Assembly (NCBI RefSeq): GCF_007988905.1
Contig: NZ_BJVA01000012.1
Span: forward strand, 1 to 64,000
Origin: Gluconobacter kanchanaburiensis NBRC 103587
Lineage (GTDB): Bacteria; Pseudomonadota; Alphaproteobacteria; Acetobacterales; Acetobacteraceae
Direction: 5' to 3'
Length of the DNA: 64,000 nt
Shown: positions 1-64,000 of the stretch, piece by piece
Position numbering within the stretch: the stretch's first letter is position 1
How the letters are laid out: every line of letters starts with the position of its first letter
Made by a program: the position numbers and the translations under genes
Notes under the pieces: generated by a model
Databases searched by the model: none
What the model was told of the DNA's origin: nothing
What the model saw: the letters and a program-made list of their open reading frames with translations, nothing else

Positions 1-1
1 A

Positions 2-91
2 AGGAGCAGAGCAGGTGCCAAAAAGGCTCTCCGCCCGCCCCAGAAACCGACCGGCGACAGGGCGGCAGAAGAATTCAAGGTCATTTTCTGA
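2..91 (+). CDS. 3' end of an upstream gene (partial, unidentified)
   Basis: The reading frame beginning at base 2 is open from the window edge to a TGA at 89-91 and ends in ...RAAEEFKVIF. A strong terminator follows at 128-173, as expected if a plus-strand gene ends here. Two other forward frames are also open for part of this stretch, so the frame choice is not certain. The Pro/Lys-rich linker with an acidic tail would fit the C-terminus of a methyl-accepting chemotaxis protein next to flagellar genes, but this is only a guess. Confidence 0.3.
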   Translation, partial: RSRAGAKKALRPPQKPTGDRAAEEFKVIF

Positions 92-127
92 AAAGAAGGC
101 ATGATACGGCCGCTATCCTGTGATACA

Positions 128-173
128 GAAACCCGCTAGTTTCCTGCGAAAACGGAAACTAGCGGGTTTCTTT
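128..173 (+). terminator. Rho-independent terminator of the upstream gene
   Basis: A perfect 17-bp stem (128-144 paired with 154-170) with a 9-base loop, followed by TTT. It lies 36 bases after the stop of the partial upstream gene. Its T tract includes the TTG that opens the longest version of the next ORF, which argues against that start. Confidence 0.85.
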
Positions 174-216
174 GACAGACGTCAATTCAGTCTGTGAAAT
201 AATATCGGAGTTGATT

Positions 217-885
217 TTGAACAGTCAGTCGAGCAGCCAGTCCGAAGACCGGAAACAGCCCTGCTGTGGTCGTCCCTTGCAGCTCGATGAAGCCGAAAGA
301 CGGACTCGGATCCTGGATGCGGCCAGCACCGTACTGACAACACATGGATATCATGCGACTTCGATGGATAGCATCGCGTCATGTTCAGGCATGTCCAAAA
401 AAACCCTCTATCAGTTCTTCGATTCCAAACAGGTCTTGTTTGAGACCCTGATCATCGAACGTCTTTTTGCTCCGATAGAATATGTTCCACTGTCTACTGA
501 CTCCATGGAAAAGCAGCTCTTCGGACTGATGACCAGCATTGCAGCATGCATATTTTGCGATGAACGTCTCAGCCTACTGCGCTCTGTCGTCACGGAAACC
601 AGTCGAAACCCGGCCGTGCGCCAACTGGTCGCAGACCTTTTCCAGCTCTCCGGGCGCTCTCTGCCAATCCAGAACTGGCTAACGACCCAGTCCGAAGCAG
701 GCAGGCTCGATATTCCCGATGTTCCCGAAGCGTCGGATCTGCTTTTCGGGATGACACTCGGCGGCCCCATGCTGGGACAACTCACCCATTGCAAACCCAG
801 CCGTTCACAGGAAAAGCTCGAAGAATTCATGGCATACGGAATTCGGGTTTTCCTTGAAGGTCATCGCCCCCTCCCTCAGACCTGA
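217..885 (+). CDS. TetR/AcrR family transcriptional regulator
   Basis: A DNA-binding repressor-type protein of 222 residues from this start. The N-terminal half carries a TetR helix-turn-helix: RTRILDAASTVLTTHGYHAT, then MDSIASCSGMSKKTLYQFFD. The C-terminal ligand domain contains the usual helical core ending in FLEGH. The longest frame starts with TTG at 172, but that codon lies in the T tract of the preceding terminator. A TTG at 217 has GGAG six bases upstream and is preferred. The gene ends only six bases from the end of the convergent flagellar TPR gene. Its target is unknown; no divergent partner gene shows what it controls. Confidence 0.85.
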   Translation: MNSQSSSQSEDRKQPCCGRPLQLDEAERRTRILDAASTVLTTHGYHATSMDSIASCSGMSKKTLYQFFDSKQVLFETLIIERLFAPIEYVPLSTDSMEKQLFGLMTSIAACIFCDERLSLLRSVVTETSRNPAVRQLVADLFQLSGRSLPIQNWLTTQSEAGRLDIPDVPEASDLLFGMTLGGPMLGQLTHCKPSRSQEKLEEFMAYGIRVFLEGHRPLPQT

Positions 886-891
886 CCAAAA

Positions 892-3441
892 CTACCCGCC
901 AGCGGACAACGGCGTCACAGCCTTATCTTCATACCCGGTCAACAGACGAAAAACGCCTGCCGAAGGGGTATTTTTCATCAGCGTTCCAAACCGGGCACTC
1001 AGCTTGTCGAGAGTCTGTTGGTCCTGCGCCCTGGAAGCATCTCCACCCACGCGCAAGACAAGCGACTGCTGATCAGGCGAAAGCGATGTATCCTGAGACT
1101 TGCCCGGCTCCGGAAGACTGTCCAGCATCGGCAAGAGAGCTTCTACGGCACGAGACCACTCCCCCGATTTTTCAGCCATCTGTGCCCGGAAAGTCCATGC
1201 CCGGGGATCGCGGATCGTTGCCAGTTCTCCTGCAGCTTCATCCGAATGATGCTCTGCAAGGGCAATGCGTGCCCTCAATAGCGCAACATCGACTGTCTGA
1301 CCGCTGCGTGCACCAGGAAGAGCCAATGCCGCATCAGGTGATCCTTCGATAAAGGCCGCCAGATCATCGCGCGCTGCCTTAAGATCTCCCATCTCCAGCT
1401 CGAGAGAAGCCAACCTGATACGAACCTGTGTAGCCGCTGGGCCATCTTGAGAAACCAGAAGCCGGCGCAGCGTCTCTCGCTCCTGATCCGGCAGTCCCAT
1501 TGCCTCATAACGATGCGCCAGGGCCTCAAGGATATCCTGCTGAGAAAAATCTTTTGAATTTTGCGACAAAGCTTCCTTCAGAAATACGATTTCATCTCTG
1601 TTTTGCCGCTCGTTTCCAGAAGCAGACTGTGCCATCTGCCTCAGGATAGTCGTTTTCTGACTACGAATGGCATCCACATCATCCGGATAGCGATAAATCC
1701 ATTCCTGAATGGCTGCTCCGGCGGCGGCCCAGTTACCGGCCTTTATCAGAGCATTAATCCGTAGAAGACGACCGTTTTTCTCACGCTTCGCAATTCGAAG
1801 AGCCGGCAGGATTCCATCGATTTGATCAGCAACTGCCTGAGCGGGAAGCGTCTTTTTTTCGAGGGCCAGTTTAAGAAATGCTTCACGGGCAACGGGCCAG
1901 ACAAGAGGCGAGGGATCATGCGCAAGATCGGAAAGCCTCTTGTCGGCACCAGGCATATTTCGGCGTCCTGCAAGAAGCGCTTTTGCCAAGGTCGTCTGGC
2001 CGGTATCTGGCAACTGTTCCAGAATCTTTGCAGCGCTATCGCTACCATAACGTGCGACCCATTCGCTGGCGACAGGCATCAGTCTGTCTCGCAGAGGTTC
2101 TGCGTAAGCCTGCAATACAGGCAGCCCTTTCGCGAGCAGATCTGCCGTCTGCAAACGGTCATTTTCGTCAGACCCGGACACCATCTGCCCAGCGCGGCTG
2201 GTAGGCGATGAAATCATCCGCATCATCCCGCGCCAGAGCTGATCCTCAGGCGTGTTTCCTCCGTCTTCTGCGAGAGAAAAAAAACCCGCTCGGTCATTCA
2301 GAACAGCCGATATCTGCTGCAGACGGCGCACGGCCGGTTTTTCAAGACCTTCTGGCCAGTCTTGTAAGGCCACTTGCATGACTTCGCTGAGAAGCGGTCC
2401 ATTACCGGCCTGCGCCGCCACCTGCGCGACTCTCATACGGGCATCAAAACGATCCCCTGACGATGCCAAAGCTGCTGAGACCGTTTCCCGTCGAAGTGCT
2501 TCCCGGAGTTCTTCCGGTGAAGCCGCCGTGAGGCTGACACCACTGAGCGAAGAGCCATAAGGTTGGAGGCGACCAGATGCAATCAATGGAAAGCTGTTCG
2601 GACCAGCACTATCCAGAACCAGCTTACCGCCAGCCTGTCTTAATTCGATGGTATCGGAGTCGGCAGCAATCACGACACCAACCAGACTGCTTCGAACGGC
2701 AAAACCCGTGCCCAGACGCCGCATACTATTCTGAATACGACCGGATCGCGTCATTCCTAGTAGAAGTCTTCGCCCTGATGCCGGGTCTGCCAAGGCTACA
2801 ACTTGTGGCACCCCCTCTTCGATAGGCGACGTAAAAGTCAGTGTATTTCTGCCCTGCCTAAGAACCATATCCTCTTGGGGTTTTACGTCTGGTGCAACCG
2901 ATATTGTCCATCCCGCTCCTACAGGCCGCAACACAGGTATAAGCTCATCAGCAAGCCCCACCGTAATAACAGTCACATCCGGCAGTAACCGGCTCGACAC
3001 GGACGTGAAAGGCCCAACCTGCGACAGACCTGCGGTATCAAGAACATGTCGCCCGGCAGCAACAATCAGAATGTTTCCTGAATTTCGAAAGGCCGCTACA
3101 GGCGTCAGTTCGCCCAATGGCAACCACAGACCAGTTGCTCCAGGAATTGCGGGAACGGCCTTTGTAACTACCGATCTGTCTTCCGTCAGAGGCCTCCCAG
3201 CAACCATGTTCGCTCCCTTAACACCCGGCTTCTGTTCCAAAGTTTTTTCAGGATGTGGAAAAAGGGGGGAAGGGTCATTCAGAAAGGACCACCCAGCCGG
3301 CAAAAGCTGCTTGTCGCTGGAGTACGGTAAAGAAACTTTTGCAGAGTCGGGTTGCGGACCCGACGGTTTGAGACCCACAGATGCTGCCGCCCCTCCAAGT
3401 GACGAGAAGCTCAGAAGAGTAATCAGAAACGCCCGCTTCAT
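892..3441 (-). CDS. Large exported TPR-type protein of the flagellar operon, MotC-like candidate
   Basis: An 849-residue protein starting with a Sec signal peptide (MKRAFLITLLSFSSLGGAAA), so it should act in the periplasm. The first half is mostly beta-type sequence; the second half is alpha-helical with TPR/solenoid character, for example LKAGNWAAAGAAIQEWIYRY and LASLELEMGDLKAARDDL. It is the last gene of fliL-fliM-DUF6468-motE and overlaps motE by four bases (ATGA), so it is translationally coupled. In Sinorhizobium, MotE is a periplasmic chaperone dedicated to MotC, which suggests by position that this is the MotC counterpart. Rhizobial MotC is only about half as long, so the identity is an inference. 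Confidence 0.6.
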   Translation of the reverse strand: MKRAFLITLLSFSSLGGAAASVGLKPSGPQPDSAKVSLPYSSDKQLLPAGWSFLNDPSPLFPHPEKTLEQKPGVKGANMVAGRPLTEDRSVVTKAVPAIPGATGLWLPLGELTPVAAFRNSGNILIVAAGRHVLDTAGLSQVGPFTSVSSRLLPDVTVITVGLADELIPVLRPVGAGWTISVAPDVKPQEDMVLRQGRNTLTFTSPIEEGVPQVVALADPASGRRLLLGMTRSGRIQNSMRRLGTGFAVRSSLVGVVIAADSDTIELRQAGGKLVLDSAGPNSFPLIASGRLQPYGSSLSGVSLTAASPEELREALRRETVSAALASSGDRFDARMRVAQVAAQAGNGPLLSEVMQVALQDWPEGLEKPAVRRLQQISAVLNDRAGFFSLAEDGGNTPEDQLWRGMMRMISSPTSRAGQMVSGSDENDRLQTADLLAKGLPVLQAYAEPLRDRLMPVASEWVARYGSDSAAKILEQLPDTGQTTLAKALLAGRRNMPGADKRLSDLAHDPSPLVWPVAREAFLKLALEKKTLPAQAVADQIDGILPALRIAKREKNGRLLRINALIKAGNWAAAGAAIQEWIYRYPDDVDAIRSQKTTILRQMAQSASGNERQNRDEIVFLKEALSQNSKDFSQQDILEALAHRYEAMGLPDQERETLRRLLVSQDGPAATQVRIRLASLELEMGDLKAARDDLAAFIEGSPDAALALPGARSGQTVDVALLRARIALAEHHSDEAAGELATIRDPRAWTFRAQMAEKSGEWSRAVEALLPMLDSLPEPGKSQDTSLSPDQQSLVLRVGGDASRAQDQQTLDKLSARFGTLMKNTPSAGVFRLLTGYEDKAVTPLSAGG

Positions 3442-4148
3442 CCGTTACCACCAATCTTGGTAGCAGGACGTGCATGGGAATTCACCAGGAGCTGCGTCGC
3501 CAGAATAGCCCGCTGGGGAGACATCGCTTCCATGATGGCGGATGCTTTTCGTGGATTCATTCTGTTGAGAAGAGCTACTCCGACGCGCAGATCAAGAATA
3601 TTGAAAATTGCGGCGGCATCCTCAGGCTTCATGACCTGATAAATCTTGACGAGGCGGTCGGCGTCTTCGTTTCGTAGCTGGTCCGTATGCTGCTCGCTTG
3701 TTGCAAGAGCCGTCCGGGAATTTTCCAGCGCGGTCATTCTGCGCTGCAATTCTTCTTCAGCCGCATCGACAAGGCGCTGACGGTCATTCAAAGCTGCATC
3801 CTTGCGAGCGAGCTCTTTTTCTCGAGCTTCAAGCTGCTCTTCCAATCCAGGATCTTTGGGCTGAGAGGCTACAGGCGAAGGACCTTTGCAACCACCCTGA
3901 GCACAAAGGTCTTCCGTTTTCGGAACTGAGACAGAAGGCGTGGCTGATACAGTCTGTGTCTTAGGAGATTGAACGGCGGGAGAAACCTGCGCTGAAGCTT
4001 CGGGCTGGGACTGCGCCATGGCCGCAGCCGTCAGAGCGGGTGAGGAGGAATTCGTATCGTCCAGAAGATCTCCGGCAATCGCGTAAATCTTTACCCCCAG
4101 AAGAACGATCATCAAACCGCATGCGAGGTGAAGAATACGAAAAAACAT
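3438..4148 (-). CDS. motE: MotE-family flagellar protein (MgtE-N-like domain)
   Basis: A 236-residue protein with one N-terminal membrane/signal segment (LHLACGLMIVLLGVKIYAIA), a low-complexity Ser/Pro/Gln linker, a predicted coiled coil around residues 125-175 (LEEQLEAREKELARKDAAL) and a C-terminal MgtE-N-like module (VKIYQVMKPEDAAAIFNILD, then MNPRKASAIMEAMSPQRA). This architecture matches MotE/FliG-related proteins of alphaproteobacteria, where MotE assists periplasmic folding of MotC. It sits between the DUF6468 gene and the large exported TPR gene and overlaps the latter by four bases. AAGGA lies just upstream of the ATG. Confidence 0.75.
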   Translation of the reverse strand: MFFRILHLACGLMIVLLGVKIYAIAGDLLDDTNSSSPALTAAAMAQSQPEASAQVSPAVQSPKTQTVSATPSVSVPKTEDLCAQGGCKGPSPVASQPKDPGLEEQLEAREKELARKDAALNDRQRLVDAAEEELQRRMTALENSRTALATSEQHTDQLRNEDADRLVKIYQVMKPEDAAAIFNILDLRVGVALLNRMNPRKASAIMEAMSPQRAILATQLLVNSHARPATKIGGNG

Positions 4149-4153
4149 ATTCC

Positions 4154-4651
4154 TTATCCCTGCTTCTGCCGAAGTGCGCGCAGGAGTTCACGCTCAGCGG
4201 CGCTTTTACTTGCACCTGACTTCATCGTGCGGACATCTTCCGGCTTCATTCTGAACGCGGAGCGGAACTGAGCCTCTTCCACATCTTCATCAATTCTGGA
4301 CGCGACCTTTATGGTGGCAGTTGCAGCACGACCTGCGGGGAGAAGAGACTCAAGTTGCTGGGCAAGGGTTTCAGAACGATCACACAGCATTGCCAGATCA
4401 CGCTTGAGACTTTTGCCCGATTCAACGGTTTTACCCAGTGCGCGTCCAACAAGCTCGGTCGTCTGCCGAAGATGATCAATGCCCGACTGGGCCTGCGCAC
4501 TGCTGGACTGCAGACTGGCTATCAGGACATCCAGCTGGCCACGATCACGTCTCAACACGGAGAGGGCACGACCAAGATAAAGGCTGTAAAAAATCGTCAC
4601 CAATAACAAAGCTGATAAGGCAATCTCGATCCAGAGCTGAAACCTGTCCAT
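4154..4651 (-). CDS. DUF6468-type flagellar-locus membrane protein
   Basis: 165 residues: a single N-terminal transmembrane helix (IEIALSALLLVTIFYSLYLG), then a long helical region (LRRDRGQLDVLIASLQSSSA) likely to form a coiled coil in the cytoplasm. Proteins of this layout directly after fliM are annotated as DUF6468 in Acetobacteraceae and related Rhodospirillales; their role is not established. It starts 14 bases after fliM and ends five bases before motE, so it belongs to the same transcript. A motor or switch assembly role is inferred from position only. Confidence 0.7.
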   Translation of the reverse strand: MDRFQLWIEIALSALLLVTIFYSLYLGRALSVLRRDRGQLDVLIASLQSSSAQAQSGIDHLRQTTELVGRALGKTVESGKSLKRDLAMLCDRSETLAQQLESLLPAGRAATATIKVASRIDEDVEEAQFRSAFRMKPEDVRTMKSGASKSAAERELLRALRQKQG

Positions 4652-4665
4652 GCAATATGCTCCGC

Positions 4666-5784
4666 TCAGCTATATGATGCGGCACTACCGGTGCCACGTT
4701 TTTCATTGAGAATTTCTTCGATCTTGACGGCAACCTGTCCCTGACGGCGCCCGACGCGCCCGGTAAACAGAACATGTTCACCACATCGCAGACGAACCGA
4801 AGCGTCCGGCTCTCGCCGCAACACCAGTTGATCTCCAGGTGCAAGCTTCATGATATCTTTCAGATTGACAGTCTGCTCTTCAAGAACGGCCTCCAGAGTC
4901 AGATTTGTCTGCCACAGTTCCTGAGCAAGATGTGTCTCCCACATCCCGTCATGACCAAACTTTTCGCCCATGAACTGCTGGAGGAGGATATCTCTTACAG
5001 GTTCCAGTGTGGCATGTGGCAGGACCACATCCACGTCGCCACCTCGACCTTCCATATCAATGCCAAAGCGCGCCGCAACCACGCCATTTCCGGCACGGCT
5101 GATCATGGCAAAGCGGGAATTCATTTCCAGCCGCTCAAAATGGAAGTTGACCGCACACAGGGGACTGAAGCTTGTTTCGAGATCGTCAAGAATGATCCTG
5201 ATCATGGGCTCGATCAACGCGCGTTCGATCGCCGTATGATGCCGGCCCACCTGGCGGCCTGAAGAACCATATGCAGGAGGATCGCTTCGGGCATGCCCCC
5301 CTAACAGCGCATCGACGATGCTATAAATAAGGGGGGAACTGAGAACGAGGATGCCATAATTATCCCATTCTTCCGCCTTGAAGACGGCAAACATGGCCTG
5401 TCCAGGCACATTTTCGAGATAGTCGCCGAATCGCTGCGAGCCCAGGCGGTCCATCGAGACTTCGACATTATCGCTCGTGAAATTGCGCAAGCTGGTCGTT
5501 AGAATTCTCGTAAATCGGTCAAAAACGACCTCCAGCATGGGTAGACGCTCAGACGACACGCCAGAGGTACTGACCACACGCTCAATGCCCGTGCTCGCAG
5601 AAGGCCCACTGACCACGGAATCCTTACCAAAAAAGCTGTCAATTTCGGCCTGGCTGAGAACCTGATCACGCCCGTCGCTGTCATCAAATCCTTCCATCCC
5701 ATTACCCGACAGCGGGAATGCGGCAACAGGCATATCGATATCATGACTTGCAAAAGCAGTGCCGGCCTGTCGGTCGTCGCTCAC
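4666..5784 (-). CDS. fliM: Flagellar motor switch protein FliM
   Basis: FliM is the C-ring subunit that binds phosphorylated CheY and sets rotation direction. The protein has 372 residues. The CheY-P-binding peptide LSQAEIDSFFG is present but begins near residue 43, after an acidic Gly/Asp-rich extension; in most FliM proteins it is close to the start. The middle domain has the expected LLGGHARSDP segment, and the C-terminal FliN-like SpoA domain follows (VNLKDIMKLAPGDQLVL). The start overlaps the fliL stop by four bases (ATGA), so the long N-terminus is supported by coupling. Confidence 0.95.
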   Translation of the reverse strand: MSDDRQAGTAFASHDIDMPVAAFPLSGNGMEGFDDSDGRDQVLSQAEIDSFFGKDSVVSGPSASTGIERVVSTSGVSSERLPMLEVVFDRFTRILTTSLRNFTSDNVEVSMDRLGSQRFGDYLENVPGQAMFAVFKAEEWDNYGILVLSSPLIYSIVDALLGGHARSDPPAYGSSGRQVGRHHTAIERALIEPMIRIILDDLETSFSPLCAVNFHFERLEMNSRFAMISRAGNGVVAARFGIDMEGRGGDVDVVLPHATLEPVRDILLQQFMGEKFGHDGMWETHLAQELWQTNLTLEAVLEEQTVNLKDIMKLAPGDQLVLRREPDASVRLRCGEHVLFTGRVGRRQGQVAVKIEEILNEKRGTGSAASYS

Positions 5785-6254
5785 TGAACAAGCACCTCGA
5801 CAAAGAAGAGATCCCGGACCCGCAGAGGAGCCACAATGTTGGTAATCTGCGCCAACATTGTTTCGCGCAGACGGTAAATGCCACTTCCGGACAGCTCCGA
5901 TGCCTGCATTCCATGCAGACAGGTCTGAAAAGCATCCTGGATCTGCGGCATCAGGGCAGCCACATTGGTCGCGTTCTTTCCGTCCTCCACTTCTAGCCGG
6001 GCACCGATCCGGACATACCGGGTACGGTCCGTACCGGAATCAAGATTCGAAAGAATGGTAGGAATGGTAATCGTCGTCCATTTCACCGGCTGAGGACCAG
6101 CCTTTGCTACCGGGGTTGCGGCTTGATGAAAATGCTTCCATGCAAAGGCTCCACCACCTACCAGAAGCAGGCATGCCAGTACTGCAAGGATGATGAGCTT
6201 GCGCTTACCCCCCTTCTTAACCGGGGTTTCGTTTTCCGGAGTCTCCGTCGTCAC
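5781..6254 (-). CDS. fliL: Flagellar basal body-associated protein FliL
   Basis: FliL is an inner-membrane protein around the stator that supports torque generation. This 157-residue protein has a short basic cytoplasmic tail (VKKGGKRKL), one membrane helix (IILAVLACLLLVGGGAFAW) and a periplasmic FliL domain ending in VRDLFFVEVLVQ. It is the first gene of the minus-strand flagellar operon and lies head-to-head with the SLT lipoprotein gene, with about 60 bases between the proposed starts. A promoter should lie in that gap, though none stands out. Confidence 0.93.
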   Translation of the reverse strand: MTTETPENETPVKKGGKRKLIILAVLACLLLVGGGAFAWKHFHQAATPVAKAGPQPVKWTTITIPTILSNLDSGTDRTRYVRIGARLEVEDGKNATNVAALMPQIQDAFQTCLHGMQASELSGSGIYRLRETMLAQITNIVAPLRVRDLFFVEVLVQ

Positions 6255-6317
6255 CGTTTGCCTGCCTTCTCTTTCGGACAGCGTTCATCATCGGCACAAA
6301 AGATTAACAGTGGGTTT

Positions 6318-7535
6318 ATGATGCGCAGGAAAAGGCGAGTCTTCCTTCAGGCGGGAACCATAATCCTCAGCTTTGCCTTCCTTGCAGGCTGTGCCAGTCA
6401 GCGCTCGCCCTACAATCGATACTATTCTTCAAGCGGTGCCTATCGTGCACCCGGGCCAGCCGGCGATCCGTGGCGACCATACATTCTCCAGGCGGCCAGC
6501 CGCTTCTCGATTCCGCAGGCCTGGATCCGGGCGGTCATCCATCAGGAGTCGGGAGGACACCAGTTCCTGAACGGGCGCCCCATCACGTCACATTCGGGAG
6601 CCATGGGTCTGATGCAGCTCATGCCTCAGACCTATGCTGACATGCAGTCACGCTATGGTCTGCGTGCAGACCCTTACGAGCCTCATGACAACATCATGGC
6701 CGGAACAGGCTACATCAGCATTCTTGCCCGGAAATACGGAGCTCCCGCCTTTCTTGCAGCCTATAATGCTGGCCCCCAGCGCCTTGAGGACTATCTTTAC
6801 AATGGCCGGCGACTGCCGAGCGAAACGGTCAATTACGTCGCAAGCATTACGCCGAATCTCGGTACTGAAATTGCCATGACGGGGCCTCTAGCTGCGTATG
6901 CCAGCGCTGATCAGCTCAATGCCTCGGGTGCTGGGGCAACCACCAATCTGGCCCCCGCCCCTGTCATGGCGGCCTCCCGTAACGTCCAGCAGGTCTGGGC
7001 GAGCCGCCACGTTACTACCTCTGCGGCACAGGCTCCGATTGCGGCCCCCAGTGCGCTCCCATGCAATCCGGACGAAGCCTATAACCCCGATGTTCCCTGC
7101 GCGGTCCAGCCGGTTGCAACATCCAAGCTCCCGCCCCCGTCCGCAGAAGGGCAGGATACCACAAGTGCCCCCATGCCCTCCTCCCTGCTCCCATCATCCC
7201 CGGTCATTCCCGGTCCTCATACACCGCCGGTTCAGCCCCAGGATTCCACCACCGTGGTCGTAGGATATCACCGACCGGGCAGCTATGGACCGTGGGCCAT
7301 TCAGGTGGGTGCCTTTGGGAGCATCGGACAGGCCAAATTCGCAACGACGATGGCGCGTCAGGCCGCATTCACCCAACTCCAGTCCGCTCGAGTCGAGGTG
7401 CACCCGACGTCCAGTCATGGAGCCACCGTCTGGCGCGCGCGACTGACAGGCATCAGCCGCATTGGCGCCGCACAGGCCTGCTCCACTCTTTCCAAACAGG
7501 GAATGGCCTGTATGGCCGTTCCACCGGGACATTGA
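6318..7535 (+). CDS. SLT-family lytic transglycosylase lipoprotein with SPOR domain
   Basis: A peptidoglycan-cleaving lipoprotein of 405 residues. The N-terminus is a lipoprotein signal (basic MMRRKRR, hydrophobic stretch, lipobox LAGC). The SLT domain follows: catalytic glutamate in AVIHQESGG, then GAMGLMQLMPQTY and AAYNAGP. A Pro/Ala-rich linker of over 150 residues leads to a C-terminal SPOR domain (GPWAIQVGAFGSIGQAKFA), which binds denuded glycan strands at septa. The frame is open further upstream to 6123 over fliL, but the lipoprotein signal fixes the start at 6318 or 6321. An RlpA- or MltE-like role in division or flagellar wall passage is possible. Confidence 0.9.
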   Translation: MMRRKRRVFLQAGTIILSFAFLAGCASQRSPYNRYYSSSGAYRAPGPAGDPWRPYILQAASRFSIPQAWIRAVIHQESGGHQFLNGRPITSHSGAMGLMQLMPQTYADMQSRYGLRADPYEPHDNIMAGTGYISILARKYGAPAFLAAYNAGPQRLEDYLYNGRRLPSETVNYVASITPNLGTEIAMTGPLAAYASADQLNASGAGATTNLAPAPVMAASRNVQQVWASRHVTTSAAQAPIAAPSALPCNPDEAYNPDVPCAVQPVATSKLPPPSAEGQDTTSAPMPSSLLPSSPVIPGPHTPPVQPQDSTTVVVGYHRPGSYGPWAIQVGAFGSIGQAKFATTMARQAAFTQLQSARVEVHPTSSHGATVWRARLTGISRIGAAQACSTLSKQGMACMAVPPGH

Positions 7536-7722
7536 GGCAACACGGCGCCAGGCAGTTTCGAACCCGCAAGCAATGCGCGTTGGCATCAGGGCAAGTTTGG
7601 CTTATGTTCCCATGCATGTGACACATAGCAGCCGCGCATGATGCGTAGGGTCGCGGGAATTTCGTTCCGCGTGCCCGCTTCAGCTTACCAATCATTTTCC
7701 CTAAGACTTCCAGGACGCGCAG
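7536..7722. other. Intergenic region between the SLT lipoprotein gene and ansP
   Basis: 187 bases with no convincing gene. It should contain the ansP promoter. AGGA about nine bases before the ansP ATG is the only clear signal. No terminator hairpin is seen after the lipoprotein gene. Confidence 0.5.
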
Positions 7723-9138
7723 ATGACCACAAGCCGGGCTCACGATCATACCCCGCCCCATGCAGGAGCGATCAGCGAGGAAGGCTATCACAAGGATCTC
7801 GGGCGCCGTCATGTTCAGATGATCGCGATCGGGGGAGCAATTGGTACCGGCCTGTTCCTTGGAGCAGGCTCCCGGCTTCAGGTCGCGGGCCCTTCTCTTG
7901 CGATCATTTATGCCGTCTGCGGCCTCTTTTCCTTTCTGATCCTACGTGCGCTGGGCGAACTCGTCATGTACCGCCCGACCAGCGGCAGCTTCGTGACTTA
8001 TGCGCGTGAATTCCTCGGGGAACGCGCTGCCTACATGGCAGGCTGGCTGTCTTTCCTGAACTGGGCCATGACGGGCATTGTCGATATCACGGCGGTTGCT
8101 CTGTACATGCATTACTGGGCGGTCTTCCTGCCTGTCCCACAATGGGTTTTCGCCCTCGTGGCGTTGGCGATCGTTGGCACCATGAACATGATCGGCGTGC
8201 GCTATTTCGGCGAAATGGAGTTCTGGTTTTCGCTCATCAAGGTGGTAGCGCTGGCACTTTTTCTCGTCGCAGGCGCCATCATTCTGGGGACCCGCATGCC
8301 TGTGGCAGGCCATATGACGGGTTTTCATCTGATTACCGAAAATGGCGGCATTTTTCCGCATGGCCTGTTTTCGGCTCTCATGCTGCTTCAGGGCGTGGTG
8401 TTCGCCTATTCGGGGATCGAACTCCTGGGAACAGCGGCGGGAGAATGTGAAGACGCCCGTGAAATCCTGCCCCGCGCTGTCAACAGCGTGATCTGGCGGA
8501 TCGCCCTTTTTTATGTGGGTTCCGTCATCCTGCTGGTCTGTCTGCTCCCCTGGACGGAATATCATGCCGGCACGAGCCCGTTCGTAACGTTCTTTCAAGC
8601 ACTGGGCATTCCGGGCATCGGCACCATCATGAACATCGTGGTCCTGACCGCTGCCCTCTCAAGCCTCAATTCCGGCCTGTATTCCACCGGCCGCGTCCTG
8701 CGCGCACTCTCCCTCGGTGGCTCCGGCCCCCGGGCACTGAGCAAGCTGAATAGAAGTTCTGTTCCCTATGTCGGCATTCTCACGACGCTCGGGGTCTACC
8801 TCGTCGGCGTGATGCTGAACTATCTCATTCCGTCCCGTGTCTTTGAAATCGTCCTGAATTTCTCAGCCCTCGGCATCATCAGCACATGGGGTTTCATCCT
8901 GCTGTGCCAGCTCCGTCTGCGGGCCGCCATCAACCGGGGAGACATCATGCCGACAGGCTTCAACATGCCCGGAGCGCCCTATACGACCTGGGCGACCCTT
9001 GGTTTTCTGGGCTTTGTCCTTGTCATGATGGCCTTCGACTATCCTGACGGCACGATCACGATCGGTGCCATCCCGCTGATCGGAGCCATCCTGATCGGTG
9101 GCTGGTGTCTGCTGGACCGCAGCCGCCGTCACGGCTGA
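7723..9138 (+). CDS. ansP: L-asparagine permease (AnsP-like), APC family
   Basis: A 471-residue amino-acid:proton symporter of the APC family with about 12 membrane helices. It begins with the family signature IAIGGAIGTGLFLGAGSRL and continues with FLILRALGELVMYRPTSGSF and LNWAMTGIVDITAVALYMHYW. These segments resemble enterobacterial AnsP more than GabP, CycA or AroP, so asparagine is the likely substrate, although close family members differ in specificity by few residues. The start has AGGA upstream (CCAGGACGCGCAGATG). It stands alone and ends at a bidirectional terminator shared with the convergent peptidase gene. Confidence 0.85.
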   Translation: MTTSRAHDHTPPHAGAISEEGYHKDLGRRHVQMIAIGGAIGTGLFLGAGSRLQVAGPSLAIIYAVCGLFSFLILRALGELVMYRPTSGSFVTYAREFLGERAAYMAGWLSFLNWAMTGIVDITAVALYMHYWAVFLPVPQWVFALVALAIVGTMNMIGVRYFGEMEFWFSLIKVVALALFLVAGAIILGTRMPVAGHMTGFHLITENGGIFPHGLFSALMLLQGVVFAYSGIELLGTAAGECEDAREILPRAVNSVIWRIALFYVGSVILLVCLLPWTEYHAGTSPFVTFFQALGIPGIGTIMNIVVLTAALSSLNSGLYSTGRVLRALSLGGSGPRALSKLNRSSVPYVGILTTLGVYLVGVMLNYLIPSRVFEIVLNFSALGIISTWGFILLCQLRLRAAINRGDIMPTGFNMPGAPYTTWATLGFLGFVLVMMAFDYPDGTITIGAIPLIGAILIGGWCLLDRSRRHG

Positions 9139-9155
9139 ACCTCCACTTCTGGCAC

Positions 9156-9190
9156 AAAAAAGGGGCGCTCCACAGAGCGCCCCTTTTTTT
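9156..9190. terminator. Bidirectional terminator between ansP and the prolyl oligopeptidase
   Basis: A 9-bp GC stem (GGGGCGCTC at 9162-9170 with its complement at 9175-9183), loop of four, flanked by A6 on the left and T7 on the right. It can stop transcription from both convergent genes. Confidence 0.92.
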
Positions 9191-9209
9191 GCCTGCATAC
9201 AGAGACGTC

Positions 9210-11312
9210 TTATTTTGTCCGGCCCAGTTCGGACCACAGATAGGCATAGCTGAGCGCCTGCGTCTGGGCGATTTCCTTCTGGCTGGCCCCGAACCCATGA
9301 CCGCCCGCAACCTGTTCCCAGTAGTAATAGGGCAGCTTGAGTTCGCTCATCCGCCACGCAAACCGACGGGCATGGACCGGGCCGACACGGTCATCCTTCG
9401 TGGTCGTCTCGATGAACGGTACGGGATATTTGACATCCGGTTTCAGGTTCTGAAGTGGCGAAATTCCGCGCAGGAACGCCTTCTGTTCAGGAATGGAGAC
9501 CGTTCCATACTCACCCACCCATGATGCGCCTGCTGACATATGCTCGAAGTTCATCATGTCCAGCAGCGGGACCTCAATATCGACCGCCTTCCAGAAATCC
9601 GGATGCTGCGTGAACTCGACCCCCATCAGCAGGCCCCCATTGGAACCGCCCTGAATCGCCAGATGCTGGGGCGACGTCACTTTGCGGTCCATCAGGTCTT
9701 TTGCCACGGCAGCGAAGTCGTCATAGATCCGCTGACGATGCGTTTTGAGACCCGCGTCATGCCAGGCTGGCCCGAACTCACCGCCGCCGCGGATATTCGC
9801 CAGAACATAGACACCGCCACGCGACAGCCAGTTATTGCCAATTCCGGCCGAATAAGACGGGAAAAGCGGCACTTCAAAGCCACCATAGGCATAAAGCAGC
9901 GTCGGGTTGGTGCCATCGAGCTTCATGTCCCGACGATGAACGATGAAATAAGGAACGCTCGTACCATCCGTCGAACGGACCTCCTGCTGCTCCACCGCCA
10001 TATCCGAGGCATCAAACTGGGCAGGCAGGGTATGCAGTTTCTGGACCGAGGCCGTATCGCTGTTGATCTCCCACAGCGTGCTCGGACTCAGGAAACCACT
10101 GGAGACGGCATAGGCAACCGGACTGGCCTCGTCAGTGCTGACCAGACCGACAGACATATTCTGCGGGAGGGGCAGATCCCGATGCGTAAAGGCCGTTCCC
10201 GTCGGGGTGTAGATCGAAATCTTTCCGCGCACATTGTCGTACAGCGTCACGATCAGGTGGCCATGGCTTGTGGCGACACTTTCAATCATCTGCCGCCCCG
10301 TCGGCGCAAGTAGAAGCTGGGGCGCGACCGTTGCCGCGGCCGGGTCGACAAGAACCACGCTGCCCTGTGGGAAGGACTGTGTCCCGACTTTCCAGTCTTC
10401 CTTGAGCTGGACGACGAGACGTGCGTTGAACAGCCCCGAGATATCCGCCTTCTGGGGAATGGCGACCTGCGTCACCTGGCCGTCGCGATACAGGAAAACC
10501 TTCGACGAAAAGGCATCCAGGCCTTCGCGGATCAGCGTCACCTGATGACCTGCCCCATCATGCAGCACCTCAGGACCAACCTCGACGTCCTTGCGGTTCC
10601 CGGTGAAAACCGTCTGTGCCTGCTCAAGGGACTGGCCGCGCTTCAGAAGCTTTACGATATAGGGATAGGACGATTCCGTCAGATCAGCATCCGTCCAGGG
10701 ATAGCTGACCAGCAGGGTATCGCGGTCCAGCCAGCTTGAATCCTGCTTGGCATGAGGCAGGCTGAAACCGCCTTCCACAAACTGCCCCGTACGCAGATCG
10801 AATTCCCGGACGGTCCTTGCGTCCTCGCCCCCGTCGGAGAGATGAAGCAGGCAGAGATTCTGCTGACTGTGCAGGCAATCCACACCGCTATAGACCCAGT
10901 TGCGCTTTTCCTTGGCCGCGAGCGCATCGAGATCCAGCGCCACCGTCCATTCCGGATGTTCGGTCGCATAGGAATCAGGCGTCGTCCGGCGCAGAATGCC
11001 GCGCAGATGGCGATCGTCGCGCCAGAAGTTGTAGATCATGCCATCGATCTGGATCGGAGAGGCCAGACGGTCATGCGCCTGAAGCAGCTTCAGCGATTTC
11101 TCATACAGCCCCTGATACAGCGGCCCATGCCCCAGCAAACGCAGGGTGCGGGCATTCTGTTCCCTCACCCAGCCCATAGCCTGAGCGCCGTTGATATCGT
11201 TCAGCCAAGCAGGAATAGTATCGGGCGCATCAGCCGCATGCAGGGGTGTAAACATGCTGCCCGTCAGCAGGGCCGCAAGACCAAGACGGCGAAAATTCCG
11301 GAAAACTGTCAT
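9210..11312 (-). CDS. Exported prolyl oligopeptidase family serine peptidase (S9A)
   Basis: A 700-residue secreted peptidase cleaving short peptides after proline. The N-terminus is a Sec signal peptide (LGLAALLTGSMFTPLHAADA), so it works in the periplasm. An N-terminal seven-bladed propeller domain precedes the alpha/beta hydrolase catalytic domain. The triad is visible: Ser in IQGGSNGGLLMG, Asp in TTKDDRVGPVHARR and His in VAGGHGFG. The length matches the family. It is a single gene between the ansP terminator and the pst-pho operon. A second S9 peptidase without signal peptide lies at 43179-45290. Confidence 0.9.
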   Translation of the reverse strand: MTVFRNFRRLGLAALLTGSMFTPLHAADAPDTIPAWLNDINGAQAMGWVREQNARTLRLLGHGPLYQGLYEKSLKLLQAHDRLASPIQIDGMIYNFWRDDRHLRGILRRTTPDSYATEHPEWTVALDLDALAAKEKRNWVYSGVDCLHSQQNLCLLHLSDGGEDARTVREFDLRTGQFVEGGFSLPHAKQDSSWLDRDTLLVSYPWTDADLTESSYPYIVKLLKRGQSLEQAQTVFTGNRKDVEVGPEVLHDGAGHQVTLIREGLDAFSSKVFLYRDGQVTQVAIPQKADISGLFNARLVVQLKEDWKVGTQSFPQGSVVLVDPAAATVAPQLLLAPTGRQMIESVATSHGHLIVTLYDNVRGKISIYTPTGTAFTHRDLPLPQNMSVGLVSTDEASPVAYAVSSGFLSPSTLWEINSDTASVQKLHTLPAQFDASDMAVEQQEVRSTDGTSVPYFIVHRRDMKLDGTNPTLLYAYGGFEVPLFPSYSAGIGNNWLSRGGVYVLANIRGGGEFGPAWHDAGLKTHRQRIYDDFAAVAKDLMDRKVTSPQHLAIQGGSNGGLLMGVEFTQHPDFWKAVDIEVPLLDMMNFEHMSAGASWVGEYGTVSIPEQKAFLRGISPLQNLKPDVKYPVPFIETTTKDDRVGPVHARRFAWRMSELKLPYYYWEQVAGGHGFGASQKEIAQTQALSYAYLWSELGRTK

Positions 11313-11348
11313 AGCAACAAGACCCCTGATTGTTTCGGAAAGAAACTG

Positions 11349-12650
11349 TCATTCTCCTGTTGGAACTGCAAGACTGCCCCGCGCAGGTGGCAGCCAAACT
11401 AGACAGGTGGTGCCTTTTCCAGGAGCACTCGCAATCCGCAGACGGCCGCCATGCCGGTCCAGAATATGACGAACGATGGAGAGCCCCAGTCCTGTGCCGT
11501 GCCCTGTCCCGGCCCCTGCCCTGTAGAAACGCTCGGTCAGGCGCGGCAGATGATGCGCCTCCATCCCGCACCCATCGTCCTCCACCCCAAGAATAACGCC
11601 TCCATCGGCGGGCCAACGGTCGTCAGGGATGACTGCTCGCCGGGCCGACAGTGTGATGGTCAGCGGCTCCGCCTCGCCTGCGCCGTATCGCAGCGCGTTC
11701 TCGATCAGGTTCAGCAGAACCTGAACTATTTCATCCTCGTCGGCACGGATGACGAGATCATCTTCGATCTGAAGCCTGAGCGTCCGCCCTTCTGCTTCAA
11801 AACGGGGGGCGACTTCGCCCAGAACCACAGCCATGAGATCAGCGACATCCACAAGATCGCGGGGACGCTGGTGCTCATGCGCCTGAACGCGAGACAGATA
11901 CAGGAGCCGGTCGATCAGACGCTTCAGACGTTCGGACTGCTGACGCATCACCCCCAGGAACTGCTGACGGATGGCGGGATTTTCCCCCGCAGGTCCCTGA
12001 AGAGCGTCAATAAACCCGCTGACCGAAGCCAGAGGCGTACGAAGCTCATGACTAGCATGCGCGACGAAATCCATGCGCATGCGGTCCGCTGCCTGCGCCT
12101 CACTCCGATCGTTCAGGATCACCAGAACGCGCCTGTCCTGTCCTTTTCCGCCAGGCAGCCGCCGAAGCATCAGATGAAACGTACGCGGAACCGGAACATC
12201 GAGCGTAAACGTCGTGGAGCAGACAGGCGGCAGATCGGCCCGGCTGGCCGCCGGAACGCCGTTTGCAGAAGAACTATCGGTCGAGCCGCCAGCGCCATAC
12301 GCAGAAGAAAGAACCGGAACCCGCAGCGCTGCCGACAGAGCAGCCCGTGCCGCAGGATGCCGCAGGATCGCGCCTACCGTTTCTCCGAACTGGGATGCCG
12401 CCTCCTCATTGACCTGAACGATGGCCCCCAAACCATCCAGAACGACGGCACAGGCTGGAAGAGGATCAACGGGCAGATCGGTCGGAGACACGGGTCGAAG
12501 ATAATCTTCAGGCGGAAATGCCGGAAGACGCGGCTGCCTCAACAGCAGCCAGACGGCCAGAACCCAGCCCGCCAGAGCCACACAGACGAGAACCATTCCA
12601 ACCTGAAGAGGCAGCGTATCCGCCGCGGGCGCAAGCGCTGCGGTGGGCAC
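11349..12650 (-). CDS. phoR: Phosphate regulon sensor histidine kinase PhoR
   Basis: The sensor kinase of the phosphate-starvation response, 433 residues. One N-terminal membrane helix (MVLVCVALAGWVLAVWLLL) is followed by a PAS-like region (residues about 65-185), the HisKA domain with phospho-acceptor His near residue 201 (AHASHELRTPLASVSG), and the ATPase domain with N box (LNLIENALRYG), G1 (GVEDDGCGM) and G2 (GHGTGLGLSIV). The small periplasmic part is typical of PhoR, which reads phosphate through PstSCAB-PhoU rather than directly. It is the last gene of the operon, three bases after phoB. Confidence 0.93.
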   Translation of the reverse strand: MPTAALAPAADTLPLQVGMVLVCVALAGWVLAVWLLLRQPRLPAFPPEDYLRPVSPTDLPVDPLPACAVVLDGLGAIVQVNEEAASQFGETVGAILRHPAARAALSAALRVPVLSSAYGAGGSTDSSSANGVPAASRADLPPVCSTTFTLDVPVPRTFHLMLRRLPGGKGQDRRVLVILNDRSEAQAADRMRMDFVAHASHELRTPLASVSGFIDALQGPAGENPAIRQQFLGVMRQQSERLKRLIDRLLYLSRVQAHEHQRPRDLVDVADLMAVVLGEVAPRFEAEGRTLRLQIEDDLVIRADEDEIVQVLLNLIENALRYGAGEAEPLTITLSARRAVIPDDRWPADGGVILGVEDDGCGMEAHHLPRLTERFYRAGAGTGHGTGLGLSIVRHILDRHGGRLRIASAPGKGTTCLVWLPPARGSLAVPTGE

Positions 12651-12653
12651 GCC

Positions 12654-13376
12654 TCAGGCGCCGTCCGTGGCCGGACCGTCATCCAGGGCATAGCCCGCCG
12701 CACGCACCGTCCGCACCAGATCGATCTCGCCGGGCGCGTTAATAGCCTTGCGTAGGCGACGAATATGGACGTCGATCGTACGGATCTCGACATGGATGTT
12801 CTGTCCCCAGATCCGCCGTAGCAGATCCTCACGGGAGAAAACCTTTCGCGGATTGCGGATCAGAAGATCAAGAAGCCGATACTCCGTCGGCCCCAGCGAC
12901 AACATACGTCCGGCACGTTCCACACGATGCGTCTCTGGATCGAGTGTGATATCCGCAAAGGACAACCGGTCATAAGATGACTGGTGCCGCCGCAGAAGAG
13001 CCCGCAATCGGGCATCGAGCGTATCGATGCTGCAAGGCTTCATCAGATAATCGTCCGCACCCGTGTCCAGACCCCGGATCGCATCCTGTTCTGCGGAACG
13101 GGCCGTGAGCAAAAGAACCGGCACGTCCCGCAGGGCTGGATTGGCACGGATGCGACGACAGACGTCCAGGCCCGACAGACCGGGAAGCATCCAGTCCAGA
13201 ACAACCGCATCAGGGCGGGATGTTTCCAGCGCCGCAAGAGCCGATTCCCCGTCCTCGGCCTTCTCGACGCGATAGCCGCGCTGTTCGAGATTGTAGCAGG
13301 TCATCAGCAGAAGGGCCGGATCATCCTCTACCAGAAGAACCAGCCCCTTGGCGCGGGCCGAAGGTACGGTCTTCAC
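12654..13376 (-). CDS. phoB: Phosphate regulon response regulator PhoB
   Basis: An OmpR-type response regulator of 240 residues. The receiver domain has the phospho-acceptor Asp near residue 61 (VVLDWMLPGLSG), the acidic pocket (VEDDP) and the lysine loop (YLMKPCS). The C-terminal winged helix ends in IDVHIRRLRKAINAPGEID and VRAAGYALDD. It starts inside the phoU stop (four-base overlap) and lies just before phoR. A close match to the PhoB consensus at 16902-16919 upstream of pstC implies that PhoB activates its own operon. Confidence 0.95.
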   Translation of the reverse strand: MKTVPSARAKGLVLLVEDDPALLLMTCYNLEQRGYRVEKAEDGESALAALETSRPDAVVLDWMLPGLSGLDVCRRIRANPALRDVPVLLLTARSAEQDAIRGLDTGADDYLMKPCSIDTLDARLRALLRRHQSSYDRLSFADITLDPETHRVERAGRMLSLGPTEYRLLDLLIRNPRKVFSREDLLRRIWGQNIHVEIRTIDVHIRRLRKAINAPGEIDLVRTVRAAGYALDDGPATDGA

Positions 13377-14107
13377 CGGACGTCCGGCTCCTGAGTCGTC
13401 TCCGCACCCGTCAGACCCGAAGCCGGCCCACCACGTGGACGCAGGGACGGGAGGTTATCGCCCGTTACCGCGTAAAAGACCCGTTCGGCGACATTGGTCG
13501 CATGATCGCCGATCCGCTCAAGGTTCTTGGCGATGAACAGCAGTTCCGTGCAGGCGCGGATGTTGCGGGCATCTTCCATCATGTACGTGACGAGTTCACG
13601 GAACAGGGCCGTGTAGTATTCGTCTACCGCACGGTCCGAATGCCAGACTTCCATGGCCCGGTTGGAATCCTGCTGTGTGATCGCATCAATCGAACGGCGC
13701 AGGTTTTCCTGCACGAGGCGCCCCATGCTGCGCAGACCCGAGAGCGAAATCTGGTTTTCGGGCATCCGGATCCGCAGCGAACGGCGCGCAATGGAGGACG
13801 CATAATCGCCGATCCGCTCCAGATCCCCCGTGATTTTCAGCGCCGCCACGATCTCGCGCAGATCACCCGCCATTGGGCTTCGCAGCGCCAGAAGACGGAT
13901 CGCAAGACCCTCGACCTCACGTTCGAGCTGGTCCACTTCCGGGTCCTGACGCGCAGCCGCATCAGCAGCTTCCTCGTTCCGGTCCGCAATAGCGGACAGC
14001 GCGAGAGCAACCTGATTTTCCACGATGCCGCCCATCTGCGCCATCATGGACCGGAGCTGGCCCAGCTCCTGTTCGTAGCTTTTGACGATATGAGATCTGT
14101 CAGCCAT
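13373..14107 (-). CDS. phoU: Phosphate-specific transport system accessory protein PhoU
   Basis: A 244-residue all-helical protein with two PhoU repeats: the first near residues 15-110 (RSMMAQMGGIVENQVALALS, then GDLREIVAALKITGDLERIG) and the second near 115-215 (FIAKNLERIGDHATNVAERV). The E/D-rich metal-binding motifs typical of PhoU (ERIGDYA, ERIGDHA) are present in both halves. PhoU couples Pst transporter activity to PhoR and keeps the regulon off at high phosphate. It is six bases after pstB and overlaps phoB by four bases. Confidence 0.95.
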   Translation of the reverse strand: MADRSHIVKSYEQELGQLRSMMAQMGGIVENQVALALSAIADRNEEAADAAARQDPEVDQLEREVEGLAIRLLALRSPMAGDLREIVAALKITGDLERIGDYASSIARRSLRIRMPENQISLSGLRSMGRLVQENLRRSIDAITQQDSNRAMEVWHSDRAVDEYYTALFRELVTYMMEDARNIRACTELLFIAKNLERIGDHATNVAERVFYAVTGDNLPSLRPRGGPASGLTGAETTQEPDVR

Positions 14108-14113
14108 GACGCG

Positions 14114-14944
14114 TTATCCAAACCTGCCAGTGATGTAGTCCTGGGTCTGCTGCTGCTTCGGATTGGTGAACATCCGGTCCGCACTGTCCACTTCGATCAG
14201 ACGCCCCATGTAGAAGAACGCCACCTGATCCGCACAGCGTGCAGCCTGCTGCATGTTGTGGGTCACGATCGCAATCGTGAATTCTTCCTTGAGTTCGTCC
14301 AGCAGTTCTTCGATACGCGCCGTGGAGATCGGATCCAGGGCAGACGTCGGTTCGTCGAGCAGCAAGACTTCAGGACGCGTCGCAATGGAACGCGCAATGC
14401 ACAGACGCTGCTGCTGCCCACCGGACAGACCCGCGGCCGGTGCGTTGAGGCGATCCCGGACTTCGTTCCACAGTGCAACGCGTGTCAACACGTCCTGAAC
14501 ACGCGCGTCCATATCCGCCTTGTTCAGCTTCTCATGGAGACGCACACCAAAAGCGATGTTGTCATAGATGGACATCGGAAACGGCGTCGGCTTCTGGAAC
14601 ACCATGCCCACGCGGGCGCGCAGGATGTTCAGATCCAAATCGTGATCGAGAATATTACGACCATCAAACATGACTTCACCCGTGGCGCGCTGACCGGGAT
14701 ACAGGTCATACATACGGTTGAAAATCCGCAGCAGCGTCGATTTACCACAGCCGCTCGGCCCAATCATAGCCGTTACCCGGCGCGCCGGAAAATTGACCGA
14801 GATGTCATGCAGGGCGTGGTTTTCGCCGTAATAGAAATTCAGATTGCGGACAGCCAGTGCCACTTCAGGGCTTTTCACCGTCTGCGGATCGGTCTCGGTC
14901 ATCATGAAATCCTGTGTCATCCCCGGAGATGTCTGAGGGGTCAT
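14114..14944 (-). CDS. pstB: Phosphate import ATP-binding protein PstB
   Basis: The ATPase of the high-affinity phosphate ABC importer, 276 residues. Walker A ([12 protein letters not shown]), signature ([17 protein letters not shown]), Walker B ([14 protein letters not shown]) and H loop ([13 protein letters not shown]) are all intact. The N-terminal 30 residues before [14 protein letters not shown] are longer than usual for PstB; a start at one of several internal ATG codons is possible, but the first ATG overlaps the pstA stop (ATGA), which favours the full length. Confidence 0.95.
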
Positions 14945-15813
14945 CCGCGTCGCGCCGAGACGCGGACGGCAATATTGATGGCCAGCACACCCATCGTCAC
15001 CAGAAGCGCGCCGGCCCAGGCAAGCTGCACCCAGTCTTCATAGGATGCACCAGCATACTGGTAGATGGTGACGGGCAGACTGGCCATCGGGCGATTGAGG
15101 CTGAAAGACCAGTTCTGGTTCCCAAGCGAAGTGAACAGCAACGGGGCCGTCTCACCACTCACCCGGGCCAGAGCCAGAAGAATGCCCGTCAACACGCCTG
15201 TCTTGGCCGAACGCAGACACAGCGACAACGTGACCCGCCAGCGTGTTGCGCCAAGAGCTGCACCCGCTTCGCGCATGGCAGTCGGGACAAGACGCAGCAT
15301 GTCTTCGGTCGTGCGGACAATGATCGGCACAGCCAGAATGGCCAGTGCAACGGAGCCGGCCAGCGCAGAGAAATGACCGAACGGCGCCACCATAACCTGA
15401 TAGACGAACAAACCGACCAGAATGGACGGTACCGACATCAGAACATCCGAGACGAACCGAACGCAGGATGCGAATTTGTTGGTGTCCGAACCATATTCGG
15501 AAAGATAGATACCGCAGCCCAGACCAAGCGGCGTCGCCATAAGCAGGGCAATAAAGGTCTGGATCAGACTGCCCATGATGGCATTTGCAAGCCCGGAAGA
15601 AGAGCCCGGAGGGCCCATCGGCTTCATGATGGTCGCGGCCGACAGTCCGGCCAACCCGCGGGACAGCAGCGTCCACAGGATGGACGCCAGCACCAGAACG
15701 AGAATGCCGGCCATGACCATCCCGAAAGCGGTCGCCAGATGATCGGCGCTCCGGCGACGGGCGGCCCGGGGATTAGGTTTCCAGCCGGTGGAGGAGACGG
15801 CGGTATCGCTCAT
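14941..15813 (-). CDS. pstA: Phosphate ABC transporter permease PstA
   Basis: An inner-membrane permease of 290 residues with six predicted helices and the binding-protein-dependent transport signature around [19 protein letters not shown], which contacts PstB. The open frame extends upstream to 16107 within pstC, but that extension is a shadow of pstC. The ATG at 15813 ([11 protein letters not shown]) overlaps the pstC stop by four bases and gives the normal family length. It pairs with PstC to form the channel. Confidence 0.95.
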
Positions 15814-16790
15814 TTCGTATCTCTCCGCAGCATCCGCGCCAGAGCCAGACTGGCGAAGGACAGCAGCATCAGGATGAAGCCCAGCGCCAGAAGCGCCGAA
15901 AGCCGAAGAGATCCCGCCGGACTTTCCGGGAACTGAAGGGCAATCAGAGACGCAACCGTACTCCGCGGCGCAAACAGCGACCAACCGACAGCCGTCACGT
16001 TTCCGATTACGAAGGTTACGGCCATAGTCTCGCCCAGCGCACGCCCCATGCCCAGCACGATCGCACCGATCATGCCCGAACGGGACCACGGCACCACGAC
16101 TTTCCACATTACGTCCCAGCGTGTAGCGCCCAGTCCGTAGGCACTCTCACGCAGCATGTTGGGCATAGCAGCAAACACATCCCGCATCACGGCCGTCATG
16201 AAAGGCGCAATCATTACGGCCAGAACCAGCCCTGCGGTCATCAGTCCAGTGCCGAACGGAGCGCCATGGATGATGAAACGGAGACCCGGCGTGTGCCGGA
16301 AATGATGCGTCAGAAAAGGCTGGACCGTCCGCGCCATGAACGGGACGATCGTAAAAAATCCCCACATGCCGAAAATGATGGAGGGGACGGCCGCTAGAAG
16401 CTGCACGGCGGTTCCGACGATTGCTGCAATCCGAGGAGGGGCCATCGCCGTCAGCCAGAATGCTGTTCCGAACGCCAGGGGTAGTGCAATCACGACGCCA
16501 ATCAGGGTACTTAGGATCGTCCCGAACAGAGGGGCCCAGGCGCCGTAATCGTCGGACACCGGGTTCCAGACATCGCGAAACGCAAAACCGGGACCGAAGA
16601 CCCTGAAAGCCTGACTCCCCCCCACACCCATAAGGAGTACGAGGCCGCCAAGAACGACCAGCACCAGAAGCGCCGAGGCCGCAACCAGCAGGTGGAATGC
16701 GGTATCAGGCCCGCTGCGACGGTTTCCACTCCGGGAAGCTCCGGCCCTGTCGCGGTCCTCGGTAGGCTGCGTGGCTGTGGCAAGGGTCAT
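15810..16790 (-). CDS. pstC: Phosphate ABC transporter permease PstC
   Basis: A 326-residue inner-membrane permease with six helices and the transporter loop ESAYGLGATRWDVMWKVVVP. It is the first gene of pstCAB-phoUBR; the usual first gene pstS, for the periplasmic phosphate-binding protein, is absent here. A TTG start at 16880 would add 30 residues and has GGGGGAAG upstream. However, that codon lies only about 20 bases from the Pho box, roughly where transcription should begin, so the ATG at 16790 (MTLATATQ) is preferred even though it has no strong ribosome site. Confidence 0.92.
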   Translation of the reverse strand: MTLATATQPTEDRDRAGASRSGNRRSGPDTAFHLLVAASALLVLVVLGGLVLLMGVGGSQAFRVFGPGFAFRDVWNPVSDDYGAWAPLFGTILSTLIGVVIALPLAFGTAFWLTAMAPPRIAAIVGTAVQLLAAVPSIIFGMWGFFTIVPFMARTVQPFLTHHFRHTPGLRFIIHGAPFGTGLMTAGLVLAVMIAPFMTAVMRDVFAAMPNMLRESAYGLGATRWDVMWKVVVPWSRSGMIGAIVLGMGRALGETMAVTFVIGNVTAVGWSLFAPRSTVASLIALQFPESPAGSLRLSALLALGFILMLLSFASLALARMLRRDTK

Positions 16791-16901
16791 GCGTGGGAAG
16801 CTCTGACTTGAAAAACGGGCATTATCCAGCGACCGCAGCCGCCATCCCTGTGCATTAGCCGTCCTATCATGGAAGGACAACCAGAAGAGCTTCCCCCACG
16901 G

Positions 16902-16919
16902 ATGAAAGATTTATGTCAA
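16902..16919 (-). promoter_or_regulatory. Pho box (PhoB-binding site) upstream of pstC
   Basis: Read on the minus strand the site is TTGACATAAATCTTTCAT, which matches 15 of 18 positions of the Escherichia coli consensus CTGTCATAAATCTGTCAT, including the 11-base repeat spacing. It lies 112 bases upstream of the pstC ATG at 16790 and has the correct orientation. The -10 region below it is poor, as expected for an activator-dependent promoter. Confidence 0.8.
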
Positions 16920-17146
16920 TCGGTCAAAAGCGCCAATGCAAAGCGCCCTGCGATTACCTGAGGCGAAGCACACCTTGCGGATCACGTTGCAAACGGAATT
17001 GTCAGATGGGCAAACAGGTTTAAGCAGGAACTGTGGCACATGTAACACGTTTAGAAGGCAGCAGCGCCGCAACCATGCAGGTGCTGGGATATTCTGCCGA
17101 CCTGACATTCTTGGACGGGTCGCATTCCGATACTCAGGAGATTTCC

Positions 17147-17686
17147 ATGGCTTCCAGAGCAGACCGTCACGTGACGCAGAACAACACGGCCGACAACACC
17201 AAGAACGTTTCGATCGAGACGCTGAATGCCCGGCTCTCCGACCTGATCGATCTCGCCCTGATCACCAAACAGGCACACTGGAACCTCAAGGGCCCCCAGT
17301 TCATCGGTGTTCACGAAATGCTTGACGGGTTTCGCTCAAGCATCGACGGGTTCTCCGATACGGTCGCAGAGCGCGCCGTACAGCTTGGTGGGACAGCCCT
17401 CGGCACGGTGCAGGACGTCTCCAAAAACAGCGCCTGCACCCCATACCCGAACAATATCTACCGCGTCGCCGACCACCTTGCCGCGCTGATCGACCGTTAT
17501 GCAACAGTCGCCAACAACATGCGTGAATCCATCAAGGTTACGGATGAGGCTGGTGACGACGATACAGCAGATGTGTTCACCGAGGTGTCACGCGGCCTCG
17601 ACAAACATCTCTGGTTCCTTGAGGCCCATGTTCAGGAACCCACTGGCGAGATGCGGGACGGTGACCACAAGGGCAGCCGGAGCTGA
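17147..17686 (+). CDS. dps: Dps, DNA-protecting ferritin-like protein
   Basis: A 179-residue starvation/stress ferritin that stores iron with hydrogen peroxide as oxidant and binds DNA as a dodecamer. Ferroxidase residues are in ITKQAHWNLKGPQFIGVHEM (His, His/Asp positions) and DGFSDTVAERAVQLGG. The C-terminal half DDDTADVFTEVSRGLDKHLW matches Escherichia coli Dps closely. The N-terminus is polar rather than rich in lysine, so the DNA-binding mode may differ. The frame is open further upstream, but AGGAG at 17136-17140 places the start at the ATG at 17147. It ends before a strong terminator. Confidence 0.95.
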   Translation: MASRADRHVTQNNTADNTKNVSIETLNARLSDLIDLALITKQAHWNLKGPQFIGVHEMLDGFRSSIDGFSDTVAERAVQLGGTALGTVQDVSKNSACTPYPNNIYRVADHLAALIDRYATVANNMRESIKVTDEAGDDDTADVFTEVSRGLDKHLWFLEAHVQEPTGEMRDGDHKGSRS

Positions 17687-17713
17687 GTAATCTTTCTGTT
17701 ATCTTGACCCTCT

Positions 17714-17747
17714 AAAAAAGCCCCGCAATGCTGTTGCGGGGTTTTTC
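17714..17747. terminator. Bidirectional terminator after dps
   Basis: An 8-bp stem CCCCGCAA (17721-17728) with TTGCGGGG (17734-17741), loop of five, preceded by A6 and followed by T5. It separates dps from the convergent gene that ends at 17752. Confidence 0.9.
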
Positions 17748-17751
17748 CATA

Positions 17752-18201
17752 TCAGAGACAACGTTCGAGATGTTCGCGGGCAAAGGAGAGTTCCGGCGCC
17801 TCACGTGTCCATAATGCTACGTGCGGCGGAGCTGCGTCCCCTTCCCTGCCATGCACTCCCGAAACATCTATCTCGCTTTCATCCATTGCAGGCTGCACAG
17901 GAGAGTTTTCCGACAAGGATGGGGAAATAAGAGCCGCAAGCTGCTCAAAATCACTAGTCTGCAACGGCTCGGGCGCAACGCCCAGATCTTTCTGAACAAG
18001 CCAGCTCTTCGTCAGGGCTCGCAGGTCACCCCATTCACGTTCCCCATCCGGCAACGCCGTTTCAGACCGCCCCGCCTGCGCCGCAACAGCAAGGTCATGA
18101 AAATCCGATACCGCCAGCAGCGCGGGATGGGCAGACGTATCTTTCCAGCAGACCCATCGCCCGAGAGCGTTCTTCAGAACGGAAACTATTTCATGTGTCA
18201 T
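17752..18201 (-). CDS. Hypothetical protein
   Basis: I do not recognise this 149-residue protein. It has no signal peptide or membrane helix. The N-terminal half is mixed and rich in Trp (GRWVCWKDTSAHPALLAVSD), the C-terminal half is acidic and Pro/Ser-rich. Two ATG codons at 18216/18219 give a slightly longer version, but the ATG at 18201 has GAGG six bases upstream and is preferred. It stands alone between the dps terminator and an AT-rich promoter region of a divergent glycosyltransferase gene. Coding is supported by frame length and ribosome site only. Confidence 0.6.
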   Translation of the reverse strand: MTHEIVSVLKNALGRWVCWKDTSAHPALLAVSDFHDLAVAAQAGRSETALPDGEREWGDLRALTKSWLVQKDLGVAPEPLQTSDFEQLAALISPSLSENSPVQPAMDESEIDVSGVHGREGDAAPPHVALWTREAPELSFAREHLERCL

Positions 18202-18392
18202 TTCTGGCCTCGCCATCATCCCGTCCGATTCCCGATCTGGAAATGATCCAGCACCTGCCCGCAGGGAGAGAAAAATCCTGAAAAGGCCGGAATTATTATA
18301 AAGAACACCAAAACCATTGATCAGTACAAAAATCTTACCTTAAGATAAGGGGAACGAGACTTATCGATTTTTATAACCGAATTGGTTAACCA
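18202..18392. other. AT-rich intergenic region with dyad symmetries
   Basis: The part from about 18285 to 18392 is clearly richer in A+T than its surroundings. It holds a promoter-like pair, an imperfect 16-base dyad (18334-18349) and a perfect 14-base palindrome reaching into the next start codon. It separates two divergent genes. Confidence 0.6.
18317..18346 (+). promoter_or_regulatory. Putative sigma-70-type promoter for the DXD glycosyltransferase
   Basis: TTGATC at 18317-18322 and TAAGAT at 18341-18346 are separated by 18 bases. The -10 element lies within an imperfect dyad CTTACCTTAAGATAAG (18334-18349), where a regulator could act. Pattern only. Confidence 0.35.
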
Positions 18393-18394
18393 AT
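18381..18394. promoter_or_regulatory. Perfect palindrome ATTGGTTAACCAAT covering a start codon
   Basis: A 14-base perfect palindrome whose last two bases are the AT of the ATG at 18393. No Shine-Dalgarno sequence is visible there. It could be an operator that blocks transcription or initiation, but no known protein is assigned to it. Confidence 0.4.
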
Positions 18395-19538
18395 GATTAA
18401 ATCTGATGCTATTAGCAACCCTTCATCTACATACATCAATATACTGAATTCCTGCCACGACCATCAGGCCATCACCTATTATCAAAAGCATGGCGCGGAA
18501 ACAGTAGAGCATGCTTTCGCCATCGCCAACATCCTTCACATCCATAGCAAGGTTCTTGAGGCCTCCTTTTTTTACAGGGTGGCTTTCGACATGCACAGCA
18601 AGCAGCAGACGGAATTTCCTCTTCCGCAGTCATTGCTCCAGGTCAGGCTGCTCTGTCTTCTGAAATCGTCCAATACACCCCCGCCGGAAGAACTTGAGGA
18701 GCTGGAAGGCTATTCGCCGGGCCTCGCCAACTATATTCGTGGAATCCAGGCTGCCTGGCATCATGGCAGAACGGCGGAAGGCCTCGAACTGGTTGGAAAT
18801 GCCTTCGAAAGCTTTCATTCCGGAGAAGAAATAGACCGGCTTTATCTGGAACTGGCCCTGCGACATCCGCCGGCCGGTTTGGAGGCTCATGAAGAAAACG
18901 ACGGATTGCCCCATGTGCCAGCCCGACTTTACATGTACTGGGACAGCAATCCGCCTGACGAAATCCTTAGAAACGTCCAGTATCATCAGGAACTGCTCGG
19001 CGCGGACTTTCTGTTTTTTGATCGTGAATCTGCCAGTAAATGGCTTTACGATCATTACGGCCGGGAAATCTGCGAAATTTTCCGGAAAGTCCGCCATCCG
19101 GCCGAAGGCGCCGACCTTCTTCGCCTCTACGTCATTCTCGCAAATGGTGGCTGGTGGCTAGATGCCGACCTTCGGATCCGTTCAAAAGACGCCTGGGACC
19201 GTCTTGCGACAACCACCCGCAGAAGCTGCCGTCTTTTCACGACGCATAATTATGTGCTGCATAACGACTTCTTCGGTGCGGCACCGGGAAGTTCCTATGT
19301 CGCCAATGCCGCCATGACGGCATTGGTCAACACATTCAGTTATCCCGATCTCTACATCGCGTTCAAGACCGGCCCGGGTGTGCTGAACCGCGCTATCAGC
19401 CGGGCGATCCACACCGCTTTACAGAGCAAACAGCCAATTTCAGACCTTCAGATCAATGACCAAAACGGCTTCAACGATTTCGTGGAGGAATACGACGTCA
19501 CCTACAAGCACGTCAGTTCCTCCTGGCACAGCGCATAG
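18393..19538 (+). CDS. DXD-motif sugar transferase (capsular/OCH1-like glycosyltransferase)
   Basis: A 381-residue cytosolic glycosyltransferase. The C-terminal half has the DXD-sugar-binding family pattern: PARLYMYWDSNPPDEILRNV, then RHPAEGADLLRLYVILANGG followed directly by WWLDADLRI, where DAD is the nucleotide-sugar metal motif. The N-terminal 170 residues are helical and TPR-like. It is convergent with a GT4 gene and close to two more glycosyltransferase genes, so a role in surface polysaccharide or protein glycosylation is likely. The start lacks a ribosome site and lies within a palindrome, so a later start cannot be excluded. Confidence 0.8.
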   Translation: MIKSDAISNPSSTYINILNSCHDHQAITYYQKHGAETVEHAFAIANILHIHSKVLEASFFYRVAFDMHSKQQTEFPLPQSLLQVRLLCLLKSSNTPPPEELEELEGYSPGLANYIRGIQAAWHHGRTAEGLELVGNAFESFHSGEEIDRLYLELALRHPPAGLEAHEENDGLPHVPARLYMYWDSNPPDEILRNVQYHQELLGADFLFFDRESASKWLYDHYGREICEIFRKVRHPAEGADLLRLYVILANGGWWLDADLRIRSKDAWDRLATTTRRSCRLFTTHNYVLHNDFFGAAPGSSYVANAAMTALVNTFSYPDLYIAFKTGPGVLNRAISRAIHTALQSKQPISDLQINDQNGFNDFVEEYDVTYKHVSSSWHSA

Positions 19539-19572
19539 ACGATTAAAAACAGCGCCCCCTGTTCTGGCGTCC

Positions 19573-20805
19573 TTATGAACGATGCGTGCTGACGATCTGG
19601 TCAACCAAGCCGTCATAACGCTCCAGATAGCTCTTCAAACAAAGTTCGGCTTCGGCATATCGCCGGGCTTCCTGACCTAGGCGACGGGCACTTCGTCGGT
19701 CATCCAACATGACCAAGGTGGCCTCGGCAATTCTGTCAGGCTCCAGAAACGGCACCAGTCGCCCGGTCACATTCTCGGTAATGAATTCCCGTACGGGCGC
19801 GGTATCACTACCGATAATAGGGCATCCCGTAGCCATGGCTTCACGAAGGGACCAGGATGCGACGAAAGGATATGTCAGATAGAGATGGGCGTCTGAACGC
19901 CTCAGAAGAGCGCGGAAATCATCGTATTCGACCTTGCCGACGAAATGAACGCGCTCAAGATCAAGACGTGCACCGACCTCGCGCAGCATGATTTCGCGCC
20001 AGCTACCGCCTCCGGGCGGGAGCGTCCCATAGCTGACCTTGTCCCCACCAACAAGAATGACGTGGGCATCCGGGCGTTCAGCCAGAATACGCGGAAGCGC
20101 CCGCATCACCACATGAAAGCCGCGATAAGGTTCAAGGTCCCGCGCGACATAGGTCACGAGAGAGTCTTTGGGGGTGATTTTGACACCATTGATGACGAGA
20201 TTACGCCGTCTTGCCTGAGGCTCCGGGCAGCAAAGCTCCAGATTGACCCCTTCACGGAGCAGGGAAATTTTCTCCTGCGCCCAGCTTGGATAGGTACCCC
20301 ACTGAAACTGGGTAGGGCTTTGACCGTAACCATTCGCCAGACACAGGGCCTGGAGATTGATCGAATTCTTGACCCGAACGGCCGCCGCCAATTCCGGGGA
20401 GGGCGGAAATTCAGGGTCGAAGCCGACATCGTTCCGATCGGCATGATAGAAGAATTCGAAATATCCGAGGATCGGGCAGCCCGGAAAGACATCGCCCAGA
20501 TTAAGCAGTTCGCCCCAGCCGTGATGACCAATGATGATATCCGGTTCGTATCCCAAGCCCTTGAGCGTTCTGGCAGCCGTGGCCACGGCTTCGGCACGGA
20601 GAAGACCGTACTCGAACTCCCTCAGATGCGGATGGGTTTCCATGGAAGGAAGACGCGGGACACGATAGATAGCCCGCCTGACGCCGGGAATATGACCGTT
20701 ATTCGCCTCGGAAATGAAAACGATCTCATGACCCCGCGCCTGAAGATGACGGACGAAGTGCAGAAACTGCCCAGGAAAATTCTGGTGGACGAATAGATAA
20801 CGCAC
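19573..20805 (-). CDS. Family 4 glycosyltransferase (GT-B fold)
   Basis: A 410-residue retaining glycosyltransferase. The N-terminal Rossmann domain starts with RYLFVHQNFPGQFLHFVRHL; the C-terminal domain has the GT4 pattern LVTYVARDLEPYRGF, then LYLTYPFVASWSLREAMATG and IIGSDTAPVREFI, including the EX7E-like acidic pair. A GTG at 20883 opens a longer frame without a ribosome site; the GTG at 20805 has GGAG five bases upstream and gives the usual VRYLFVHQN start, so it is preferred. Donor and acceptor are unknown. It lies 134 bases after the ChW-like gene on the same strand. Confidence 0.85.
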   Translation of the reverse strand: MRYLFVHQNFPGQFLHFVRHLQARGHEIVFISEANNGHIPGVRRAIYRVPRLPSMETHPHLREFEYGLLRAEAVATAARTLKGLGYEPDIIIGHHGWGELLNLGDVFPGCPILGYFEFFYHADRNDVGFDPEFPPSPELAAAVRVKNSINLQALCLANGYGQSPTQFQWGTYPSWAQEKISLLREGVNLELCCPEPQARRRNLVINGVKITPKDSLVTYVARDLEPYRGFHVVMRALPRILAERPDAHVILVGGDKVSYGTLPPGGGSWREIMLREVGARLDLERVHFVGKVEYDDFRALLRRSDAHLYLTYPFVASWSLREAMATGCPIIGSDTAPVREFITENVTGRLVPFLEPDRIAEATLVMLDDRRSARRLGQEARRYAEAELCLKSYLERYDGLVDQIVSTHRS

Positions 20806-20886
20806 ATCTTCTCCGGAAAGACAGGACGCCTCTGCGGCTTCCTGTTCGCGCGCGGAGAGGACAGCAGATGGCAGCAGTTTCACAAG

Positions 20887-20915
20887 AACCGGAGACGCCT
20901 GACATGCCTCCGGTT
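20887..20915 (-). terminator. Hairpin between the ChW-like gene and the GT4 gene
   Basis: An 8-bp stem AACCGGAG (20887-20894) with CTCCGGTT (20908-20915) and a 13-base loop. It has no T tract on the minus strand, so it may be a weak terminator, a processing site or nothing. Confidence 0.3.
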
Positions 20916-20939
20916 ACAGCGTCGGAAATCGTCAATCCA

Positions 20940-21974
20940 TCAGGATGACGGGGTGGTCTTGCGCTTTTTGGGCGCCGCCGGCTTCGCCAGGGCTTCGGCA
21001 GCTTTCACAGGGCGCGCCTTGGCAGCGGCTTTGCCCGGGGCAGCCTTGGCGGCGGACTTGGCAGCAGCAGGCTTGCCGGACGCGGACTTTGTCGAAGCCT
21101 TCGGAGCAGATGTCGCTTCTTCTTCCCCGGTCACGAATTCGAGCAAGAAGGCTTCCAGCGGTGCAAGACTTTCCGCCTCGAGCGCTTCGGAGCCATCCAC
21201 CGGACCAAGCCGCGTGCCATCCGTGAAGGTGGCCGTCAGACGGACCTTGAGCGTTTCGGCGGATTGACCCTTCAGACGCACCCTAAGCCCGAGAATGGGC
21301 AGAGCCATACCGCGCGAGCCACAGTACTGACCGCCTTCAGCCCAGGGAGAGAGCCACCCCTTTCCGAGAACAGCTTGATATTCGACATCCGCAGCGGGAA
21401 CGCCTTCTTCCGGTGCAATACTGAAGCCTTCGATCCAGCTCTGGCTACCCGGAACGCCCATCCAGTGTCCAATGCCCGTAGAAACATCCCCGCGACGCTG
21501 GATATGGGCGGAAATATCACTGGAGACTTTCTCAGCCACCGTCTCGGCAGATGTAGCGGCTTCGCTACCTGCGGACGCAGCGGCGGGAGGTGCGGATACT
21601 GCCGGGGCCGCGGAAGCCGGTGTCACCGGACCCGCGAGTTGCGCGACCTGCAGCCTGGGTGCGGGATGGGGGCTGTCAGGTTCCTGATAGGTGGTAACCA
21701 GAACCGCTGCTGGTCCGCGCATGACTCGGACCAGAGCCGCGCCGTTCGATCCTCCGATCCAGCCATCCTCCTCGAAGGTGCTGACCGTCACGATCCCCGG
21801 TGGCGTGCCAGGTGCGCGGGAAATCCGAACTCCCGGGAGACCGGCAGCTCCGGCGGGAGCCTGACCGGCGGCATGAAAGATGCAGAAAATTCCTGCATCC
21901 AGCACCATCATGTGCGCCCCGGCCTTGAGGTCAATGACCCGGTTCTGTCGCGGTGCTTCGGCGGCGTTAGACAT
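20940..21974 (-). CDS. ChW-repeat-like protein with Lys/Ala-rich C-terminal tail
   Basis: 344 residues without signal peptide or membrane helix. Residues about 150-240 resemble clostridial hydrophobic-W (ChW) repeats: HIQRRGDVSTGIGHWMG, SWIEGFSIAP, then VEYQAVLGKGWLSPWAEGGQ and GSRGMALPILGLRVRLKG. An Ala/Pro linker precedes these. Residues 288-344 form a tail of Ala, Lys and Pro (KPAAAKSAAKAAPGKAAAK) like histone H1 or phase-variable bacterial histone-like tails. A good ribosome site (GGGAG, six bases) supports the start. It lies between two glycosyltransferase genes; function unknown. The family match is from pattern alone and needs a profile search. Confidence 0.55.
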   Translation of the reverse strand: MSNAAEAPRQNRVIDLKAGAHMMVLDAGIFCIFHAAGQAPAGAAGLPGVRISRAPGTPPGIVTVSTFEEDGWIGGSNGAALVRVMRGPAAVLVTTYQEPDSPHPAPRLQVAQLAGPVTPASAAPAVSAPPAAASAGSEAATSAETVAEKVSSDISAHIQRRGDVSTGIGHWMGVPGSQSWIEGFSIAPEEGVPAADVEYQAVLGKGWLSPWAEGGQYCGSRGMALPILGLRVRLKGQSAETLKVRLTATFTDGTRLGPVDGSEALEAESLAPLEAFLLEFVTGEEEATSAPKASTKSASGKPAAAKSAAKAAPGKAAAKARPVKAAEALAKPAAPKKRKTTPSS

Positions 21975-22157
21975 TCCCTACTCCCAATTGCGTCCGTTCT
22001 TGCAGGCAATAATACCGGTATGTTTCATGAACTGTCACGCGTGGTTCTTACAGTTATGAACAGCATCCCGACGATGTGTTACGGCAGCCTTCTATAAGTA
22101 CCGGCTTCTGTTTCGGCGTTATAGTGGCCTATTTCGATAGAAAAGGTAAACCGCTCC

Positions 22158-25121
22158 TCACCGGGACGATCCCCATTTCCGCATCAGGATCGCCGCGAGC
22201 TGAAATGCCGGGATTCCGAGAGGTATGGCGAGACCTGCTCCGCTTTTGCGAACCCGTTCTCCCTGTGCCCCAAGATCAAAGCAGACCGCCTCCAGACCGC
22301 TGCGCCACACTTGCCCCAGTGCATAGCACCATGTCTCAGGCGCAATGGAGGGTATCAGCCCGACATCGGGTTTCTGCTGACGGATAAGATCCTGAACTTC
22401 GTTCTCGCGGTATTCGCCTGTCACCCTCACGCCCAATGCGATCAGAGCGTCGTCATCATGCGTATGCCCTACCAGGGACAGTTCGATGGGAAGCCGGTGG
22501 GCCCGGATCTCCCTCGCAAGATCCAAAAGAACGTCATAGCCTTTCCACTGACTGATTCCCCCCACCACACACACTCTAAGAGGCTGCCCGGACAACCCAG
22601 GACGCGCAGCCCGGATATCCGCCTGCAACTCTGCATCATCTTCAAGGGGAATGGTCTGGATCGTCAGACCCGGAAAGTGCCGGGTAATCCGCCGGACCGT
22701 ATCGTCAGTCGGCGCCATGAGCGCACGCGCCGATGACAGTTCGTGTGCGGATCGGGCAAGAAGCCCGGAAATCGAGATATCTTCTCCCAGATATCCTCCC
22801 CAGCGTGAGACACATTTCTCGCATCCCGCCTGATCGGGTTCGCCGCAGTAACGCCCTTCTCCGTCACAAAGAGAAATGCGCGGACAGAACCAGATATGGT
22901 CATGGATGAAGATATCACAGGGGATGTCCAGTGCCTCGTGGAGCGTCCGGATGGCAGGCGCATGGCCGATCAGATGATGCCATTCGACCACCCTCACCCT
23001 CAGAGACCGCAGCAAATCCAGTAACCCGGGGAGTTCTCGGGGAAGGGAGAATTTCAGATTGGGAAACCTCTTCTCTTCAGAAACATGCTCGAGAAGACAG
23101 CCGGTTGCGTGCGGCCGCAGGGCAAGAGCAAGTTCGCCCGCAGCCTCAAAAGCTGCGGAGCGCTCGCGTACGACGCGACCCACCCCGCCGCCGGCATCGT
23201 GCTGCACCATCAGAACGGCTGGCCGGCCCGCGGCCAGACGCAGCAGTGCCGCTGCGTCCAGTCTGCGCCGTGTTTCATGCAATGGATCGGCTTTGATGAA
23301 GCACTTGACAAGCTGATTGTAGCCGGGATGGAGAGCATTGAGGATCTGGAGGTTCCGCGCGCCGAGTGCTTTGCGGGCTCCCCCGAACGAGGCCGACCCG
23401 ACATGCGCCACGAAGAGCTCGGGAGCCGCCAGATGACGAAATCCCTTTGCCGAGGCCCGCAGGCAGAAATCGTTCTCTTCGCCATATCCCTGCGCAAAAA
23501 TATCTTCGCGAAAGAGACCGACTTCCAACAGGCAGTCTGCGGAAATCGCCATGCAGAAGCCATGGGCCGTGGGCAGTTCGATCCTGTCCCCGCCAGTTCC
23601 GGCGCCGTCACCACAGACGTCGCGGCACAACCGGTCCATTGCCCGCATCTCCCTCAGGGAAGGGACGGGATTTGATCGGTCGACCGACGGATAGGACATA
23701 ATAGTCGCGTCATTGGAAAACGGAGTCACCGTTCCGGTATCCGACTGGATGAGCCTTGCCCGCAGCCGTTCGACCCAACCTGCCGGAACCAGGGTATCGC
23801 TATTGAGCAGCAGGATATCCCGCCCCTCGGCGGCGCGGATGCCGTCATTGGCCGAAATCGGAAAACCCCTGTTCCGGTCATGCCGGATCAGCAGGATCCG
23901 CCCTTCTTCCGCAAACCGGTCGAGTGCAGAAGCCAGCGCGGGCTCGGGACTAGCGTCATCGACCACGATCACTGGGACGTCCGCCGGGCAGGTCACGAGG
24001 ACGGTCCGCAGGCAGGCCATCGTGGTTGAACAGGCGGCATAAACGGGAATGACAACCGCGCAGCCCGGAGACGCACGCAGACCGGACGCCCGGGGCATTC
24101 CGGATCTAACGGCGACAGGCTGAAACCGGGCGGCCAGTCCCCCTGTCTGGCCTGTGACAAGCCTGCCAGTCAGAGGATCGACAGGCGCACCCGTCAGAAG
24201 ATGTCCGTTTGCATCTCTCAGCTCCAGCGGTCCCGGATCTCCTGGAGGCAAGAGTGCCGCGGGGACGTGAAAGATACGGTTGCGGGCCAGCGGGATATCG
24301 CTGTCCACATCCTGGGCGAAAGCTTCAGCGCGGAGATGGGAACCGTCCCACAATGTGACTTGCGGAACATGTTCAGGCTCGGCGGGTGTCCAAATCCAGC
24401 CCGTCAAACCGTCGATATCCGCCTCGACAAAAGACTCGCAGCGGGTCAGGGCCGCAATATCGAGCGGACTGCCCAGAACATGCCGCCGGCCTGAGCGGAC
24501 TTCCAGCTGGCGAGCCAACCGCCAGCCCTCGGACAGAACGTGCACGCCGTCCTTCAGTCCCGTCGCCACCTCCTGTCCATCCAGAAGCAGGCGAACAGGT
24601 CGGGCGGCACGGATCAGGAGCGTCCCATTATTGGACGCAGTCATCCAGCCGAGGCGCCCTCCGGCGGCGGCAATCTGATCCGCGATGGGATGGGTTTCGG
24701 GGGTGGCATGAAAGCGTGAAAGCGCGTCCTGCATCCGGCAGCCGGCTTCGTCCAGACGCTCCAGCCGCACAAGGCAGAGGACTTCCAGAAAAGCGGCTTC
24801 ACGCAGGGCGTATGTTTCCCGCAATTCCCGCATGCGAAGCAAACAGTCTGCGAGCCGGCCCGCCGACAGACAGGCCAGCCCGACAGCCCATTTCAGATTG
24901 GGATTTGTACGGGACATCCGCTCGGCGCGCTCCAGCCAGAACAGCCCGAGAGAAATGTTTCCACCCTGAAGCGCAGCCTGCCCTCTGGAAAAAGCCTCCT
25001 GTGCGCGACGGCTCATTGCCTCCCGCCAAAGGGCCCGCTCTTTTTCGCTGACCGTCCGGCCAAAGCCCGCAAAAGCGGCACCAGAGGTCCTGCGGCGCGA
25101 AACGGAACGGTCAGCCGACAC
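22158..25121 (-). CDS. Bifunctional glycosyltransferase: N-terminal helical repeats, GT2, GT4-like C-terminus
   Basis: A 987-residue protein with two glycosyltransferase modules. Residues 1-150 are TPR-like helices; 150-340 form a beta-rich linker. Around 350-620 lies a GT2 (GT-A) domain: CAVVIPVYAACSTTMACLRT, VIVVDDASPEPAL, ILLLNSDTLVPAGWVERL (DXD-type NSD) and GYGEENDFCLRASAKG. Residues about 640-987 form a GT-B domain: DIFIHDHIWFCPRISLCDGE with a Cys cluster (YCGEPDQAGCEKC), then VCVVGGISQWKGYDVL. The GTG start lies five bases after the Sel1 gene, so the two are coupled. Likely polymerises or decorates a surface glycan with two sugars. Confidence 0.82.
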   Translation of the reverse strand: MSADRSVSRRRTSGAAFAGFGRTVSEKERALWREAMSRRAQEAFSRGQAALQGGNISLGLFWLERAERMSRTNPNLKWAVGLACLSAGRLADCLLRMRELRETYALREAAFLEVLCLVRLERLDEAGCRMQDALSRFHATPETHPIADQIAAAGGRLGWMTASNNGTLLIRAARPVRLLLDGQEVATGLKDGVHVLSEGWRLARQLEVRSGRRHVLGSPLDIAALTRCESFVEADIDGLTGWIWTPAEPEHVPQVTLWDGSHLRAEAFAQDVDSDIPLARNRIFHVPAALLPPGDPGPLELRDANGHLLTGAPVDPLTGRLVTGQTGGLAARFQPVAVRSGMPRASGLRASPGCAVVIPVYAACSTTMACLRTVLVTCPADVPVIVVDDASPEPALASALDRFAEEGRILLIRHDRNRGFPISANDGIRAAEGRDILLLNSDTLVPAGWVERLRARLIQSDTGTVTPFSNDATIMSYPSVDRSNPVPSLREMRAMDRLCRDVCGDGAGTGGDRIELPTAHGFCMAISADCLLEVGLFREDIFAQGYGEENDFCLRASAKGFRHLAAPELFVAHVGSASFGGARKALGARNLQILNALHPGYNQLVKCFIKADPLHETRRRLDAAALLRLAAGRPAVLMVQHDAGGGVGRVVRERSAAFEAAGELALALRPHATGCLLEHVSEEKRFPNLKFSLPRELPGLLDLLRSLRVRVVEWHHLIGHAPAIRTLHEALDIPCDIFIHDHIWFCPRISLCDGEGRYCGEPDQAGCEKCVSRWGGYLGEDISISGLLARSAHELSSARALMAPTDDTVRRITRHFPGLTIQTIPLEDDAELQADIRAARPGLSGQPLRVCVVGGISQWKGYDVLLDLAREIRAHRLPIELSLVGHTHDDDALIALGVRVTGEYRENEVQDLIRQQKPDVGLIPSIAPETWCYALGQVWRSGLEAVCFDLGAQGERVRKSGAGLAIPLGIPAFQLAAILMRKWGSSR

Positions 25122-25126
25122 GGAAA

Positions 25127-26899
25127 TCAGTCATCATCATCCGGCTGAGCCTCATCCAGAAGCACGAGTTCCGCTTCGGCGTCACGGATGTTCTGGGCTT
25201 TCGCGCGCTCCAGCCAGACCCGGCCCTCGACAGGATCCGTCACTCCCGCCAGGCCCCGCACGAGGTAGCGGCCAAGCATCATCTGCGCCAGACCATTGCC
25301 GCGCTGTGCCGCCTTGCGGAACCAGAGCTGGGCCTGGGGACGGTTTTCGGGGACGTCGTGACCGCCACCATACATCGCCGCCAGCGAGAACATCGCATCG
25401 ACATTTCCGCTTTCCGCGGCATGCCGGTAGAATGTCAGAGCCTTATCGTGATCGCGGCGTCCATTGATGCTACCGTTCACAAGAAGAGCCGCAACAGTGA
25501 CCTGCGCCTCGGCCATACCGGCATCCGCCGCCTTTTCCATCCAGTAAAGTGCCTGTGTCGGATCGGGCTGCACGCCCCGTCCCTCAAGCAACATTCTACC
25601 ATACCAGTACTGTGCATTGACGACGCCATCAGCGGCCTTCTGCATCCACCGCGCCGCCTCCCGCCCATCCTGGGTCCCGGTCACACCTTCAGAAAAACAG
25701 ACGCCCAGATTGAAAGCACCGACCAGATCGCCCTTCTCCGCCGCTTTCTCGAAGCGCGACTGAAGAGCCCGTCTCTCATCGGCTGTCGCGGACGCACCAG
25801 CGAGAATCAAGTTTCCGAAATCCGCATCCGCATGGACGTCTCCCGCTTCAGAAGCAATACGGAACCAGTGAGTCGCCACATCGGGATCCTGATGGACACC
25901 ATTCCCCGTAAGATAGAGAAGACCCAGCGCCCGTGCGGCTCCGGCGTGTTTTTGTTCAGCGGCAAGCCGGTACCATTTGGAGGCTTCCATCAGATTAGGC
26001 GGAAGATCTCCCCCATTGGCACACAGATCCCCCAGTAGCGCCGCGGACTGTGTGTCACCGTTCATCGCGGCGCGTTTCAACCAGGTTTCCGCACGCCCGA
26101 AATGCCTTGGCGTGCCGATCCCTTCGAGCAGCATCAGCCCGTATTTCGCCTGGGCAGCCACAATATTGCGTTCCGCTGCTTCCCGGAAATATTCGGCCGC
26201 CCGGCCGAGATCCCGCGGGACGCCAGAGCCGGATTCATACATGCGCCCAAGAATGTCGAATGCGGTTCCAAGACCGCCCTTGCTGGCTTCCCGAAGATGC
26301 TCCGCAGCGGCTGCCAGATCCTCGTCTGTTGAGGCGTCTTGCAGAATACACAGCGCCATCCCCAGATGTCCCTGTGAACATCCAGCCTGAGCCGAACGCT
26401 CATACCAGGTGCGGGCCTGCGGCAAGTCGCGAAGATCCTCCGGACCGCTCGTCAGGATATATCCGAGCAGGGCCTGCGCATCCGGAGAACCGGCTTCAGC
26501 CGCGACTCTGGCCCAGCGCAGCCCGAGATGGAAATCCGGATGTCTCGGTCCGGCTTCAGGCGTGTGCGACAGATCCAGTGCTTCGCGGGACGTCTGGATT
26601 TCGAACCCTTCGGGCAAACCGACCGTATAGAGCGTCGCAAGAACAAAGGCAGCTTCGGTGTGGCCTGCCTGCGCAGCCTGATAGATCCAGCGGGCCCCAT
26701 CCTCAAGGCTGGGAGGAACCCCGATTCCGTCCAGATAGGCACGACCGACACGGAAAGATGCCTCTGCATCTCCCGCGGCGGCAAGGCGGCTGAGAAGAGC
26801 AAAGCCCTGAACGGCCTGCCCTGTTTCCGTGAGGTGGATTGCGTATTCCAGCTTTCCCTTCGATGACAGAAGAGAACCAAAACGATGTTTGATCGACAT
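25127..26899 (-). CDS. Sel1-like repeat (SLR) protein
   Basis: A solenoid of Sel1/TPR-like repeats across almost the whole length (590 residues). The repeat core A-x-x-x-L-G-x-x-Y-x-x-G-x-G-V is seen many times, for example FRVGRAYLDGIGVPPSLEDG, LGRMYESGSGVPRDLGRAAE and MLGRYLVRGLAGVTDPVEG. It ends in the acidic EAQPDDDD. No signal peptide is present, so it is probably a cytoplasmic scaffold. The ATG at 26899 or a GTG at 26908 may start it. It is followed within five bases by the GT2-GT4 gene, which suggests that they act together. Confidence 0.88.
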   Translation of the reverse strand: MSIKHRFGSLLSSKGKLEYAIHLTETGQAVQGFALLSRLAAAGDAEASFRVGRAYLDGIGVPPSLEDGARWIYQAAQAGHTEAAFVLATLYTVGLPEGFEIQTSREALDLSHTPEAGPRHPDFHLGLRWARVAAEAGSPDAQALLGYILTSGPEDLRDLPQARTWYERSAQAGCSQGHLGMALCILQDASTDEDLAAAAEHLREASKGGLGTAFDILGRMYESGSGVPRDLGRAAEYFREAAERNIVAAQAKYGLMLLEGIGTPRHFGRAETWLKRAAMNGDTQSAALLGDLCANGGDLPPNLMEASKWYRLAAEQKHAGAARALGLLYLTGNGVHQDPDVATHWFRIASEAGDVHADADFGNLILAGASATADERRALQSRFEKAAEKGDLVGAFNLGVCFSEGVTGTQDGREAARWMQKAADGVVNAQYWYGRMLLEGRGVQPDPTQALYWMEKAADAGMAEAQVTVAALLVNGSINGRRDHDKALTFYRHAAESGNVDAMFSLAAMYGGGHDVPENRPQAQLWFRKAAQRGNGLAQMMLGRYLVRGLAGVTDPVEGRVWLERAKAQNIRDAEAELVLLDEAQPDDDD

Positions 26900-26933
26900 G
26901 TAAGGCACAGGTCCTGAATGACTATCATATGGA

Positions 26934-26957
26934 AACGCCCGGATCTTGCCGGGCGTT
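26934..26957 (-). terminator. Hairpin between the HlyD gene and the Sel1 gene
   Basis: A 9-bp stem AACGCCCGG (26934-26942) with its complement at 26949-26957 and a six-base loop. On the minus strand only a short T run follows, so it may partly terminate the export operon or reduce expression of the Sel1 and glycosyltransferase genes. Confidence 0.5.
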
Positions 26958-27005
26958 CCTTCGAGCGCTTCTAGGGACGCTCCATGTTTGATCGACGGGT
27001 TCCTG

Positions 27006-28472
27006 TTATGGCTCTCTCATACCGTTCGTCAACGCAGGCGTCAGCTTGTTGAACAGGTACTGCAGGACGGTCCGCTTACCGACATCGATATCGGCTGTCA
27101 GAGACATTCCGGGCATCGGATGGAAGAACGACGGCTGACCGTGAAGCGTATAGCGGTCAATCCGCAGGCGGACACGATAGACACCTGATGACGCGGAATC
27201 ATCCGCCGCTGCATTGCCGTTGGCTCCCCCGCCGCCATTCTGCGAGGACGGCGTGAAGGCGTCCGCACTGATGACGCGCACCGTTGCTTCCGCGCCGCCA
27301 TACTGATCATACGGGAATGTCGCGAATTTCAGGAGCGCATGATCGCCGACCTGAACGAAGCCCACGTCCTGCGAGCGCATGACCGCTTCCATTTCCAGTC
27401 CGAACCCGGTTGGAACAAGCGTAATGAACTGTCCGGCGGACTGCAGAACCGATCCTACCGAGCCTTGGCCAATCGTCAGGACGATCCCGTCTTCCGGAGC
27501 ACGAAGGAGAACAAGATCCTGACGCAGACGCGCCTTCTCGAATGAACTCTGATACTCGGAAAGATGATGACCTGCTTCGGTAAGATCCGAATAGATCTTG
27601 GCCTGCCAGTTTCCGATATAGCCGTCACGCTCCGCTTTCATGGCCGCCAGCTTCTTTTCGGCGGAATTCGCACTCTGCTGGGCGGCAATCTCTGCGCGCT
27701 CCGCTTCCATCAATTCGGTCTGCGCGCCAAGGGTCGACAGGCGCGAACCGACCTGATCGGCCTGCTCGCGCTGACGCATCTGAAGAACTTCTGAGGCAAC
27801 ACGCATCTTGCTGCCATACATGGCGGCATTGGCCCGATACCCCTGGATATCACTCTCGAGGCTCGCGATCTGCTGAGCGTAATTCTCGACATGCCCCTGA
27901 TATTCGCTCTTGCGACGCAGGAAAGCGGCCCCCTGCTCCACCGAAGCCGGATCATTCAGGTTGACGTGATAATCCTGACCTGCCGCTTCAGCCTTGAGGC
28001 GATCATATTCCGCCTGATAGGCATCCCGCTGCTGACGCATGTTCGTGATGTCGGCTTCGGTAACGGTCGGATCCAGATGGGCAAGAACGTCACCCTTCTT
28101 TACGAAGTCGCCGACACGGACGTCGATGGAGCGGATGATCGCAGTTTCGAGAGGCTGCACGACGATGGTTGGCTGCGTCGAGATCAGCCGGCCCGGTGTC
28201 GAGACGACGCGATTGATCGGGAACAGCGCCATAGCGGCAAGACAGGCCAGAAACAGGCCGCCGATCAGCAGGATGATATATCGGGCTGCCGGGGTGGCCG
28301 GCAGATTGACGAGGCCTGCCGTCGGCGAATGAAACTCGAGCAGCGCCAGCGGCATATCGTCGGGAGCAAACGGATCCGTTGCCGTGCGTGGGACGTGCTG
28401 GTTGAAGTCCTCGTCGGACTGATGGGGTGTCCGATCGTCCTTCGGGATCATGCCGGAAGAGCTCATGATCAC
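27006..28472 (-). CDS. HlyD-family type I secretion membrane fusion protein
   Basis: The periplasmic adaptor of a type I secretion system, 488 residues. A short cytoplasmic N-terminus is followed by a membrane helix (YIILLIGGLFLACLAAMALF), a lipoyl/barrel-sandwich half (VQPLETAIIRSIDVRVGDFV), a long coiled coil (residues about 140-330) and the second half-motif with the HlyD-family end MPGMSLTADIDVGKRTVLQY. A Gly/Asn/Ala-rich insert near residue 430 (GGGGANGNAAAD) is unusual. It overlaps the ABC transporter gene by four bases. No TolC-like outer-membrane gene or RTX substrate is found in the window. Confidence 0.93.
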   Translation of the reverse strand: MIMSSSGMIPKDDRTPHQSDEDFNQHVPRTATDPFAPDDMPLALLEFHSPTAGLVNLPATPAARYIILLIGGLFLACLAAMALFPINRVVSTPGRLISTQPTIVVQPLETAIIRSIDVRVGDFVKKGDVLAHLDPTVTEADITNMRQQRDAYQAEYDRLKAEAAGQDYHVNLNDPASVEQGAAFLRRKSEYQGHVENYAQQIASLESDIQGYRANAAMYGSKMRVASEVLQMRQREQADQVGSRLSTLGAQTELMEAERAEIAAQQSANSAEKKLAAMKAERDGYIGNWQAKIYSDLTEAGHHLSEYQSSFEKARLRQDLVLLRAPEDGIVLTIGQGSVGSVLQSAGQFITLVPTGFGLEMEAVMRSQDVGFVQVGDHALLKFATFPYDQYGGAEATVRVISADAFTPSSQNGGGGANGNAAADDSASSGVYRVRLRIDRYTLHGQPSFFHPMPGMSLTADIDVGKRTVLQYLFNKLTPALTNGMREP

Positions 28473-30691
28473 TCTCCTTCCGTCAGTTGCCCGGTGGAAC
28501 CGGGAACATCATTATCTGTCATGTGCCGGTTCTGCTGCAACCAGAGCATACGATAGATTTCGCAACGCTCCAGAAGAACCCGGTGCGGCGCGATATCAAC
28601 CAGCTTACCCTGATCCATGACCGCGATCTGATGACAGTTCACAAGTGAGGACAGGCGGTGGGAGACGATCACCATCGTACGTCCCTTGCCAATCCGCTGC
28701 AGGTTGGCGTTGACGAGGGCCTCGGATTCCGGATCAAGCGCAGACGTCGCCTCATCCAGGATCATCAGCTTGGGATCACTGATGACGGCACGTGCAATCG
28801 CGAGCCGCTGACGCTGGCCACCGGAAATGTTGGTCGAGCCTTCCTCAATCCACGTGTCATATCCGGCGGGCATGCGCTCGATGAATTCCTCAGCACCGGC
28901 CAGACGCGCGGCACGGATGGCATCGTCAATCGTAAGCCCAGGGCGACCGGCCGTGATATTGTCCCGGATGGTGCCGCGGAAAAGGAAGTTGTCCTGCAGA
29001 ACAACACCGAAAGAGCGGCGCAGATGCGTCAGGTTGATCTCACGCAGATCCACGCCATCAAGGCGCAGATAGCCCGTATAATTCCGGCTTACACCCTGCA
29101 AAAGACGGGTGATCGTCGATTTACCGGAGCCGGACCGCCCCACAAGACCCAGCATAGTGCCTGCCGGGATCTCGAACGTGACGTTATTAAGCGCCTTGGC
29201 CGTCGATCCCGGATAGGAAAAGTCCACATTCACGAAAGACAGGGCGCCTTTGATGACAGGACGCATACCTGTAGTCAGAGCCTTGGTTTCGGTCGGTTGG
29301 TTCAGGACCATTCCCGCCTCACCGAGGGAGACGCTGACCTCATTGAAGGCTTCCATCAGCTTGGCAAGATTAACGAGCGGACTGGCCACACGTCCACCCA
29401 GCATCATGAAGCCCATAAGGGCGCCAGACTGCATGGAGCTTGAATTGGTCAGGATCAGGTAGGCCCCGATCAAAATGATGCCACGATTGATGAAAATTTC
29501 GAAGGGCTGGACCAGCGTCTGCGGCCAGCTCGCCATCCGGCCTGCCGCCAGTTTCCAACGTACGACGTCAGCCGTCCGCTCATCCCACAATTCGCGGCGC
29601 GTGGCCTCGAGAGCGAGCGTCTTGACAGTACGGATACCAGCGACCGTTTCATACAGGATGGAGCCGCGCTTCATTTCCGCGAGAACCTGCTTGCCGATGA
29701 CACGCGTGACCGGTGGCAGGAACAGCACCACGATCAGTCCGATACATCCGGCAGCGGCCAGCGTCATCCAGGCCAGCGTCGCGCTGATCACGAAGAGGAC
29801 CGGCAGCACCACAATGAGCGTAAACAGATCCAGCAGTGTACTCATGAGCTGACCGGTCAGGAAGTCACGCACCTTAAATACGGCCATGAAGCGGCCAAGT
29901 ATTTCGCCTGTCTGCTCGCGTTCGTAGAATTCCAGCGGCAGAGCCAGCAGCCGGTTGAAGGCATGTAGAGATATACGCGCATCCAGCCGGGTTGACAGGA
30001 TCAGAGACAGTTCGCGCCGCGCATAGGTTAGCAGGATTTCGTAAAGCGAAAGAATGATGACAAAGCCGCTCAGGGAAATCAGGGTCGCCATGGAGTGATA
30101 GTTCACCACACGGTCCACGACCTGCATCACGATCAGGGCGGGAAAGACCTGAAGGATGCTGAGGATCATCGACGCGAAAGCGATGTCACGCATCACCTTT
30201 TTCTCGCGAAGCACCATCTTCGAGAACCAGAGCAGATCAAACTTGGCGTCCGCTTCGGATTCATCGCGGCGGCGTTTGACCAGCAGGACATCACCGGTCC
30301 AGACCTGCATGAGACGTAGCTCGTCCACCGGAACGGGCGCATCCCCTTCTCCCCCCATGGGATCACGCAGCCACACGACGCCCTTTTCGGCATCGGCGCG
30401 AACCATCAGTCCGGCCGAGCCGTCCTTGAACATCAGGACGACGGGAGGGGAGTTGCGGATCTTGACGAGATAGCGCCAGCGCAGACGCATGCCTTTGGCA
30501 ACCGCACCCTGCTCGTTCAACCACCGCGCCAGCGTGGCGGGAGACGGAGAATCCTCACCCGGTTCCGCTGCGAAATCGCGGATATCCAGTTCAAGACCGT
30601 GATAGCGGGCTGCGGCCAGAACCGCGTAAAGCCGGATGACGGTCGGACTGACTCTTCCGCCGGGACCTGACAAGCTCTGGGTATGCTCCAC
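28469..30691 (-). CDS. Type I secretion ABC transporter (HlyB-like) with degenerate C39-like domain
   Basis: A 740-residue exporter. Residues 1-135 form a peptidase-C39-like domain. No catalytic Cys appears where C39 proteases have it, so it is a binding domain of the HlyB type, not a leader peptidase. Six membrane helices follow (about 155-435), then the ATPase: Walker A GLVGRSGSGKST, signature NISGGQRQRLAIARA, Walker B LMILDEATSALDPESE. The GTG at 30691 has GAGG seven bases upstream and replaces the longer frame from 30745. A HlyB-like transporter exports unprocessed proteins with C-terminal signals; the cargo is not evident here. Confidence 0.92.
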   Translation of the reverse strand: MEHTQSLSGPGGRVSPTVIRLYAVLAAARYHGLELDIRDFAAEPGEDSPSPATLARWLNEQGAVAKGMRLRWRYLVKIRNSPPVVLMFKDGSAGLMVRADAEKGVVWLRDPMGGEGDAPVPVDELRLMQVWTGDVLLVKRRRDESEADAKFDLLWFSKMVLREKKVMRDIAFASMILSILQVFPALIVMQVVDRVVNYHSMATLISLSGFVIILSLYEILLTYARRELSLILSTRLDARISLHAFNRLLALPLEFYEREQTGEILGRFMAVFKVRDFLTGQLMSTLLDLFTLIVVLPVLFVISATLAWMTLAAAGCIGLIVVLFLPPVTRVIGKQVLAEMKRGSILYETVAGIRTVKTLALEATRRELWDERTADVVRWKLAAGRMASWPQTLVQPFEIFINRGIILIGAYLILTNSSSMQSGALMGFMMLGGRVASPLVNLAKLMEAFNEVSVSLGEAGMVLNQPTETKALTTGMRPVIKGALSFVNVDFSYPGSTAKALNNVTFEIPAGTMLGLVGRSGSGKSTITRLLQGVSRNYTGYLRLDGVDLREINLTHLRRSFGVVLQDNFLFRGTIRDNITAGRPGLTIDDAIRAARLAGAEEFIERMPAGYDTWIEEGSTNISGGQRQRLAIARAVISDPKLMILDEATSALDPESEALVNANLQRIGKGRTMVIVSHRLSSLVNCHQIAVMDQGKLVDIAPHRVLLERCEIYRMLWLQQNRHMTDNDVPGSTGQLTEGE

Positions 30692-31217
30692 GAAATGTCC
30701 TCTATGCTGTTGTCGCGCCCAGGGCAGACCTAAGGGCAACACCAAAGGCGGAAAGCCAGTTCATTTTCTCATGAATAGAGAAGACTCTCTTTTCCGTCAC
30801 CACCCCTGCGGGCAGGAAAGGAAAAATACCTGGCGCCAGCATAGCCCCGAGAGATCAAAAACTCATTAACACTCTTAAGCATAGAGACCTCCCCCGTGAG
30901 GGGGTTCTATTGAAAATATGGATAAAATACGGGAATTGACCAGAAAATAGGCTCTCCCTCATTCTGTATTAAGAGACTGGATTTTCCTCTCCTCCCCCAT
31001 GACGAGGGTATCCGGAAAAATCCGTTACTTCGAAGGCATTACTTCATCGTATAGCCGCCGTTGAAGAGAACGGTCTGACCGACGACGGCGGCCCATTCCA
31101 TCACGGTGCCCTTCGTCTTCTGGCGGATTTTGAGGACGCCGAAAGCCGGTCCGTCTTCGTCGGAAAGAGACACGCGGGCATGTGAAGGTCAATCTTCCGG
31201 GCGGGTCGGACGGCTGA
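30692..31217. other. Non-coding stretch upstream of the type I secretion operon with a decayed minus-strand fragment
   Basis: About 525 bases. The part from 30860 to 31020 is AT-rich and has a small hairpin, CCCCC-GTGA-GGGGG at 30891-30904. No good promoter for the transporter gene is obvious. From 31039 (TAA) upstream on the minus strand a short frame ends in VVGQTVLFNGGYTMK, which resembles a C-terminus of short-chain dehydrogenases, but the match weakens quickly. I treat this as a possible gene remnant. Confidence 0.4.
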
Positions 31218-31523
31218 TCGTGGCGCCTGCCCTGCCTGATTTTTTGGAACGTTCTCCAGGCATGGAAATCGAACCCGGCATGACTGATCGGACACAAACT
31301 CGGGATGCTTCCGATGCTCAATGTCACCAGCTCGGCCTATCTGGCGAAACACGGGCTGCCGTATACGCCGAACGACCCGCCGGAATGGCGGACGCCGCCC
31401 TTCCCATGACCACAGCTCTATCCTTATCGCAGGCATCTCTTGCGACGGCTGGACGTCTTTACGGACTGGCTGACGGCGCTGCTGAATTTCCACTATTTTG
31501 CGACGGACACCCTTCCTTTGTGA
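31218..31523 (+). pseudogene. Degenerate ORF with two in-frame TGA codons, family unknown
   Basis: One forward frame reads as plausible protein across two TGA stops (31281-31283 and 31407-31409) to a final TGA at 31521-31523. It includes MLNVTSSAYLAKHGLPYTPN and later LLRRLDVFTDWLTALLNFHY. The second TGA falls in TPPFP-stop-PQLYP, where a Trp codon would fit by one base change. No ribosome site or intact start is seen. I do not recognise the family. It lies next to another possible fragment and just before selO, so the whole 31.0-31.5 kb patch looks like decaying DNA. Confidence 0.35.
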
Positions 31524-31575
31524 AGGACGATCGTCCATCTGAAGAGGGTCTCTGCCCGTCCTGACTGGAACCACG

Positions 31576-33030
31576 ATGCAGCTTTCCAGTATCTACGCGT
31601 CCCTGCCATCGCAGTTTTTCGCACCTCTGTCCCCAGCCCCCCTCCACAATCCGAAAATCGTGGCCCTGAATGAACCTCTGGCCCTGGAACTCGGACTGGA
31701 CCCGGACTGGCTGCGCAGCCCGGCTGGACTGGCGTTTCTAAGCTACGGCGCGCGCCCCGACGGTGTTGCTCCGGTGGCGATGGCCTATGCTGGACACCAG
31801 TTTGGACATTTCGTTCCAAGCCTTGGCGATGGCCGGGCCATGCTTGTTGGCGAGGTGACGGATCGGAGCGGACGACTGAGGGACATTCACCTCAAGGGCT
31901 CGGGGCCGACACCATTTTCACGACGGGGAGACGGACGGGCGGCTCTGGGGCCCGTTCTGCGCGAATACATCGTGAGCGAGGCCATGCACGCGCTGGGCAT
32001 CCCGACAACACGCGCCCTGGCAGCCCTGACGACAGGCGAAAACGTGACCCGGGAAACGGTTCAGCCCGGCGGCGTCATCGTGAGAGTTGCTTCCAGCCAC
32101 GTCCGGGTTGGGACATTCCAGTATTTTGCAGCGCAGGGTGACACACAAAGCGTCCGCACGCTCGCGGATCACGTTATCGGGCGTCTGTATCCAGAGTTAA
32201 AAGAGGCCGAAAATCCTTACCTGGGGCTGCTGGAGGCAGTCACGGCACGACAGGCTGAACTGGTGGCGCGCTGGATGCTGATCGGGTTCATTCACGGCGT
32301 CATGAATACGGACAACATGTCCATTGCGGGTGAAACCATCGATTTCGGCCCTTGCGCCTTCCTTGACGCCTATGATCCGGCCAAGGTTTTCAGCTTCATC
32401 GACCAAAATGGCCGTTACGCCTATGGAAACCAGCCTGACATGGCCCTGTGGAACCTCGGCAGACTGGCCGAGGCACTCCTGCCCCTGCTGGATTCCGACC
32501 GTGAGCGGGCGGTTGAGAAGGCCAGAAGCCTGCTGATGCGCTTTGATGGCAGGTTCAACACGGTCTATCTTGATGGGTGGCGCAGGAAGCTGGGGCTGGC
32601 TCTGGAACAAGACGGAGATGCCCGGCTGGCGGGTCGTCTGTTGACGGCCATGCAGCGTGGCGAGGCGGATTTCACGCTCACGTTCCGCAGACTTGGAGAC
32701 GCCGTTCGTTCAGGGCGAACCGAAGACTTTGTGACGTTGTTCGGGGGGAATGCGAAAATCGAAAACTGGCTCAGGGACTGGCAGGCGCGGCTGGATCGGG
32801 AAGAGCGCTCTGCGGAAGCCTGCTATGCCGACATGCAGGCCACGAATCCCCGCCTCATTCCTCGCAATCATCGAATCGAAGAGGCGATACAGTCAGCTCT
32901 GATGGGCAATTATGCGCCTTTCCAGCGCCTGAATACGGCGCTGGCGCATCCCTTTGATGACGGGAGCGAGGGACTGGACGCACCGCCCTCGCCTCATGAG
33001 GCTGTCAGAAACACATTCTGCGGCACATGA
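31576..33030 (+). CDS. selO: Protein adenylyltransferase SelO (YdiU family)
   Basis: A pseudokinase that transfers AMP from ATP to Ser/Thr/Tyr residues of target proteins and is linked to redox stress. The protein has 484 residues. Family motifs are clear: MAYAGHQFGHFVPSLGDGRA, DIHLKGSGPTPFSRRGDGRA, and the metal/catalytic segment GVMNTDNMSIAGETIDFGPC. The C-terminus is TFCGT, the usual bacterial Cys form of the selenocysteine end found in animals. A redox switch through this Cys is known in the family. The ribosome site is weak (GGAA). It stands alone between two patches of gene remnants. Confidence 0.95.
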   Translation: MQLSSIYASLPSQFFAPLSPAPLHNPKIVALNEPLALELGLDPDWLRSPAGLAFLSYGARPDGVAPVAMAYAGHQFGHFVPSLGDGRAMLVGEVTDRSGRLRDIHLKGSGPTPFSRRGDGRAALGPVLREYIVSEAMHALGIPTTRALAALTTGENVTRETVQPGGVIVRVASSHVRVGTFQYFAAQGDTQSVRTLADHVIGRLYPELKEAENPYLGLLEAVTARQAELVARWMLIGFIHGVMNTDNMSIAGETIDFGPCAFLDAYDPAKVFSFIDQNGRYAYGNQPDMALWNLGRLAEALLPLLDSDRERAVEKARSLLMRFDGRFNTVYLDGWRRKLGLALEQDGDARLAGRLLTAMQRGEADFTLTFRRLGDAVRSGRTEDFVTLFGGNAKIENWLRDWQARLDREERSAEACYADMQATNPRLIPRNHRIEEAIQSALMGNYAPFQRLNTALAHPFDDGSEGLDAPPSPHEAVRNTFCGT

Positions 33031-33058
33031 AGGGTCAGGAGACTTCCAGAGCCTCTGG

Positions 33059-33341
33059 TCAGGCAGCTTTCGGGCTCAGCAGACGGTTGCGATTGAAGAG
33101 TTTTTTCACCTGATCGTACAACACGCCGAAATCAGGCATGCAGGCATTATGCAGCGCGCGGACGCTTTCGTGGGTCGCGTAAAAGCGCAGAGCATTCAGA
33201 CCGCCACTCATAATGGCCGTTCCCAGAAAGACGCCGTCGACATGAATGACCCTGGAACTTAACATTGGCCTTCAACCTCATAATGGCGCCCTTGACCGAA
33301 AACTCCGGTCCGGAGCGCAGTATCTTCTCCACGTTCCCCAT
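33059..33341 (-). pseudogene. Small gene split by a one-base frameshift, family unknown
   Basis: Two minus-strand frames join into one protein of about 94 residues. Frame one starts at the ATG at 33341 (GAGGCAGG upstream): MGNVEKILRSGPEFSVKGAI to ANVKFQ. Frame two continues VIHVDGVFLGTAIMSGGLNA to NRLLSPKAA. The switch is at the CCC run 33250-33252 (GGG on the coding strand); removing one base restores a single frame. It is either a recent inactivation or a sequencing error in a homopolymer. I do not recognise the family. Confidence 0.55.
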
Positions 33342-33345
33342 CGGG

Positions 33346-33377
33346 CCTGCCTCAGGATGATGCCATCCTCAGGCAGG
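33346..33377. repeat. Near-perfect inverted repeat
   Basis: Fourteen-base arms (33346-33359 and 33364-33377) with one mismatch and a four-base loop. It sits in the 5' leader of the frameshifted minus-strand gene and about 330 bases after selO. There is no T tract, so it is not a standard terminator. Confidence 0.5.
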
Positions 33378-33422
33378 TCCGATAGTCTGGAACGCTGCAC
33401 TAACGGGGGTGATGCCACATCG

Positions 33423-33452
33423 TTGCCTGACAAAGCGTGACCTTTTTATGAT
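33423..33452 (+). promoter_or_regulatory. Putative promoter of the biotin operon
   Basis: TTGCCT (33423-33428) and TATGAT (33447-33452) with 18 bases between, 110 bases upstream of the bioA start. The -10 element is good, the -35 is fair. Confidence 0.4.
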
Positions 33453-33562
33453 ACGGCATGCCGCCTGCGGAACGATCTCTTGCCCTCCGCTCGACCTCCT
33501 CGGAAGCAGGGAGAAAGATCAGGGGATGGACTTGGTCCCGGCCATGCGGGAAAACGCAGATC

Positions 33563-34858
33563 ATGTCTTCCAGCACTTCTTCCGCCCCTGACCTGACCGC
33601 TGCAAGCCGGACGGCCGCTGACCTGCCCCATCTGTGGCTGCCCTATACCCAGATGCAGACTGCCCCCTTCCCCGTGGAAGCGGTCCGCACCTCCTGCAGC
33701 CGGATCACACTTGCGGACGGACGCGAGCTTGTGGACGGGGTTGCAGCCTGGTGGACGGCCTGTCACGGCTACAGCCATCCGCATATTCACGAGGCCCTGA
33801 TCCGGCAGGCGGAACGGATGCCCCATGTGATGTTCGGCGGCATGGTGCATGAACCGGCCATCCGTTTGGCCGCGCGTCTGGCGGCGATGCTGCCAGGAGA
33901 TCTGGAGCGCGTATTCTTCACCGATTCCGGATCGGTCGCGATGGAAGTCGCAATCAAGATGGCCGTGCAGTACCACATCAACCTCGGAACCACCGGCCGG
34001 ACGAAGATCCTCTCCTTCCGCGGCGGATATCACGGGGACACGCTGGGCATGATGTCCATCTGTGACCCAGAAGAAGGTATGCACAGCCTGTTCGCCGGCG
34101 TCCTGCCCAACCAGGTTCTGGCCGATCTGCCCGTGGATGCAGACAGTCTGGCGCGACTTGAAGCCCTGCTGGCGGAACGCGGCGACAGCATCGCGGCCAT
34201 GGTCACGGAACCGCTGGTTCAGGGCGCGGGCGGGATGCTGTTCCATGACCCGGAGGTTCTGCAACGTCTGCGCGAACTGTGCGACAGGCATGGCATCCTG
34301 CTGATCCTCGATGAAATTTTCACCGGCTTCGGCCGCACAGGGACAATGTTCGCCTGCGAACAAGCCGGGATCGTACCGGATATCGTAGCCCTTTCGAAGG
34401 CTCTGACGGGCGGAACCATGGCACTGGCGGCCACCGTAGCCCGGCGGCATGTCTTCGAGGCGTTCCTGTCCGACAGCGCCGGGCACGCCTTGATGCACGG
34501 ACCGACCTTCATGGCCAATCCGCTGGCCTGCGCGGTCGCCAACGCCTCGCTGGACCTGTTCGAGTCCGAGCCGCGACTGGAGCAGATTGCAGCGATCTCG
34601 GCCCAGCTTACGCGGGAACTGGAGCCATGCCGCACACTACCCGGCATGAAAGATGTGCGCGTGCTTGGCGCAATCGGCGTGGTGGAACTTGAGTCACTGG
34701 AGAATCCCGATGCCCTGCGCCGCGCCTTTGTAGAGCGTGGTGTGTGGATCCGGCCCTTCCGGAACATCGTCTATCTGACGCCAGCTTTCACGATCACGCC
34801 TGAAGAGCTCACACGCCTGACGGCAGCCATCATAGACGTGTTGCGAGAGGGCACATGA
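33563..34858 (+). CDS. bioA: Adenosylmethionine-8-amino-7-oxononanoate aminotransferase BioA
   Basis: A PLP enzyme converting 7-keto-8-aminopelargonate to 7,8-diaminopelargonate with S-adenosylmethionine as amino donor, third step of the biotin ring pathway. 431 residues. Seen are LWLPYTQMQ, the substrate segment DGVAAWWTACHGYSHPHIHE, the PLP Asp in LLILDEIFTGFGRTG and the Schiff-base Lys in VALSKALTGGT. The frame opens at 33458, but the family start is near MSSSTSSAPD at 33563. First gene of bioA-bioF-esterase-bioC-bioD; overlaps bioF by four bases. Confidence 0.94.
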   Translation: MSSSTSSAPDLTAASRTAADLPHLWLPYTQMQTAPFPVEAVRTSCSRITLADGRELVDGVAAWWTACHGYSHPHIHEALIRQAERMPHVMFGGMVHEPAIRLAARLAAMLPGDLERVFFTDSGSVAMEVAIKMAVQYHINLGTTGRTKILSFRGGYHGDTLGMMSICDPEEGMHSLFAGVLPNQVLADLPVDADSLARLEALLAERGDSIAAMVTEPLVQGAGGMLFHDPEVLQRLRELCDRHGILLILDEIFTGFGRTGTMFACEQAGIVPDIVALSKALTGGTMALAATVARRHVFEAFLSDSAGHALMHGPTFMANPLACAVANASLDLFESEPRLEQIAAISAQLTRELEPCRTLPGMKDVRVLGAIGVVELESLENPDALRRAFVERGVWIRPFRNIVYLTPAFTITPEELTRLTAAIIDVLREGT

Positions 34859-36033
34859 GCCTGTTCGACAGCCATTTCACAGCCGCCCTGACCGAACGCG
34901 AAACCGCCGGAACACGCCGGACCCTGCGCCCGCTGGTCCGACAGGACGGCATGATCGTCCGAAACGGGCAACGGATGCTGGATGTGTCGTCCAACGACTA
35001 TCTCGGGCTGGCAGATCACCCGCGGCTGCGTGAACGCGCGGCTGACTGGGCGCTGCGCTTCGGGACAGGCGCCCGCGCCTCCCGACTGGTCAGCGGAACG
35101 CTGGACCTGCACCGGCAAGTTGAGACGAAAATGGCCGCCTTCAAAGGCTGTGAGGACGCGATCCTGTTCGCGTCCGGCTGGCAGGCCAATGCGTCCGTCA
35201 TGCCCGCTTTGTGTGCACTCTCTGTCACCCGAACAGGCGCGCCGATGCTGGTGTTTTCGGACCGTCTGAACCATGCCAGCCTGCATCATGGCTGTGCAGC
35301 GGCAGGCGTGCGACAGATCCGCTTCCGGCATAACGACCTGTCCCATCTGGAGAGCCTACTGACCCGCGAGGCTGAAAAGCCCGGCCTGCGGATGATCGTG
35401 ACGGAGAGCGTATTCTCCATGGACGGAGACCGGGCGGATGTTCCGGCCCTGCGCGCGCTGGCGGACCGGGCGGGCGCGTTCCTTTATATAGACGAGGCCC
35501 ATGCGACAGGCGTTCTGGGCCCCAAGGGGCGCGGCCTGTCCTGTGGAATGGCCGATCTGACGATGGGAACGTGCAGCAAGGCGCTGGGCGGCATGGGCGC
35601 CTATGTCGCAGGCTCGAAACCGCTCTGCGACTATCTGGCAAACCATGCCTCGGGCTTCATTTACAGCACGGCCCTGCCGCCTGCGGTTCTGGGCGCGATT
35701 GATGCGGCGCTGGATGTCGTGCCCGGTCTGGACGCAGAGCGCGCCCGGCTGCTCGGACAGGCGAAACGGCTTCGGACCATGCTGAACGGCGCTGGGCTGT
35801 CCACAGCGGACTCCACAACACAGATCGTGCCCGTGCTGATTGGAGAGTCCGAACGCGCCATGACGGTCGCCGCCCAGCTTGAAGACGCCGGATTCCTGAC
35901 CGTGGCCATCCGGCCGCCGACGGTCCCCGCGGGAACCGCGCGGCTGCGGCTGGCGCTCCATGCCGGGCTGGACGATGCCGCAATCGAACGCCTCGGACAG
36001 GCCGTCATCGCTCTGACAAGAGACGTTGCATGA
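34855..36033 (+). CDS. bioF: 8-amino-7-oxononanoate synthase BioF
   Basis: A PLP enzyme that condenses pimeloyl-ACP with alanine. 392 residues. The N-terminus has LDVSSNDYLGLADHPRLRER; the Asp that holds PLP is in LYIDEAHATGVLG, and the Schiff-base Lys in GTCSKALGGMGAY. A strong ribosome site (GAGAGGG) precedes the ATG, which overlaps the bioA stop. It is followed with a four-base overlap by the esterase gene that should supply its pimeloyl-ACP substrate. Confidence 0.95.
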   Translation: MSLFDSHFTAALTERETAGTRRTLRPLVRQDGMIVRNGQRMLDVSSNDYLGLADHPRLRERAADWALRFGTGARASRLVSGTLDLHRQVETKMAAFKGCEDAILFASGWQANASVMPALCALSVTRTGAPMLVFSDRLNHASLHHGCAAAGVRQIRFRHNDLSHLESLLTREAEKPGLRMIVTESVFSMDGDRADVPALRALADRAGAFLYIDEAHATGVLGPKGRGLSCGMADLTMGTCSKALGGMGAYVAGSKPLCDYLANHASGFIYSTALPPAVLGAIDAALDVVPGLDAERARLLGQAKRLRTMLNGAGLSTADSTTQIVPVLIGESERAMTVAAQLEDAGFLTVAIRPPTVPAGTARLRLALHAGLDDAAIERLGQAVIALTRDVA

Positions 36034-36656
36034 CACGCGCGCTCTATCTCGTTCACGGCTGGGGCTTCGATGCGTCCTTCTGGGAGCCGCTGCTGGCGCA
36101 TCTGCCGGATGTGAGCGCGCAAGCCGTGGACTGCGGATATTTCGGCTCCGAACATCGTCCTGCATTGCCCGAAACGCCTTATCTGGCGATCGGACATTCT
36201 GCCGGGTCTCTGGCGCTGCTGAAGCAGGATCTGCCGGGATGTGACGGACTGGTATTTTTCAACGGTTTCCCGCGCTTTACTACCGCACCAGACTTCCCGA
36301 ACGGCACCCCCGAACGGGTTCTGACGCGGATGCGCGCACGCCTGAAGCGTGATCCGGCTGCTGTGCTGCACGATTTCCGGGCCCTCTGCGGAACGGAAGC
36401 GCCCCTGCCCCATACGCCGAATGTAGACGCACTAGATCACGGGCTTGAGGCGCTTCAGCAGCAGGACCATCAGACGCAGGCAGCCGACTGGGGAAACAGG
36501 CTGCACTGGATGACCGGCACAGATGATCCGTTCGGGGCCGCGCAGGCGGGGTTTGCATCGCCGGGCGAACGGGTCGCGGGCGGACATCTCCTACCCCTCA
36601 CCCACCCCAGACTCTGCGCGGAGTTCGTGCGACGGAGGCTCCATGACGCAGGCTGA
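36030..36656 (+). CDS. Alpha/beta hydrolase, likely pimeloyl-ACP methyl ester esterase (BioH-like)
   Basis: 208 residues with a small alpha/beta hydrolase fold. The N-terminal LVHGWGFDASFWEPL resembles BioH (HGWG). The nucleophile elbow is AIGHSAGSL, Asp in TGTDDPFG and His in AGGHLLPLTH. BioH proper has GWSLGG at the elbow and about 255 residues, so this enzyme seems to lack most of the cap domain. Between bioF and bioC it most likely removes the methyl group from pimeloyl-ACP methyl ester to end chain elongation, the job done elsewhere by BioH, BioG, BioK, BioJ or BioV. The exact family is uncertain. Confidence 0.75.
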   Translation: MTRALYLVHGWGFDASFWEPLLAHLPDVSAQAVDCGYFGSEHRPALPETPYLAIGHSAGSLALLKQDLPGCDGLVFFNGFPRFTTAPDFPNGTPERVLTRMRARLKRDPAAVLHDFRALCGTEAPLPHTPNVDALDHGLEALQQQDHQTQAADWGNRLHWMTGTDDPFGAAQAGFASPGERVAGGHLLPLTHPRLCAEFVRRRLHDAG

Positions 36657-37434
36657 CGACATCCTGCGCCGCGCCAGTATCGCCGCGCGATTTGATGCCG
36701 CCGAGAGCTATGACGCCTCTGCCCATATCCAGCGCCGCTGCGTCACGGCGTTGATAGAGCGCATCCGGGCAGAAATGGCGGGACACGCCTCCCCCTCCAT
36801 ACTGGAATTCGGCTGTGGAACGGGTTTCCTAACGACCCAGCTTGCCGGACTTTTCCCACAGGCCAGCCTGCTGGCGAGCGATCTGGCTCCCGGCATGATC
36901 GCACGGGCACACCAGCATCTCGCAAACACGAACATCCGCTTTCACGTCATGGACGCCGAACATCCGGACGTTTCGGGGCCGTTCGACCTGATCGCCTCCA
37001 GCCTTTGCCTGCAATGGTTCTCCAACAGGGCAGAGGGGTTACGCAGGCTCTGCGACCTGCTCGCGCCACAGGGGCGGCTGATGGTCACGACGCTGCTGCA
37101 AGGCAGTCTGAACGAGTGGAAACAGGCCTGTCTGGCGGAAAGCGCACCGTGCGGCGTGCCGGATTATCCGTCCGTATCCACCGTACAAGCCGAATGGCCC
37201 GGTAGCGGTATCGGATCTTGGGAGGTGCTGACCCTGCGTGATCCTGTCAGTAGCGCGCGGGAGTTCCTGCGCGGTCTGCGGCAGATCGGGGCCTCCCTGC
37301 CGCGTCAGGACAGTACTCCAGCTAGCATCGCGGCCCTGCGCCGGGCTATGCGGCAGTTTGACCGTACAAGTTCCGACGTAGCCTACCAGATCGGCATCGG
37401 GACATTTATGAAGACGGAAGGAACAGCGCCATGA
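36643..37434 (+). CDS. bioC: Malonyl-ACP O-methyltransferase BioC
   Basis: A SAM-dependent methyltransferase that masks malonyl-ACP so that it can enter fatty-acid elongation for pimelate. 263 residues from the ATG at 36643, which has GGAGG at 36634-36638; the longer frame from 36523 lies within the esterase gene. Motif I is ILEFGCGTGFLTTQLAG, followed by LASDLAPGMIARAHQHL and the BioC-like FDLIASSLCLQWF. It overlaps the esterase gene by 14 bases and bioD by four. Confidence 0.92.
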   Translation: MTQADDILRRASIAARFDAAESYDASAHIQRRCVTALIERIRAEMAGHASPSILEFGCGTGFLTTQLAGLFPQASLLASDLAPGMIARAHQHLANTNIRFHVMDAEHPDVSGPFDLIASSLCLQWFSNRAEGLRRLCDLLAPQGRLMVTTLLQGSLNEWKQACLAESAPCGVPDYPSVSTVQAEWPGSGIGSWEVLTLRDPVSSAREFLRGLRQIGASLPRQDSTPASIAALRRAMRQFDRTSSDVAYQIGIGTFMKTEGTAP

Positions 37435-38096
37435 AAGACATATCGACGAACTGGCAACGCGGCGTCTTCGTCACGGGAACGGATACCGGCATCGGCAAGA
37501 CCCTCGTCAGCGCCATTCTGTGCCGCGCCTGGAACGCCACTTACTGGAAACCGCTCCAGACCGGCCTTGCGGACGAAGACGGCGACACACCGACCGTGCG
37601 GGATCTGGCCGGTCTGGACCCTTCCCGCATCATTCCCCCGGCCTATGCGTTTCAGGCCCCGCTCGCTCCGCTGGCGGCAGGCGATCTGGAAAACGTGACA
37701 GTCAATCCGGGGCGGCTCGTCCTGCCTCAGGTGCCGGGACCACTCGTCGTAGAAGGCGCGGGCGGCCTGATGGTCCCGGTACGTGAGGACATGATGATCG
37801 TGGATCTGATTGAAAGTCTGGGCCTGCCGGTTGTTCTGGTGACGCGCAGCGGACTGGGAACGATCAACCATACACTTCTTAGCCTTGAAGCCATGCAGCG
37901 ACGGGGCATTCCGGTAGCTGGCGTGGTGCCGGTCGGGCCGCTGAATTCCGGCAATGAACGCGATATCGTGCAGTTTGGAAAAACGCACATCCTGTTCCAG
38001 GTTCCGCATCTCGATGCGATAACAGAAACATCCGTATCCGGATTAGCATGTAACGTTCCGTTACTTGATGTCTTGCAGCAACAGATTTCACAATAA
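37431..38096 (+). CDS. bioD: Dethiobiotin synthetase BioD
   Basis: The ATP-dependent carboxylase closing the ureido ring of dethiobiotin. 221 residues. The P-loop is GVFVTGTDTGIGKTLVSAIL, the substrate lysine is in WKPLQTGL and the second conserved segment is LVVEGAGGLMVPV. A good ribosome site (GGAAGGA) precedes the start, which overlaps bioC by four bases. It is the last gene of the operon; bioB, for the final sulfur insertion, is not in this window. Confidence 0.94.
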   Translation: MKDISTNWQRGVFVTGTDTGIGKTLVSAILCRAWNATYWKPLQTGLADEDGDTPTVRDLAGLDPSRIIPPAYAFQAPLAPLAAGDLENVTVNPGRLVLPQVPGPLVVEGAGGLMVPVREDMMIVDLIESLGLPVVLVTRSGLGTINHTLLSLEAMQRRGIPVAGVVPVGPLNSGNERDIVQFGKTHILFQVPHLDAITETSVSGLACNVPLLDVLQQQISQ

Positions 38097-38259
38097 TGTG
38101 TCATTCAGAGCGCATGCCATAAAAAGGCCGTACCAGACCTTGTGAAATGGCACCCTCATCATAGAAGAGCCCTTCGCAACGAAACACTTCCGGCGTATCG
38201 CTGGGATATCGGACTTCGTTTCGGAAGACGCCGAGAGAAACTGGGATATTAGGAAAAGT
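38097..38259. other. Intergenic region between bioD and the glucan synthesis genes
   Basis: 163 bases without a gene or a clear terminator. It should hold the promoter of the opg genes. AGGA five bases before the ATG at 38260 is the ribosome site. Confidence 0.5.
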
Positions 38260-39813
38260 ATGAGTATCCTGCGCCGTGATCTGGTCAAGCTTGGGGCCGG
38301 ACTGACCCTTCTGGGAACAGCCAGCCGTATGGCCCACGCCCAGTCCACCGCCGCCCCTTCGCCTGCGACACCCGCCACACAGTCAACGCCCTTTGACGAC
38401 GGAACCGTCCGCCTCATAGCGCAGCGCCTGTCGAAGAAGCCTTATTCTCCGCCGTCGCCGACACTCCCCAATGCCATCGCGAACATGGACTTCGACCAGT
38501 TCCGCAGCATCGCCTTCAATCCCGATAAGGCCCTGTGGCACGGACAGAACCTTGCGTTCGACGTGGAGTTCTTCCCGCGCGGGTTCCTGTACAGGCCGCG
38601 GATCGGCATGAACGAGGTTACGGGCGGGCAGTCCACGCCCATTCCCTACGACCCGGATCTCTTCACCTATTCCAATCCCGTCCTGCGCGTCACCGATGAT
38701 CTGGGCTTTTCCGGCCTGCGTCTGCGCTATGCGATCAACACGCCGGGCGTCATGGAAGAATGCGCGGTTTTCCTCGGCGCATCCTATTTCCGCGCTGTGG
38801 CCAAAGGGCAGAATTACGGCCTGTCGGCGCGTGCATTCGCAGACGGAACCGGCAACCCAAAGGGGGAAGAATTCGCGCTGTTCCGAGAGTTCTGGCTGGA
38901 AAAGCCGGAGCCCGGAGTGGAATCCGTCGTCATTCACGCGCTGCTCGACAGCCCGTCTCTGACAGGGGCGTTCCGCTTCACGATCCGTCCGGGCGATACG
39001 ACCGTTTTCGACGTGCAGTCCTCGCTGTTCCCACGTCAGGACATCACCGAATCCGGCATCGCTCCTCTTACGGGCATGTTCTATTTCGACGTCAACCAGC
39101 ACAATCATGTCGATGACTGGCGTCCGGCCGCGCATGACAGTGAAGCCCTTCAGATCTGGACAGGCGCCGGACAGCAGCTTTACCGGCCGCTGATCAATCC
39201 GACGGATCTTCAGTTCTCGGCCTTCGCCGACAGCAGCCCTCACGGATTCGGCCTCATGCAGCGTAAGAGGGCGTTTCACGATTATGAAGATCTTGCCCTG
39301 AATTACGAGAAGCGTCCGTCCCTGTGGATCGAGCCGATCGGGAACTGGGGCGACGGCGCGGTGGACCTTGTGGAAATCCCGACCCCCAATGAAGTGAACG
39401 ACAATATCGTTTCCTTCTGGCGCCCGAAGCAGCCTATGAAGGGCGGACAGGAATACAGCTACATCTACCGGATGTACTGGGGCTGGGACACGCCGTGGCC
39501 CACGCAGCTTGCACGGGTTGCAGCTACACGGATCGGGAGCGTGACGGATCATGCGGATGCCCGCTTCTTTGTGATCGACTTCACGGGCGCGCCGTTCCAG
39601 AACGTTCCGCAGGGTACGAATTTTCATCTGATCTCACAGGCCTCCCCAGGGACGATCCGCAACGTGGTGATCGAACCCAATCCTTCAATCCAGGGATGGC
39701 GCACGACGTTCGAGTTCGTGCCGGGAGATGCAAAGATATGCGAGCTTCAGGCCCAGCTCGCCAACGATCAGGGACCAATTTCAGAAAAATGGATGTACCA
39801 TTGGACCCCGTGA
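38260..39813 (+). CDS. opgG: Periplasmic glucan biosynthesis protein OpgG/OpgD family
   Basis: A 517-residue periplasmic protein needed to build osmoregulated periplasmic glucans. The N-terminus ILRRDLVKLGAGLTLLGTAS has a twin-arginine pair before the hydrophobic segment, so export is probably by Tat as for OpgD rather than Sec as for OpgG of Escherichia coli. The body matches the MdoG domain: FDQFRSIAFNPDKALWHGQN, VEFFPRGFLYRPRIGMNEV and YRMYWGWDTPWP. Directly followed by opgH. The choice between G and D names cannot be settled by sequence reading; the Tat signal favours D, the operon with opgH favours G. Confidence 0.88.
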   Translation: MSILRRDLVKLGAGLTLLGTASRMAHAQSTAAPSPATPATQSTPFDDGTVRLIAQRLSKKPYSPPSPTLPNAIANMDFDQFRSIAFNPDKALWHGQNLAFDVEFFPRGFLYRPRIGMNEVTGGQSTPIPYDPDLFTYSNPVLRVTDDLGFSGLRLRYAINTPGVMEECAVFLGASYFRAVAKGQNYGLSARAFADGTGNPKGEEFALFREFWLEKPEPGVESVVIHALLDSPSLTGAFRFTIRPGDTTVFDVQSSLFPRQDITESGIAPLTGMFYFDVNQHNHVDDWRPAAHDSEALQIWTGAGQQLYRPLINPTDLQFSAFADSSPHGFGLMQRKRAFHDYEDLALNYEKRPSLWIEPIGNWGDGAVDLVEIPTPNEVNDNIVSFWRPKQPMKGGQEYSYIYRMYWGWDTPWPTQLARVAATRIGSVTDHADARFFVIDFTGAPFQNVPQGTNFHLISQASPGTIRNVVIEPNPSIQGWRTTFEFVPGDAKICELQAQLANDQGPISEKWMYHWTP

Positions 39814-41975
39814 CCGAGTTTTCCTCCTCCGCCACGCCGGCTTCCGCCCCATTCCTGCCACCCGAGGCACCGCTTGCCATGAAGGCCCAGAACCTTCATC
39901 AGCAGCCGGACCGTCATGGCAGACCGTTCAGCATCCTGCCGACCACGCCATCCCTGCTATGGCTGCGTCGCCTGATGGTTTTCGGCGGTGCGTTTGTGCT
40001 AACGGGATACGGCATCTACCGCATCAATCAGGTCTTCAACTCGCTGGGCGTTTCGACGCTCGGAATCATTATTCTGGTCCTGTTCGCCATTCTGGCCTTC
40101 TGGATCGCACTGTCCTTCACCTCCTGCCTTGGGGGATTCATCTCCCTGATCCGTCGTGGCGGTCTGGGACTTGGCATTCACCGCACCGGCCCATTGCCGG
40201 AACTTAAAAGCCGCACGGCTGTCCTGATGCCGACCTATAACGAGGACCCAACGCGCGTTCTCGCGGGTCTGCGGGCCATTCATGACAGTATTCTCGCAAC
40301 CGGGCAGATCGACGCTTTCGATTTCTTCATCCTGTCCGACACGACCAATCCAGACGTCTGGGTGCAGGAAGAGCGTGCCTTCCTCGCGTTCCGGCAGGCC
40401 ACGAGCGGCGAAAAGCGGATCTTTTATCGGCGGCGTCACAAGAATACGGACCGCAAGGCAGGCAATCTCGGGGACTGGGTCACACGGTTCGGTGCATCCT
40501 ACCAGCAGATGCTCACCCTCGATGCGGACAGCGTCATGGATGGCAGCCTGATCGTCCGGATCACGGCGGCCATGGAACAGCATGAGGGCGTGGGCCTGAT
40601 CCAGACACTTCCGGTCATCGTAGGCGGTCGCACGCTTTTTGCCCGGATGCAGCAGTTCGCGGGCCGCGTTTACGGACCGCTGATCGCGCATGGCATTGCA
40701 TGGTGGCACGGATCGGAAGGCAATTACTGGGGTCATAACGCCGTCATCCGCACGCAGGCCTTCGCCGAACAAGCCGGCCTGCCGCATCTGAAGGGCAAAG
40801 CCCCCTTTGGCGGCCATATCCTGAGCCATGACTTCGTGGAAGCCGCGCTCATGCGTCGTGGAGGCTGGGCCATTCACATGGTTCCAGGCCTGTTCGGTTC
40901 CTATGAGGAAAGCCCGCCATCATTGACAGATGTCGCCATCCGCGACCGTCGCTGGTGCCAGGGCAATCTGCAGCACAGCAAGATCCTCGGCACAAAGGGC
41001 ATGCACTGGGTCAGCCGCGTCCATATGCTGACGGGTATCGGCTCCTATGTCATGTCGCCTCTGTGGTTGCTGTTCCTGCTGTTCGGCATTCTGATTTCGC
41101 TCCAATCGCATTTCTACCATCCAGAATATTTTGGCTCGACCCCCACGCTCTATCCGCACTGGCCTCGGGTCGATCCCGTTCAAGCCAAGCTCGTTTTTAT
41201 CGGAACGATGGGCATTCTACTCGCCCCGAAGGCTCTGGCCTTCATCGCCATGATGTTCGATCGCGCGGCGCTCAAGGGGTCTGGCGGCGTCTTCAGGCTC
41301 GCGGTCTCTATCGTACTGGAAACCCTGATCGGGGGCCTGATCGCGCCGGTCGCTATGCTGATCCAGACATCTGGCGTCATTTCGATCCTGCTGGGACGGG
41401 ATTCCGGCTGGAACGCGCAGAACCGTGACGATGGCCGGGTTTCGCTGAAAGAAGTGGCGCACGGTTACTGGATCTACACCGCGTTTGGCCTACTTCTGGC
41501 CATTGCAGCATGGTCCGTGTCTCAGGCTCTGTTCCTGTGGATGACGCCCGTGCTGCTCGGACTGGTGCTCGCCATTCCGCTTGCCGCACTAACGGCCAGC
41601 CGCGATGTCGGGCTGGGTCTGCGTCGTGCTGGTCTGCTGCTGATCGAAGAGGAAACCGCACCACCGCCGATCCTTCAGCTCGCAGCCGCAAACGATGCGG
41701 CGCGGGAACGCGCGGCCCATGCTCCCGACGCCCCTCCCGAAGAAGCCTTTGCCGCTCTGCGCCAGAGCGCGCCGCTTCTTGCCGCGCATGAAGGCGCCCT
41801 GCCCCCGCCCCGAAAGCCGGGCGCCCCGATCGACGCCAACCTTCTTGTTGGATTAGTCAAACTTCGAGAAGCGCCCTCGCTTGAGGTCGCACTGGAACGC
41901 CTGTCCCGTCAGGAAAAAGCAGCGGTTCTGGGCAATGCGGAAGGGCTGGCCCTCATGGAGCGGCTCACAGGCTGA
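39789..41975 (+). CDS. opgH: Glucans biosynthesis glucosyltransferase OpgH
   Basis: An inner-membrane GT2 enzyme that polymerises glucose from UDP-glucose into periplasmic glucan backbone. 728 residues from the ATG at 39789. Membrane helices flank the catalytic domain: AVLMPTYNEDPTRVLAGLRA, then MLTLDADSVMDG, the base Asp in HDFVEAALMRRGGWAIH, and the RDRRWCQGNLQH version of QxxRW. An in-frame GTG at 39810 overlaps the opgG stop (GTGA) and is an equally good start. The frame upstream to 39495 is within opgG. The C-terminal tail of about 130 residues is Ala/Pro-rich. Confidence 0.94.
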   Translation: MDVPLDPVTEFSSSATPASAPFLPPEAPLAMKAQNLHQQPDRHGRPFSILPTTPSLLWLRRLMVFGGAFVLTGYGIYRINQVFNSLGVSTLGIIILVLFAILAFWIALSFTSCLGGFISLIRRGGLGLGIHRTGPLPELKSRTAVLMPTYNEDPTRVLAGLRAIHDSILATGQIDAFDFFILSDTTNPDVWVQEERAFLAFRQATSGEKRIFYRRRHKNTDRKAGNLGDWVTRFGASYQQMLTLDADSVMDGSLIVRITAAMEQHEGVGLIQTLPVIVGGRTLFARMQQFAGRVYGPLIAHGIAWWHGSEGNYWGHNAVIRTQAFAEQAGLPHLKGKAPFGGHILSHDFVEAALMRRGGWAIHMVPGLFGSYEESPPSLTDVAIRDRRWCQGNLQHSKILGTKGMHWVSRVHMLTGIGSYVMSPLWLLFLLFGILISLQSHFYHPEYFGSTPTLYPHWPRVDPVQAKLVFIGTMGILLAPKALAFIAMMFDRAALKGSGGVFRLAVSIVLETLIGGLIAPVAMLIQTSGVISILLGRDSGWNAQNRDDGRVSLKEVAHGYWIYTAFGLLLAIAAWSVSQALFLWMTPVLLGLVLAIPLAALTASRDVGLGLRRAGLLLIEEETAPPPILQLAAANDAARERAAHAPDAPPEEAFAALRQSAPLLAAHEGALPPPRKPGAPIDANLLVGLVKLREAPSLEVALERLSRQEKAAVLGNAEGLALMERLTG

Positions 41976-42000
41976 GGTAAAAAAAATCCGGAGGCGTTCG

Positions 42001-42325
42001 ATGCATCTGATCCTTGCGCCCTCGAACCTCGGACTAAACCCGCCTCATAAAGGCCACATCCCAGGCACATGGCGTGCAACCGGATCGATATTTTCAACGC
42101 GCTGGACATTGGTCCAGAAGAGCTTGAGGGCAAGGTCACCGACCTGATGTACCAAGAAACGGAGAACGGGACTGGGTCGTCAGAATTCTTTCATCGCTTG
42201 TTGCAAGCCCGCGATACAAAGGCACGAGCCTGACAATCTACGATCCGGACAGAGCCTGCGCGGCGCTGATTCTCGCCATACCCCAACAGTTTCTTTTCCG
42301 CCCTCGCTCCAGAAATACCGCCTAG
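42001..42325 (+). pseudogene. Arginase/agmatinase family pseudogene (internally deleted)
   Basis: A good ribosome site (GGAGG) and ATG begin MHLILAPSNLGLNPPHKGHI followed by PGTWRA, the typical N-terminus of arginase-family proteins in acetic acid bacteria. The frame then leaves the family. A second frame near the end reads RYKGTSLTIYDPDRACAALI, which looks like the arginase C-terminus, and stops at 42323-42325. Only about 325 of some 900 expected bases remain and no metal-binding Asp/His motifs survive. It is a remnant produced by a large internal deletion plus frameshift. Confidence 0.7.
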
Positions 42326-42345
42326 AAACCTGAGACAGCACAAAT

Positions 42346-42371
42346 AACCCCGGCCTGTAAGGACCGGGGCT
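42346..42371. terminator. Hairpin after the DUF2501 gene
   Basis: Stem CCCCGGCC (42348-42355) with GG-A-CCGGGG (42361-42369), one bulged base and a five-base loop. On the minus strand it is followed by TTATTTG and lies about 30 bases after the stop of the minus-strand gene, so it most likely serves that gene. Confidence 0.65.
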
Positions 42372-42400
42372 TGTTCTGACACAACGTGTCAGAGAAGCGA

Positions 42401-42913
42401 TCAGTGTCCGACGACAGCCGAGCTTCCGAAGGACTGGGCTTTCTTGACGATGTCATTACACGTCGTGACACGCTTGTCTTTGGGCAGGGTGCTGATGTCG
42501 AAGACATTGCCACCCGCCGTCTGGAGCAGCCCCTTGCCGCCAAGGGAATAGAACTGATCATTCTGAACGTCTGGACGCTTGGCCAGGGTTCGAGCGGCGA
42601 CAATCGGAGACGTTCCGAGCACCAGCTTGTGCTTCACGCAATAATAGCCCAGTCCGGCAACGTTACCTGCCTGCGCATTCTCGATCGTCGGCAAACCATC
42701 TGCGCCCAGCGTACCAGGCGAGGCAGCCGTCAGAATGTTCTTGCCCCCTGAAACAGCCTGCAGATTGGCGGACGGCAGGGTTGTCTGTGTTCCGGGCACG
42801 ACTGTCGGGACGGGACTGCTCTGCGGAATGGGCGGCACCGTCTGGGCGACGGCTACGCCCGAAATGGTCAGACCGGCAGCAGCAAGAACAGCGAAATATT
42901 TATTGAAAATCAT
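42401..42913 (-). CDS. Exported DUF2501 (YjjA-like) protein
   Basis: 170 residues with a Sec signal peptide (FAVLAAAGLTISGVAVAQ), a Pro/Ser/Thr-rich spacer and a C-terminal DUF2501 domain: GNVAGLGYYCVKHKLVLG, then QTAGGNVFDISTLPKDKRVT and CNDIVKKAQSFG, with two Cys likely to form a disulfide. YjjA of Escherichia coli shares this form; its role is unknown. The frame is open to 43021, but the signal peptide fixes the start at 42913, preceded by AAGAAGAG. Confidence 0.82.
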   Translation of the reverse strand: MIFNKYFAVLAAAGLTISGVAVAQTVPPIPQSSPVPTVVPGTQTTLPSANLQAVSGGKNILTAASPGTLGADGLPTIENAQAGNVAGLGYYCVKHKLVLGTSPIVAARTLAKRPDVQNDQFYSLGGKGLLQTAGGNVFDISTLPKDKRVTTCNDIVKKAQSFGSSAVVGH

Positions 42914-43178
42914 GGCACTCTTCTTTCCGTATACAGGACTAGTTGGCGTTTCTTTCAAAAGAAAACGACAATTAATCCAGCCTGGAACATCTTGAAGGAT
43001 GCTCCCGTGCTTCAGTAACATTCGAAAACACCAGTAGTTTCTCTCCAGAGAGTCTTTTTCCTCATGGCCGTCATGCGGGAACTTTTTCCAGATTCGGTTT
43101 TACCTATCCTGAAGGAAAGCCTGTTTTCGCATGCCAGGCCGGATTGAACAGGCATGGTTTCTGCGTCACAGTCACCCC
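42914..43178. other. Divergent intergenic region between the DUF2501 gene and ptrB
   Basis: 265 bases that must carry the promoters of two divergent genes. I see no further gene, terminator or repeat. A possible upstream ATG for ptrB lies at 43131. Confidence 0.5.
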
Positions 43179-45290
43179 ATGTCCCAGCACCCCGATGCCC
43201 CCTCCGCCACACCCGTTCCTCCCGTCGCCCGTTGTGAGCCACTGAGCACCACGCAGCTTGGCCGCACGCGCACGGATTCCTATGCGTGGATGAAGGACGA
43301 AAACTGGCAGCAGGTCCTGCGAGATCCATCCGTTCTGCGCGAAGACATCGCCACCCATCTGAAGGCGGAGAACGCTTATGCGGAAGCGGTGCTGGCCGGG
43401 ATGGAGCCACTACGCGAGACGCTACTTCAGGAAATGATCGGCCGTATTCCACCCGCGGAATCCTCGGTACCGGTTCCCGACGGCCCGTGGGAGTATTCCG
43501 TGCGCTTCGAAGACGGCGCCCAACATCCGCTAAGGGTGCGTTCCCCACGCGGTGGCGGAGCGGAGCAGGTTCTGCTCGATGCCGATGCGCTGGCCAAACA
43601 GCATGACTATTACGCGCTCTCGCAGACCGACCATTCCCCCGACCACCGCTATTTCGTCTATGCCGAGGACGTTCAGGGCTCCGAGGTCTATCGCATTCAG
43701 GTCGAGGATCTGGAAACAGGCACACTCTGTGCCGAACCCGTCCCCAGCACCACAGGCAGCTTCGCCATTTCCCCCGACAGCCAGTGGCTGTTCTGGATTT
43801 ACCGCGACGATAATGGCCGCCCTTCGAAGATCTATCGCCGCCGGCTAACGGGGGGCGAAGATGTTCTGGTGTTCGACGAAACCGATCCGGGGTTTTTCCT
43901 GAGCATCGGCGTCAGCGCTTCCCGCAAATGGATCGTCATCGAGCGCGGCGATCATGATACGAACGAAACGCTGCTCATCCCGGCTTCCGACCCGACGGCC
44001 CTGCCCGTCGTGGCAGCACCGCTGGTGCGGGGCGAGCGCTATTCCCTGACACACTGGAATGACCGCTTCATCATCCTGACCAACGCCGGTGGCGCCGTGG
44101 ACTTCCAGTTCATGCAGACGCCTGATACGGCCACGGGACGCGAGAACTGGACGCCCTTCGTGCCCTACCGTGAGGGCCACTATCTACTGGGCGCCAGTGC
44201 CTCACGCGGGCATCTCGCCTGGGCCGAGCGGCGGGACGGAAACATCCATATTCTTGTAGTGCCCGAAGGCACGCAGGGCGATGTCCGGGCGCAGGCGAAA
44301 GCCATCGGCATGGACGAGGCCGCTTATGACCTGACGATGCTGGGCACGCTGGAATATGACGCCCCGATCCTGCGCTACATCTATCAGTCCCCCACCAATC
44401 CGGCGCACTGGTACGATTACGACATGGCCAGCGGCGAGCGCACCCTCCGAAAAATCCGCGAGGTTCCGTCCGGCCATGATGCGAGCCGCTACGAGACACG
44501 TCGCCTGTTCTCAACATCGCCCGACGGAGCGCAGGTTCCGATTACCGTCCTGATGCGCAAAGGTCAGGTTCTGGACGGTTCAGCGCCCCTGCTTCTGTAT
44601 GGATATGGCTCCTACGGCATCGCCATGGACGCAGATTTCTCCACAACCGTGTTCAGCTTAGTGGACCGGGGCTGGATTCACGCCATCGCCCATGTCCGCG
44701 GCGGCTCCGAAAAGGGCTGGAACTGGTTTCTGGACGGTCGCGGGACGAAGAAGCCCAACACCTTCATCGACTTCATTGCCTGCGCCCGGCATCTCGTCTC
44801 GGAAGGCTACGGCTCAGCCGGACGCATCGTGGCGCAGGGTGGCTCGGCGGGTGGTCTGCTGATGGGTGCCATCACGAACATGGCGCCCGAGCTTTTCGCT
44901 GGCATTGCCGCGCAGGTACCGTTCGTGGACATGCTCAACACCATGTCCGACGTCTCTCTGCCGCTCACGCCGCCGGAATGGCCGGAATGGGGCAACCCAC
45001 TGGAAGACCCGGCCGCGTATGACCTGATCGCCAGCTATTCGCCCTATGACAACATCGCCGCCAAGGCCTATCCGCCGGTTCTGGCGATGGGTGGTCTGTC
45101 CGATCCGCGCGTGACGTACTGGGAACCCGCGAAATGGATCGCCAAACTGCGCGAAGTCACGTCCGGCGGCCCGTTCCTGTGCCGCATCAACATGGAAGCC
45201 GGCCACGGCGGCTCGTCTGGCCGTTTCAAACGTCTGGAAGAAGTCGCCCTCGTTCAGGCCTTCGCCATCTGGGCCATCAACCGGGCCTGA
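43179..45290 (+). CDS. ptrB: Oligopeptidase B (S9A serine peptidase)
   Basis: A cytosolic peptidase cleaving short peptides after Arg/Lys. 703 residues, no signal peptide. N-terminal propeller: DSYAWMKDENWQQVLRDP and YYALSQTDHSPDHRYFVYAE. Catalytic domain: Ser in VAQGGSAGGLLMGA, Asp in GGLSDPRVTYWEP and His in MEAGHGGSSGRF. The GGSAGG elbow and the acidic residues around the catalytic cleft fit oligopeptidase B rather than prolyl oligopeptidase. A start at 43131 would add 16 residues and has AAGGAAAG upstream; neither is decisive. It ends at the three-armed inverted repeat. Confidence 0.88.
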   Translation: MSQHPDAPSATPVPPVARCEPLSTTQLGRTRTDSYAWMKDENWQQVLRDPSVLREDIATHLKAENAYAEAVLAGMEPLRETLLQEMIGRIPPAESSVPVPDGPWEYSVRFEDGAQHPLRVRSPRGGGAEQVLLDADALAKQHDYYALSQTDHSPDHRYFVYAEDVQGSEVYRIQVEDLETGTLCAEPVPSTTGSFAISPDSQWLFWIYRDDNGRPSKIYRRRLTGGEDVLVFDETDPGFFLSIGVSASRKWIVIERGDHDTNETLLIPASDPTALPVVAAPLVRGERYSLTHWNDRFIILTNAGGAVDFQFMQTPDTATGRENWTPFVPYREGHYLLGASASRGHLAWAERRDGNIHILVVPEGTQGDVRAQAKAIGMDEAAYDLTMLGTLEYDAPILRYIYQSPTNPAHWYDYDMASGERTLRKIREVPSGHDASRYETRRLFSTSPDGAQVPITVLMRKGQVLDGSAPLLLYGYGSYGIAMDADFSTTVFSLVDRGWIHAIAHVRGGSEKGWNWFLDGRGTKKPNTFIDFIACARHLVSEGYGSAGRIVAQGGSAGGLLMGAITNMAPELFAGIAAQVPFVDMLNTMSDVSLPLTPPEWPEWGNPLEDPAAYDLIASYSPYDNIAAKAYPPVLAMGGLSDPRVTYWEPAKWIAKLREVTSGGPFLCRINMEAGHGGSSGRFKRLEEVALVQAFAIWAINRA

Positions 45291-45301
45291 AAAGACCAGA
45301 C

Positions 45302-45390
45302 GAATAAAAGTTTTTGGGTTCCGCCTTTTTTCAAAAAAGGCGGAGAGCATCGAAGCTTTTTGAAAAAAGCTTCACCAAAAACTTTTATTC
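45302..45390. terminator. Three-armed inverted repeat, probable bidirectional terminator
   Basis: A perfect 16-bp outer stem (45302-45317 with 45375-45390, GAATAAAAGTTTTTGG and its complement) encloses two further perfect hairpins: CCGCCTTTTTT/AAAAAAGGCGG at 45321-45343 and GAAGCTTTTT/AAAAAGCTTC at 45352-45373. The transcript of either strand can fold into a three-way junction, and each arm carries A or T runs. It lies exactly between convergent ptrB and the efflux adaptor gene, so it can end both. Confidence 0.85.
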
Positions 45391-45398
45391 CAGAGCGC

Positions 45399-46349
45399 TT
45401 ACCTATGTCCGAACAGATGCCGGATGTCGTCGCCAAAATGCTGGAAGGCGGCGTGGGTGGAGCGGTGACGGCGGTTGCCTTCCTCTGACACGACGGTCAC
45501 GGTGGCGGTCATGCCGGCGGCCAGGGTCAGATCATCGGGGATCTTGTCGATCTTCACGCGCACCGGGATACGCTGCGCCAGACGCACCCAAGTATAAACC
45601 GGATCGATGGTCGGCAGACCCTGCTTGTTCACGAGAGCATTGTTGGTGGCGATGCCGCGGGTGATGCTCTCGACATGGCCGAAGAGCGGATCGTGATAGC
45701 CCATCAGATCCATACGGACGAGATCCCCCTCGTCGAGGTCATGGACCTTGGTTTCCTCGAAATAGCCGTCCACCCAATAGGAACTAGTGTCGATAATATG
45801 GATGTTGACCACACCAGCGGTTGCGAAATCGCCTGGACGCATGATGAGGTTGGTCACGATGCCGTCGATGGAACTGCGGACTTCCGTTCGCTCCAGATTG
45901 ATCGCTGCCTGACGTTCTGCAGCCTGCGCCGCATCGTACTGGGCCTGCATCTGCTGGGACAGAGCCTCAAACTGCCTCTTTTCCTCGACCGAGACGGCCG
46001 TGCCGGGGATGGCTTTACGCCACTGGGCCTGAACAACACGGAACTCCAAGTCGGCCTTGCGTTCGGCCACACGTGCTTTAGCAGTATCGAGCGCCACCTT
46101 GAAGTCGAACGGATCAATGACGTAAAGCACGTCACCTTTGTGGACGAACTGGTTGTCCTTCACCCGTACATCAAGAATCTGTCCCGAAACACGTGGTGCG
46201 ATATTGGCGACCTGCACACGGACCTGTCCGTTCCGAGTCCAGGGAGAGGCCGTGTAGTAGTCCCACAGGATGACGACCACGAGCGCCGCCACCACGAGAA
46301 TGCATAGCGTGATGGTAAAGCGGATCAGGCGATGGGCACTGGAAAGCAC
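45399..46349 (-). CDS. aaeA: Efflux membrane fusion protein, AaeA-like (HlyD family)
   Basis: The periplasmic adaptor of an aromatic-acid efflux pump, 316 residues. GTG start. One N-terminal membrane helix (FTITLCILVVAALVVVILWD), then WTRNGQVRVQVANIAPRVSG and LDVRVKDNQFVHKGDVLYVI of the barrel-sandwich hybrid, a short coiled-coil hairpin and RSSIDGIVTNLIMRPGDFAT. It is the last gene of aaeB-aaeX-aaeA. Substrates are likely hydroxylated aromatic or other weak acids. Confidence 0.87.
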   Translation of the reverse strand: MLSSAHRLIRFTITLCILVVAALVVVILWDYYTASPWTRNGQVRVQVANIAPRVSGQILDVRVKDNQFVHKGDVLYVIDPFDFKVALDTAKARVAERKADLEFRVVQAQWRKAIPGTAVSVEEKRQFEALSQQMQAQYDAAQAAERQAAINLERTEVRSSIDGIVTNLIMRPGDFATAGVVNIHIIDTSSYWVDGYFEETKVHDLDEGDLVRMDLMGYHDPLFGHVESITRGIATNNALVNKQGLPTIDPVYTWVRLAQRIPVRVKIDKIPDDLTLAAGMTATVTVVSEEGNRRHRSTHAAFQHFGDDIRHLFGHR

Positions 46350-46387
46350 GGGACGGTCACCTTGGTTTTATTCAAAACAAAAGAGGA

Positions 46388-46588
46388 TCAGAGGATCAGG
46401 GTGTAAAGGCCGATCAGGCAGATCAGGATGCCGAACTGGGCCAGGGGCGGATCCCAGACGAAACGCCACAGATCGAACCAGCCCATGATCCAGCGCAGGA
46501 TGGCCAGCGTCAGAAGCGCCAGCGCCAGATTGATCACGAAAGCCGAGACCAGCACGCCATCGAGATCGACAACCTGTGTCATCACCAT
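46388..46588 (-). CDS. aaeX: AaeX-like small membrane protein (DUF1656)
   Basis: 66 residues with two membrane helices: LVSAFVINLALALLTLAILR and PPLAQFGILICLIGLYTLIL. This is the DUF1656/AaeX pattern, always found between the FUSC pump gene and the adaptor gene. It overlaps the pump gene by seven bases if the first ATG is used, or starts at the stop codon if MTQVVD (46582) is used. Probably an accessory subunit of the pump. Confidence 0.85.
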   Translation of the reverse strand: MVMTQVVDLDGVLVSAFVINLALALLTLAILRWIMGWFDLWRFVWDPPLAQFGILICLIGLYTLIL

Positions 46589-48591
46589 CGTTTGCGTCCT
46601 ATCCCGTAGTGATGCACGGCGGAGCGGTTCAGACGCACCATGGTCCGGACGGCTTCAAGACCACCGATACAGTTGATGATCATGGACTGTTCCTCGCGGA
46701 TTCCATCGGACAGCCGTTCGAAGAACATGGCCTGAAGTTCCGGGATCTCGGCTTCCAGAAGGCCAAGCCGATCATGGGCCAGCAGCCGCCGGACATGGCG
46801 GACCATTGGTTTGAGGCCATGGAGATGCCCCGCCTGATCCAGATAATGTCGCACGCGCGCAATCGTGCTGGAAAAATCCTCCAGCGCCACGAAACGGTTG
46901 AACACACGCCGAGAGCGCAGGCCAGGCTCCTTCATCCGCTCCGTCCACATCAGGAACTGGCTGAGACGCTCATATTTCCGGCTGAGCAACGGCGGCCCCA
47001 TCCTCTCGCCATGTCCGGCGAGCTGGGTTTCCAGATCGTAGGCGATGGACACCGCCAGCCTGAAACGGTGCCGCCGCGCCGTAGGAGGCCACAGCAGAAC
47101 CAGCAACACGAAAGACAGAACGGCAGCCATCGCATAGAACGTGTTGCGTGTAATGAAGGCCATCGGATCGTAGTTGTGATGATTTCCCAGCCCGATGAAG
47201 ACCAGAAAGAAGACGCCGTAATTAAAGCCAATGGCGCTGGTTTTCGGGTTCATCAGCAGCAGGCAGGAGATGATGGTCTGCGGCAGGAGTACGAGGGCAA
47301 GGCTCAGCATGCTGCCCACATGTGGCAGAATCATGAAGTCCAGCCATGCCGCAACGAGAATGCCCGCGGGCATTCCGATAATGGCCCCCTTGCCGAACTC
47401 CGCCGTATCGATGGCCGTGGAAGCCAGCGTCAGCACGAGTGCGGTCTGGGACAGGGCCGTGACAGAAGCAGGGATACTCGTCGCCAGACACAGCGCTGCG
47501 GCAACACTGAAACCCAGAAGCACGCGAATCGCGTTGATGAACGCCGTCACATAATCCGGATTGCTCTCGAGATGGGCCAGCTTGAGTGCATCGCCCGCCG
47601 GGGTAGCACGCAGGAGCGTGTTCATGCCCGTGCGGATATGCAGACGGTTGCTGAGAAGCGTGGAGCACCGTTCCAGAAACCAGGCTTCACGCGCGGAGGG
47701 AACAAAGTCCGGATCTTCCGCGCGGATGTCATCCAGAATCGTGTCCATGGTCTCAAGCCGGGTCGTGCCGTCCTCGGACCGTTCATGCCAGGCCCGGACA
47801 TGACGGATCAGGATGTCGGAAATACCGCCCGTTTCCAAAAGCCACGCGATCGCACGGCTCGTGGTCAGGACGGTCAGCATACCAATAATGCCCAGCCTTG
47901 CTCCCGCCATCCGCAGACGCCCGCGCTCGACTTCGGTCCGGGCGTAGGAAATCTGGGTCATGAGCGCAAGAATTTCGCCACTCAAACCGATCATCTGCTC
48001 GGGAGTCGCAATCGGCTCGCCCATGATGGCGGATTTTCCGGTCTGCCGCACGCGATGCGACAGCGTCTCCATGGCCTTGGACAGACGTCGCCAGGCCTCG
48101 GGTGATCCGGACAGGATATTGACGACCGCGATCGAGGCCACGCCAATGGCAATATCAGAGGCACGGGCGATGCTGACAGGGTAGATATTCTGCGGATCGT
48201 CCATCGTGGGGATGGCGACGAGAGCAACAGTATATCCCGCCAGCAGCGCGCCGTAGGAGCGGAAATCTCGCTCCAGCGAACCTACAAACGCACAGGCCGC
48301 GATCCACAGGGCAGCACCCCCGAGCGACAGGGCGCGTTCCTGATTGAACAGGGCAACGAGAATGATGGAAACACTGACACCGAGCACGGTCCCCGCCAGG
48401 CGGTAGAAGGCCTTGGAGAGAGCCTGACCACGCAGGGGCTGGGCCAGGATCATGACTGTCACGCCGGCACTAGCGGGGGAGTCAAGCTGGGACCAGAACG
48501 CCGTTCCAAGCGCCAGGACAAGTGCACACCATGTCCTGAGACTGAACTGGAGCCAGCCGGGGCGGAAAACTGATTGTAGTGCCGCAGTCAA
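46582..48591 (-). CDS. aaeB: FUSC-family efflux transporter, AaeB-like
   Basis: A 669-residue inner-membrane pump with two blocks of membrane helices (N-terminal SLRTWCALVLALGTAFWSQL, VTVMILAQPLRGQALSKAFY; second block LLGFSVAAALCLATSIPASV) and two cytoplasmic regions, the FUSC/AaeB layout. Known members export p-hydroxybenzoate-type acids. The TTG start has GGGGAG eight bases upstream. It leads the operon with the DUF1656 and adaptor genes; no LysR regulator (AaeR) lies beside it. Confidence 0.87.
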   Translation of the reverse strand: MTAALQSVFRPGWLQFSLRTWCALVLALGTAFWSQLDSPASAGVTVMILAQPLRGQALSKAFYRLAGTVLGVSVSIILVALFNQERALSLGGAALWIAACAFVGSLERDFRSYGALLAGYTVALVAIPTMDDPQNIYPVSIARASDIAIGVASIAVVNILSGSPEAWRRLSKAMETLSHRVRQTGKSAIMGEPIATPEQMIGLSGEILALMTQISYARTEVERGRLRMAGARLGIIGMLTVLTTSRAIAWLLETGGISDILIRHVRAWHERSEDGTTRLETMDTILDDIRAEDPDFVPSAREAWFLERCSTLLSNRLHIRTGMNTLLRATPAGDALKLAHLESNPDYVTAFINAIRVLLGFSVAAALCLATSIPASVTALSQTALVLTLASTAIDTAEFGKGAIIGMPAGILVAAWLDFMILPHVGSMLSLALVLLPQTIISCLLLMNPKTSAIGFNYGVFFLVFIGLGNHHNYDPMAFITRNTFYAMAAVLSFVLLVLLWPPTARRHRFRLAVSIAYDLETQLAGHGERMGPPLLSRKYERLSQFLMWTERMKEPGLRSRRVFNRFVALEDFSSTIARVRHYLDQAGHLHGLKPMVRHVRRLLAHDRLGLLEAEIPELQAMFFERLSDGIREEQSMIINCIGGLEAVRTMVRLNRSAVHHYGIGRKRW

Positions 48592-48759
48592 GAGCCATGC
48601 TCCCCACCCTGCACAGACATCACCGGAAACAGTTCCACGGCTCTCATTACCAGAATCAGACAGGTAACCTTAGGAGCGCTCTCGCGGAAAAGTTAGCCCT
48701 CGCGTTCTCCGGACATGTTTTGAAAGGAAGTTTCAGGCCTCAGCCGAGCGACGGCAGTG
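48592..48759. other. Intergenic region upstream of the efflux operon
   Basis: 168 bases between the start of aaeB and the end of the next minus-strand gene. No gene or clear hairpin is seen. It should hold the aaeB promoter. Confidence 0.45.
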
Positions 48760-49197
48760 TCAGTCTTCTTCCTCGGGAAGGACCTTGCAGGCCGCGCTCA
48801 GCTTGGGATCAGCATGAGAGGCAGACTTTCGGCAATATGTGCGGGCATCAGCACCACACATATTCGTGACATCTTCCATTTCCGACGACAGAACGTCACG
48901 CGCCACACCGATATCCTGATTATGCTCGGGATCGATGCCTTCTTCCTTGCCCAGGGCCGTCTGGGCCTGATGCATTTCCTTGAGCGCGTTGATGCAGGAG
49001 TCGCCCGCGGCATCCGGATTGGTCTGGAGCACACGAAGAATCTTGTTGATGGCGAATCCCTGCTGGTTGATCGTGGGATCGTCGTCATTAGTCTTGGCGT
49101 CCCCGTCATCCGCTCTTGCGGCCACGGGCGCGGCAAGGGCGACGGCGAGAGGAAGAAGGGCCAGCAGCAGGGCGGGGCGGGAATGGCGCTTGATCAT
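48760..49197 (-). CDS. Hypothetical exported protein
   Basis: 145 residues with a clear signal peptide (PALLLALLPLAVALAAPVAA). The mature part is acidic and helical (NKILRVLQTNPDAAGDSCIN) with several Cys (DSCIN, NMCGAD, TYCRKS, AACKV) that could form disulfides in the periplasm, and ends in PEEED. I do not recognise the family. The frame opens at 49281, but the signal peptide sets the start at 49197. No strong ribosome site is seen. Confidence 0.65.
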   Translation of the reverse strand: MIKRHSRPALLLALLPLAVALAAPVAARADDGDAKTNDDDPTINQQGFAINKILRVLQTNPDAAGDSCINALKEMHQAQTALGKEEGIDPEHNQDIGVARDVLSSEMEDVTNMCGADARTYCRKSASHADPKLSAACKVLPEEED

Positions 49198-49311
49198 GAG
49201 AATGGAGGTTAGGAGAAAACGCGGGCCGGACAAAGACCCTGAACGAGGCTGTTGCAGGTTGTTGCAAATCGGCAGCATCAAGGAATTCCGCCACCCGGAT
49301 GGCGTGTTAGC

Positions 49312-49340
49312 TTGACTCTACAGGGTGGGATGGGTAATCG
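49312..49340 (+). promoter_or_regulatory. Putative promoter of rpmJ
   Basis: TTGACT at 49312-49317 and TAATCG at 49335-49340 with 17 bases between, 74 bases upstream of the start codon. The -35 is good, the -10 weak. Confidence 0.4.
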
Positions 49341-49413
49341 GGGCCATTCTTTCGCGGGCGTTCCGGCCCGCTGTCCGGTCCGCAAGGGCCTTACCCGTCG
49401 AGAGCCTGCAACC

Positions 49414-49539
49414 ATGAAGATCCGCAACAGCCTGAAGTCCGCCAAGGTCCGCGACAAGGACTGCCGCGTTGTCCGCCGCCGCGGTCGCGTTTACATCATC
49501 AACAAGAAGAACCCGCGCATGAAGGCTCGCCAGGGCTGA
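49414..49539 (+). CDS. rpmJ: 50S ribosomal protein bL36 (RpmJ)
   Basis: A 41-residue large-subunit ribosomal protein: [20 protein letters not shown] followed by [20 protein letters not shown]. It is the C-minus form: only one Cys remains of the CCHC zinc site, as usual in alphaproteobacteria. The gene lies away from the large ribosomal operons. The upstream frame to 49252 is not coding; GAGAG lies about ten bases before the ATG. Confidence 0.95.
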
Positions 49540-49556
49540 ACCCCTTGGTCTGCCGG

Positions 49557-50210
49557 ATGACGGACAGGCGGCGCTGGCTGATGGCTGGCGCCGTTCTGCT
49601 TTGTAGCCCGGCCCTGACTTTTCTGCCAGTTCACGCCGCACCCGCCGCACATTCTGCCGCGCCCGGCCCCGCAGCATCTCCGGCTGCCAAAACACCCGCC
49701 CCCTCTCCCCGCCCGCCACGCAAGACGCTCCATGACCGCCTCATGGATGCGGAAAAAGCGCTCGCCATGGCCGGGAACGAAAAACAGGCTGGCGAAATTT
49801 CCGAACGCGCAGAAGGCCTCCGCAGCCGCGCCCTGACCGGCAGCGTGCAGATGCTCATCAGCGATTCGCATGATGCGCTGGAAAAACATGATTTCCAGCA
49901 GGCACAGGACGACCTGACCGCCGCCATCACCATCCAGCCCGACCAGCCCATCCTCTACCGTCAGCGTGCAGCTATCCGTCTGGCAGCAGGGGACAATAAC
50001 GGCGCGATCACCGATCTGGGCGTCGTTCTTCAGGCCGACCCCGGCGATCCCACCGCATGGGGCATGCTCGCGGAAGCCGAACATGACCGGCACGAGCCCG
50101 AAGCCGCCTTGAGGGCGTTCCACCAGATGCTGCTTCTGAACCCGAAATCCCCCGATTCCGACACACAGCTCAAAACACTGGAAAAGGCCCGCGACGGCCA
50201 GCAGGACTGA
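49557..50210 (+). CDS. Exported TPR protein
   Basis: 217 residues from the ATG at 49557. A basic N-terminus and hydrophobic segment (RRRWLMAGAVLLCSPALTFL) ending in VHA form a signal peptide. An Ala/Pro linker follows, then TPR-like repeats (FQQAQDDLTAAITIQPDQPI, NNGAITDLGVVLQADPGDPT, EAALRAFHQMLLLNPKSPDS). It follows rpmJ by 17 bases and may be cotranscribed. Likely a periplasmic protein-interaction module; partner unknown. A TTG at 49545 is an alternative start. Confidence 0.75.
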   Translation: MTDRRRWLMAGAVLLCSPALTFLPVHAAPAAHSAAPGPAASPAAKTPAPSPRPPRKTLHDRLMDAEKALAMAGNEKQAGEISERAEGLRSRALTGSVQMLISDSHDALEKHDFQQAQDDLTAAITIQPDQPILYRQRAAIRLAAGDNNGAITDLGVVLQADPGDPTAWGMLAEAEHDRHEPEAALRAFHQMLLLNPKSPDSDTQLKTLEKARDGQQD

Positions 50211-50302
50211 CGTCTCTGCGCCATGGCTTGCACGTACTGCTCTGGCAACCCCTTGTAATGTCGCGTGTTGATCCCCTGATTCCATTTTTCAGGAGATCCC
50301 CC

Positions 50303-50545
50303 ATGACCAAGTCATCCCCCGCCCCCGAAACCACCATCGCAGACGTCAGCTCCAAGAAGGGCTGCTGCTCCAAAATGAAGGCCTGCTGTCAGAAGGCCAC
50401 GCGCGCCCGGGAAATCGGCCTCGCCGGCATGACCGCCATGGCGACATTCGGACCCAAGCGCTTCCGCCCGTATTTCCAGCAGATTCTGGCCGTAATCGCG
50501 GTCGTGACCGCTTCGGTCGAGTTTTTCCGCAAGCGCAAGGGCTGA
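50303..50545 (+). CDS. Small Cys-rich membrane protein
   Basis: 80 residues with AGGAG seven bases before the ATG, so clearly a translated gene. The N-terminal half is soluble and contains KKGCCSKMKACCQKATRAR, two Cys pairs spaced six apart that could bind a metal. A single hydrophobic helix follows (FQQILAVIAVVTASVEFF) with a basic tail RKRKG. Family not recognised. It ends 10 bases before the end of priA on the other strand. Confidence 0.65.
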   Translation: MTKSSPAPETTIADVSSKKGCCSKMKACCQKATRAREIGLAGMTAMATFGPKRFRPYFQQILAVIAVVTASVEFFRKRKG

Positions 50546-50555
50546 TTTTCCAGCC

Positions 50556-52796
50556 CTAGAGGAAGGAAATGGGGTCGATATCAATATCGACCCTGGCTCC
50601 GCCCGTAGGTTTGATATCCCCAAGCCACTGACGCAGGATCGGCTGTACGGCAATGCCCCGCATCGTCCGTAACAACAGCCTGCGCCGGTGTCGTCCGCGC
50701 AGGACAGCGAGCGGGGCCGGCGCTGGTCCCAGAACCTGCACCCCTTCCCGCTCCGGCGCGGAGAGCGCAATCTCACGCGCCAACGCGTCGGCCGCATCCG
50801 CATTGGGCGCGCTCACGATCAGCGCGGCTAGCCGTCCATAAGGCGGCCAGAACGAAGGCCGTCTCTGCTCGGCTTCCTGTTCCATGAAAGTCTGGAAATC
50901 GTTGGAGACCAGAGCCGTCATGACCGGATGCTCGCCGACATAACTCTGGAGCAGCACGCGCCCGCGGTGCTCCGCACGCCCTGCACGGCCCGCGACCTGA
51001 TGCAGAAGCTGCACGGTCCGCTCCGCCGCCCTCAGATCCCCGCCTCCAAGCCCCAGATCGGCATCCACGACGCCCACGAGCGTCAGCTTTGGAAAATGCC
51101 AGCCCTTAGCGACGATCTGCGTGCCGATGATGAGATTGACCTCCCCGTCCGAAATCTTCCGAACCGCCTCCGCCGTGGCTGCCGGGGAGCCAAGCGTATC
51201 AGAGGACATCACCAGCAGTTTCGCTTCCGGAAACCGCAGCTTGGCCTCTTCCGTGATGCGCTCAATTCCCGGCCCGATGGGCACGAGCGAATTCTCGGCG
51301 TGACATTCCGGGCAGTCCTTCGGAATCCGCTCGTTATGCCCGCAATGATGGCAGGTCAGAATGCCCCGCGCCCTATGCTCCACCAGCCAGGCTGAACAGT
51401 TCGGACACTGCATCCGGTGCCCGCAGGCCCGGCACAGCGTCAGGGGCGCATAGCCGCGCCGGTTGAGAAACAGCATGGCCTGCTCCCCCTTCTCCAGCGT
51501 TTCATCAATGGCAGTGCAGAGCTTGGGCGACAGAAACAGGCCGCGTTCGGGCGGGTCTGCCCGCATATCCACCAACGACACATCCGGTAGGGTCGCCCCA
51601 CCATGCCGTGCGGTCAGAAGTTCGTGCCGGTAGCGTCCGCTCTCCACATTCGCAAGCGTTTCGAGCGATGGCGTGGCGGAGACGAGAATGGCCGGTGCAT
51701 CCGCCAGACGGGCGCGAACAACCGCCATGTCCCGCCCATGATACATGACGCCCTCTTCCTGCTTAAAAGCGCTCTCATGCTCCTCGTCCACCACGACGAG
51801 GCCCAGATCAGCAAACGGCAGGAAGAGTGCTGAACGGGCCCCCACCACAACGCGGGCATTGCCTTCCGCCACGGCGCGCCATGTCTCGCGCCGGCGCTTG
51901 GCCCCGAGATCGGAGTGCCAGATGGCAGGTTCGGCCCCAAAACGCCGGATGAAACGGTCCGTCCACTGAGCGGACAGCGCGATTTCCGGCAGCAGGACCA
52001 GAACCTGCTTTCCCTTGGCCAGACAGGCGGCCACAGCCTCGAAATAAACCTCCGTCTTGCCCGATCCGGTCACCCCCTCCAGCAGCGTGACCTGAAACCG
52101 CCCAGCCTCGACGGGGCTGCATAATTCCTGCGCGACCTCAGCCTGTTCTTCGGAAAGTTTCGGCGCGCCATGCGCCGGGTCCGGCAGACCGAACGGAGCA
52201 GCCGGAGCGATGACGGCTTCCCGCAGCAGACCAGCCGTAGCGAGACCGCGAATGACGGCCGCACTCGCCCCGCTGCGATCCCCCAGTTCGGCAGTGCTCA
52301 TGGGTATGGAAGACGCAAAATTCAGCACGGACCGGCGCGCGGGCGTAATGCGCAGATCGCCTTCCGGCGCTTCCGTCCGCACCCAGCCCAAAGTGGGTTT
52401 GGGTGCATCTTTCAGATGAATGCGCGTCGCCATCGCCAGAACCAGCCCGGGCGGCGTGAGCGTATAGGCCGCCACCCAGTCGATAAAACGGCGCAGGCTC
52501 TGCGGAAGCGGGCGCACATCCAGCTTCCCAACAACCGGCCGCAGACGTTCGAGCGGAAGTTCACGTCCCACCGGCAAGGCGAAATCGGCAGGCAGGGTAC
52601 GATCGGTTTCCCAAACGCAGCCCACGGTTTCACGACGTCCCAAAGGGACCGTCACGAGGTCTCCCGGCTCAAGCGGCATGGGTGCAAGATAGTCGAGCGG
52701 CCCCGGAAACGGCAGCGGCACGAGTACCGAAACGCGCGTTCCGGTGGAAGGTGGCTTTCGCCGGAGATCAGGCTTGGATAGGCTGCTGGATGCCAT
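50556..52796 (-). CDS. priA: Primosomal replication restart helicase PriA
   Basis: A 746-residue DEAH-type 3'-5' helicase that reloads the replisome at stalled forks. Walker A is LEGVTGSGKTEVYFE, Walker B VVDEEHESAFKQ. The Cys-rich zinc region (CRACGHRMQCPNCSAWL, LTCHHCGHNERIPKDCPECH) is complete. C-terminal helicase motifs LVGVVDADLGL and HQVAGRAGRAEHRGRVLLQ are intact. The frame extends to 53114 over xerC; the ATG at 52796 (MASSSLSKPD) gives the normal length. Divergent from xerC with 33 bases between starts. Confidence 0.95.
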   Translation of the reverse strand: MASSSLSKPDLRRKPPSTGTRVSVLVPLPFPGPLDYLAPMPLEPGDLVTVPLGRRETVGCVWETDRTLPADFALPVGRELPLERLRPVVGKLDVRPLPQSLRRFIDWVAAYTLTPPGLVLAMATRIHLKDAPKPTLGWVRTEAPEGDLRITPARRSVLNFASSIPMSTAELGDRSGASAAVIRGLATAGLLREAVIAPAAPFGLPDPAHGAPKLSEEQAEVAQELCSPVEAGRFQVTLLEGVTGSGKTEVYFEAVAACLAKGKQVLVLLPEIALSAQWTDRFIRRFGAEPAIWHSDLGAKRRRETWRAVAEGNARVVVGARSALFLPFADLGLVVVDEEHESAFKQEEGVMYHGRDMAVVRARLADAPAILVSATPSLETLANVESGRYRHELLTARHGGATLPDVSLVDMRADPPERGLFLSPKLCTAIDETLEKGEQAMLFLNRRGYAPLTLCRACGHRMQCPNCSAWLVEHRARGILTCHHCGHNERIPKDCPECHAENSLVPIGPGIERITEEAKLRFPEAKLLVMSSDTLGSPAATAEAVRKISDGEVNLIIGTQIVAKGWHFPKLTLVGVVDADLGLGGGDLRAAERTVQLLHQVAGRAGRAEHRGRVLLQSYVGEHPVMTALVSNDFQTFMEQEAEQRRPSFWPPYGRLAALIVSAPNADAADALAREIALSAPEREGVQVLGPAPAPLAVLRGRHRRRLLLRTMRGIAVQPILRQWLGDIKPTGGARVDIDIDPISFL

Positions 52797-52829
52797 GACC
52801 GTGTCTAACCTCCCCCGCTCCGAAATGCC

Positions 52830-53795
52830 ATGACCGCATCCCTGATGGCGCTCGATGCTCTGCGCGATTGGACCGAATGGCTGACGCATGAAAAGCGCTC
52901 CAGCCCGCGCACGGTCGAGGCCTATCGCCACGACATCCTGCTGGCGCTGACGTTTTTTCAGCAGCATCTGGGCGGGGATGTGACACTGACCGATCTGAGG
53001 AAGCTGTCCCTTGCCGACCTGCGCGCCTGGCTCGCGCATGAAACGGCCCGCAGCGAAAAACCGACCCGTCGCGTTACCAGCGCCGACTCGCGGGCACGCT
53101 CGCGGGCACGGCATGTCTCAGCCCTACGGTCCTTTTTCCGGTATCTGGCCGTGCGGCACGATCTCTCCAACCCTGCGCCATCTTTGCTCGCTACGCCGCG
53201 AACGAAAAAACGCCTGCCACGTCCGCTGGGACAGGAGGCGGCTCTAGCGGCCCCGGAAGGTATTTCCGACGATGCCGAGACCAGTCAGGCCGCCCTGCGC
53301 GACCGGGCATTGTTCACACTGCTTTACGGCACGGGGCTGCGGATCGGCGAGGCGCTGTCGCTCGACATCCGGGACATGACGAATGCGGGGCAGAACATGC
53401 TTCGCGTGGTTGGAAAGGGCGGCAAGGAACGGCTCGTACCCCTACTTCCGGCGGTGATCGAGGCACTGGAAAACTGGAAAGCTGCCCATCCCACGCCCGC
53501 GCCCGATGCGCCCCTGTTCTGTGGCGTCCGGGGCGGCCGCCTCAATCCCGGTGTGGCCCAGCGCGCCATGCGGAACTGGCGCAAAGGCGAGGGGCTGCCG
53601 GATTCCGCAACGCCCCACGCCCTGCGCCATTCCTTCGCCACGCATCTGATGGAGGGCGGAGCGGACCTGCGCACCATTCAGGAACTCATGGGCCACGCCA
53701 GCCTCTCCACGACGCAGGCCTATACGCTGGCGGACGAAAAACACCTTCTGGACGTGTGGCGCAAAGCCCATCCCCGTGCGGATGGCGGCGCATGA
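52830..53795 (+). CDS. xerC: Tyrosine recombinase XerC
   Basis: Resolves chromosome dimers at dif together with XerD. 321 residues. The N-terminal SAM-like domain starts WTEWLTHEKRSSPRTVEAYR. All catalytic residues are visible: Arg in GTGLRIGEALSL, Lys in VGKGGKERLVPL, His-x-x-Arg in HALRHSFATHL, His in MGHASLSTTQ and the nucleophile Tyr in QAYTLADEKHLL. Divergent from priA, an arrangement found in several alphaproteobacteria. It overlaps the downstream protease gene by four bases. Confidence 0.93.
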   Translation: MTASLMALDALRDWTEWLTHEKRSSPRTVEAYRHDILLALTFFQQHLGGDVTLTDLRKLSLADLRAWLAHETARSEKPTRRVTSADSRARSRARHVSALRSFFRYLAVRHDLSNPAPSLLATPRTKKRLPRPLGQEAALAAPEGISDDAETSQAALRDRALFTLLYGTGLRIGEALSLDIRDMTNAGQNMLRVVGKGGKERLVPLLPAVIEALENWKAAHPTPAPDAPLFCGVRGGRLNPGVAQRAMRNWRKGEGLPDSATPHALRHSFATHLMEGGADLRTIQELMGHASLSTTQAYTLADEKHLLDVWRKAHPRADGGA

Positions 53796-54709
53796 AACGC
53801 GGTCTTTCCATAACGGCGCTGATTCTGGGCCTGTGCATGACGACAGCGCATGCGGCTCCAGTCTGCGAGATGGCACGTGCCGTCGTGCTACCACTGCGCG
53901 ATGATGGCGGCTATCTGAGCGTCCCGGTGACAGTGAACGGCCACAGTGCCTCGATGATCGTCGATACGGGCTCCGAAGGCAGCCTCATGACTCCGGGAGG
54001 TGTTGCGGCCTTCCATCTGCCGCCCGATCCCCAGCATCGGACAATGATGCAGGGTCCGAACGGTGCCCCGCGCGTCGTGCCGAATGTCCGGATACAGGAT
54101 TTGAAACTCGGCACACCCCATTCGGGAGAACTCGCGCTCGGGGCCGGAACGATGGCGGTCGGCACCCTTCCCGGCTCTCCCATGATCACACCGCCCGTTT
54201 TCGGGCTGCTCGGCGCGGATGTGCTGGCGGATTACGATCTGGAATTCGACGTCCCGCACCAGCGCCTGACATTATGGCGCGTCCATCTGGCCTCCCATGC
54301 CTGCCAGCCCCCACCCGTCTGGAGCGGCCACTGGACGAGCGTGCCCGTCCGTCGGATCTCCGACCGCCTGCTGCTCCCTTTCACACTGGACGGACTAAGC
54401 GGAACGGCCCTGCTGGACAGTGGCGCGCGCTCGCATATCGTCAGCACGGATTTCGCCCATCGTCTCGGCCTGACGGACGACCAGCTCGCCCTTGATCCAG
54501 GCGGCATGACCTCGGGCGTGGATCTGCACGAACGCGCGTATCACTGGCACCATTTCAGACGCTTCGAACTGGGCGGCACCGTCTGGACCCGCCCCGTCCT
54601 GACCGTCGCCCCGGTCCACGATCAGGCCGACATGCTGCTAGGCTCGGACTGGTTCGCCCATCACGACATCTGGCTCTCCTATGCCAGCGGGTGGTTGTTT
54701 TTCCGCTGA
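53792..54709 (+). CDS. Exported retropepsin-like aspartyl protease with two active-site motifs
   Basis: 305 residues with a signal peptide (LSITALILGLCMTTAHAAPV). The first half has the pepsin/retropepsin motif MIVDTGSEGSLM and a flap region; the second half has a second motif ALLDSGARSHIV. The two halves together would make one bilobed active site in a single chain, unlike the homodimeric single-motif bacterial TIGR02281 type. The start codon overlaps the xerC stop (ATGA). Cellular role unknown; it is likely periplasmic or outer-membrane associated. Confidence 0.78.
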   Translation: MKRGLSITALILGLCMTTAHAAPVCEMARAVVLPLRDDGGYLSVPVTVNGHSASMIVDTGSEGSLMTPGGVAAFHLPPDPQHRTMMQGPNGAPRVVPNVRIQDLKLGTPHSGELALGAGTMAVGTLPGSPMITPPVFGLLGADVLADYDLEFDVPHQRLTLWRVHLASHACQPPPVWSGHWTSVPVRRISDRLLLPFTLDGLSGTALLDSGARSHIVSTDFAHRLGLTDDQLALDPGGMTSGVDLHERAYHWHHFRRFELGGTVWTRPVLTVAPVHDQADMLLGSDWFAHHDIWLSYASGWLFFR

Positions 54710-54795
54710 ACGACGGATGCGGCAATAAAGGTTAAGCTGGTCGCTGCTCTAAAAATACAGGCGACAGAGCCATGCTCTCTTTTTACAGGAACGAT

Positions 54796-55293
54796 ATGAA
54801 ATTATTCATATTCTATCTCGGCGGTTCAGTGCCCGGAGCGAACATCGAGGTCCATGACGTCCAGTTTGCCGTCGCCAGACAAACAGAAGACGCTTATCCC
54901 GCTCTCGCCGCACGCTGGTTCGGCACACGAGATTCTCTCCACATTGATGCCTATGGCGTGGTGGAATGGGCTGACGGCTTCAGGGTGACGTTGGAAAAAG
55001 AAAAACCAGCCCATAAAGAGAAACTGTATTTCATAAATATGGGTGGTTACAAAAAAGGCGACCTAAGGGAAGAGCATGAATTTGCATTCTTGGTAGCTGA
55101 AACAGCCGATCAAGCAAAATCAAAGGCCAAGAATACTCTTTTGCCCGATCATTCTCACCGTCACAAAGACAACCTCATGGAAGTCGATGACTGTATCCCC
55201 TTAGAGCAGATCGGAGGATTTTATATCCATTTGACCCATGAGGAACACGGTGAATCCGTGACAGCAGAATGGCAAGGATATAGGAAAATCTGA
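54796..55293 (+). CDS. DUF1543 domain protein
   Basis: 165 residues from the ATG at 54796, which has AGGA upstream and gives the family start MKLFIFYLGGSVPGANIEVH. The conserved DUF1543 pattern continues with DVQFAVARQTEDAYPALAAR and WFGTRDSLHIDAYGVVEWAD. No signal peptide; the function of the family is not known. The gene has lower GC than its surroundings, especially at 55000-55150, which hints at a different origin. Confidence 0.85.
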   Translation: MKLFIFYLGGSVPGANIEVHDVQFAVARQTEDAYPALAARWFGTRDSLHIDAYGVVEWADGFRVTLEKEKPAHKEKLYFINMGGYKKGDLREEHEFAFLVAETADQAKSKAKNTLLPDHSHRHKDNLMEVDDCIPLEQIGGFYIHLTHEEHGESVTAEWQGYRKI

Positions 55294-55338
55294 TGATTTC
55301 GCGAAACCATCATTCCAACAACTTTGGAATGGGAGTTT

Positions 55339-55376
55339 AAAAAAGGCGCTTCCATGAGAGAAAGCACCTTTTGTTT
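55339..55376. terminator. Bidirectional terminator between the DUF1543 gene and the PsiF-like gene
   Basis: An 11-bp stem AAAAGGCGCTT (55341-55351) with AAGCACCTTTT (55362-55372), one internal mismatch, flanked by A and T runs. It lies between two convergent genes. Confidence 0.75.
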
Positions 55377-55387
55377 AAAAACGAACC

Positions 55388-55909
55388 TTATTCGCCCTTG
55401 AGACGTGCGTTGCACTGCGACCAGTAGCCACCGCCCTTCTGGATCCATTTCAGGGAACCGTTGCCGCCATTCGCCTTGTTGGCGTTGTACTGTGCGACGC
55501 AGGTCTTCTGGCGGGCGCGGCCAGCAGAGAGCTTGCTGAATTCCGGAGAAATGGTGGTCGGGAACACGACATTGCCAGAGGACGCCGTAGACGCCTTGGG
55601 AGCGATCGGGGCTTTCGTACCAGCCGGAGACGAATCCGCAGGCGCGGCGCTTACCGGCGCTGTCGTGGCTGGAGCCGCAGCGGGGGCAGTCGCAGCAGGC
55701 GTGGTGGTAGCGGCGGCCTTGGCCGTATCACCACAGGACGCGGCCTTGAAGGCCTTGTAGGACTGGCCGTTCAAAGTGCCGTTCTGCTTGGCCGTCTTGA
55801 ATGCGGCATGGCATTCCTTGGCCGTCATCGCATGGGCAGGAGCGACGTTCAGACCTGCGGCCAGAAGGGCTGCGAGGGAGAGGCCGGAAAGGGTTTTTGT
55901 AAACGTCAT
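55388..55909 (-). CDS. Exported protein with a duplicated Cys-containing module
   Basis: 173 residues with a signal peptide (LAALLAAGLNVAPAHA). Two similar modules flank an Ala/Pro/Thr-rich linker: KECHAAFKTAKQNGTLNGQS with YKAFKAASC near residues 31-60, and KTCVAQYNANKANGGNGSLK with WIQKGGGYWSQC near 134-167. Each has one Cys at either end. The pattern recalls PsiF repeats, but the match is weak. No ligand or pathway is suggested by its neighbours. Confidence 0.7.
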   Translation of the reverse strand: MTFTKTLSGLSLAALLAAGLNVAPAHAMTAKECHAAFKTAKQNGTLNGQSYKAFKAASCGDTAKAAATTTPAATAPAAAPATTAPVSAAPADSSPAGTKAPIAPKASTASSGNVVFPTTISPEFSKLSAGRARQKTCVAQYNANKANGGNGSLKWIQKGGGYWSQCNARLKGE

Positions 55910-55982
55910 GCAGAAAGAACCTTCATTCTGAAACCAGCGGGAAAGGACGGCCTCCCGCTACCTGACCGCTGGAGAAGCGCAA

Positions 55983-57256
55983 TCAGTTGATGCGCTCACC
56001 ATGCAGAACCATGTCGAGACCTTCAAGTTCCTCTTCCGGTGAGACCCGCAGGCCCATCGCCAGATCCAGAACCTTGAGGATCACCGTCGTCATGATCACA
56101 CACCAGACGACGGTGACGCCGACTGCTTCGATCTGTGCCAACACCTGATGGACACTTGCGACTGTCCCGACCGGATTGGAGGACGTGGCCGACAGCGGAC
56201 CATAGGCGAACGCCCCGGTCAGGATCGCGCCGATGATACCGCCCGTACCGTGAACACCGAACGCATCGAGGCTGTCGTCATAACCGAAGCGGTGCTTGAG
56301 CCATGTGGCGCTCCAGAAGCACCCTGCTCCGGCGATCAGGCCGATGACGACCGCGCTTCCCGGCAGTACGAACCCCGCCGCAGGGGTGATGGCAACCAGA
56401 CCGGCCACCGCACCCGAAATGATGCCCAGAGCCGTCGGCTTGCCCGTCCGCGCCCATTCGACGATCATCCATGCCACGCCGCCCGCGGCGGCCGCGACCT
56501 GCGTCGTCAGCATCGCCATCCCTGCGCGGCCATTGGCGCCCAGCGCGGAGCCCGCGTTGAAGCCGAACCAGCCGACCCAGAGCAGGGACGCGCCAATGAT
56601 GGCGTAGGTCAGGTTGAAGGGAGACAAGTCTTCCGTACCCACGCCCTTGCGACGGCCCAGAATGATCGCACAGACCAGACCCGCCACGCCGGAGTTGATG
56701 TGCACGACCGTACCGCCGGCGAAGTCCACCGCGCCGAGCCCCGCAACCCATCCAGTAGGGCTCCAGACCCAGTGTGCGACCGGGGCATAAACCAGCAGCA
56801 GCCAAGCCACCGTGAAGAGGCACATGGAGGAAAACTTCATGCGTTCGGCATAGGCGCCTGTGATGAGCGCCGGGGTGATGACGGCAAACGTCATCTGGAA
56901 CATCATATAGACGCTCTCGGGAATCGTCATCGGCACGGCGGCAGCCGTACCCGCACCGAGCGTGAAGGCTGAGTCCACGCCGTCACGGAAGTTGTCCGCA
57001 ACCCCGTGCAGCATGACACGGGACAAATCCCCGATCCACGGCGACCCCGTCGAGAAGGCCAGGCTATAACCCGCGACCATCCAGACGAGACTACCGATGC
57101 AGCAGATCATGAAAGACTGGATCAGCGTGGCCAGCACGTTCTTTTTGCGGACCATGCCGCCATAGAACAGCGCGAGGCCGGGAATGGTCATCATCAGCAC
57201 GAAAGCCGTGCTAACGAGCATCCAGGCCGTATCGCCCGTATCGATGGGCGTCCGCA

Positions 57257-57257
<1 letters not shown>
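55983..57257 (-). CDS. amtB: Ammonium transporter AmtB
   Basis: A trimeric ammonium channel of 424 residues with about 11 helices. The signature region GGTVVHINSGVAGLVCAI and the twin pore histidines (APVAHWVWSPTG and FGVHGTGGIIGA) are intact. Unlike Escherichia coli AmtB there is no cleaved signal peptide; the protein begins MRTPIDTGDTAWMLV. It starts at the glnK stop, so the pair is coupled and GlnK should block the pore when nitrogen is rich. Confidence 0.95.
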
Positions 57258-57631
<374 letters not shown>

Positions 57632-57642
57632 TCAGAGTATGC

Positions 57643-57690
57643 CCCAGATCATGCCAGTCTCATAATGATATTGGCAGCCCGATCATGCCG
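57643..57690 (-). repeat. Direct repeat pair upstream of glnK
   Basis: On the minus strand GGCATGATCTGGGG and GGCATGATCGGGC occur 34 bases apart (57643-57656 and 57678-57690). They could be two binding sites for one regulator ahead of glnK-amtB. No known consensus fits well. Confidence 0.35.
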
Positions 57691-57742
57691 TTTCCGGTGA
57701 AATTCCCATGAATAAGAGACGCTGTTGCCCAAATACTCCGCC

Positions 57743-58966
57743 TCAGGGGCGTCCGGGCGTTGCAGCAGGAGGGGACACCGGCATATCCGGGCCGCGATAG
57801 GGGCCATCCTGCGGCCGGTTGACGGGCGGGGCGACCAGAGCATCCGGCCATGCGTTCTGCTCGGGCGCGCCGGGGACGATGGCCGTGCGGCCACGCGGCA
57901 GACATTCCGGCATTTCAAGACGCAGCCGGCGCAGCATGCGCTCGCGGATGTCGCAGGCCAGATCCCACATGGAATTCGCATCAGGCGCACCGGCAATCAG
58001 ACGGATGGACATGACCTGCGCGTTGCTGTCCGCGATCTGACAACCGATGGAGGTCTTGTCCTGATCCCAGTCCGGGCACTTGGCCAGTTCCTCGAAATAC
58101 ATCTCCCGCAGGCGGTCCACCGGCGTCTGATAATCCAGCCACAGGAACAGCGAGGCAATCAGGGATGGTGAGCTGTGCGTCCAGTTCTGGAACGGATTCT
58201 CCAGGAAGTACGAGATCGGCACGATATACCGACGACGGTCCCAGGTCCGCAGAACAACATAGGTCGCATTGATTTCCTCAACCCACGCCCAGTCCCCGTT
58301 CAGGATCAGCATGTCCTCCATCCGGATAGGCTGCGTGACGGCAATCTGGATGCCCGCGATCAGGTTCGTCAGCGCCGGACGGGCCGACAGACCGACGATC
58401 AGCGATGCCGCACCAGCAGACGCAAACAGCGACACACCGAATTTCTGGACCGAGTGAAACACCATCAGCGAGGACGCGACCGTCAGCACACCGAACGAAA
58501 TCTCGATCAGTCGACGCAGGACACGGATCTGCGTCTGATGGGAGCGGACGGTGATGTCATCCGCATGGTCCCTCGCACTGATCCGCGTCAGGTACTGATC
58601 CGTCAGCAGGCGGAACGTCCGGATGATGCCAAAGCCAAGATTGAGAATGAAAAGGCAAATGAAGACCTGTTCCAGAAACGACGTCGTCGCATCCGTAAAG
58701 CCGACCGTGGCCTGAAGGGCGGCACTGGCAGCAATGATCATCAAACCATTGCGGATAGGCGCCCGCAGCCGCGCAATAATGGCATGAATAAACTGGACAC
58801 GCCGCAGGCCCGGCAGCCGCGGGAGGGCATCTGTAATGATGCGGCTGGACAGCAGCGCGATACCCGCAGCGAACACCAGAATCAGAATCGAGCCCAGCGG
58901 AGACGGAAGCCAGTCCAGCAGATGTCCGAGCCGTGTGATGGACCTGACGTAAGAGTTTTCAATCAT
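57743..58966 (-). CDS. MscS-family mechanosensitive channel
   Basis: A 407-residue small-conductance-type channel with about four N-terminal membrane helices (LGSILILVFAAGIALLSSRI; VFICLFILNLGFGIIRTFRL). The pore helix and start of the beta domain are VSLFASAGAASLIVGLSARP, then LIAGIQIAVTQPIRMEDMLI. The rest forms the cytoplasmic vestibule (YVVLRTWDRRRYIVPISYFL) and ends in a Pro-rich tail. Longer than MscS of Escherichia coli, similar to the YbdG-type group. Single gene after the glnK region. Confidence 0.88.
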   Translation of the reverse strand: MIENSYVRSITRLGHLLDWLPSPLGSILILVFAAGIALLSSRIITDALPRLPGLRRVQFIHAIIARLRAPIRNGLMIIAASAALQATVGFTDATTSFLEQVFICLFILNLGFGIIRTFRLLTDQYLTRISARDHADDITVRSHQTQIRVLRRLIEISFGVLTVASSLMVFHSVQKFGVSLFASAGAASLIVGLSARPALTNLIAGIQIAVTQPIRMEDMLILNGDWAWVEEINATYVVLRTWDRRRYIVPISYFLENPFQNWTHSSPSLIASLFLWLDYQTPVDRLREMYFEELAKCPDWDQDKTSIGCQIADSNAQVMSIRLIAGAPDANSMWDLACDIRERMLRRLRLEMPECLPRGRTAIVPGAPEQNAWPDALVAPPVNRPQDGPYRGPDMPVSPPAATPGRP

Positions 58967-59234
58967 GCGTTCTGCGATTCCTTATCTTCTTGCTGTCTCG
59001 GCGCGGCTCTCCACAAAACAACATCATCGGCCGCAGATCGTTCCCGAATCGCGTACCTAGAGTGAAATCATCAGGGTCCGTGCCTGTCGAATTCCTTTCC
59101 AGGAAAGCACAGAAACGGCCCTTAGAAGACCGAGACATCCATTTTCCGCGCAAAAAAGACAGTTTTACTATGGACCATAGATCTATTTTCAGTCTGTCTT
59201 GAACGTTATAGTTCAGAAATTTAAGAAAGCCCCC
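58967..59234. other. Intergenic region with no gene seen
   Basis: 268 bases upstream of the MscS-type gene. The last 100 bases are AT-richer. No convincing gene, hairpin or promoter pair was found. Confidence 0.45.
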
Positions 59235-59688
59235 ATGGGGTACAATCTCAAGATTACGCGCTCCCCCTCTGGTCCGGCAGGCCCCTGCTACTGCAAAAGT
59301 GGTTCAACGTTATCAAAAGCGATGACGAACTCCAGTTCGCCGTGCCGAGCGAGCCCGAAAATATTCGAGCTACGATGCAGAATGGCTGAACCATCCCCTG
59401 ATTTACGGTGCGGGTACGCGATCCTGCGCGGATTTCACGCAGGCCGTCACCGACACGACGTCCCCCGTCAGCGTCATATTCTGCAATTGGTACCTCGGGC
59501 TTGTAACGGCCATCAACGCCGCCCGCCACCAGGACGGAAAAAGCGTGATGACGCTTAATCTGACGCCCGAAGTGGTGCGCGAGGATCAAGCCTTTCTCAT
59601 CCAGTACTGCCGGGAACACCCCGAGCGCAGCTTCCATCAGGCTGCCCTCACGCTGCTTCAGATGCGTCTCGCCCGCTGCCCTCCATAA
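59235..59688 (+). pseudogene. Fused remnants of two small genes, the second HdeA/Rap1a-like
   Basis: An ATG at 59235 starts MGYNLKITRSPSGPA; after a frameshift near 59285 the text continues KWFNVIKSDDELQFAVPSEP, and after another shift SSYDAEWLNHPL. The same last frame then reads GAGTRSCADFTQAVTDT, FCNWYLGLVTAINAARH and FLIQYCREHPERSFHQAALT to a TAA at 59686. The second part has the two-Cys pattern and YCxxHP motif of HdeA/Rap1a-type small periplasmic proteins, but has lost its signal peptide. A deletion seems to have joined a broken 5' gene to a truncated 3' gene. Confidence 0.5.
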
Positions 59689-59742
59689 GGAAAGCGCCCC
59701 CTTCCGCTCGAACCATCGCAGGAGTAGGACAGGGGCAGGGAG

Positions 59743-60960
59743 ATGAGTACGATGAAAAAAACCCATTACGACCTCTGCATCAACGGCGCCGGCCCTGTAG
59801 GCGCTACGCTGGCGTGTCGTCTGGCGGCAGAGGGCGTGCGCGTCCTGCTCATCGACCGCAATGCCCTGCCCGGCATGGAAGATCCGGCTCTGGATGGTCG
59901 GGCCTATGCCATCGCGGAAGGCTCCCGCCGGATGCTCGCGGAGGCGGGCATCTGGGACAATCTGCCCAATGTGGCCCAGCCGATCCATGAAATCCTCGTG
60001 GCGGACGGACGCCCTCACGAGGCCCCTTCCCCGCTAACGCTGCATTTCGGCCCGGAAGATGCGCCAGAAGGCCAGAGCTTTGGCTGGATGGTTGAGGCAC
60101 GGGACCTTCGACTGGCTATCAACCAGACGCTGAAGCAGTATGACAGCCTTGATGTGCATGCGCCGGATCTGGGAAATTTCACGTTCCACCCGGATCATGT
60201 CTCCATCCGTCTGGCCTCAGGCAAAACCGTAACGGCGAAACTGGCCGTAGCAGCGGAAGGACGTCGTTCCCCGCTTCGCCGTCAGGCGCGGATCGGCCTG
60301 ACGAAAATTCCCTATAATGAATACGGCATCGTCGCGACAATCGCGCATGAAAAGCCGCATCATGGCGTGGCGCTCGAACATTTCCTGCCGGAAGGTCCGT
60401 TCGCACGCCTGCCGATGCCCGGCACCGCTGAACACCCGCACCGCTCCGCCATCGTCTGGGCCGAAGGCGAAGGCCGCGCCCAGCGCTTCCATGACCTGCC
60501 GGACGAGATTTTCGCCCGTGAAATCAAGGCCCGCATGGCGGACGAAGATCTGGGCGAGATCACCCCGACCGGTCGTCGTTGGATCTATCCACTCTCGGCC
60601 CAATATGCCCACAGCTATATCGGTCCGCGCCTCGCTCTGGCTGGCGATGCAGCGCACGGCATTCATCCGATTGCAGGGCAAGGCCTGAACATCGGCTTCC
60701 GGGACGTGATCTCACTCGCGGAGCTGCTGATCGAGGCGCATCGCAATCGCAAGGACATGGGAAGCCGCGAGCTTCTGGTCCGCTATCAGCGCAACACCCG
60801 CCCCGGCAACATGGCCATGCTCGCCGCAACGGACGCGCTTGAGCGCCTGTTCGGGAACGACAATCCCGTCCTGCGCCGTCTGCGCGATATGGGCATCGCG
60901 GGCGTCCAGCGCTTTCCCGCCCTCCGCCGGGCCTTCGTCAGAAAGGCCATGGGCGTATGA
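59743..60960 (+). CDS. ubiH: UbiH/COQ6-family FAD-dependent hydroxylase
   Basis: A 405-residue flavoprotein monooxygenase of ubiquinone synthesis. The dinucleotide fold is CINGAGPVGATLACRLAAEG, the middle DG motif region is KLAVAAEGRRSPLRRQA, and the FAD ribityl motif is LALAGDAAHGIHPIAGQGLN. Which ring position it hydroxylates cannot be told, since UbiH, UbiF and UbiI are similar. Two ATG codons (59743 and 59752) share a GGGAG ribosome site. It overlaps cysE by four bases. Confidence 0.88.
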   Translation: MSTMKKTHYDLCINGAGPVGATLACRLAAEGVRVLLIDRNALPGMEDPALDGRAYAIAEGSRRMLAEAGIWDNLPNVAQPIHEILVADGRPHEAPSPLTLHFGPEDAPEGQSFGWMVEARDLRLAINQTLKQYDSLDVHAPDLGNFTFHPDHVSIRLASGKTVTAKLAVAAEGRRSPLRRQARIGLTKIPYNEYGIVATIAHEKPHHGVALEHFLPEGPFARLPMPGTAEHPHRSAIVWAEGEGRAQRFHDLPDEIFAREIKARMADEDLGEITPTGRRWIYPLSAQYAHSYIGPRLALAGDAAHGIHPIAGQGLNIGFRDVISLAELLIEAHRNRKDMGSRELLVRYQRNTRPGNMAMLAATDALERLFGNDNPVLRRLRDMGIAGVQRFPALRRAFVRKAMGV

Positions 60961-61736
60961 CGCGAGCCGCTACAGAAACACCCCCCGAAAGAACATCGGA
61001 CCTCACGGCCTTCTGGCAGGACATGCAGTCCCAAGCCTGCAGCTGCCATGATCCGCTGATCCAGGATGTGTTTTCCACCAATATCGGAGACCATCCGGAT
61101 TTTGCGTCCGCGCTGGCCTCCCTGCTGGGCACGAAACTTGCGGACCGCTCCATTCCAGCGACGAGCATCACCCGGCTCGTCGCCTCGATCCTGAGCGCCG
61201 ATCCCGATATCGCCGAAGCCGCGGCTGCCGATATTCTCGCGACCTATGACCGCGACCCGGCCTGCCCCGACCTCGTCACGCCCTTCCTGTTCTTCAAGGG
61301 ATGGCAGGCACTTCAGGCCTACCGGATCTCGCATCATCTCTGGACGAAAGGCCGCCAGCATCTGGCCCATCATTTCCAGAGCCGGATCAACGAGCTTTTC
61401 GCCATCGACATTCACCCTGCGGCCCGTCTCGGGCGCCGGCTGAGTATCGACCACGGAACGGGGATCGTCATTGGCGAAACCTGCATCGTCGAGGATGATG
61501 TCTCGCTGTTTCAGGATGTCACGCTGGGCGGCACGGGCAAGCTGAGCGGCAACCGTCACCCCATCGTGCGGCGCGGGGCCATGATCGGCGCTGGAGCCAG
61601 AATCCTCGGTCGTCTCGTGATCGGAGAATATGCCCGGATCGGCGCGGCTTCGGTGGTTCTGGAAGATATCCCGGCCTATTCCACCGCCGTCGGCAATCCA
61701 GCACGGATCGTGAGCACCACCCCCCGCCCGGCATAA
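60957..61736 (+). CDS. cysE: Serine O-acetyltransferase CysE
   Basis: Makes O-acetylserine, the carbon skeleton for cysteine. 259 residues. The N-terminal helical domain ends in HLAHHFQSRINELFAIDIHP; the C-terminal left-handed beta helix of hexapeptide repeats contains LSIDHGTGIVIGETCIVEDD with the catalytic His/Asp pair, then GAMIGAGARILGRLVIGEYA. Its start overlaps ubiH (ATGA). A strong terminator follows. Confidence 0.94.
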   Translation: MTRAATETPPERTSDLTAFWQDMQSQACSCHDPLIQDVFSTNIGDHPDFASALASLLGTKLADRSIPATSITRLVASILSADPDIAEAAAADILATYDRDPACPDLVTPFLFFKGWQALQAYRISHHLWTKGRQHLAHHFQSRINELFAIDIHPAARLGRRLSIDHGTGIVIGETCIVEDDVSLFQDVTLGGTGKLSGNRHPIVRRGAMIGAGARILGRLVIGEYARIGAASVVLEDIPAYSTAVGNPARIVSTTPRPA

Positions 61737-61741
61737 AGCAC

Positions 61742-61780
61742 TCAGGGTCCGGAGCCTGCGCCCCGGACCCTGATGTCTTT
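61742..61780. terminator. Terminator after cysE, shared with the convergent epimerase
   Basis: A stem TCAGGGTCCGG (61742-61752) with CCGGACCCTGA (61763-61773), ten-base loop, followed by TGTCTTTT. It separates cysE from the convergent aldose epimerase gene. Confidence 0.85.
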
Positions 61781-62940
61781 TACTTGTTCGAGAACTTGAA
61801 AATCGTCGTGTAATCGAACGTCTGACCCGGCTTGAGTTCAGTCGTCGGGAAAGACGGATGGTTCGGGCTGTCGGGATAATGCTCGGCCTCGAATGCAATC
61901 GCATCGCCCTGACGATAGGCATGACCGGACACCCCGGCATAACCGCCATCAAGCGAGTTGGACGTATAGACCTGAAGCCCCGGCTGGTTCGTCAGGATTT
62001 CCATGCTGCGGCCCGAACGCGGATCATAAACCTTACCCGCCAGACGCGGCGCCTGACCGGACGGCCCGTTGACGACCCAGTTCATGTCATAACCACGCGC
62101 ATACATCATCTGCTGGTCGTTGCTACGCAGACGATCGCCGATGACGGTCGGCTTGCTGAAATCAAGCGGCGTCCCGGCGACAGGCGCGATCTGGCCAGTC
62201 GGGATCGACGTTGCGTCGGTCGGCGTGAAACCATCCGCGTTGATCTGAAGGATTTCCGGCTCAATGGAGCCCGAACCTTCACCGTTCAGGTTCCAGTAGC
62301 TGTGATTCGTCAGGTTCAGAACCGTCGGCGCATCGGTCGTGGCGACATAATGCAGCGACAGGGCGTTGTCCGTGCCCAGCGTATAGGTCACATGCGTCGT
62401 CAGCTTGCCCGGAAAGCCCTGATCGCCGTCCGGGCTGACCAGCTTGAGCGTCACATACGCGCCATTGTCGTTGGTGCCGGTCTTCTCGATCGTCCAGACG
62501 TTCTTATCGAAGCCCTTCTTGCCGCCATGCAGAGCATTCGGCGGGGCCGTCACGTCCGTGTGATAAATCTTGCCATCAACGGGGAAATTACCGCCCGCGA
62601 GACGGTTGGCATAACGACCGATGATGGCGCCGAAGAACAGACCGCCCTTCGCGCTGTCGACCGTATACCCCTTCAGATTGTCGAACCCGAGAACCACATC
62701 CTGAACATGCCCTTCGCGGTCCGGCGTCTCGACGGACTGGATGATGCCGCCATAGGTGATGATACGGGCCGTCGTGCCGAGGCCGTTCTTCAGAGTCACA
62801 ATCCGCACGGGTTTGCCATCCGGCGTGCTGCCCCAGGGCTGACTGGCCACGGTGGGATGCGCCTGTGCCACACCGGCACTCAGGGCCAGAGCCCCGACAG
62901 TCGCGAGAAGCGCACCCTTCGAACCGAAGAATCTGGACAT
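61780..62940 (-). CDS. galM: Exported aldose 1-epimerase (mutarotase)
   Basis: 386 residues that interconvert alpha and beta anomers of glucose or galactose. A signal peptide (ALLATVGALALSAGVAQAHP) places it in the periplasm, where acetic acid bacteria oxidise sugars. Family motifs: FGAIIGRYANRLAGG, the catalytic His pair in NALHGGKKGFDKNVW and LTNHSYWNLNGEGSG, and the general base Glu in FEAEHYPDSPNHPSFP. GGGAGG six bases before the ATG at 62940 fixes the start; the longer frame to 63000 is not needed. Confidence 0.92.
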   Translation of the reverse strand: MSRFFGSKGALLATVGALALSAGVAQAHPTVASQPWGSTPDGKPVRIVTLKNGLGTTARIITYGGIIQSVETPDREGHVQDVVLGFDNLKGYTVDSAKGGLFFGAIIGRYANRLAGGNFPVDGKIYHTDVTAPPNALHGGKKGFDKNVWTIEKTGTNDNGAYVTLKLVSPDGDQGFPGKLTTHVTYTLGTDNALSLHYVATTDAPTVLNLTNHSYWNLNGEGSGSIEPEILQINADGFTPTDATSIPTGQIAPVAGTPLDFSKPTVIGDRLRSNDQQMMYARGYDMNWVVNGPSGQAPRLAGKVYDPRSGRSMEILTNQPGLQVYTSNSLDGGYAGVSGHAYRQGDAIAFEAEHYPDSPNHPSFPTTELKPGQTFDYTTIFKFSNK

Positions 62941-63256
62941 TGAAAACCTCCCGGATGTTGAATTGAGGTCACACTGATCCCAAAAATCTCGAAGGGTCAA
63001 AGCGAGGAAAGCAGCCGGAAAGCATCTGGATCGTTAAAGCATCTAACCTCTTCAAACGAGCAGCATTTGCAGACATACAGGGATGCACGCTATCGGAGGA
63101 TACGTTATGACTACGCCCCTCCGCAGTTTTCCGCGACGGATGGCGCGTGGCCGATCGGAGTTCATGGAGTCCTTCAGGGAACGGATTACGAAAATTTCCG
63201 TTTTCCGGTGACTTCTTCGTGAGCACTGGGCCGGGAAGGGTATTTTGGGGATGGTT
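62941..63256. other. Divergent intergenic region upstream of galM and the MlaA gene
   Basis: 316 bases between two divergent genes. I see no convincing gene; several short frames here have no ribosome site. The promoters of both flanking genes should be here but no clear pair stands out. Confidence 0.45.
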
Positions 63257-64000
63257 ATGGACTTTCGGCAGGACGACAACGCAATCCGGGAGACGCACTC
63301 GCGTCACATGTCACGACGCGGCAGAGCTCTCGCAGGCGTGCTCGCCCTGCTGACGCTTGGCGCCTGCGGGTCACTGCGGAACCCTCCTCCGACGGATCCG
63401 GACGATCTGGCAGATTACAAAGCCGCCAACGATCCCTACGAACCCATGAACCGCAAAATGTACAACCTTCAGATGTGGGCCTACCACAAGGTCCTGCGTC
63501 CGGTAGGCAAGGCCTGGATCTGGGCTGTTCCCAAGCCCGTGCGTCATTCCATTGCGAACGTGAATGAAACCTGGCGCGAGCCTGCGGTGTTCTTCTCGGA
63601 TGTCGGTGCAGGCAAGCCGCGTCGCGCCGGAGACGCCTTCATGCGTTTTGCCATCAACATGAGCGCTGGCGTTGGGGGCTTCTTCGATGTCGCGGGCCTG
63701 GTGGGCTACAAGCAGCATGAAACCGATCCGGGCCTGACCTTGGGAAGCTGGGGCGTTGCGGGCGGCCCCTATCTGTTTGTCCCATTCATAGGGCCGACCA
63801 ATATCCGTGATGGCATTGGCTACGGCATCAGCCAGGGTCTGACGCCGATCAACTATGTGCCTCGTGGCTATGATCTGTTAACCTTCAACTGGGCTTACAA
63901 CGTGGCCGGGACCATGGAAGGCTACGCCAGCTCCATCGACCAGATCGACCATCTGGAACAGGACAGCCTCGACCCGTATTCCTACATCCGGAGTGCGTGG
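63257..64000 (+). CDS. mlaA: MlaA/VacJ-family outer-membrane lipoprotein (partial, 3' end outside window)
   Basis: The open frame runs off the window end after about 248 residues. The N-terminus is a lipoprotein signal with lipobox LGAC (ALAGVLALLTLGACGSLRNP). The MlaA domain follows: NDPYEPMNRKMYNLQMWAYH, then FFSDVGAGKPRRAGDAFMRF, TDPGLTLGSWGVAGGPYLFV and PFIGPTNIRDGIGYGI. MlaA removes misplaced phospholipids from the outer leaflet and passes them to MlaC. GGGG six bases before the ATG at 63257 supports that start; MSRRG at 63308 is an alternative. Confidence 0.92.
   Translation, partial: MDFRQDDNAIRETHSRHMSRRGRALAGVLALLTLGACGSLRNPPPTDPDDLADYKAANDPYEPMNRKMYNLQMWAYHKVLRPVGKAWIWAVPKPVRHSIANVNETWREPAVFFSDVGAGKPRRAGDAFMRFAINMSAGVGGFFDVAGLVGYKQHETDPGLTLGSWGVAGGPYLFVPFIGPTNIRDGIGYGISQGLTPINYVPRGYDLLTFNWAYNVAGTMEGYASSIDQIDHLEQDSLDPYSYIRSAW

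Follow-up and report, generated by a model that had tools for sequence, protein, structure and literature searches.

A tagged, REP-like inverted doublet of the Acetobacteraceae that probably inverts in place behind gene ends

Two convergent genes of Gluconobacter kanchanaburiensis NBRC 103587, one ptrB-like and one aaeA-like, are separated by 108 bp, and 89 of these are occupied by a perfect inverted repeat that encloses two further perfect hairpins. What kind of element is this, and why does it stand between two gene ends? A preliminary description of the window, by which we mean the whole stretch of 64,000 nucleotides that was analysed, held that transcripts from both sides would meet a terminator here, and it suggested a dispersed repeat family. 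Here, we compared the element with its copies in the same genome, in the genus and in the family. The element is probably an inverted doublet of a tagged, REP-like repeat family of the Acetobacteraceae, which flips in situ and is kept behind gene ends.

The element spans 45302-45390, and its structure is as first described: a perfect 16-bp outer inverted repeat, whose arms have a complementarity of 100% and a separation of 57 nt, with two perfect hairpins inside. The convergent neighbours were also recognized correctly. The predicted folds of segment 45290-45405 bear out the three-way junction that had been expected, both for DNA (-32 kcal/mol, z -7.76) and for RNA (-43.3 kcal/mol, z -6.85), and in each case none of 200 shuffles was as low. 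Two places in the window have perfect arms of 12 nt or more around a spacer of 40-90 nt, compared with 7 places in total in 30 first-order Markov windows. By themselves, outer arms of 12 nt are thus not unusual; the rare feature is the combination of 16-nt arms with two inner hairpins. The second long-armed place, 37555-37618, is G+C-rich and has no perfect hairpin. A chance palindrome was rejected on the fold energies against shuffles and on the arm counts against Markov windows. A known Rfam RNA was rejected as well: the window has no match at the curated score, and in seven loci just two miRNA models overlap the element, both far below their cut-offs.

Table 1 Features of the element, its neighbours and related copies.
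Feature	Position	Strand	Remarks
ptrB-like prolyl oligopeptidase (Peptidase_S9)	43131..45290	+	3' end 11 bp from element
Left outer arm GAATAAAAGTTTTTGG	45302..45317	.	16 nt; contains tag AAAAGTTTTTGG of first half-module, nearly invariant in 25 aligned relatives
Hairpin 1, CCGCC type, T-run/A-run apex	45320..45344	.	Arms 12 nt, loop 1 nt; 6/11 stem pairs changed on both sides (25 relatives)
Spacer joining the two half-modules	45345..45351	.	Length varies among relatives
Hairpin 2, GAAGC type, T-run/A-run apex	45352..45373	.	Arms 10 nt, loop 2 nt; 5/10 pairs changed on both sides
Right outer arm CCAAAAACTTTTATTC	45375..45390	.	16 nt; contains tag of second half-module, inverted
aaeA-like HlyD-type membrane fusion protein	45399..46349	-	3' end 8 bp from element
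Site 0, this genome			EPSP-synthase-family gene / mannitol dehydrogenase
Site 1, this genome			UPF0093 / short-chain dehydrogenase
Site 2, this genome			The window's ptrB-like / aaeA-like pair
Site 3, this genome			Nitroreductase / helicase
160-162 bp units	L262:1167-1328; L167:547-708; L184, L191, L208, L215		Terminal inverted repeats

The suggestion of a dispersed family was confirmed at each level. The genome of the window has four copies of the element. In Gluconobacter, matches were found in 15 of 26 genomes, 14 of them with full copies and one (G023) with a weak half-match. Of the 47 loci examined in the genus, 44 could be parsed and were assigned to four orthologous sites (14, 14, 11 and 5 copies); the three others, which were omitted from the table of orientations, are L018 (the half copy of G023), L046 (degenerate) and L047 (one hairpin lost). 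In L047:1501-1542, on the site 3 flank of genome G005, most of one hairpin has been lost and a single hairpin is left between two tags. In genome G009, ptrB and the degenerate copy (L050 / L046) are about 1.1 kb apart, and the intervening DNA is A+T-rich in the part inspected. Across the family, the window's form of the element matched 78 of 299 genomes and 30 of 102 genera, many of the matches spanning merely 33-39 bases. The form found in genome G316 matched 107 of 299 genomes of a draw from the order, all within Acetobacteraceae, but this draw says little on other families because the non-matching genomes listed are also Acetobacteraceae. G316 itself has the repeat at 40 distinct places, four of them partial, from 40 scored candidates of 516 (476 first-look candidates were left unscored), so that a figure of 'hundreds' of copies could only be extrapolated.

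At least 128 exact copies of a 34-base half of the element are present, in at least 120 stretches. The genera among the matches listed are Komagataeibacter, Novacetimonas, Gluconacetobacter, Acetobacter and Gluconobacter, joined by three stretches with Bacteroidota titles (Alistipes or Rikenellaceae; L159:191-224, L173:6923-6956 and L210:884-917). These three are mutually alike over about 215-250 bp around the half-copy, and the two that were measured have about 47% G+C. The window's form matched five plasmids of Komagataeibacter/Novacetimonas, and the G316 form matched no plasmid. As for signs of a phage repeat, an exact 31-base pattern was unmatched in viral contigs and one Komagataeibacter-type copy was unmatched in a phage collection. 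The repeat was not found described in the open papers that were searched.

As read from the alignments, the unit of the family is the tag AAAAGTTTTTGG followed by a hairpin with a T-run/A-run apex, and it occurs singly and as inverted doublets. Scripted parsing of 120 loci, among the matches listed, gave 105 single and 63 doublet tagged hairpins, many of the scripted singles being doublets with a decayed partner. In aligned relatives, most of AAAAGTTTTTG, the T-runs and A-runs of the apices, and CAAAAACTTTT are conserved, while the hairpin stems vary. This variation is compensatory in the stems of both hairpins. In an alignment of 25 relatives, 11 of 33 pairs changed on both sides, with 45 cells against 12.2 in shuffles, and neither number was reached by any of 500 shuffles. 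The covariation score was 0.179 compared with 0.069 in shuffles, none of 500 reaching the observed value, and it fell to about 0.06 when the partners were shifted by one column. For the count of further pair types, 28 of the 500 shuffles reached the observed value. For one stem type, this alignment is shifted by one column in hairpin 2. It is nevertheless a fairer test than an earlier covariation count, which used hairpins picked for pairing and thus shows letter variety only. All of the covariation support comes from the two hairpins, since 0 of 12 pairs of the outer arm changed on both sides. The two tags are complementary and so can pair to form the third arm, which we argue from this complementarity and not from covariation; the outer arm varies too little to tell.

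The copies are found close to the ends of genes. Gene context was called with a homemade gene caller, an improved version of which replaced a cruder first one. Among the matches listed, 125 exact half-copies in named loci are placed in convergent gaps (78), in same-direction gaps (32), in divergent gaps (3), inside a gene (1) and at a locus edge (11), and the median distance from a half-copy to the nearest gene 3' end is 17 bp. The other gaps of these loci comprise 58 convergent, 329 same-direction and 114 divergent ones. Fisher tests gave an excess of convergent gaps (p 3e-34) and a deficit of divergent gaps (p 2e-8), where the comparison is with other gaps of loci fetched for holding an element, and where inside and edge copies (12 of 125) were dropped. 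The 44 parsed Gluconobacter copies lie in convergent (38) or same-direction gaps (6). In G316, 30 copies comprise 8 convergent, 16 same-direction, 0 divergent, 4 inside and 2 edge placements by the improved caller. The first caller gave 73 convergent, 34 same-direction, 4 divergent, 0 inside and 14 edge for the named loci, and 3, 18, 6, 2 and 1, respectively, for the 30 copies of G316; it placed 43 of the 44 Gluconobacter copies, and the improved caller placed all 44. The three Bacteroidota loci were omitted from these counts and kept in that of single and doublet forms. Near the copy in L080 (genome G165), there are a SAM_alpha riboswitch (306-386, minus strand) and a tRNA (534-604, plus strand).

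This position raises the question of the terminator. The simplest explanation would be an ordinary local bidirectional transcription terminator, whose symmetry merely serves two convergent genes. The genes are only 108 bp apart, the hairpins and A/T runs between them resemble a bidirectional intrinsic terminator, and five folded genomes without the element carry other hairpins behind ptrB. A standard terminator is present within 150 bp of just 7 of 125 copies among the matches listed and of 0 of 44 in Gluconobacter, which is also on the side of this explanation; for comparison, one is present in 5 of 36 convergent gaps without the element. However, the element does not have the standard form, in which a G+C-rich hairpin is directly followed by a T run, and no hairpin with a T run was called as a terminator in 43000-48600. 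Furthermore, copies occur in many places and genera, and the tag and the T/A-run apex are kept across genera while the stem letters change, which exceeds what a terminator needs. We consider this explanation improbable, and a purely local terminator was rejected on the copies elsewhere in the genome, the genus and the family. The expectation that both transcripts end here therefore stands in part: the position fits, with most Gluconobacter copies between convergent genes, and the hairpin-plus-T-run terminator was not found. A role at transcript ends is plausible for the element, given its position and the other hairpins behind ptrB in the five genomes that lack it. In the part of an RNAseq paper on G. 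oxydans 621H that was available (PMC5756330), the words 'repeat', 'palindrom' and 'hairpin' are absent. Elsewhere in the window, at 9156-9189, there is a classic two-way terminator-like hairpin with a perfect 15-bp stem (AAAAAAGGGGCGCTC/GAGCGCCCCTTTTTT), which is unlike the element.

A dispersed, tagged family is better compared with REPs and REPINs. As these are described in the available parts of two papers (PMC3733652, PMC8049555), the likeness includes a unit of tag and hairpin, single copies and inverted doublets, high copy number in some genomes, and a place near gene 3' ends, in convergent or same-direction gaps. The family likewise consists of short, end-tagged palindromes in many intergenic copies, with head-to-head doublets, and its placement behind gene 3' ends with avoidance of divergent gaps equals that reported for REPs in the survey of GTAG and CGTC repeats, as far as its text was available (PMC3733652). 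In contrast to REPs and REPINs, the tag AAAAGTTTTTGG is long enough to pair as a third arm. In the 44 parsed Gluconobacter copies, GTAG or CTAC is found nowhere, and neither CGTC in the first nor GACG in the last 20 bases. The available part of the survey states that CGTC repeats are missing in Acetobacteraceae (PMC3733652). The Y1/RAYT transposase (PF01797) is absent from five of six carrier genomes, including that of the window, and present in G165 only; a RAYT-borne REPIN as it stands was rejected for this reason. No transposase could be linked to the copies. By its sequence and placement, the element works like a REP doublet, yet without the GTAG or CGTC tag that defines the described REP superfamilies.

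In Komagataeibacter/Novacetimonas, the core was also found inside six units of 160-162 bp, between terminal inverted repeats like GAGACTGTTTGAAAA and TTTTCAAACAGTCTC, with at most 2 mismatches each; in two of the six (L167, L262), TAA flanks the unit on both sides. These units resemble what we take to be a MITE of the IS5/IS1031 type. The element could then be a MITE or a remnant of one, mobilized by an IS transposase in trans and retaining the core as cargo. This does not agree well with the other copies. The four copies of the window's genome align with the core alone (within 39-119 of 173), and neither IS terminal inverted repeats nor a target duplication was found for them. In the G316 copies inspected, no such ends are present, and the repeat stops with the outer arms, beyond which the flanks look unique. 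Moreover, the positions in Gluconobacter are orthologous. An origin of this kind is unlikely, though it keeps some weight, and we return to the REP-like doublet.

The orthologous positions allow the orientation of the doublet to be compared between species, a point that goes beyond the preliminary description. The alignments show the doublet both ways round at one and the same site: the CCGCC-type hairpin (TCGCC at site 1) is on the left in some species and on the right in others. The two orientations are found in ratios of 7:7 at site 0, 6:8 at site 1, 7:4 at site 2 and 5:0 at site 3, the label of L010 having been set by eye. Both flanks are homologous in 121 of 125 pairs of opposite orientation (49 of 49 pairs at site 0, 48 of 48 at site 1 and 24 of 28 at site 2), and the homology usually stops only a few bases short of the arms. 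The four exceptions all involve G018 at site 2, where the aaeA side alone matches. The element is 93-96% identical between species, compared with 69-75% for the 13 bases outside each arm, a flank figure that is lowered by counting without gaps. At site 1, five copies (L041, L042, L043, L044 and L045), all in orientation B, have about 16 extra spacer bases between the hairpins, and the other three B copies do not.

The fewest orientation changes were 6+3+3+0 on local flank trees, with a very long branch for G018 in that of site 2, and 5+5+2+0 on the ptrB tree, which amounts to about 12 flips. When the labels were shuffled on the flank trees, the mean numbers of changes were 5.0, 4.8 and 3.5, and 96%, 8% and 41% of the shuffles, respectively, had no more changes than observed, so that descent has left little or no trace in the orientation. 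No flip was seen at site 3 in 5 genomes, and its arms are shorter; this fits a model in which the doublet folds out, but 5 genomes are too few. Outside Gluconobacter, in Komagataeibacter and its relatives, five flipped pairs were identified by eye (L126/L151, L111/L197, L118/L114, L130/L155 and L205/L175). Of the locus pairs compared by script, mainly outside the genus, 18 were labelled 'same', 8 'flip' and 4 'empty or degenerate'; these labels refer to pairs and not to sites, one flip and one same are from Gluconobacter, and L107/L128 and L139/L170 are uncertain because their flanks are poorly aligned. Two strains of K. saccharivorans have the same orientation at the one plasmid site compared. 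An assembly error is unlikely as the cause of the flips, because the arms are shorter than the usual word lengths of assembly and the flip loci are otherwise alike.

An alternative to inversion in place is that the opposite orientations arose when copies were inserted independently, or when they were exchanged with copies elsewhere or with those of other species. The arms are common to all copies, and ectopic exchange through them, in either orientation, is conceivable. Against this, both flanks are homologous in nearly all opposite pairs, and the dozen or so events are required even on trees made from the flanks themselves. A hairpin of site 1, GTCGCC..GGTGAC, which is unseen at the other three sites, is present in both orientations, so the site 1 copy was not replaced from these sites. 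Exchange or repeated insertion therefore seems highly improbable, and inversion of the doublet in place is retained.

The limits of the inverted piece were sought by comparing genomes of opposite orientation, with positions counted outward from the AG of the tag. At site 0, variants at the ends of the arms (positions 4, 6 and 7) move with the doublet by 26 pair-votes to 4. Farther out, the flanks stay in place, by 49 to 0 at positions 9 and 13 and by 30 to 0 at position 11; the exceptions are position 8, with 4 to 5, and position 15, with 6 to 3 the opposite way. Site 1 favours neither reading, with 1 to 1 at position 5 and 8 to 10 at position 7, and site 2 was uninformative. Most of the votes were contributed by five marker genomes at site 0, and they are not independent of one another. 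At site 0, the inverted piece thus seems to include the whole outer stem.

This bears on a phase-variable switch (inverton), in which a dedicated site-specific recombinase would act on the outer arms. An asymmetric interior between inverted arms does occur both ways round, and orientation does differ between genomes. However, none of the eight genes adjoining the four copies of this genome is a recombinase, the inverted segment of site 0 seems to extend to the ends of the arms, and the enzyme would also be required for the many dissimilar copies of other genera. Such a switch is very unlikely. A known parallel is provided by chloroplast genomes, in which small 'flip-flop' inversions of hairpin loops have been reported (PMC6824564). 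There, as far as the text was available, a segment bounded by inverted repeats also occurs in either orientation among related species and has changed repeatedly along the tree, and the inversions concern single hairpin loops of 4-24 bp at scattered places (PMC6824564). In contrast, the element belongs to a bacterial repeat family, has a 57-bp interior with two hairpins, and at one site its arms seem to move too.

For the doublet flipping in situ, we propose the following course. In single-stranded or supercoiled DNA, the doublet would fold as one unit, as a hairpin or a cruciform. At the foot of the outer stem, the folded doublet could then be re-joined in reverse, by resolution of the cruciform, or copied in reverse, by a template switch at the replication fork. 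It would stay behind gene ends because its near-symmetric RNA structure may protect or end both transcripts in either orientation, and flips would for the same reason be tolerated. The dispersal, the single and doublet forms, the compensation in the stems, the location at 3' ends and the two orientations with homologous flanks are all properties of the sequences themselves.

More tentatively, and with somewhat less than even confidence, the family may represent a third kind of tagged bacterial palindrome, so far of Acetobacteraceae, that inverts without a dedicated enzyme because its doublets extrude as three-armed cruciforms in vivo and are joined again at the foot of the outer stem. If so, orientation would be a fast and near-random character, perhaps variable within a population, and with each flip the convergent gene that had ended in the stronger hairpin would come to end in the weaker one, and vice versa. 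In living bacteria, the extrusion of cruciforms is difficult to observe. If the doublets flip by this route, their orientations at orthologous sites would be a ready-made natural record of it. The family would also fill a gap, occupying the gene-end niche of REPs in Acetobacteraceae with another tag and, in five of six carriers, without a Y1/RAYT transposase. In industrial acetic acid bacteria, the repeats mark gene ends, and they may serve as two-way transcript-end parts.
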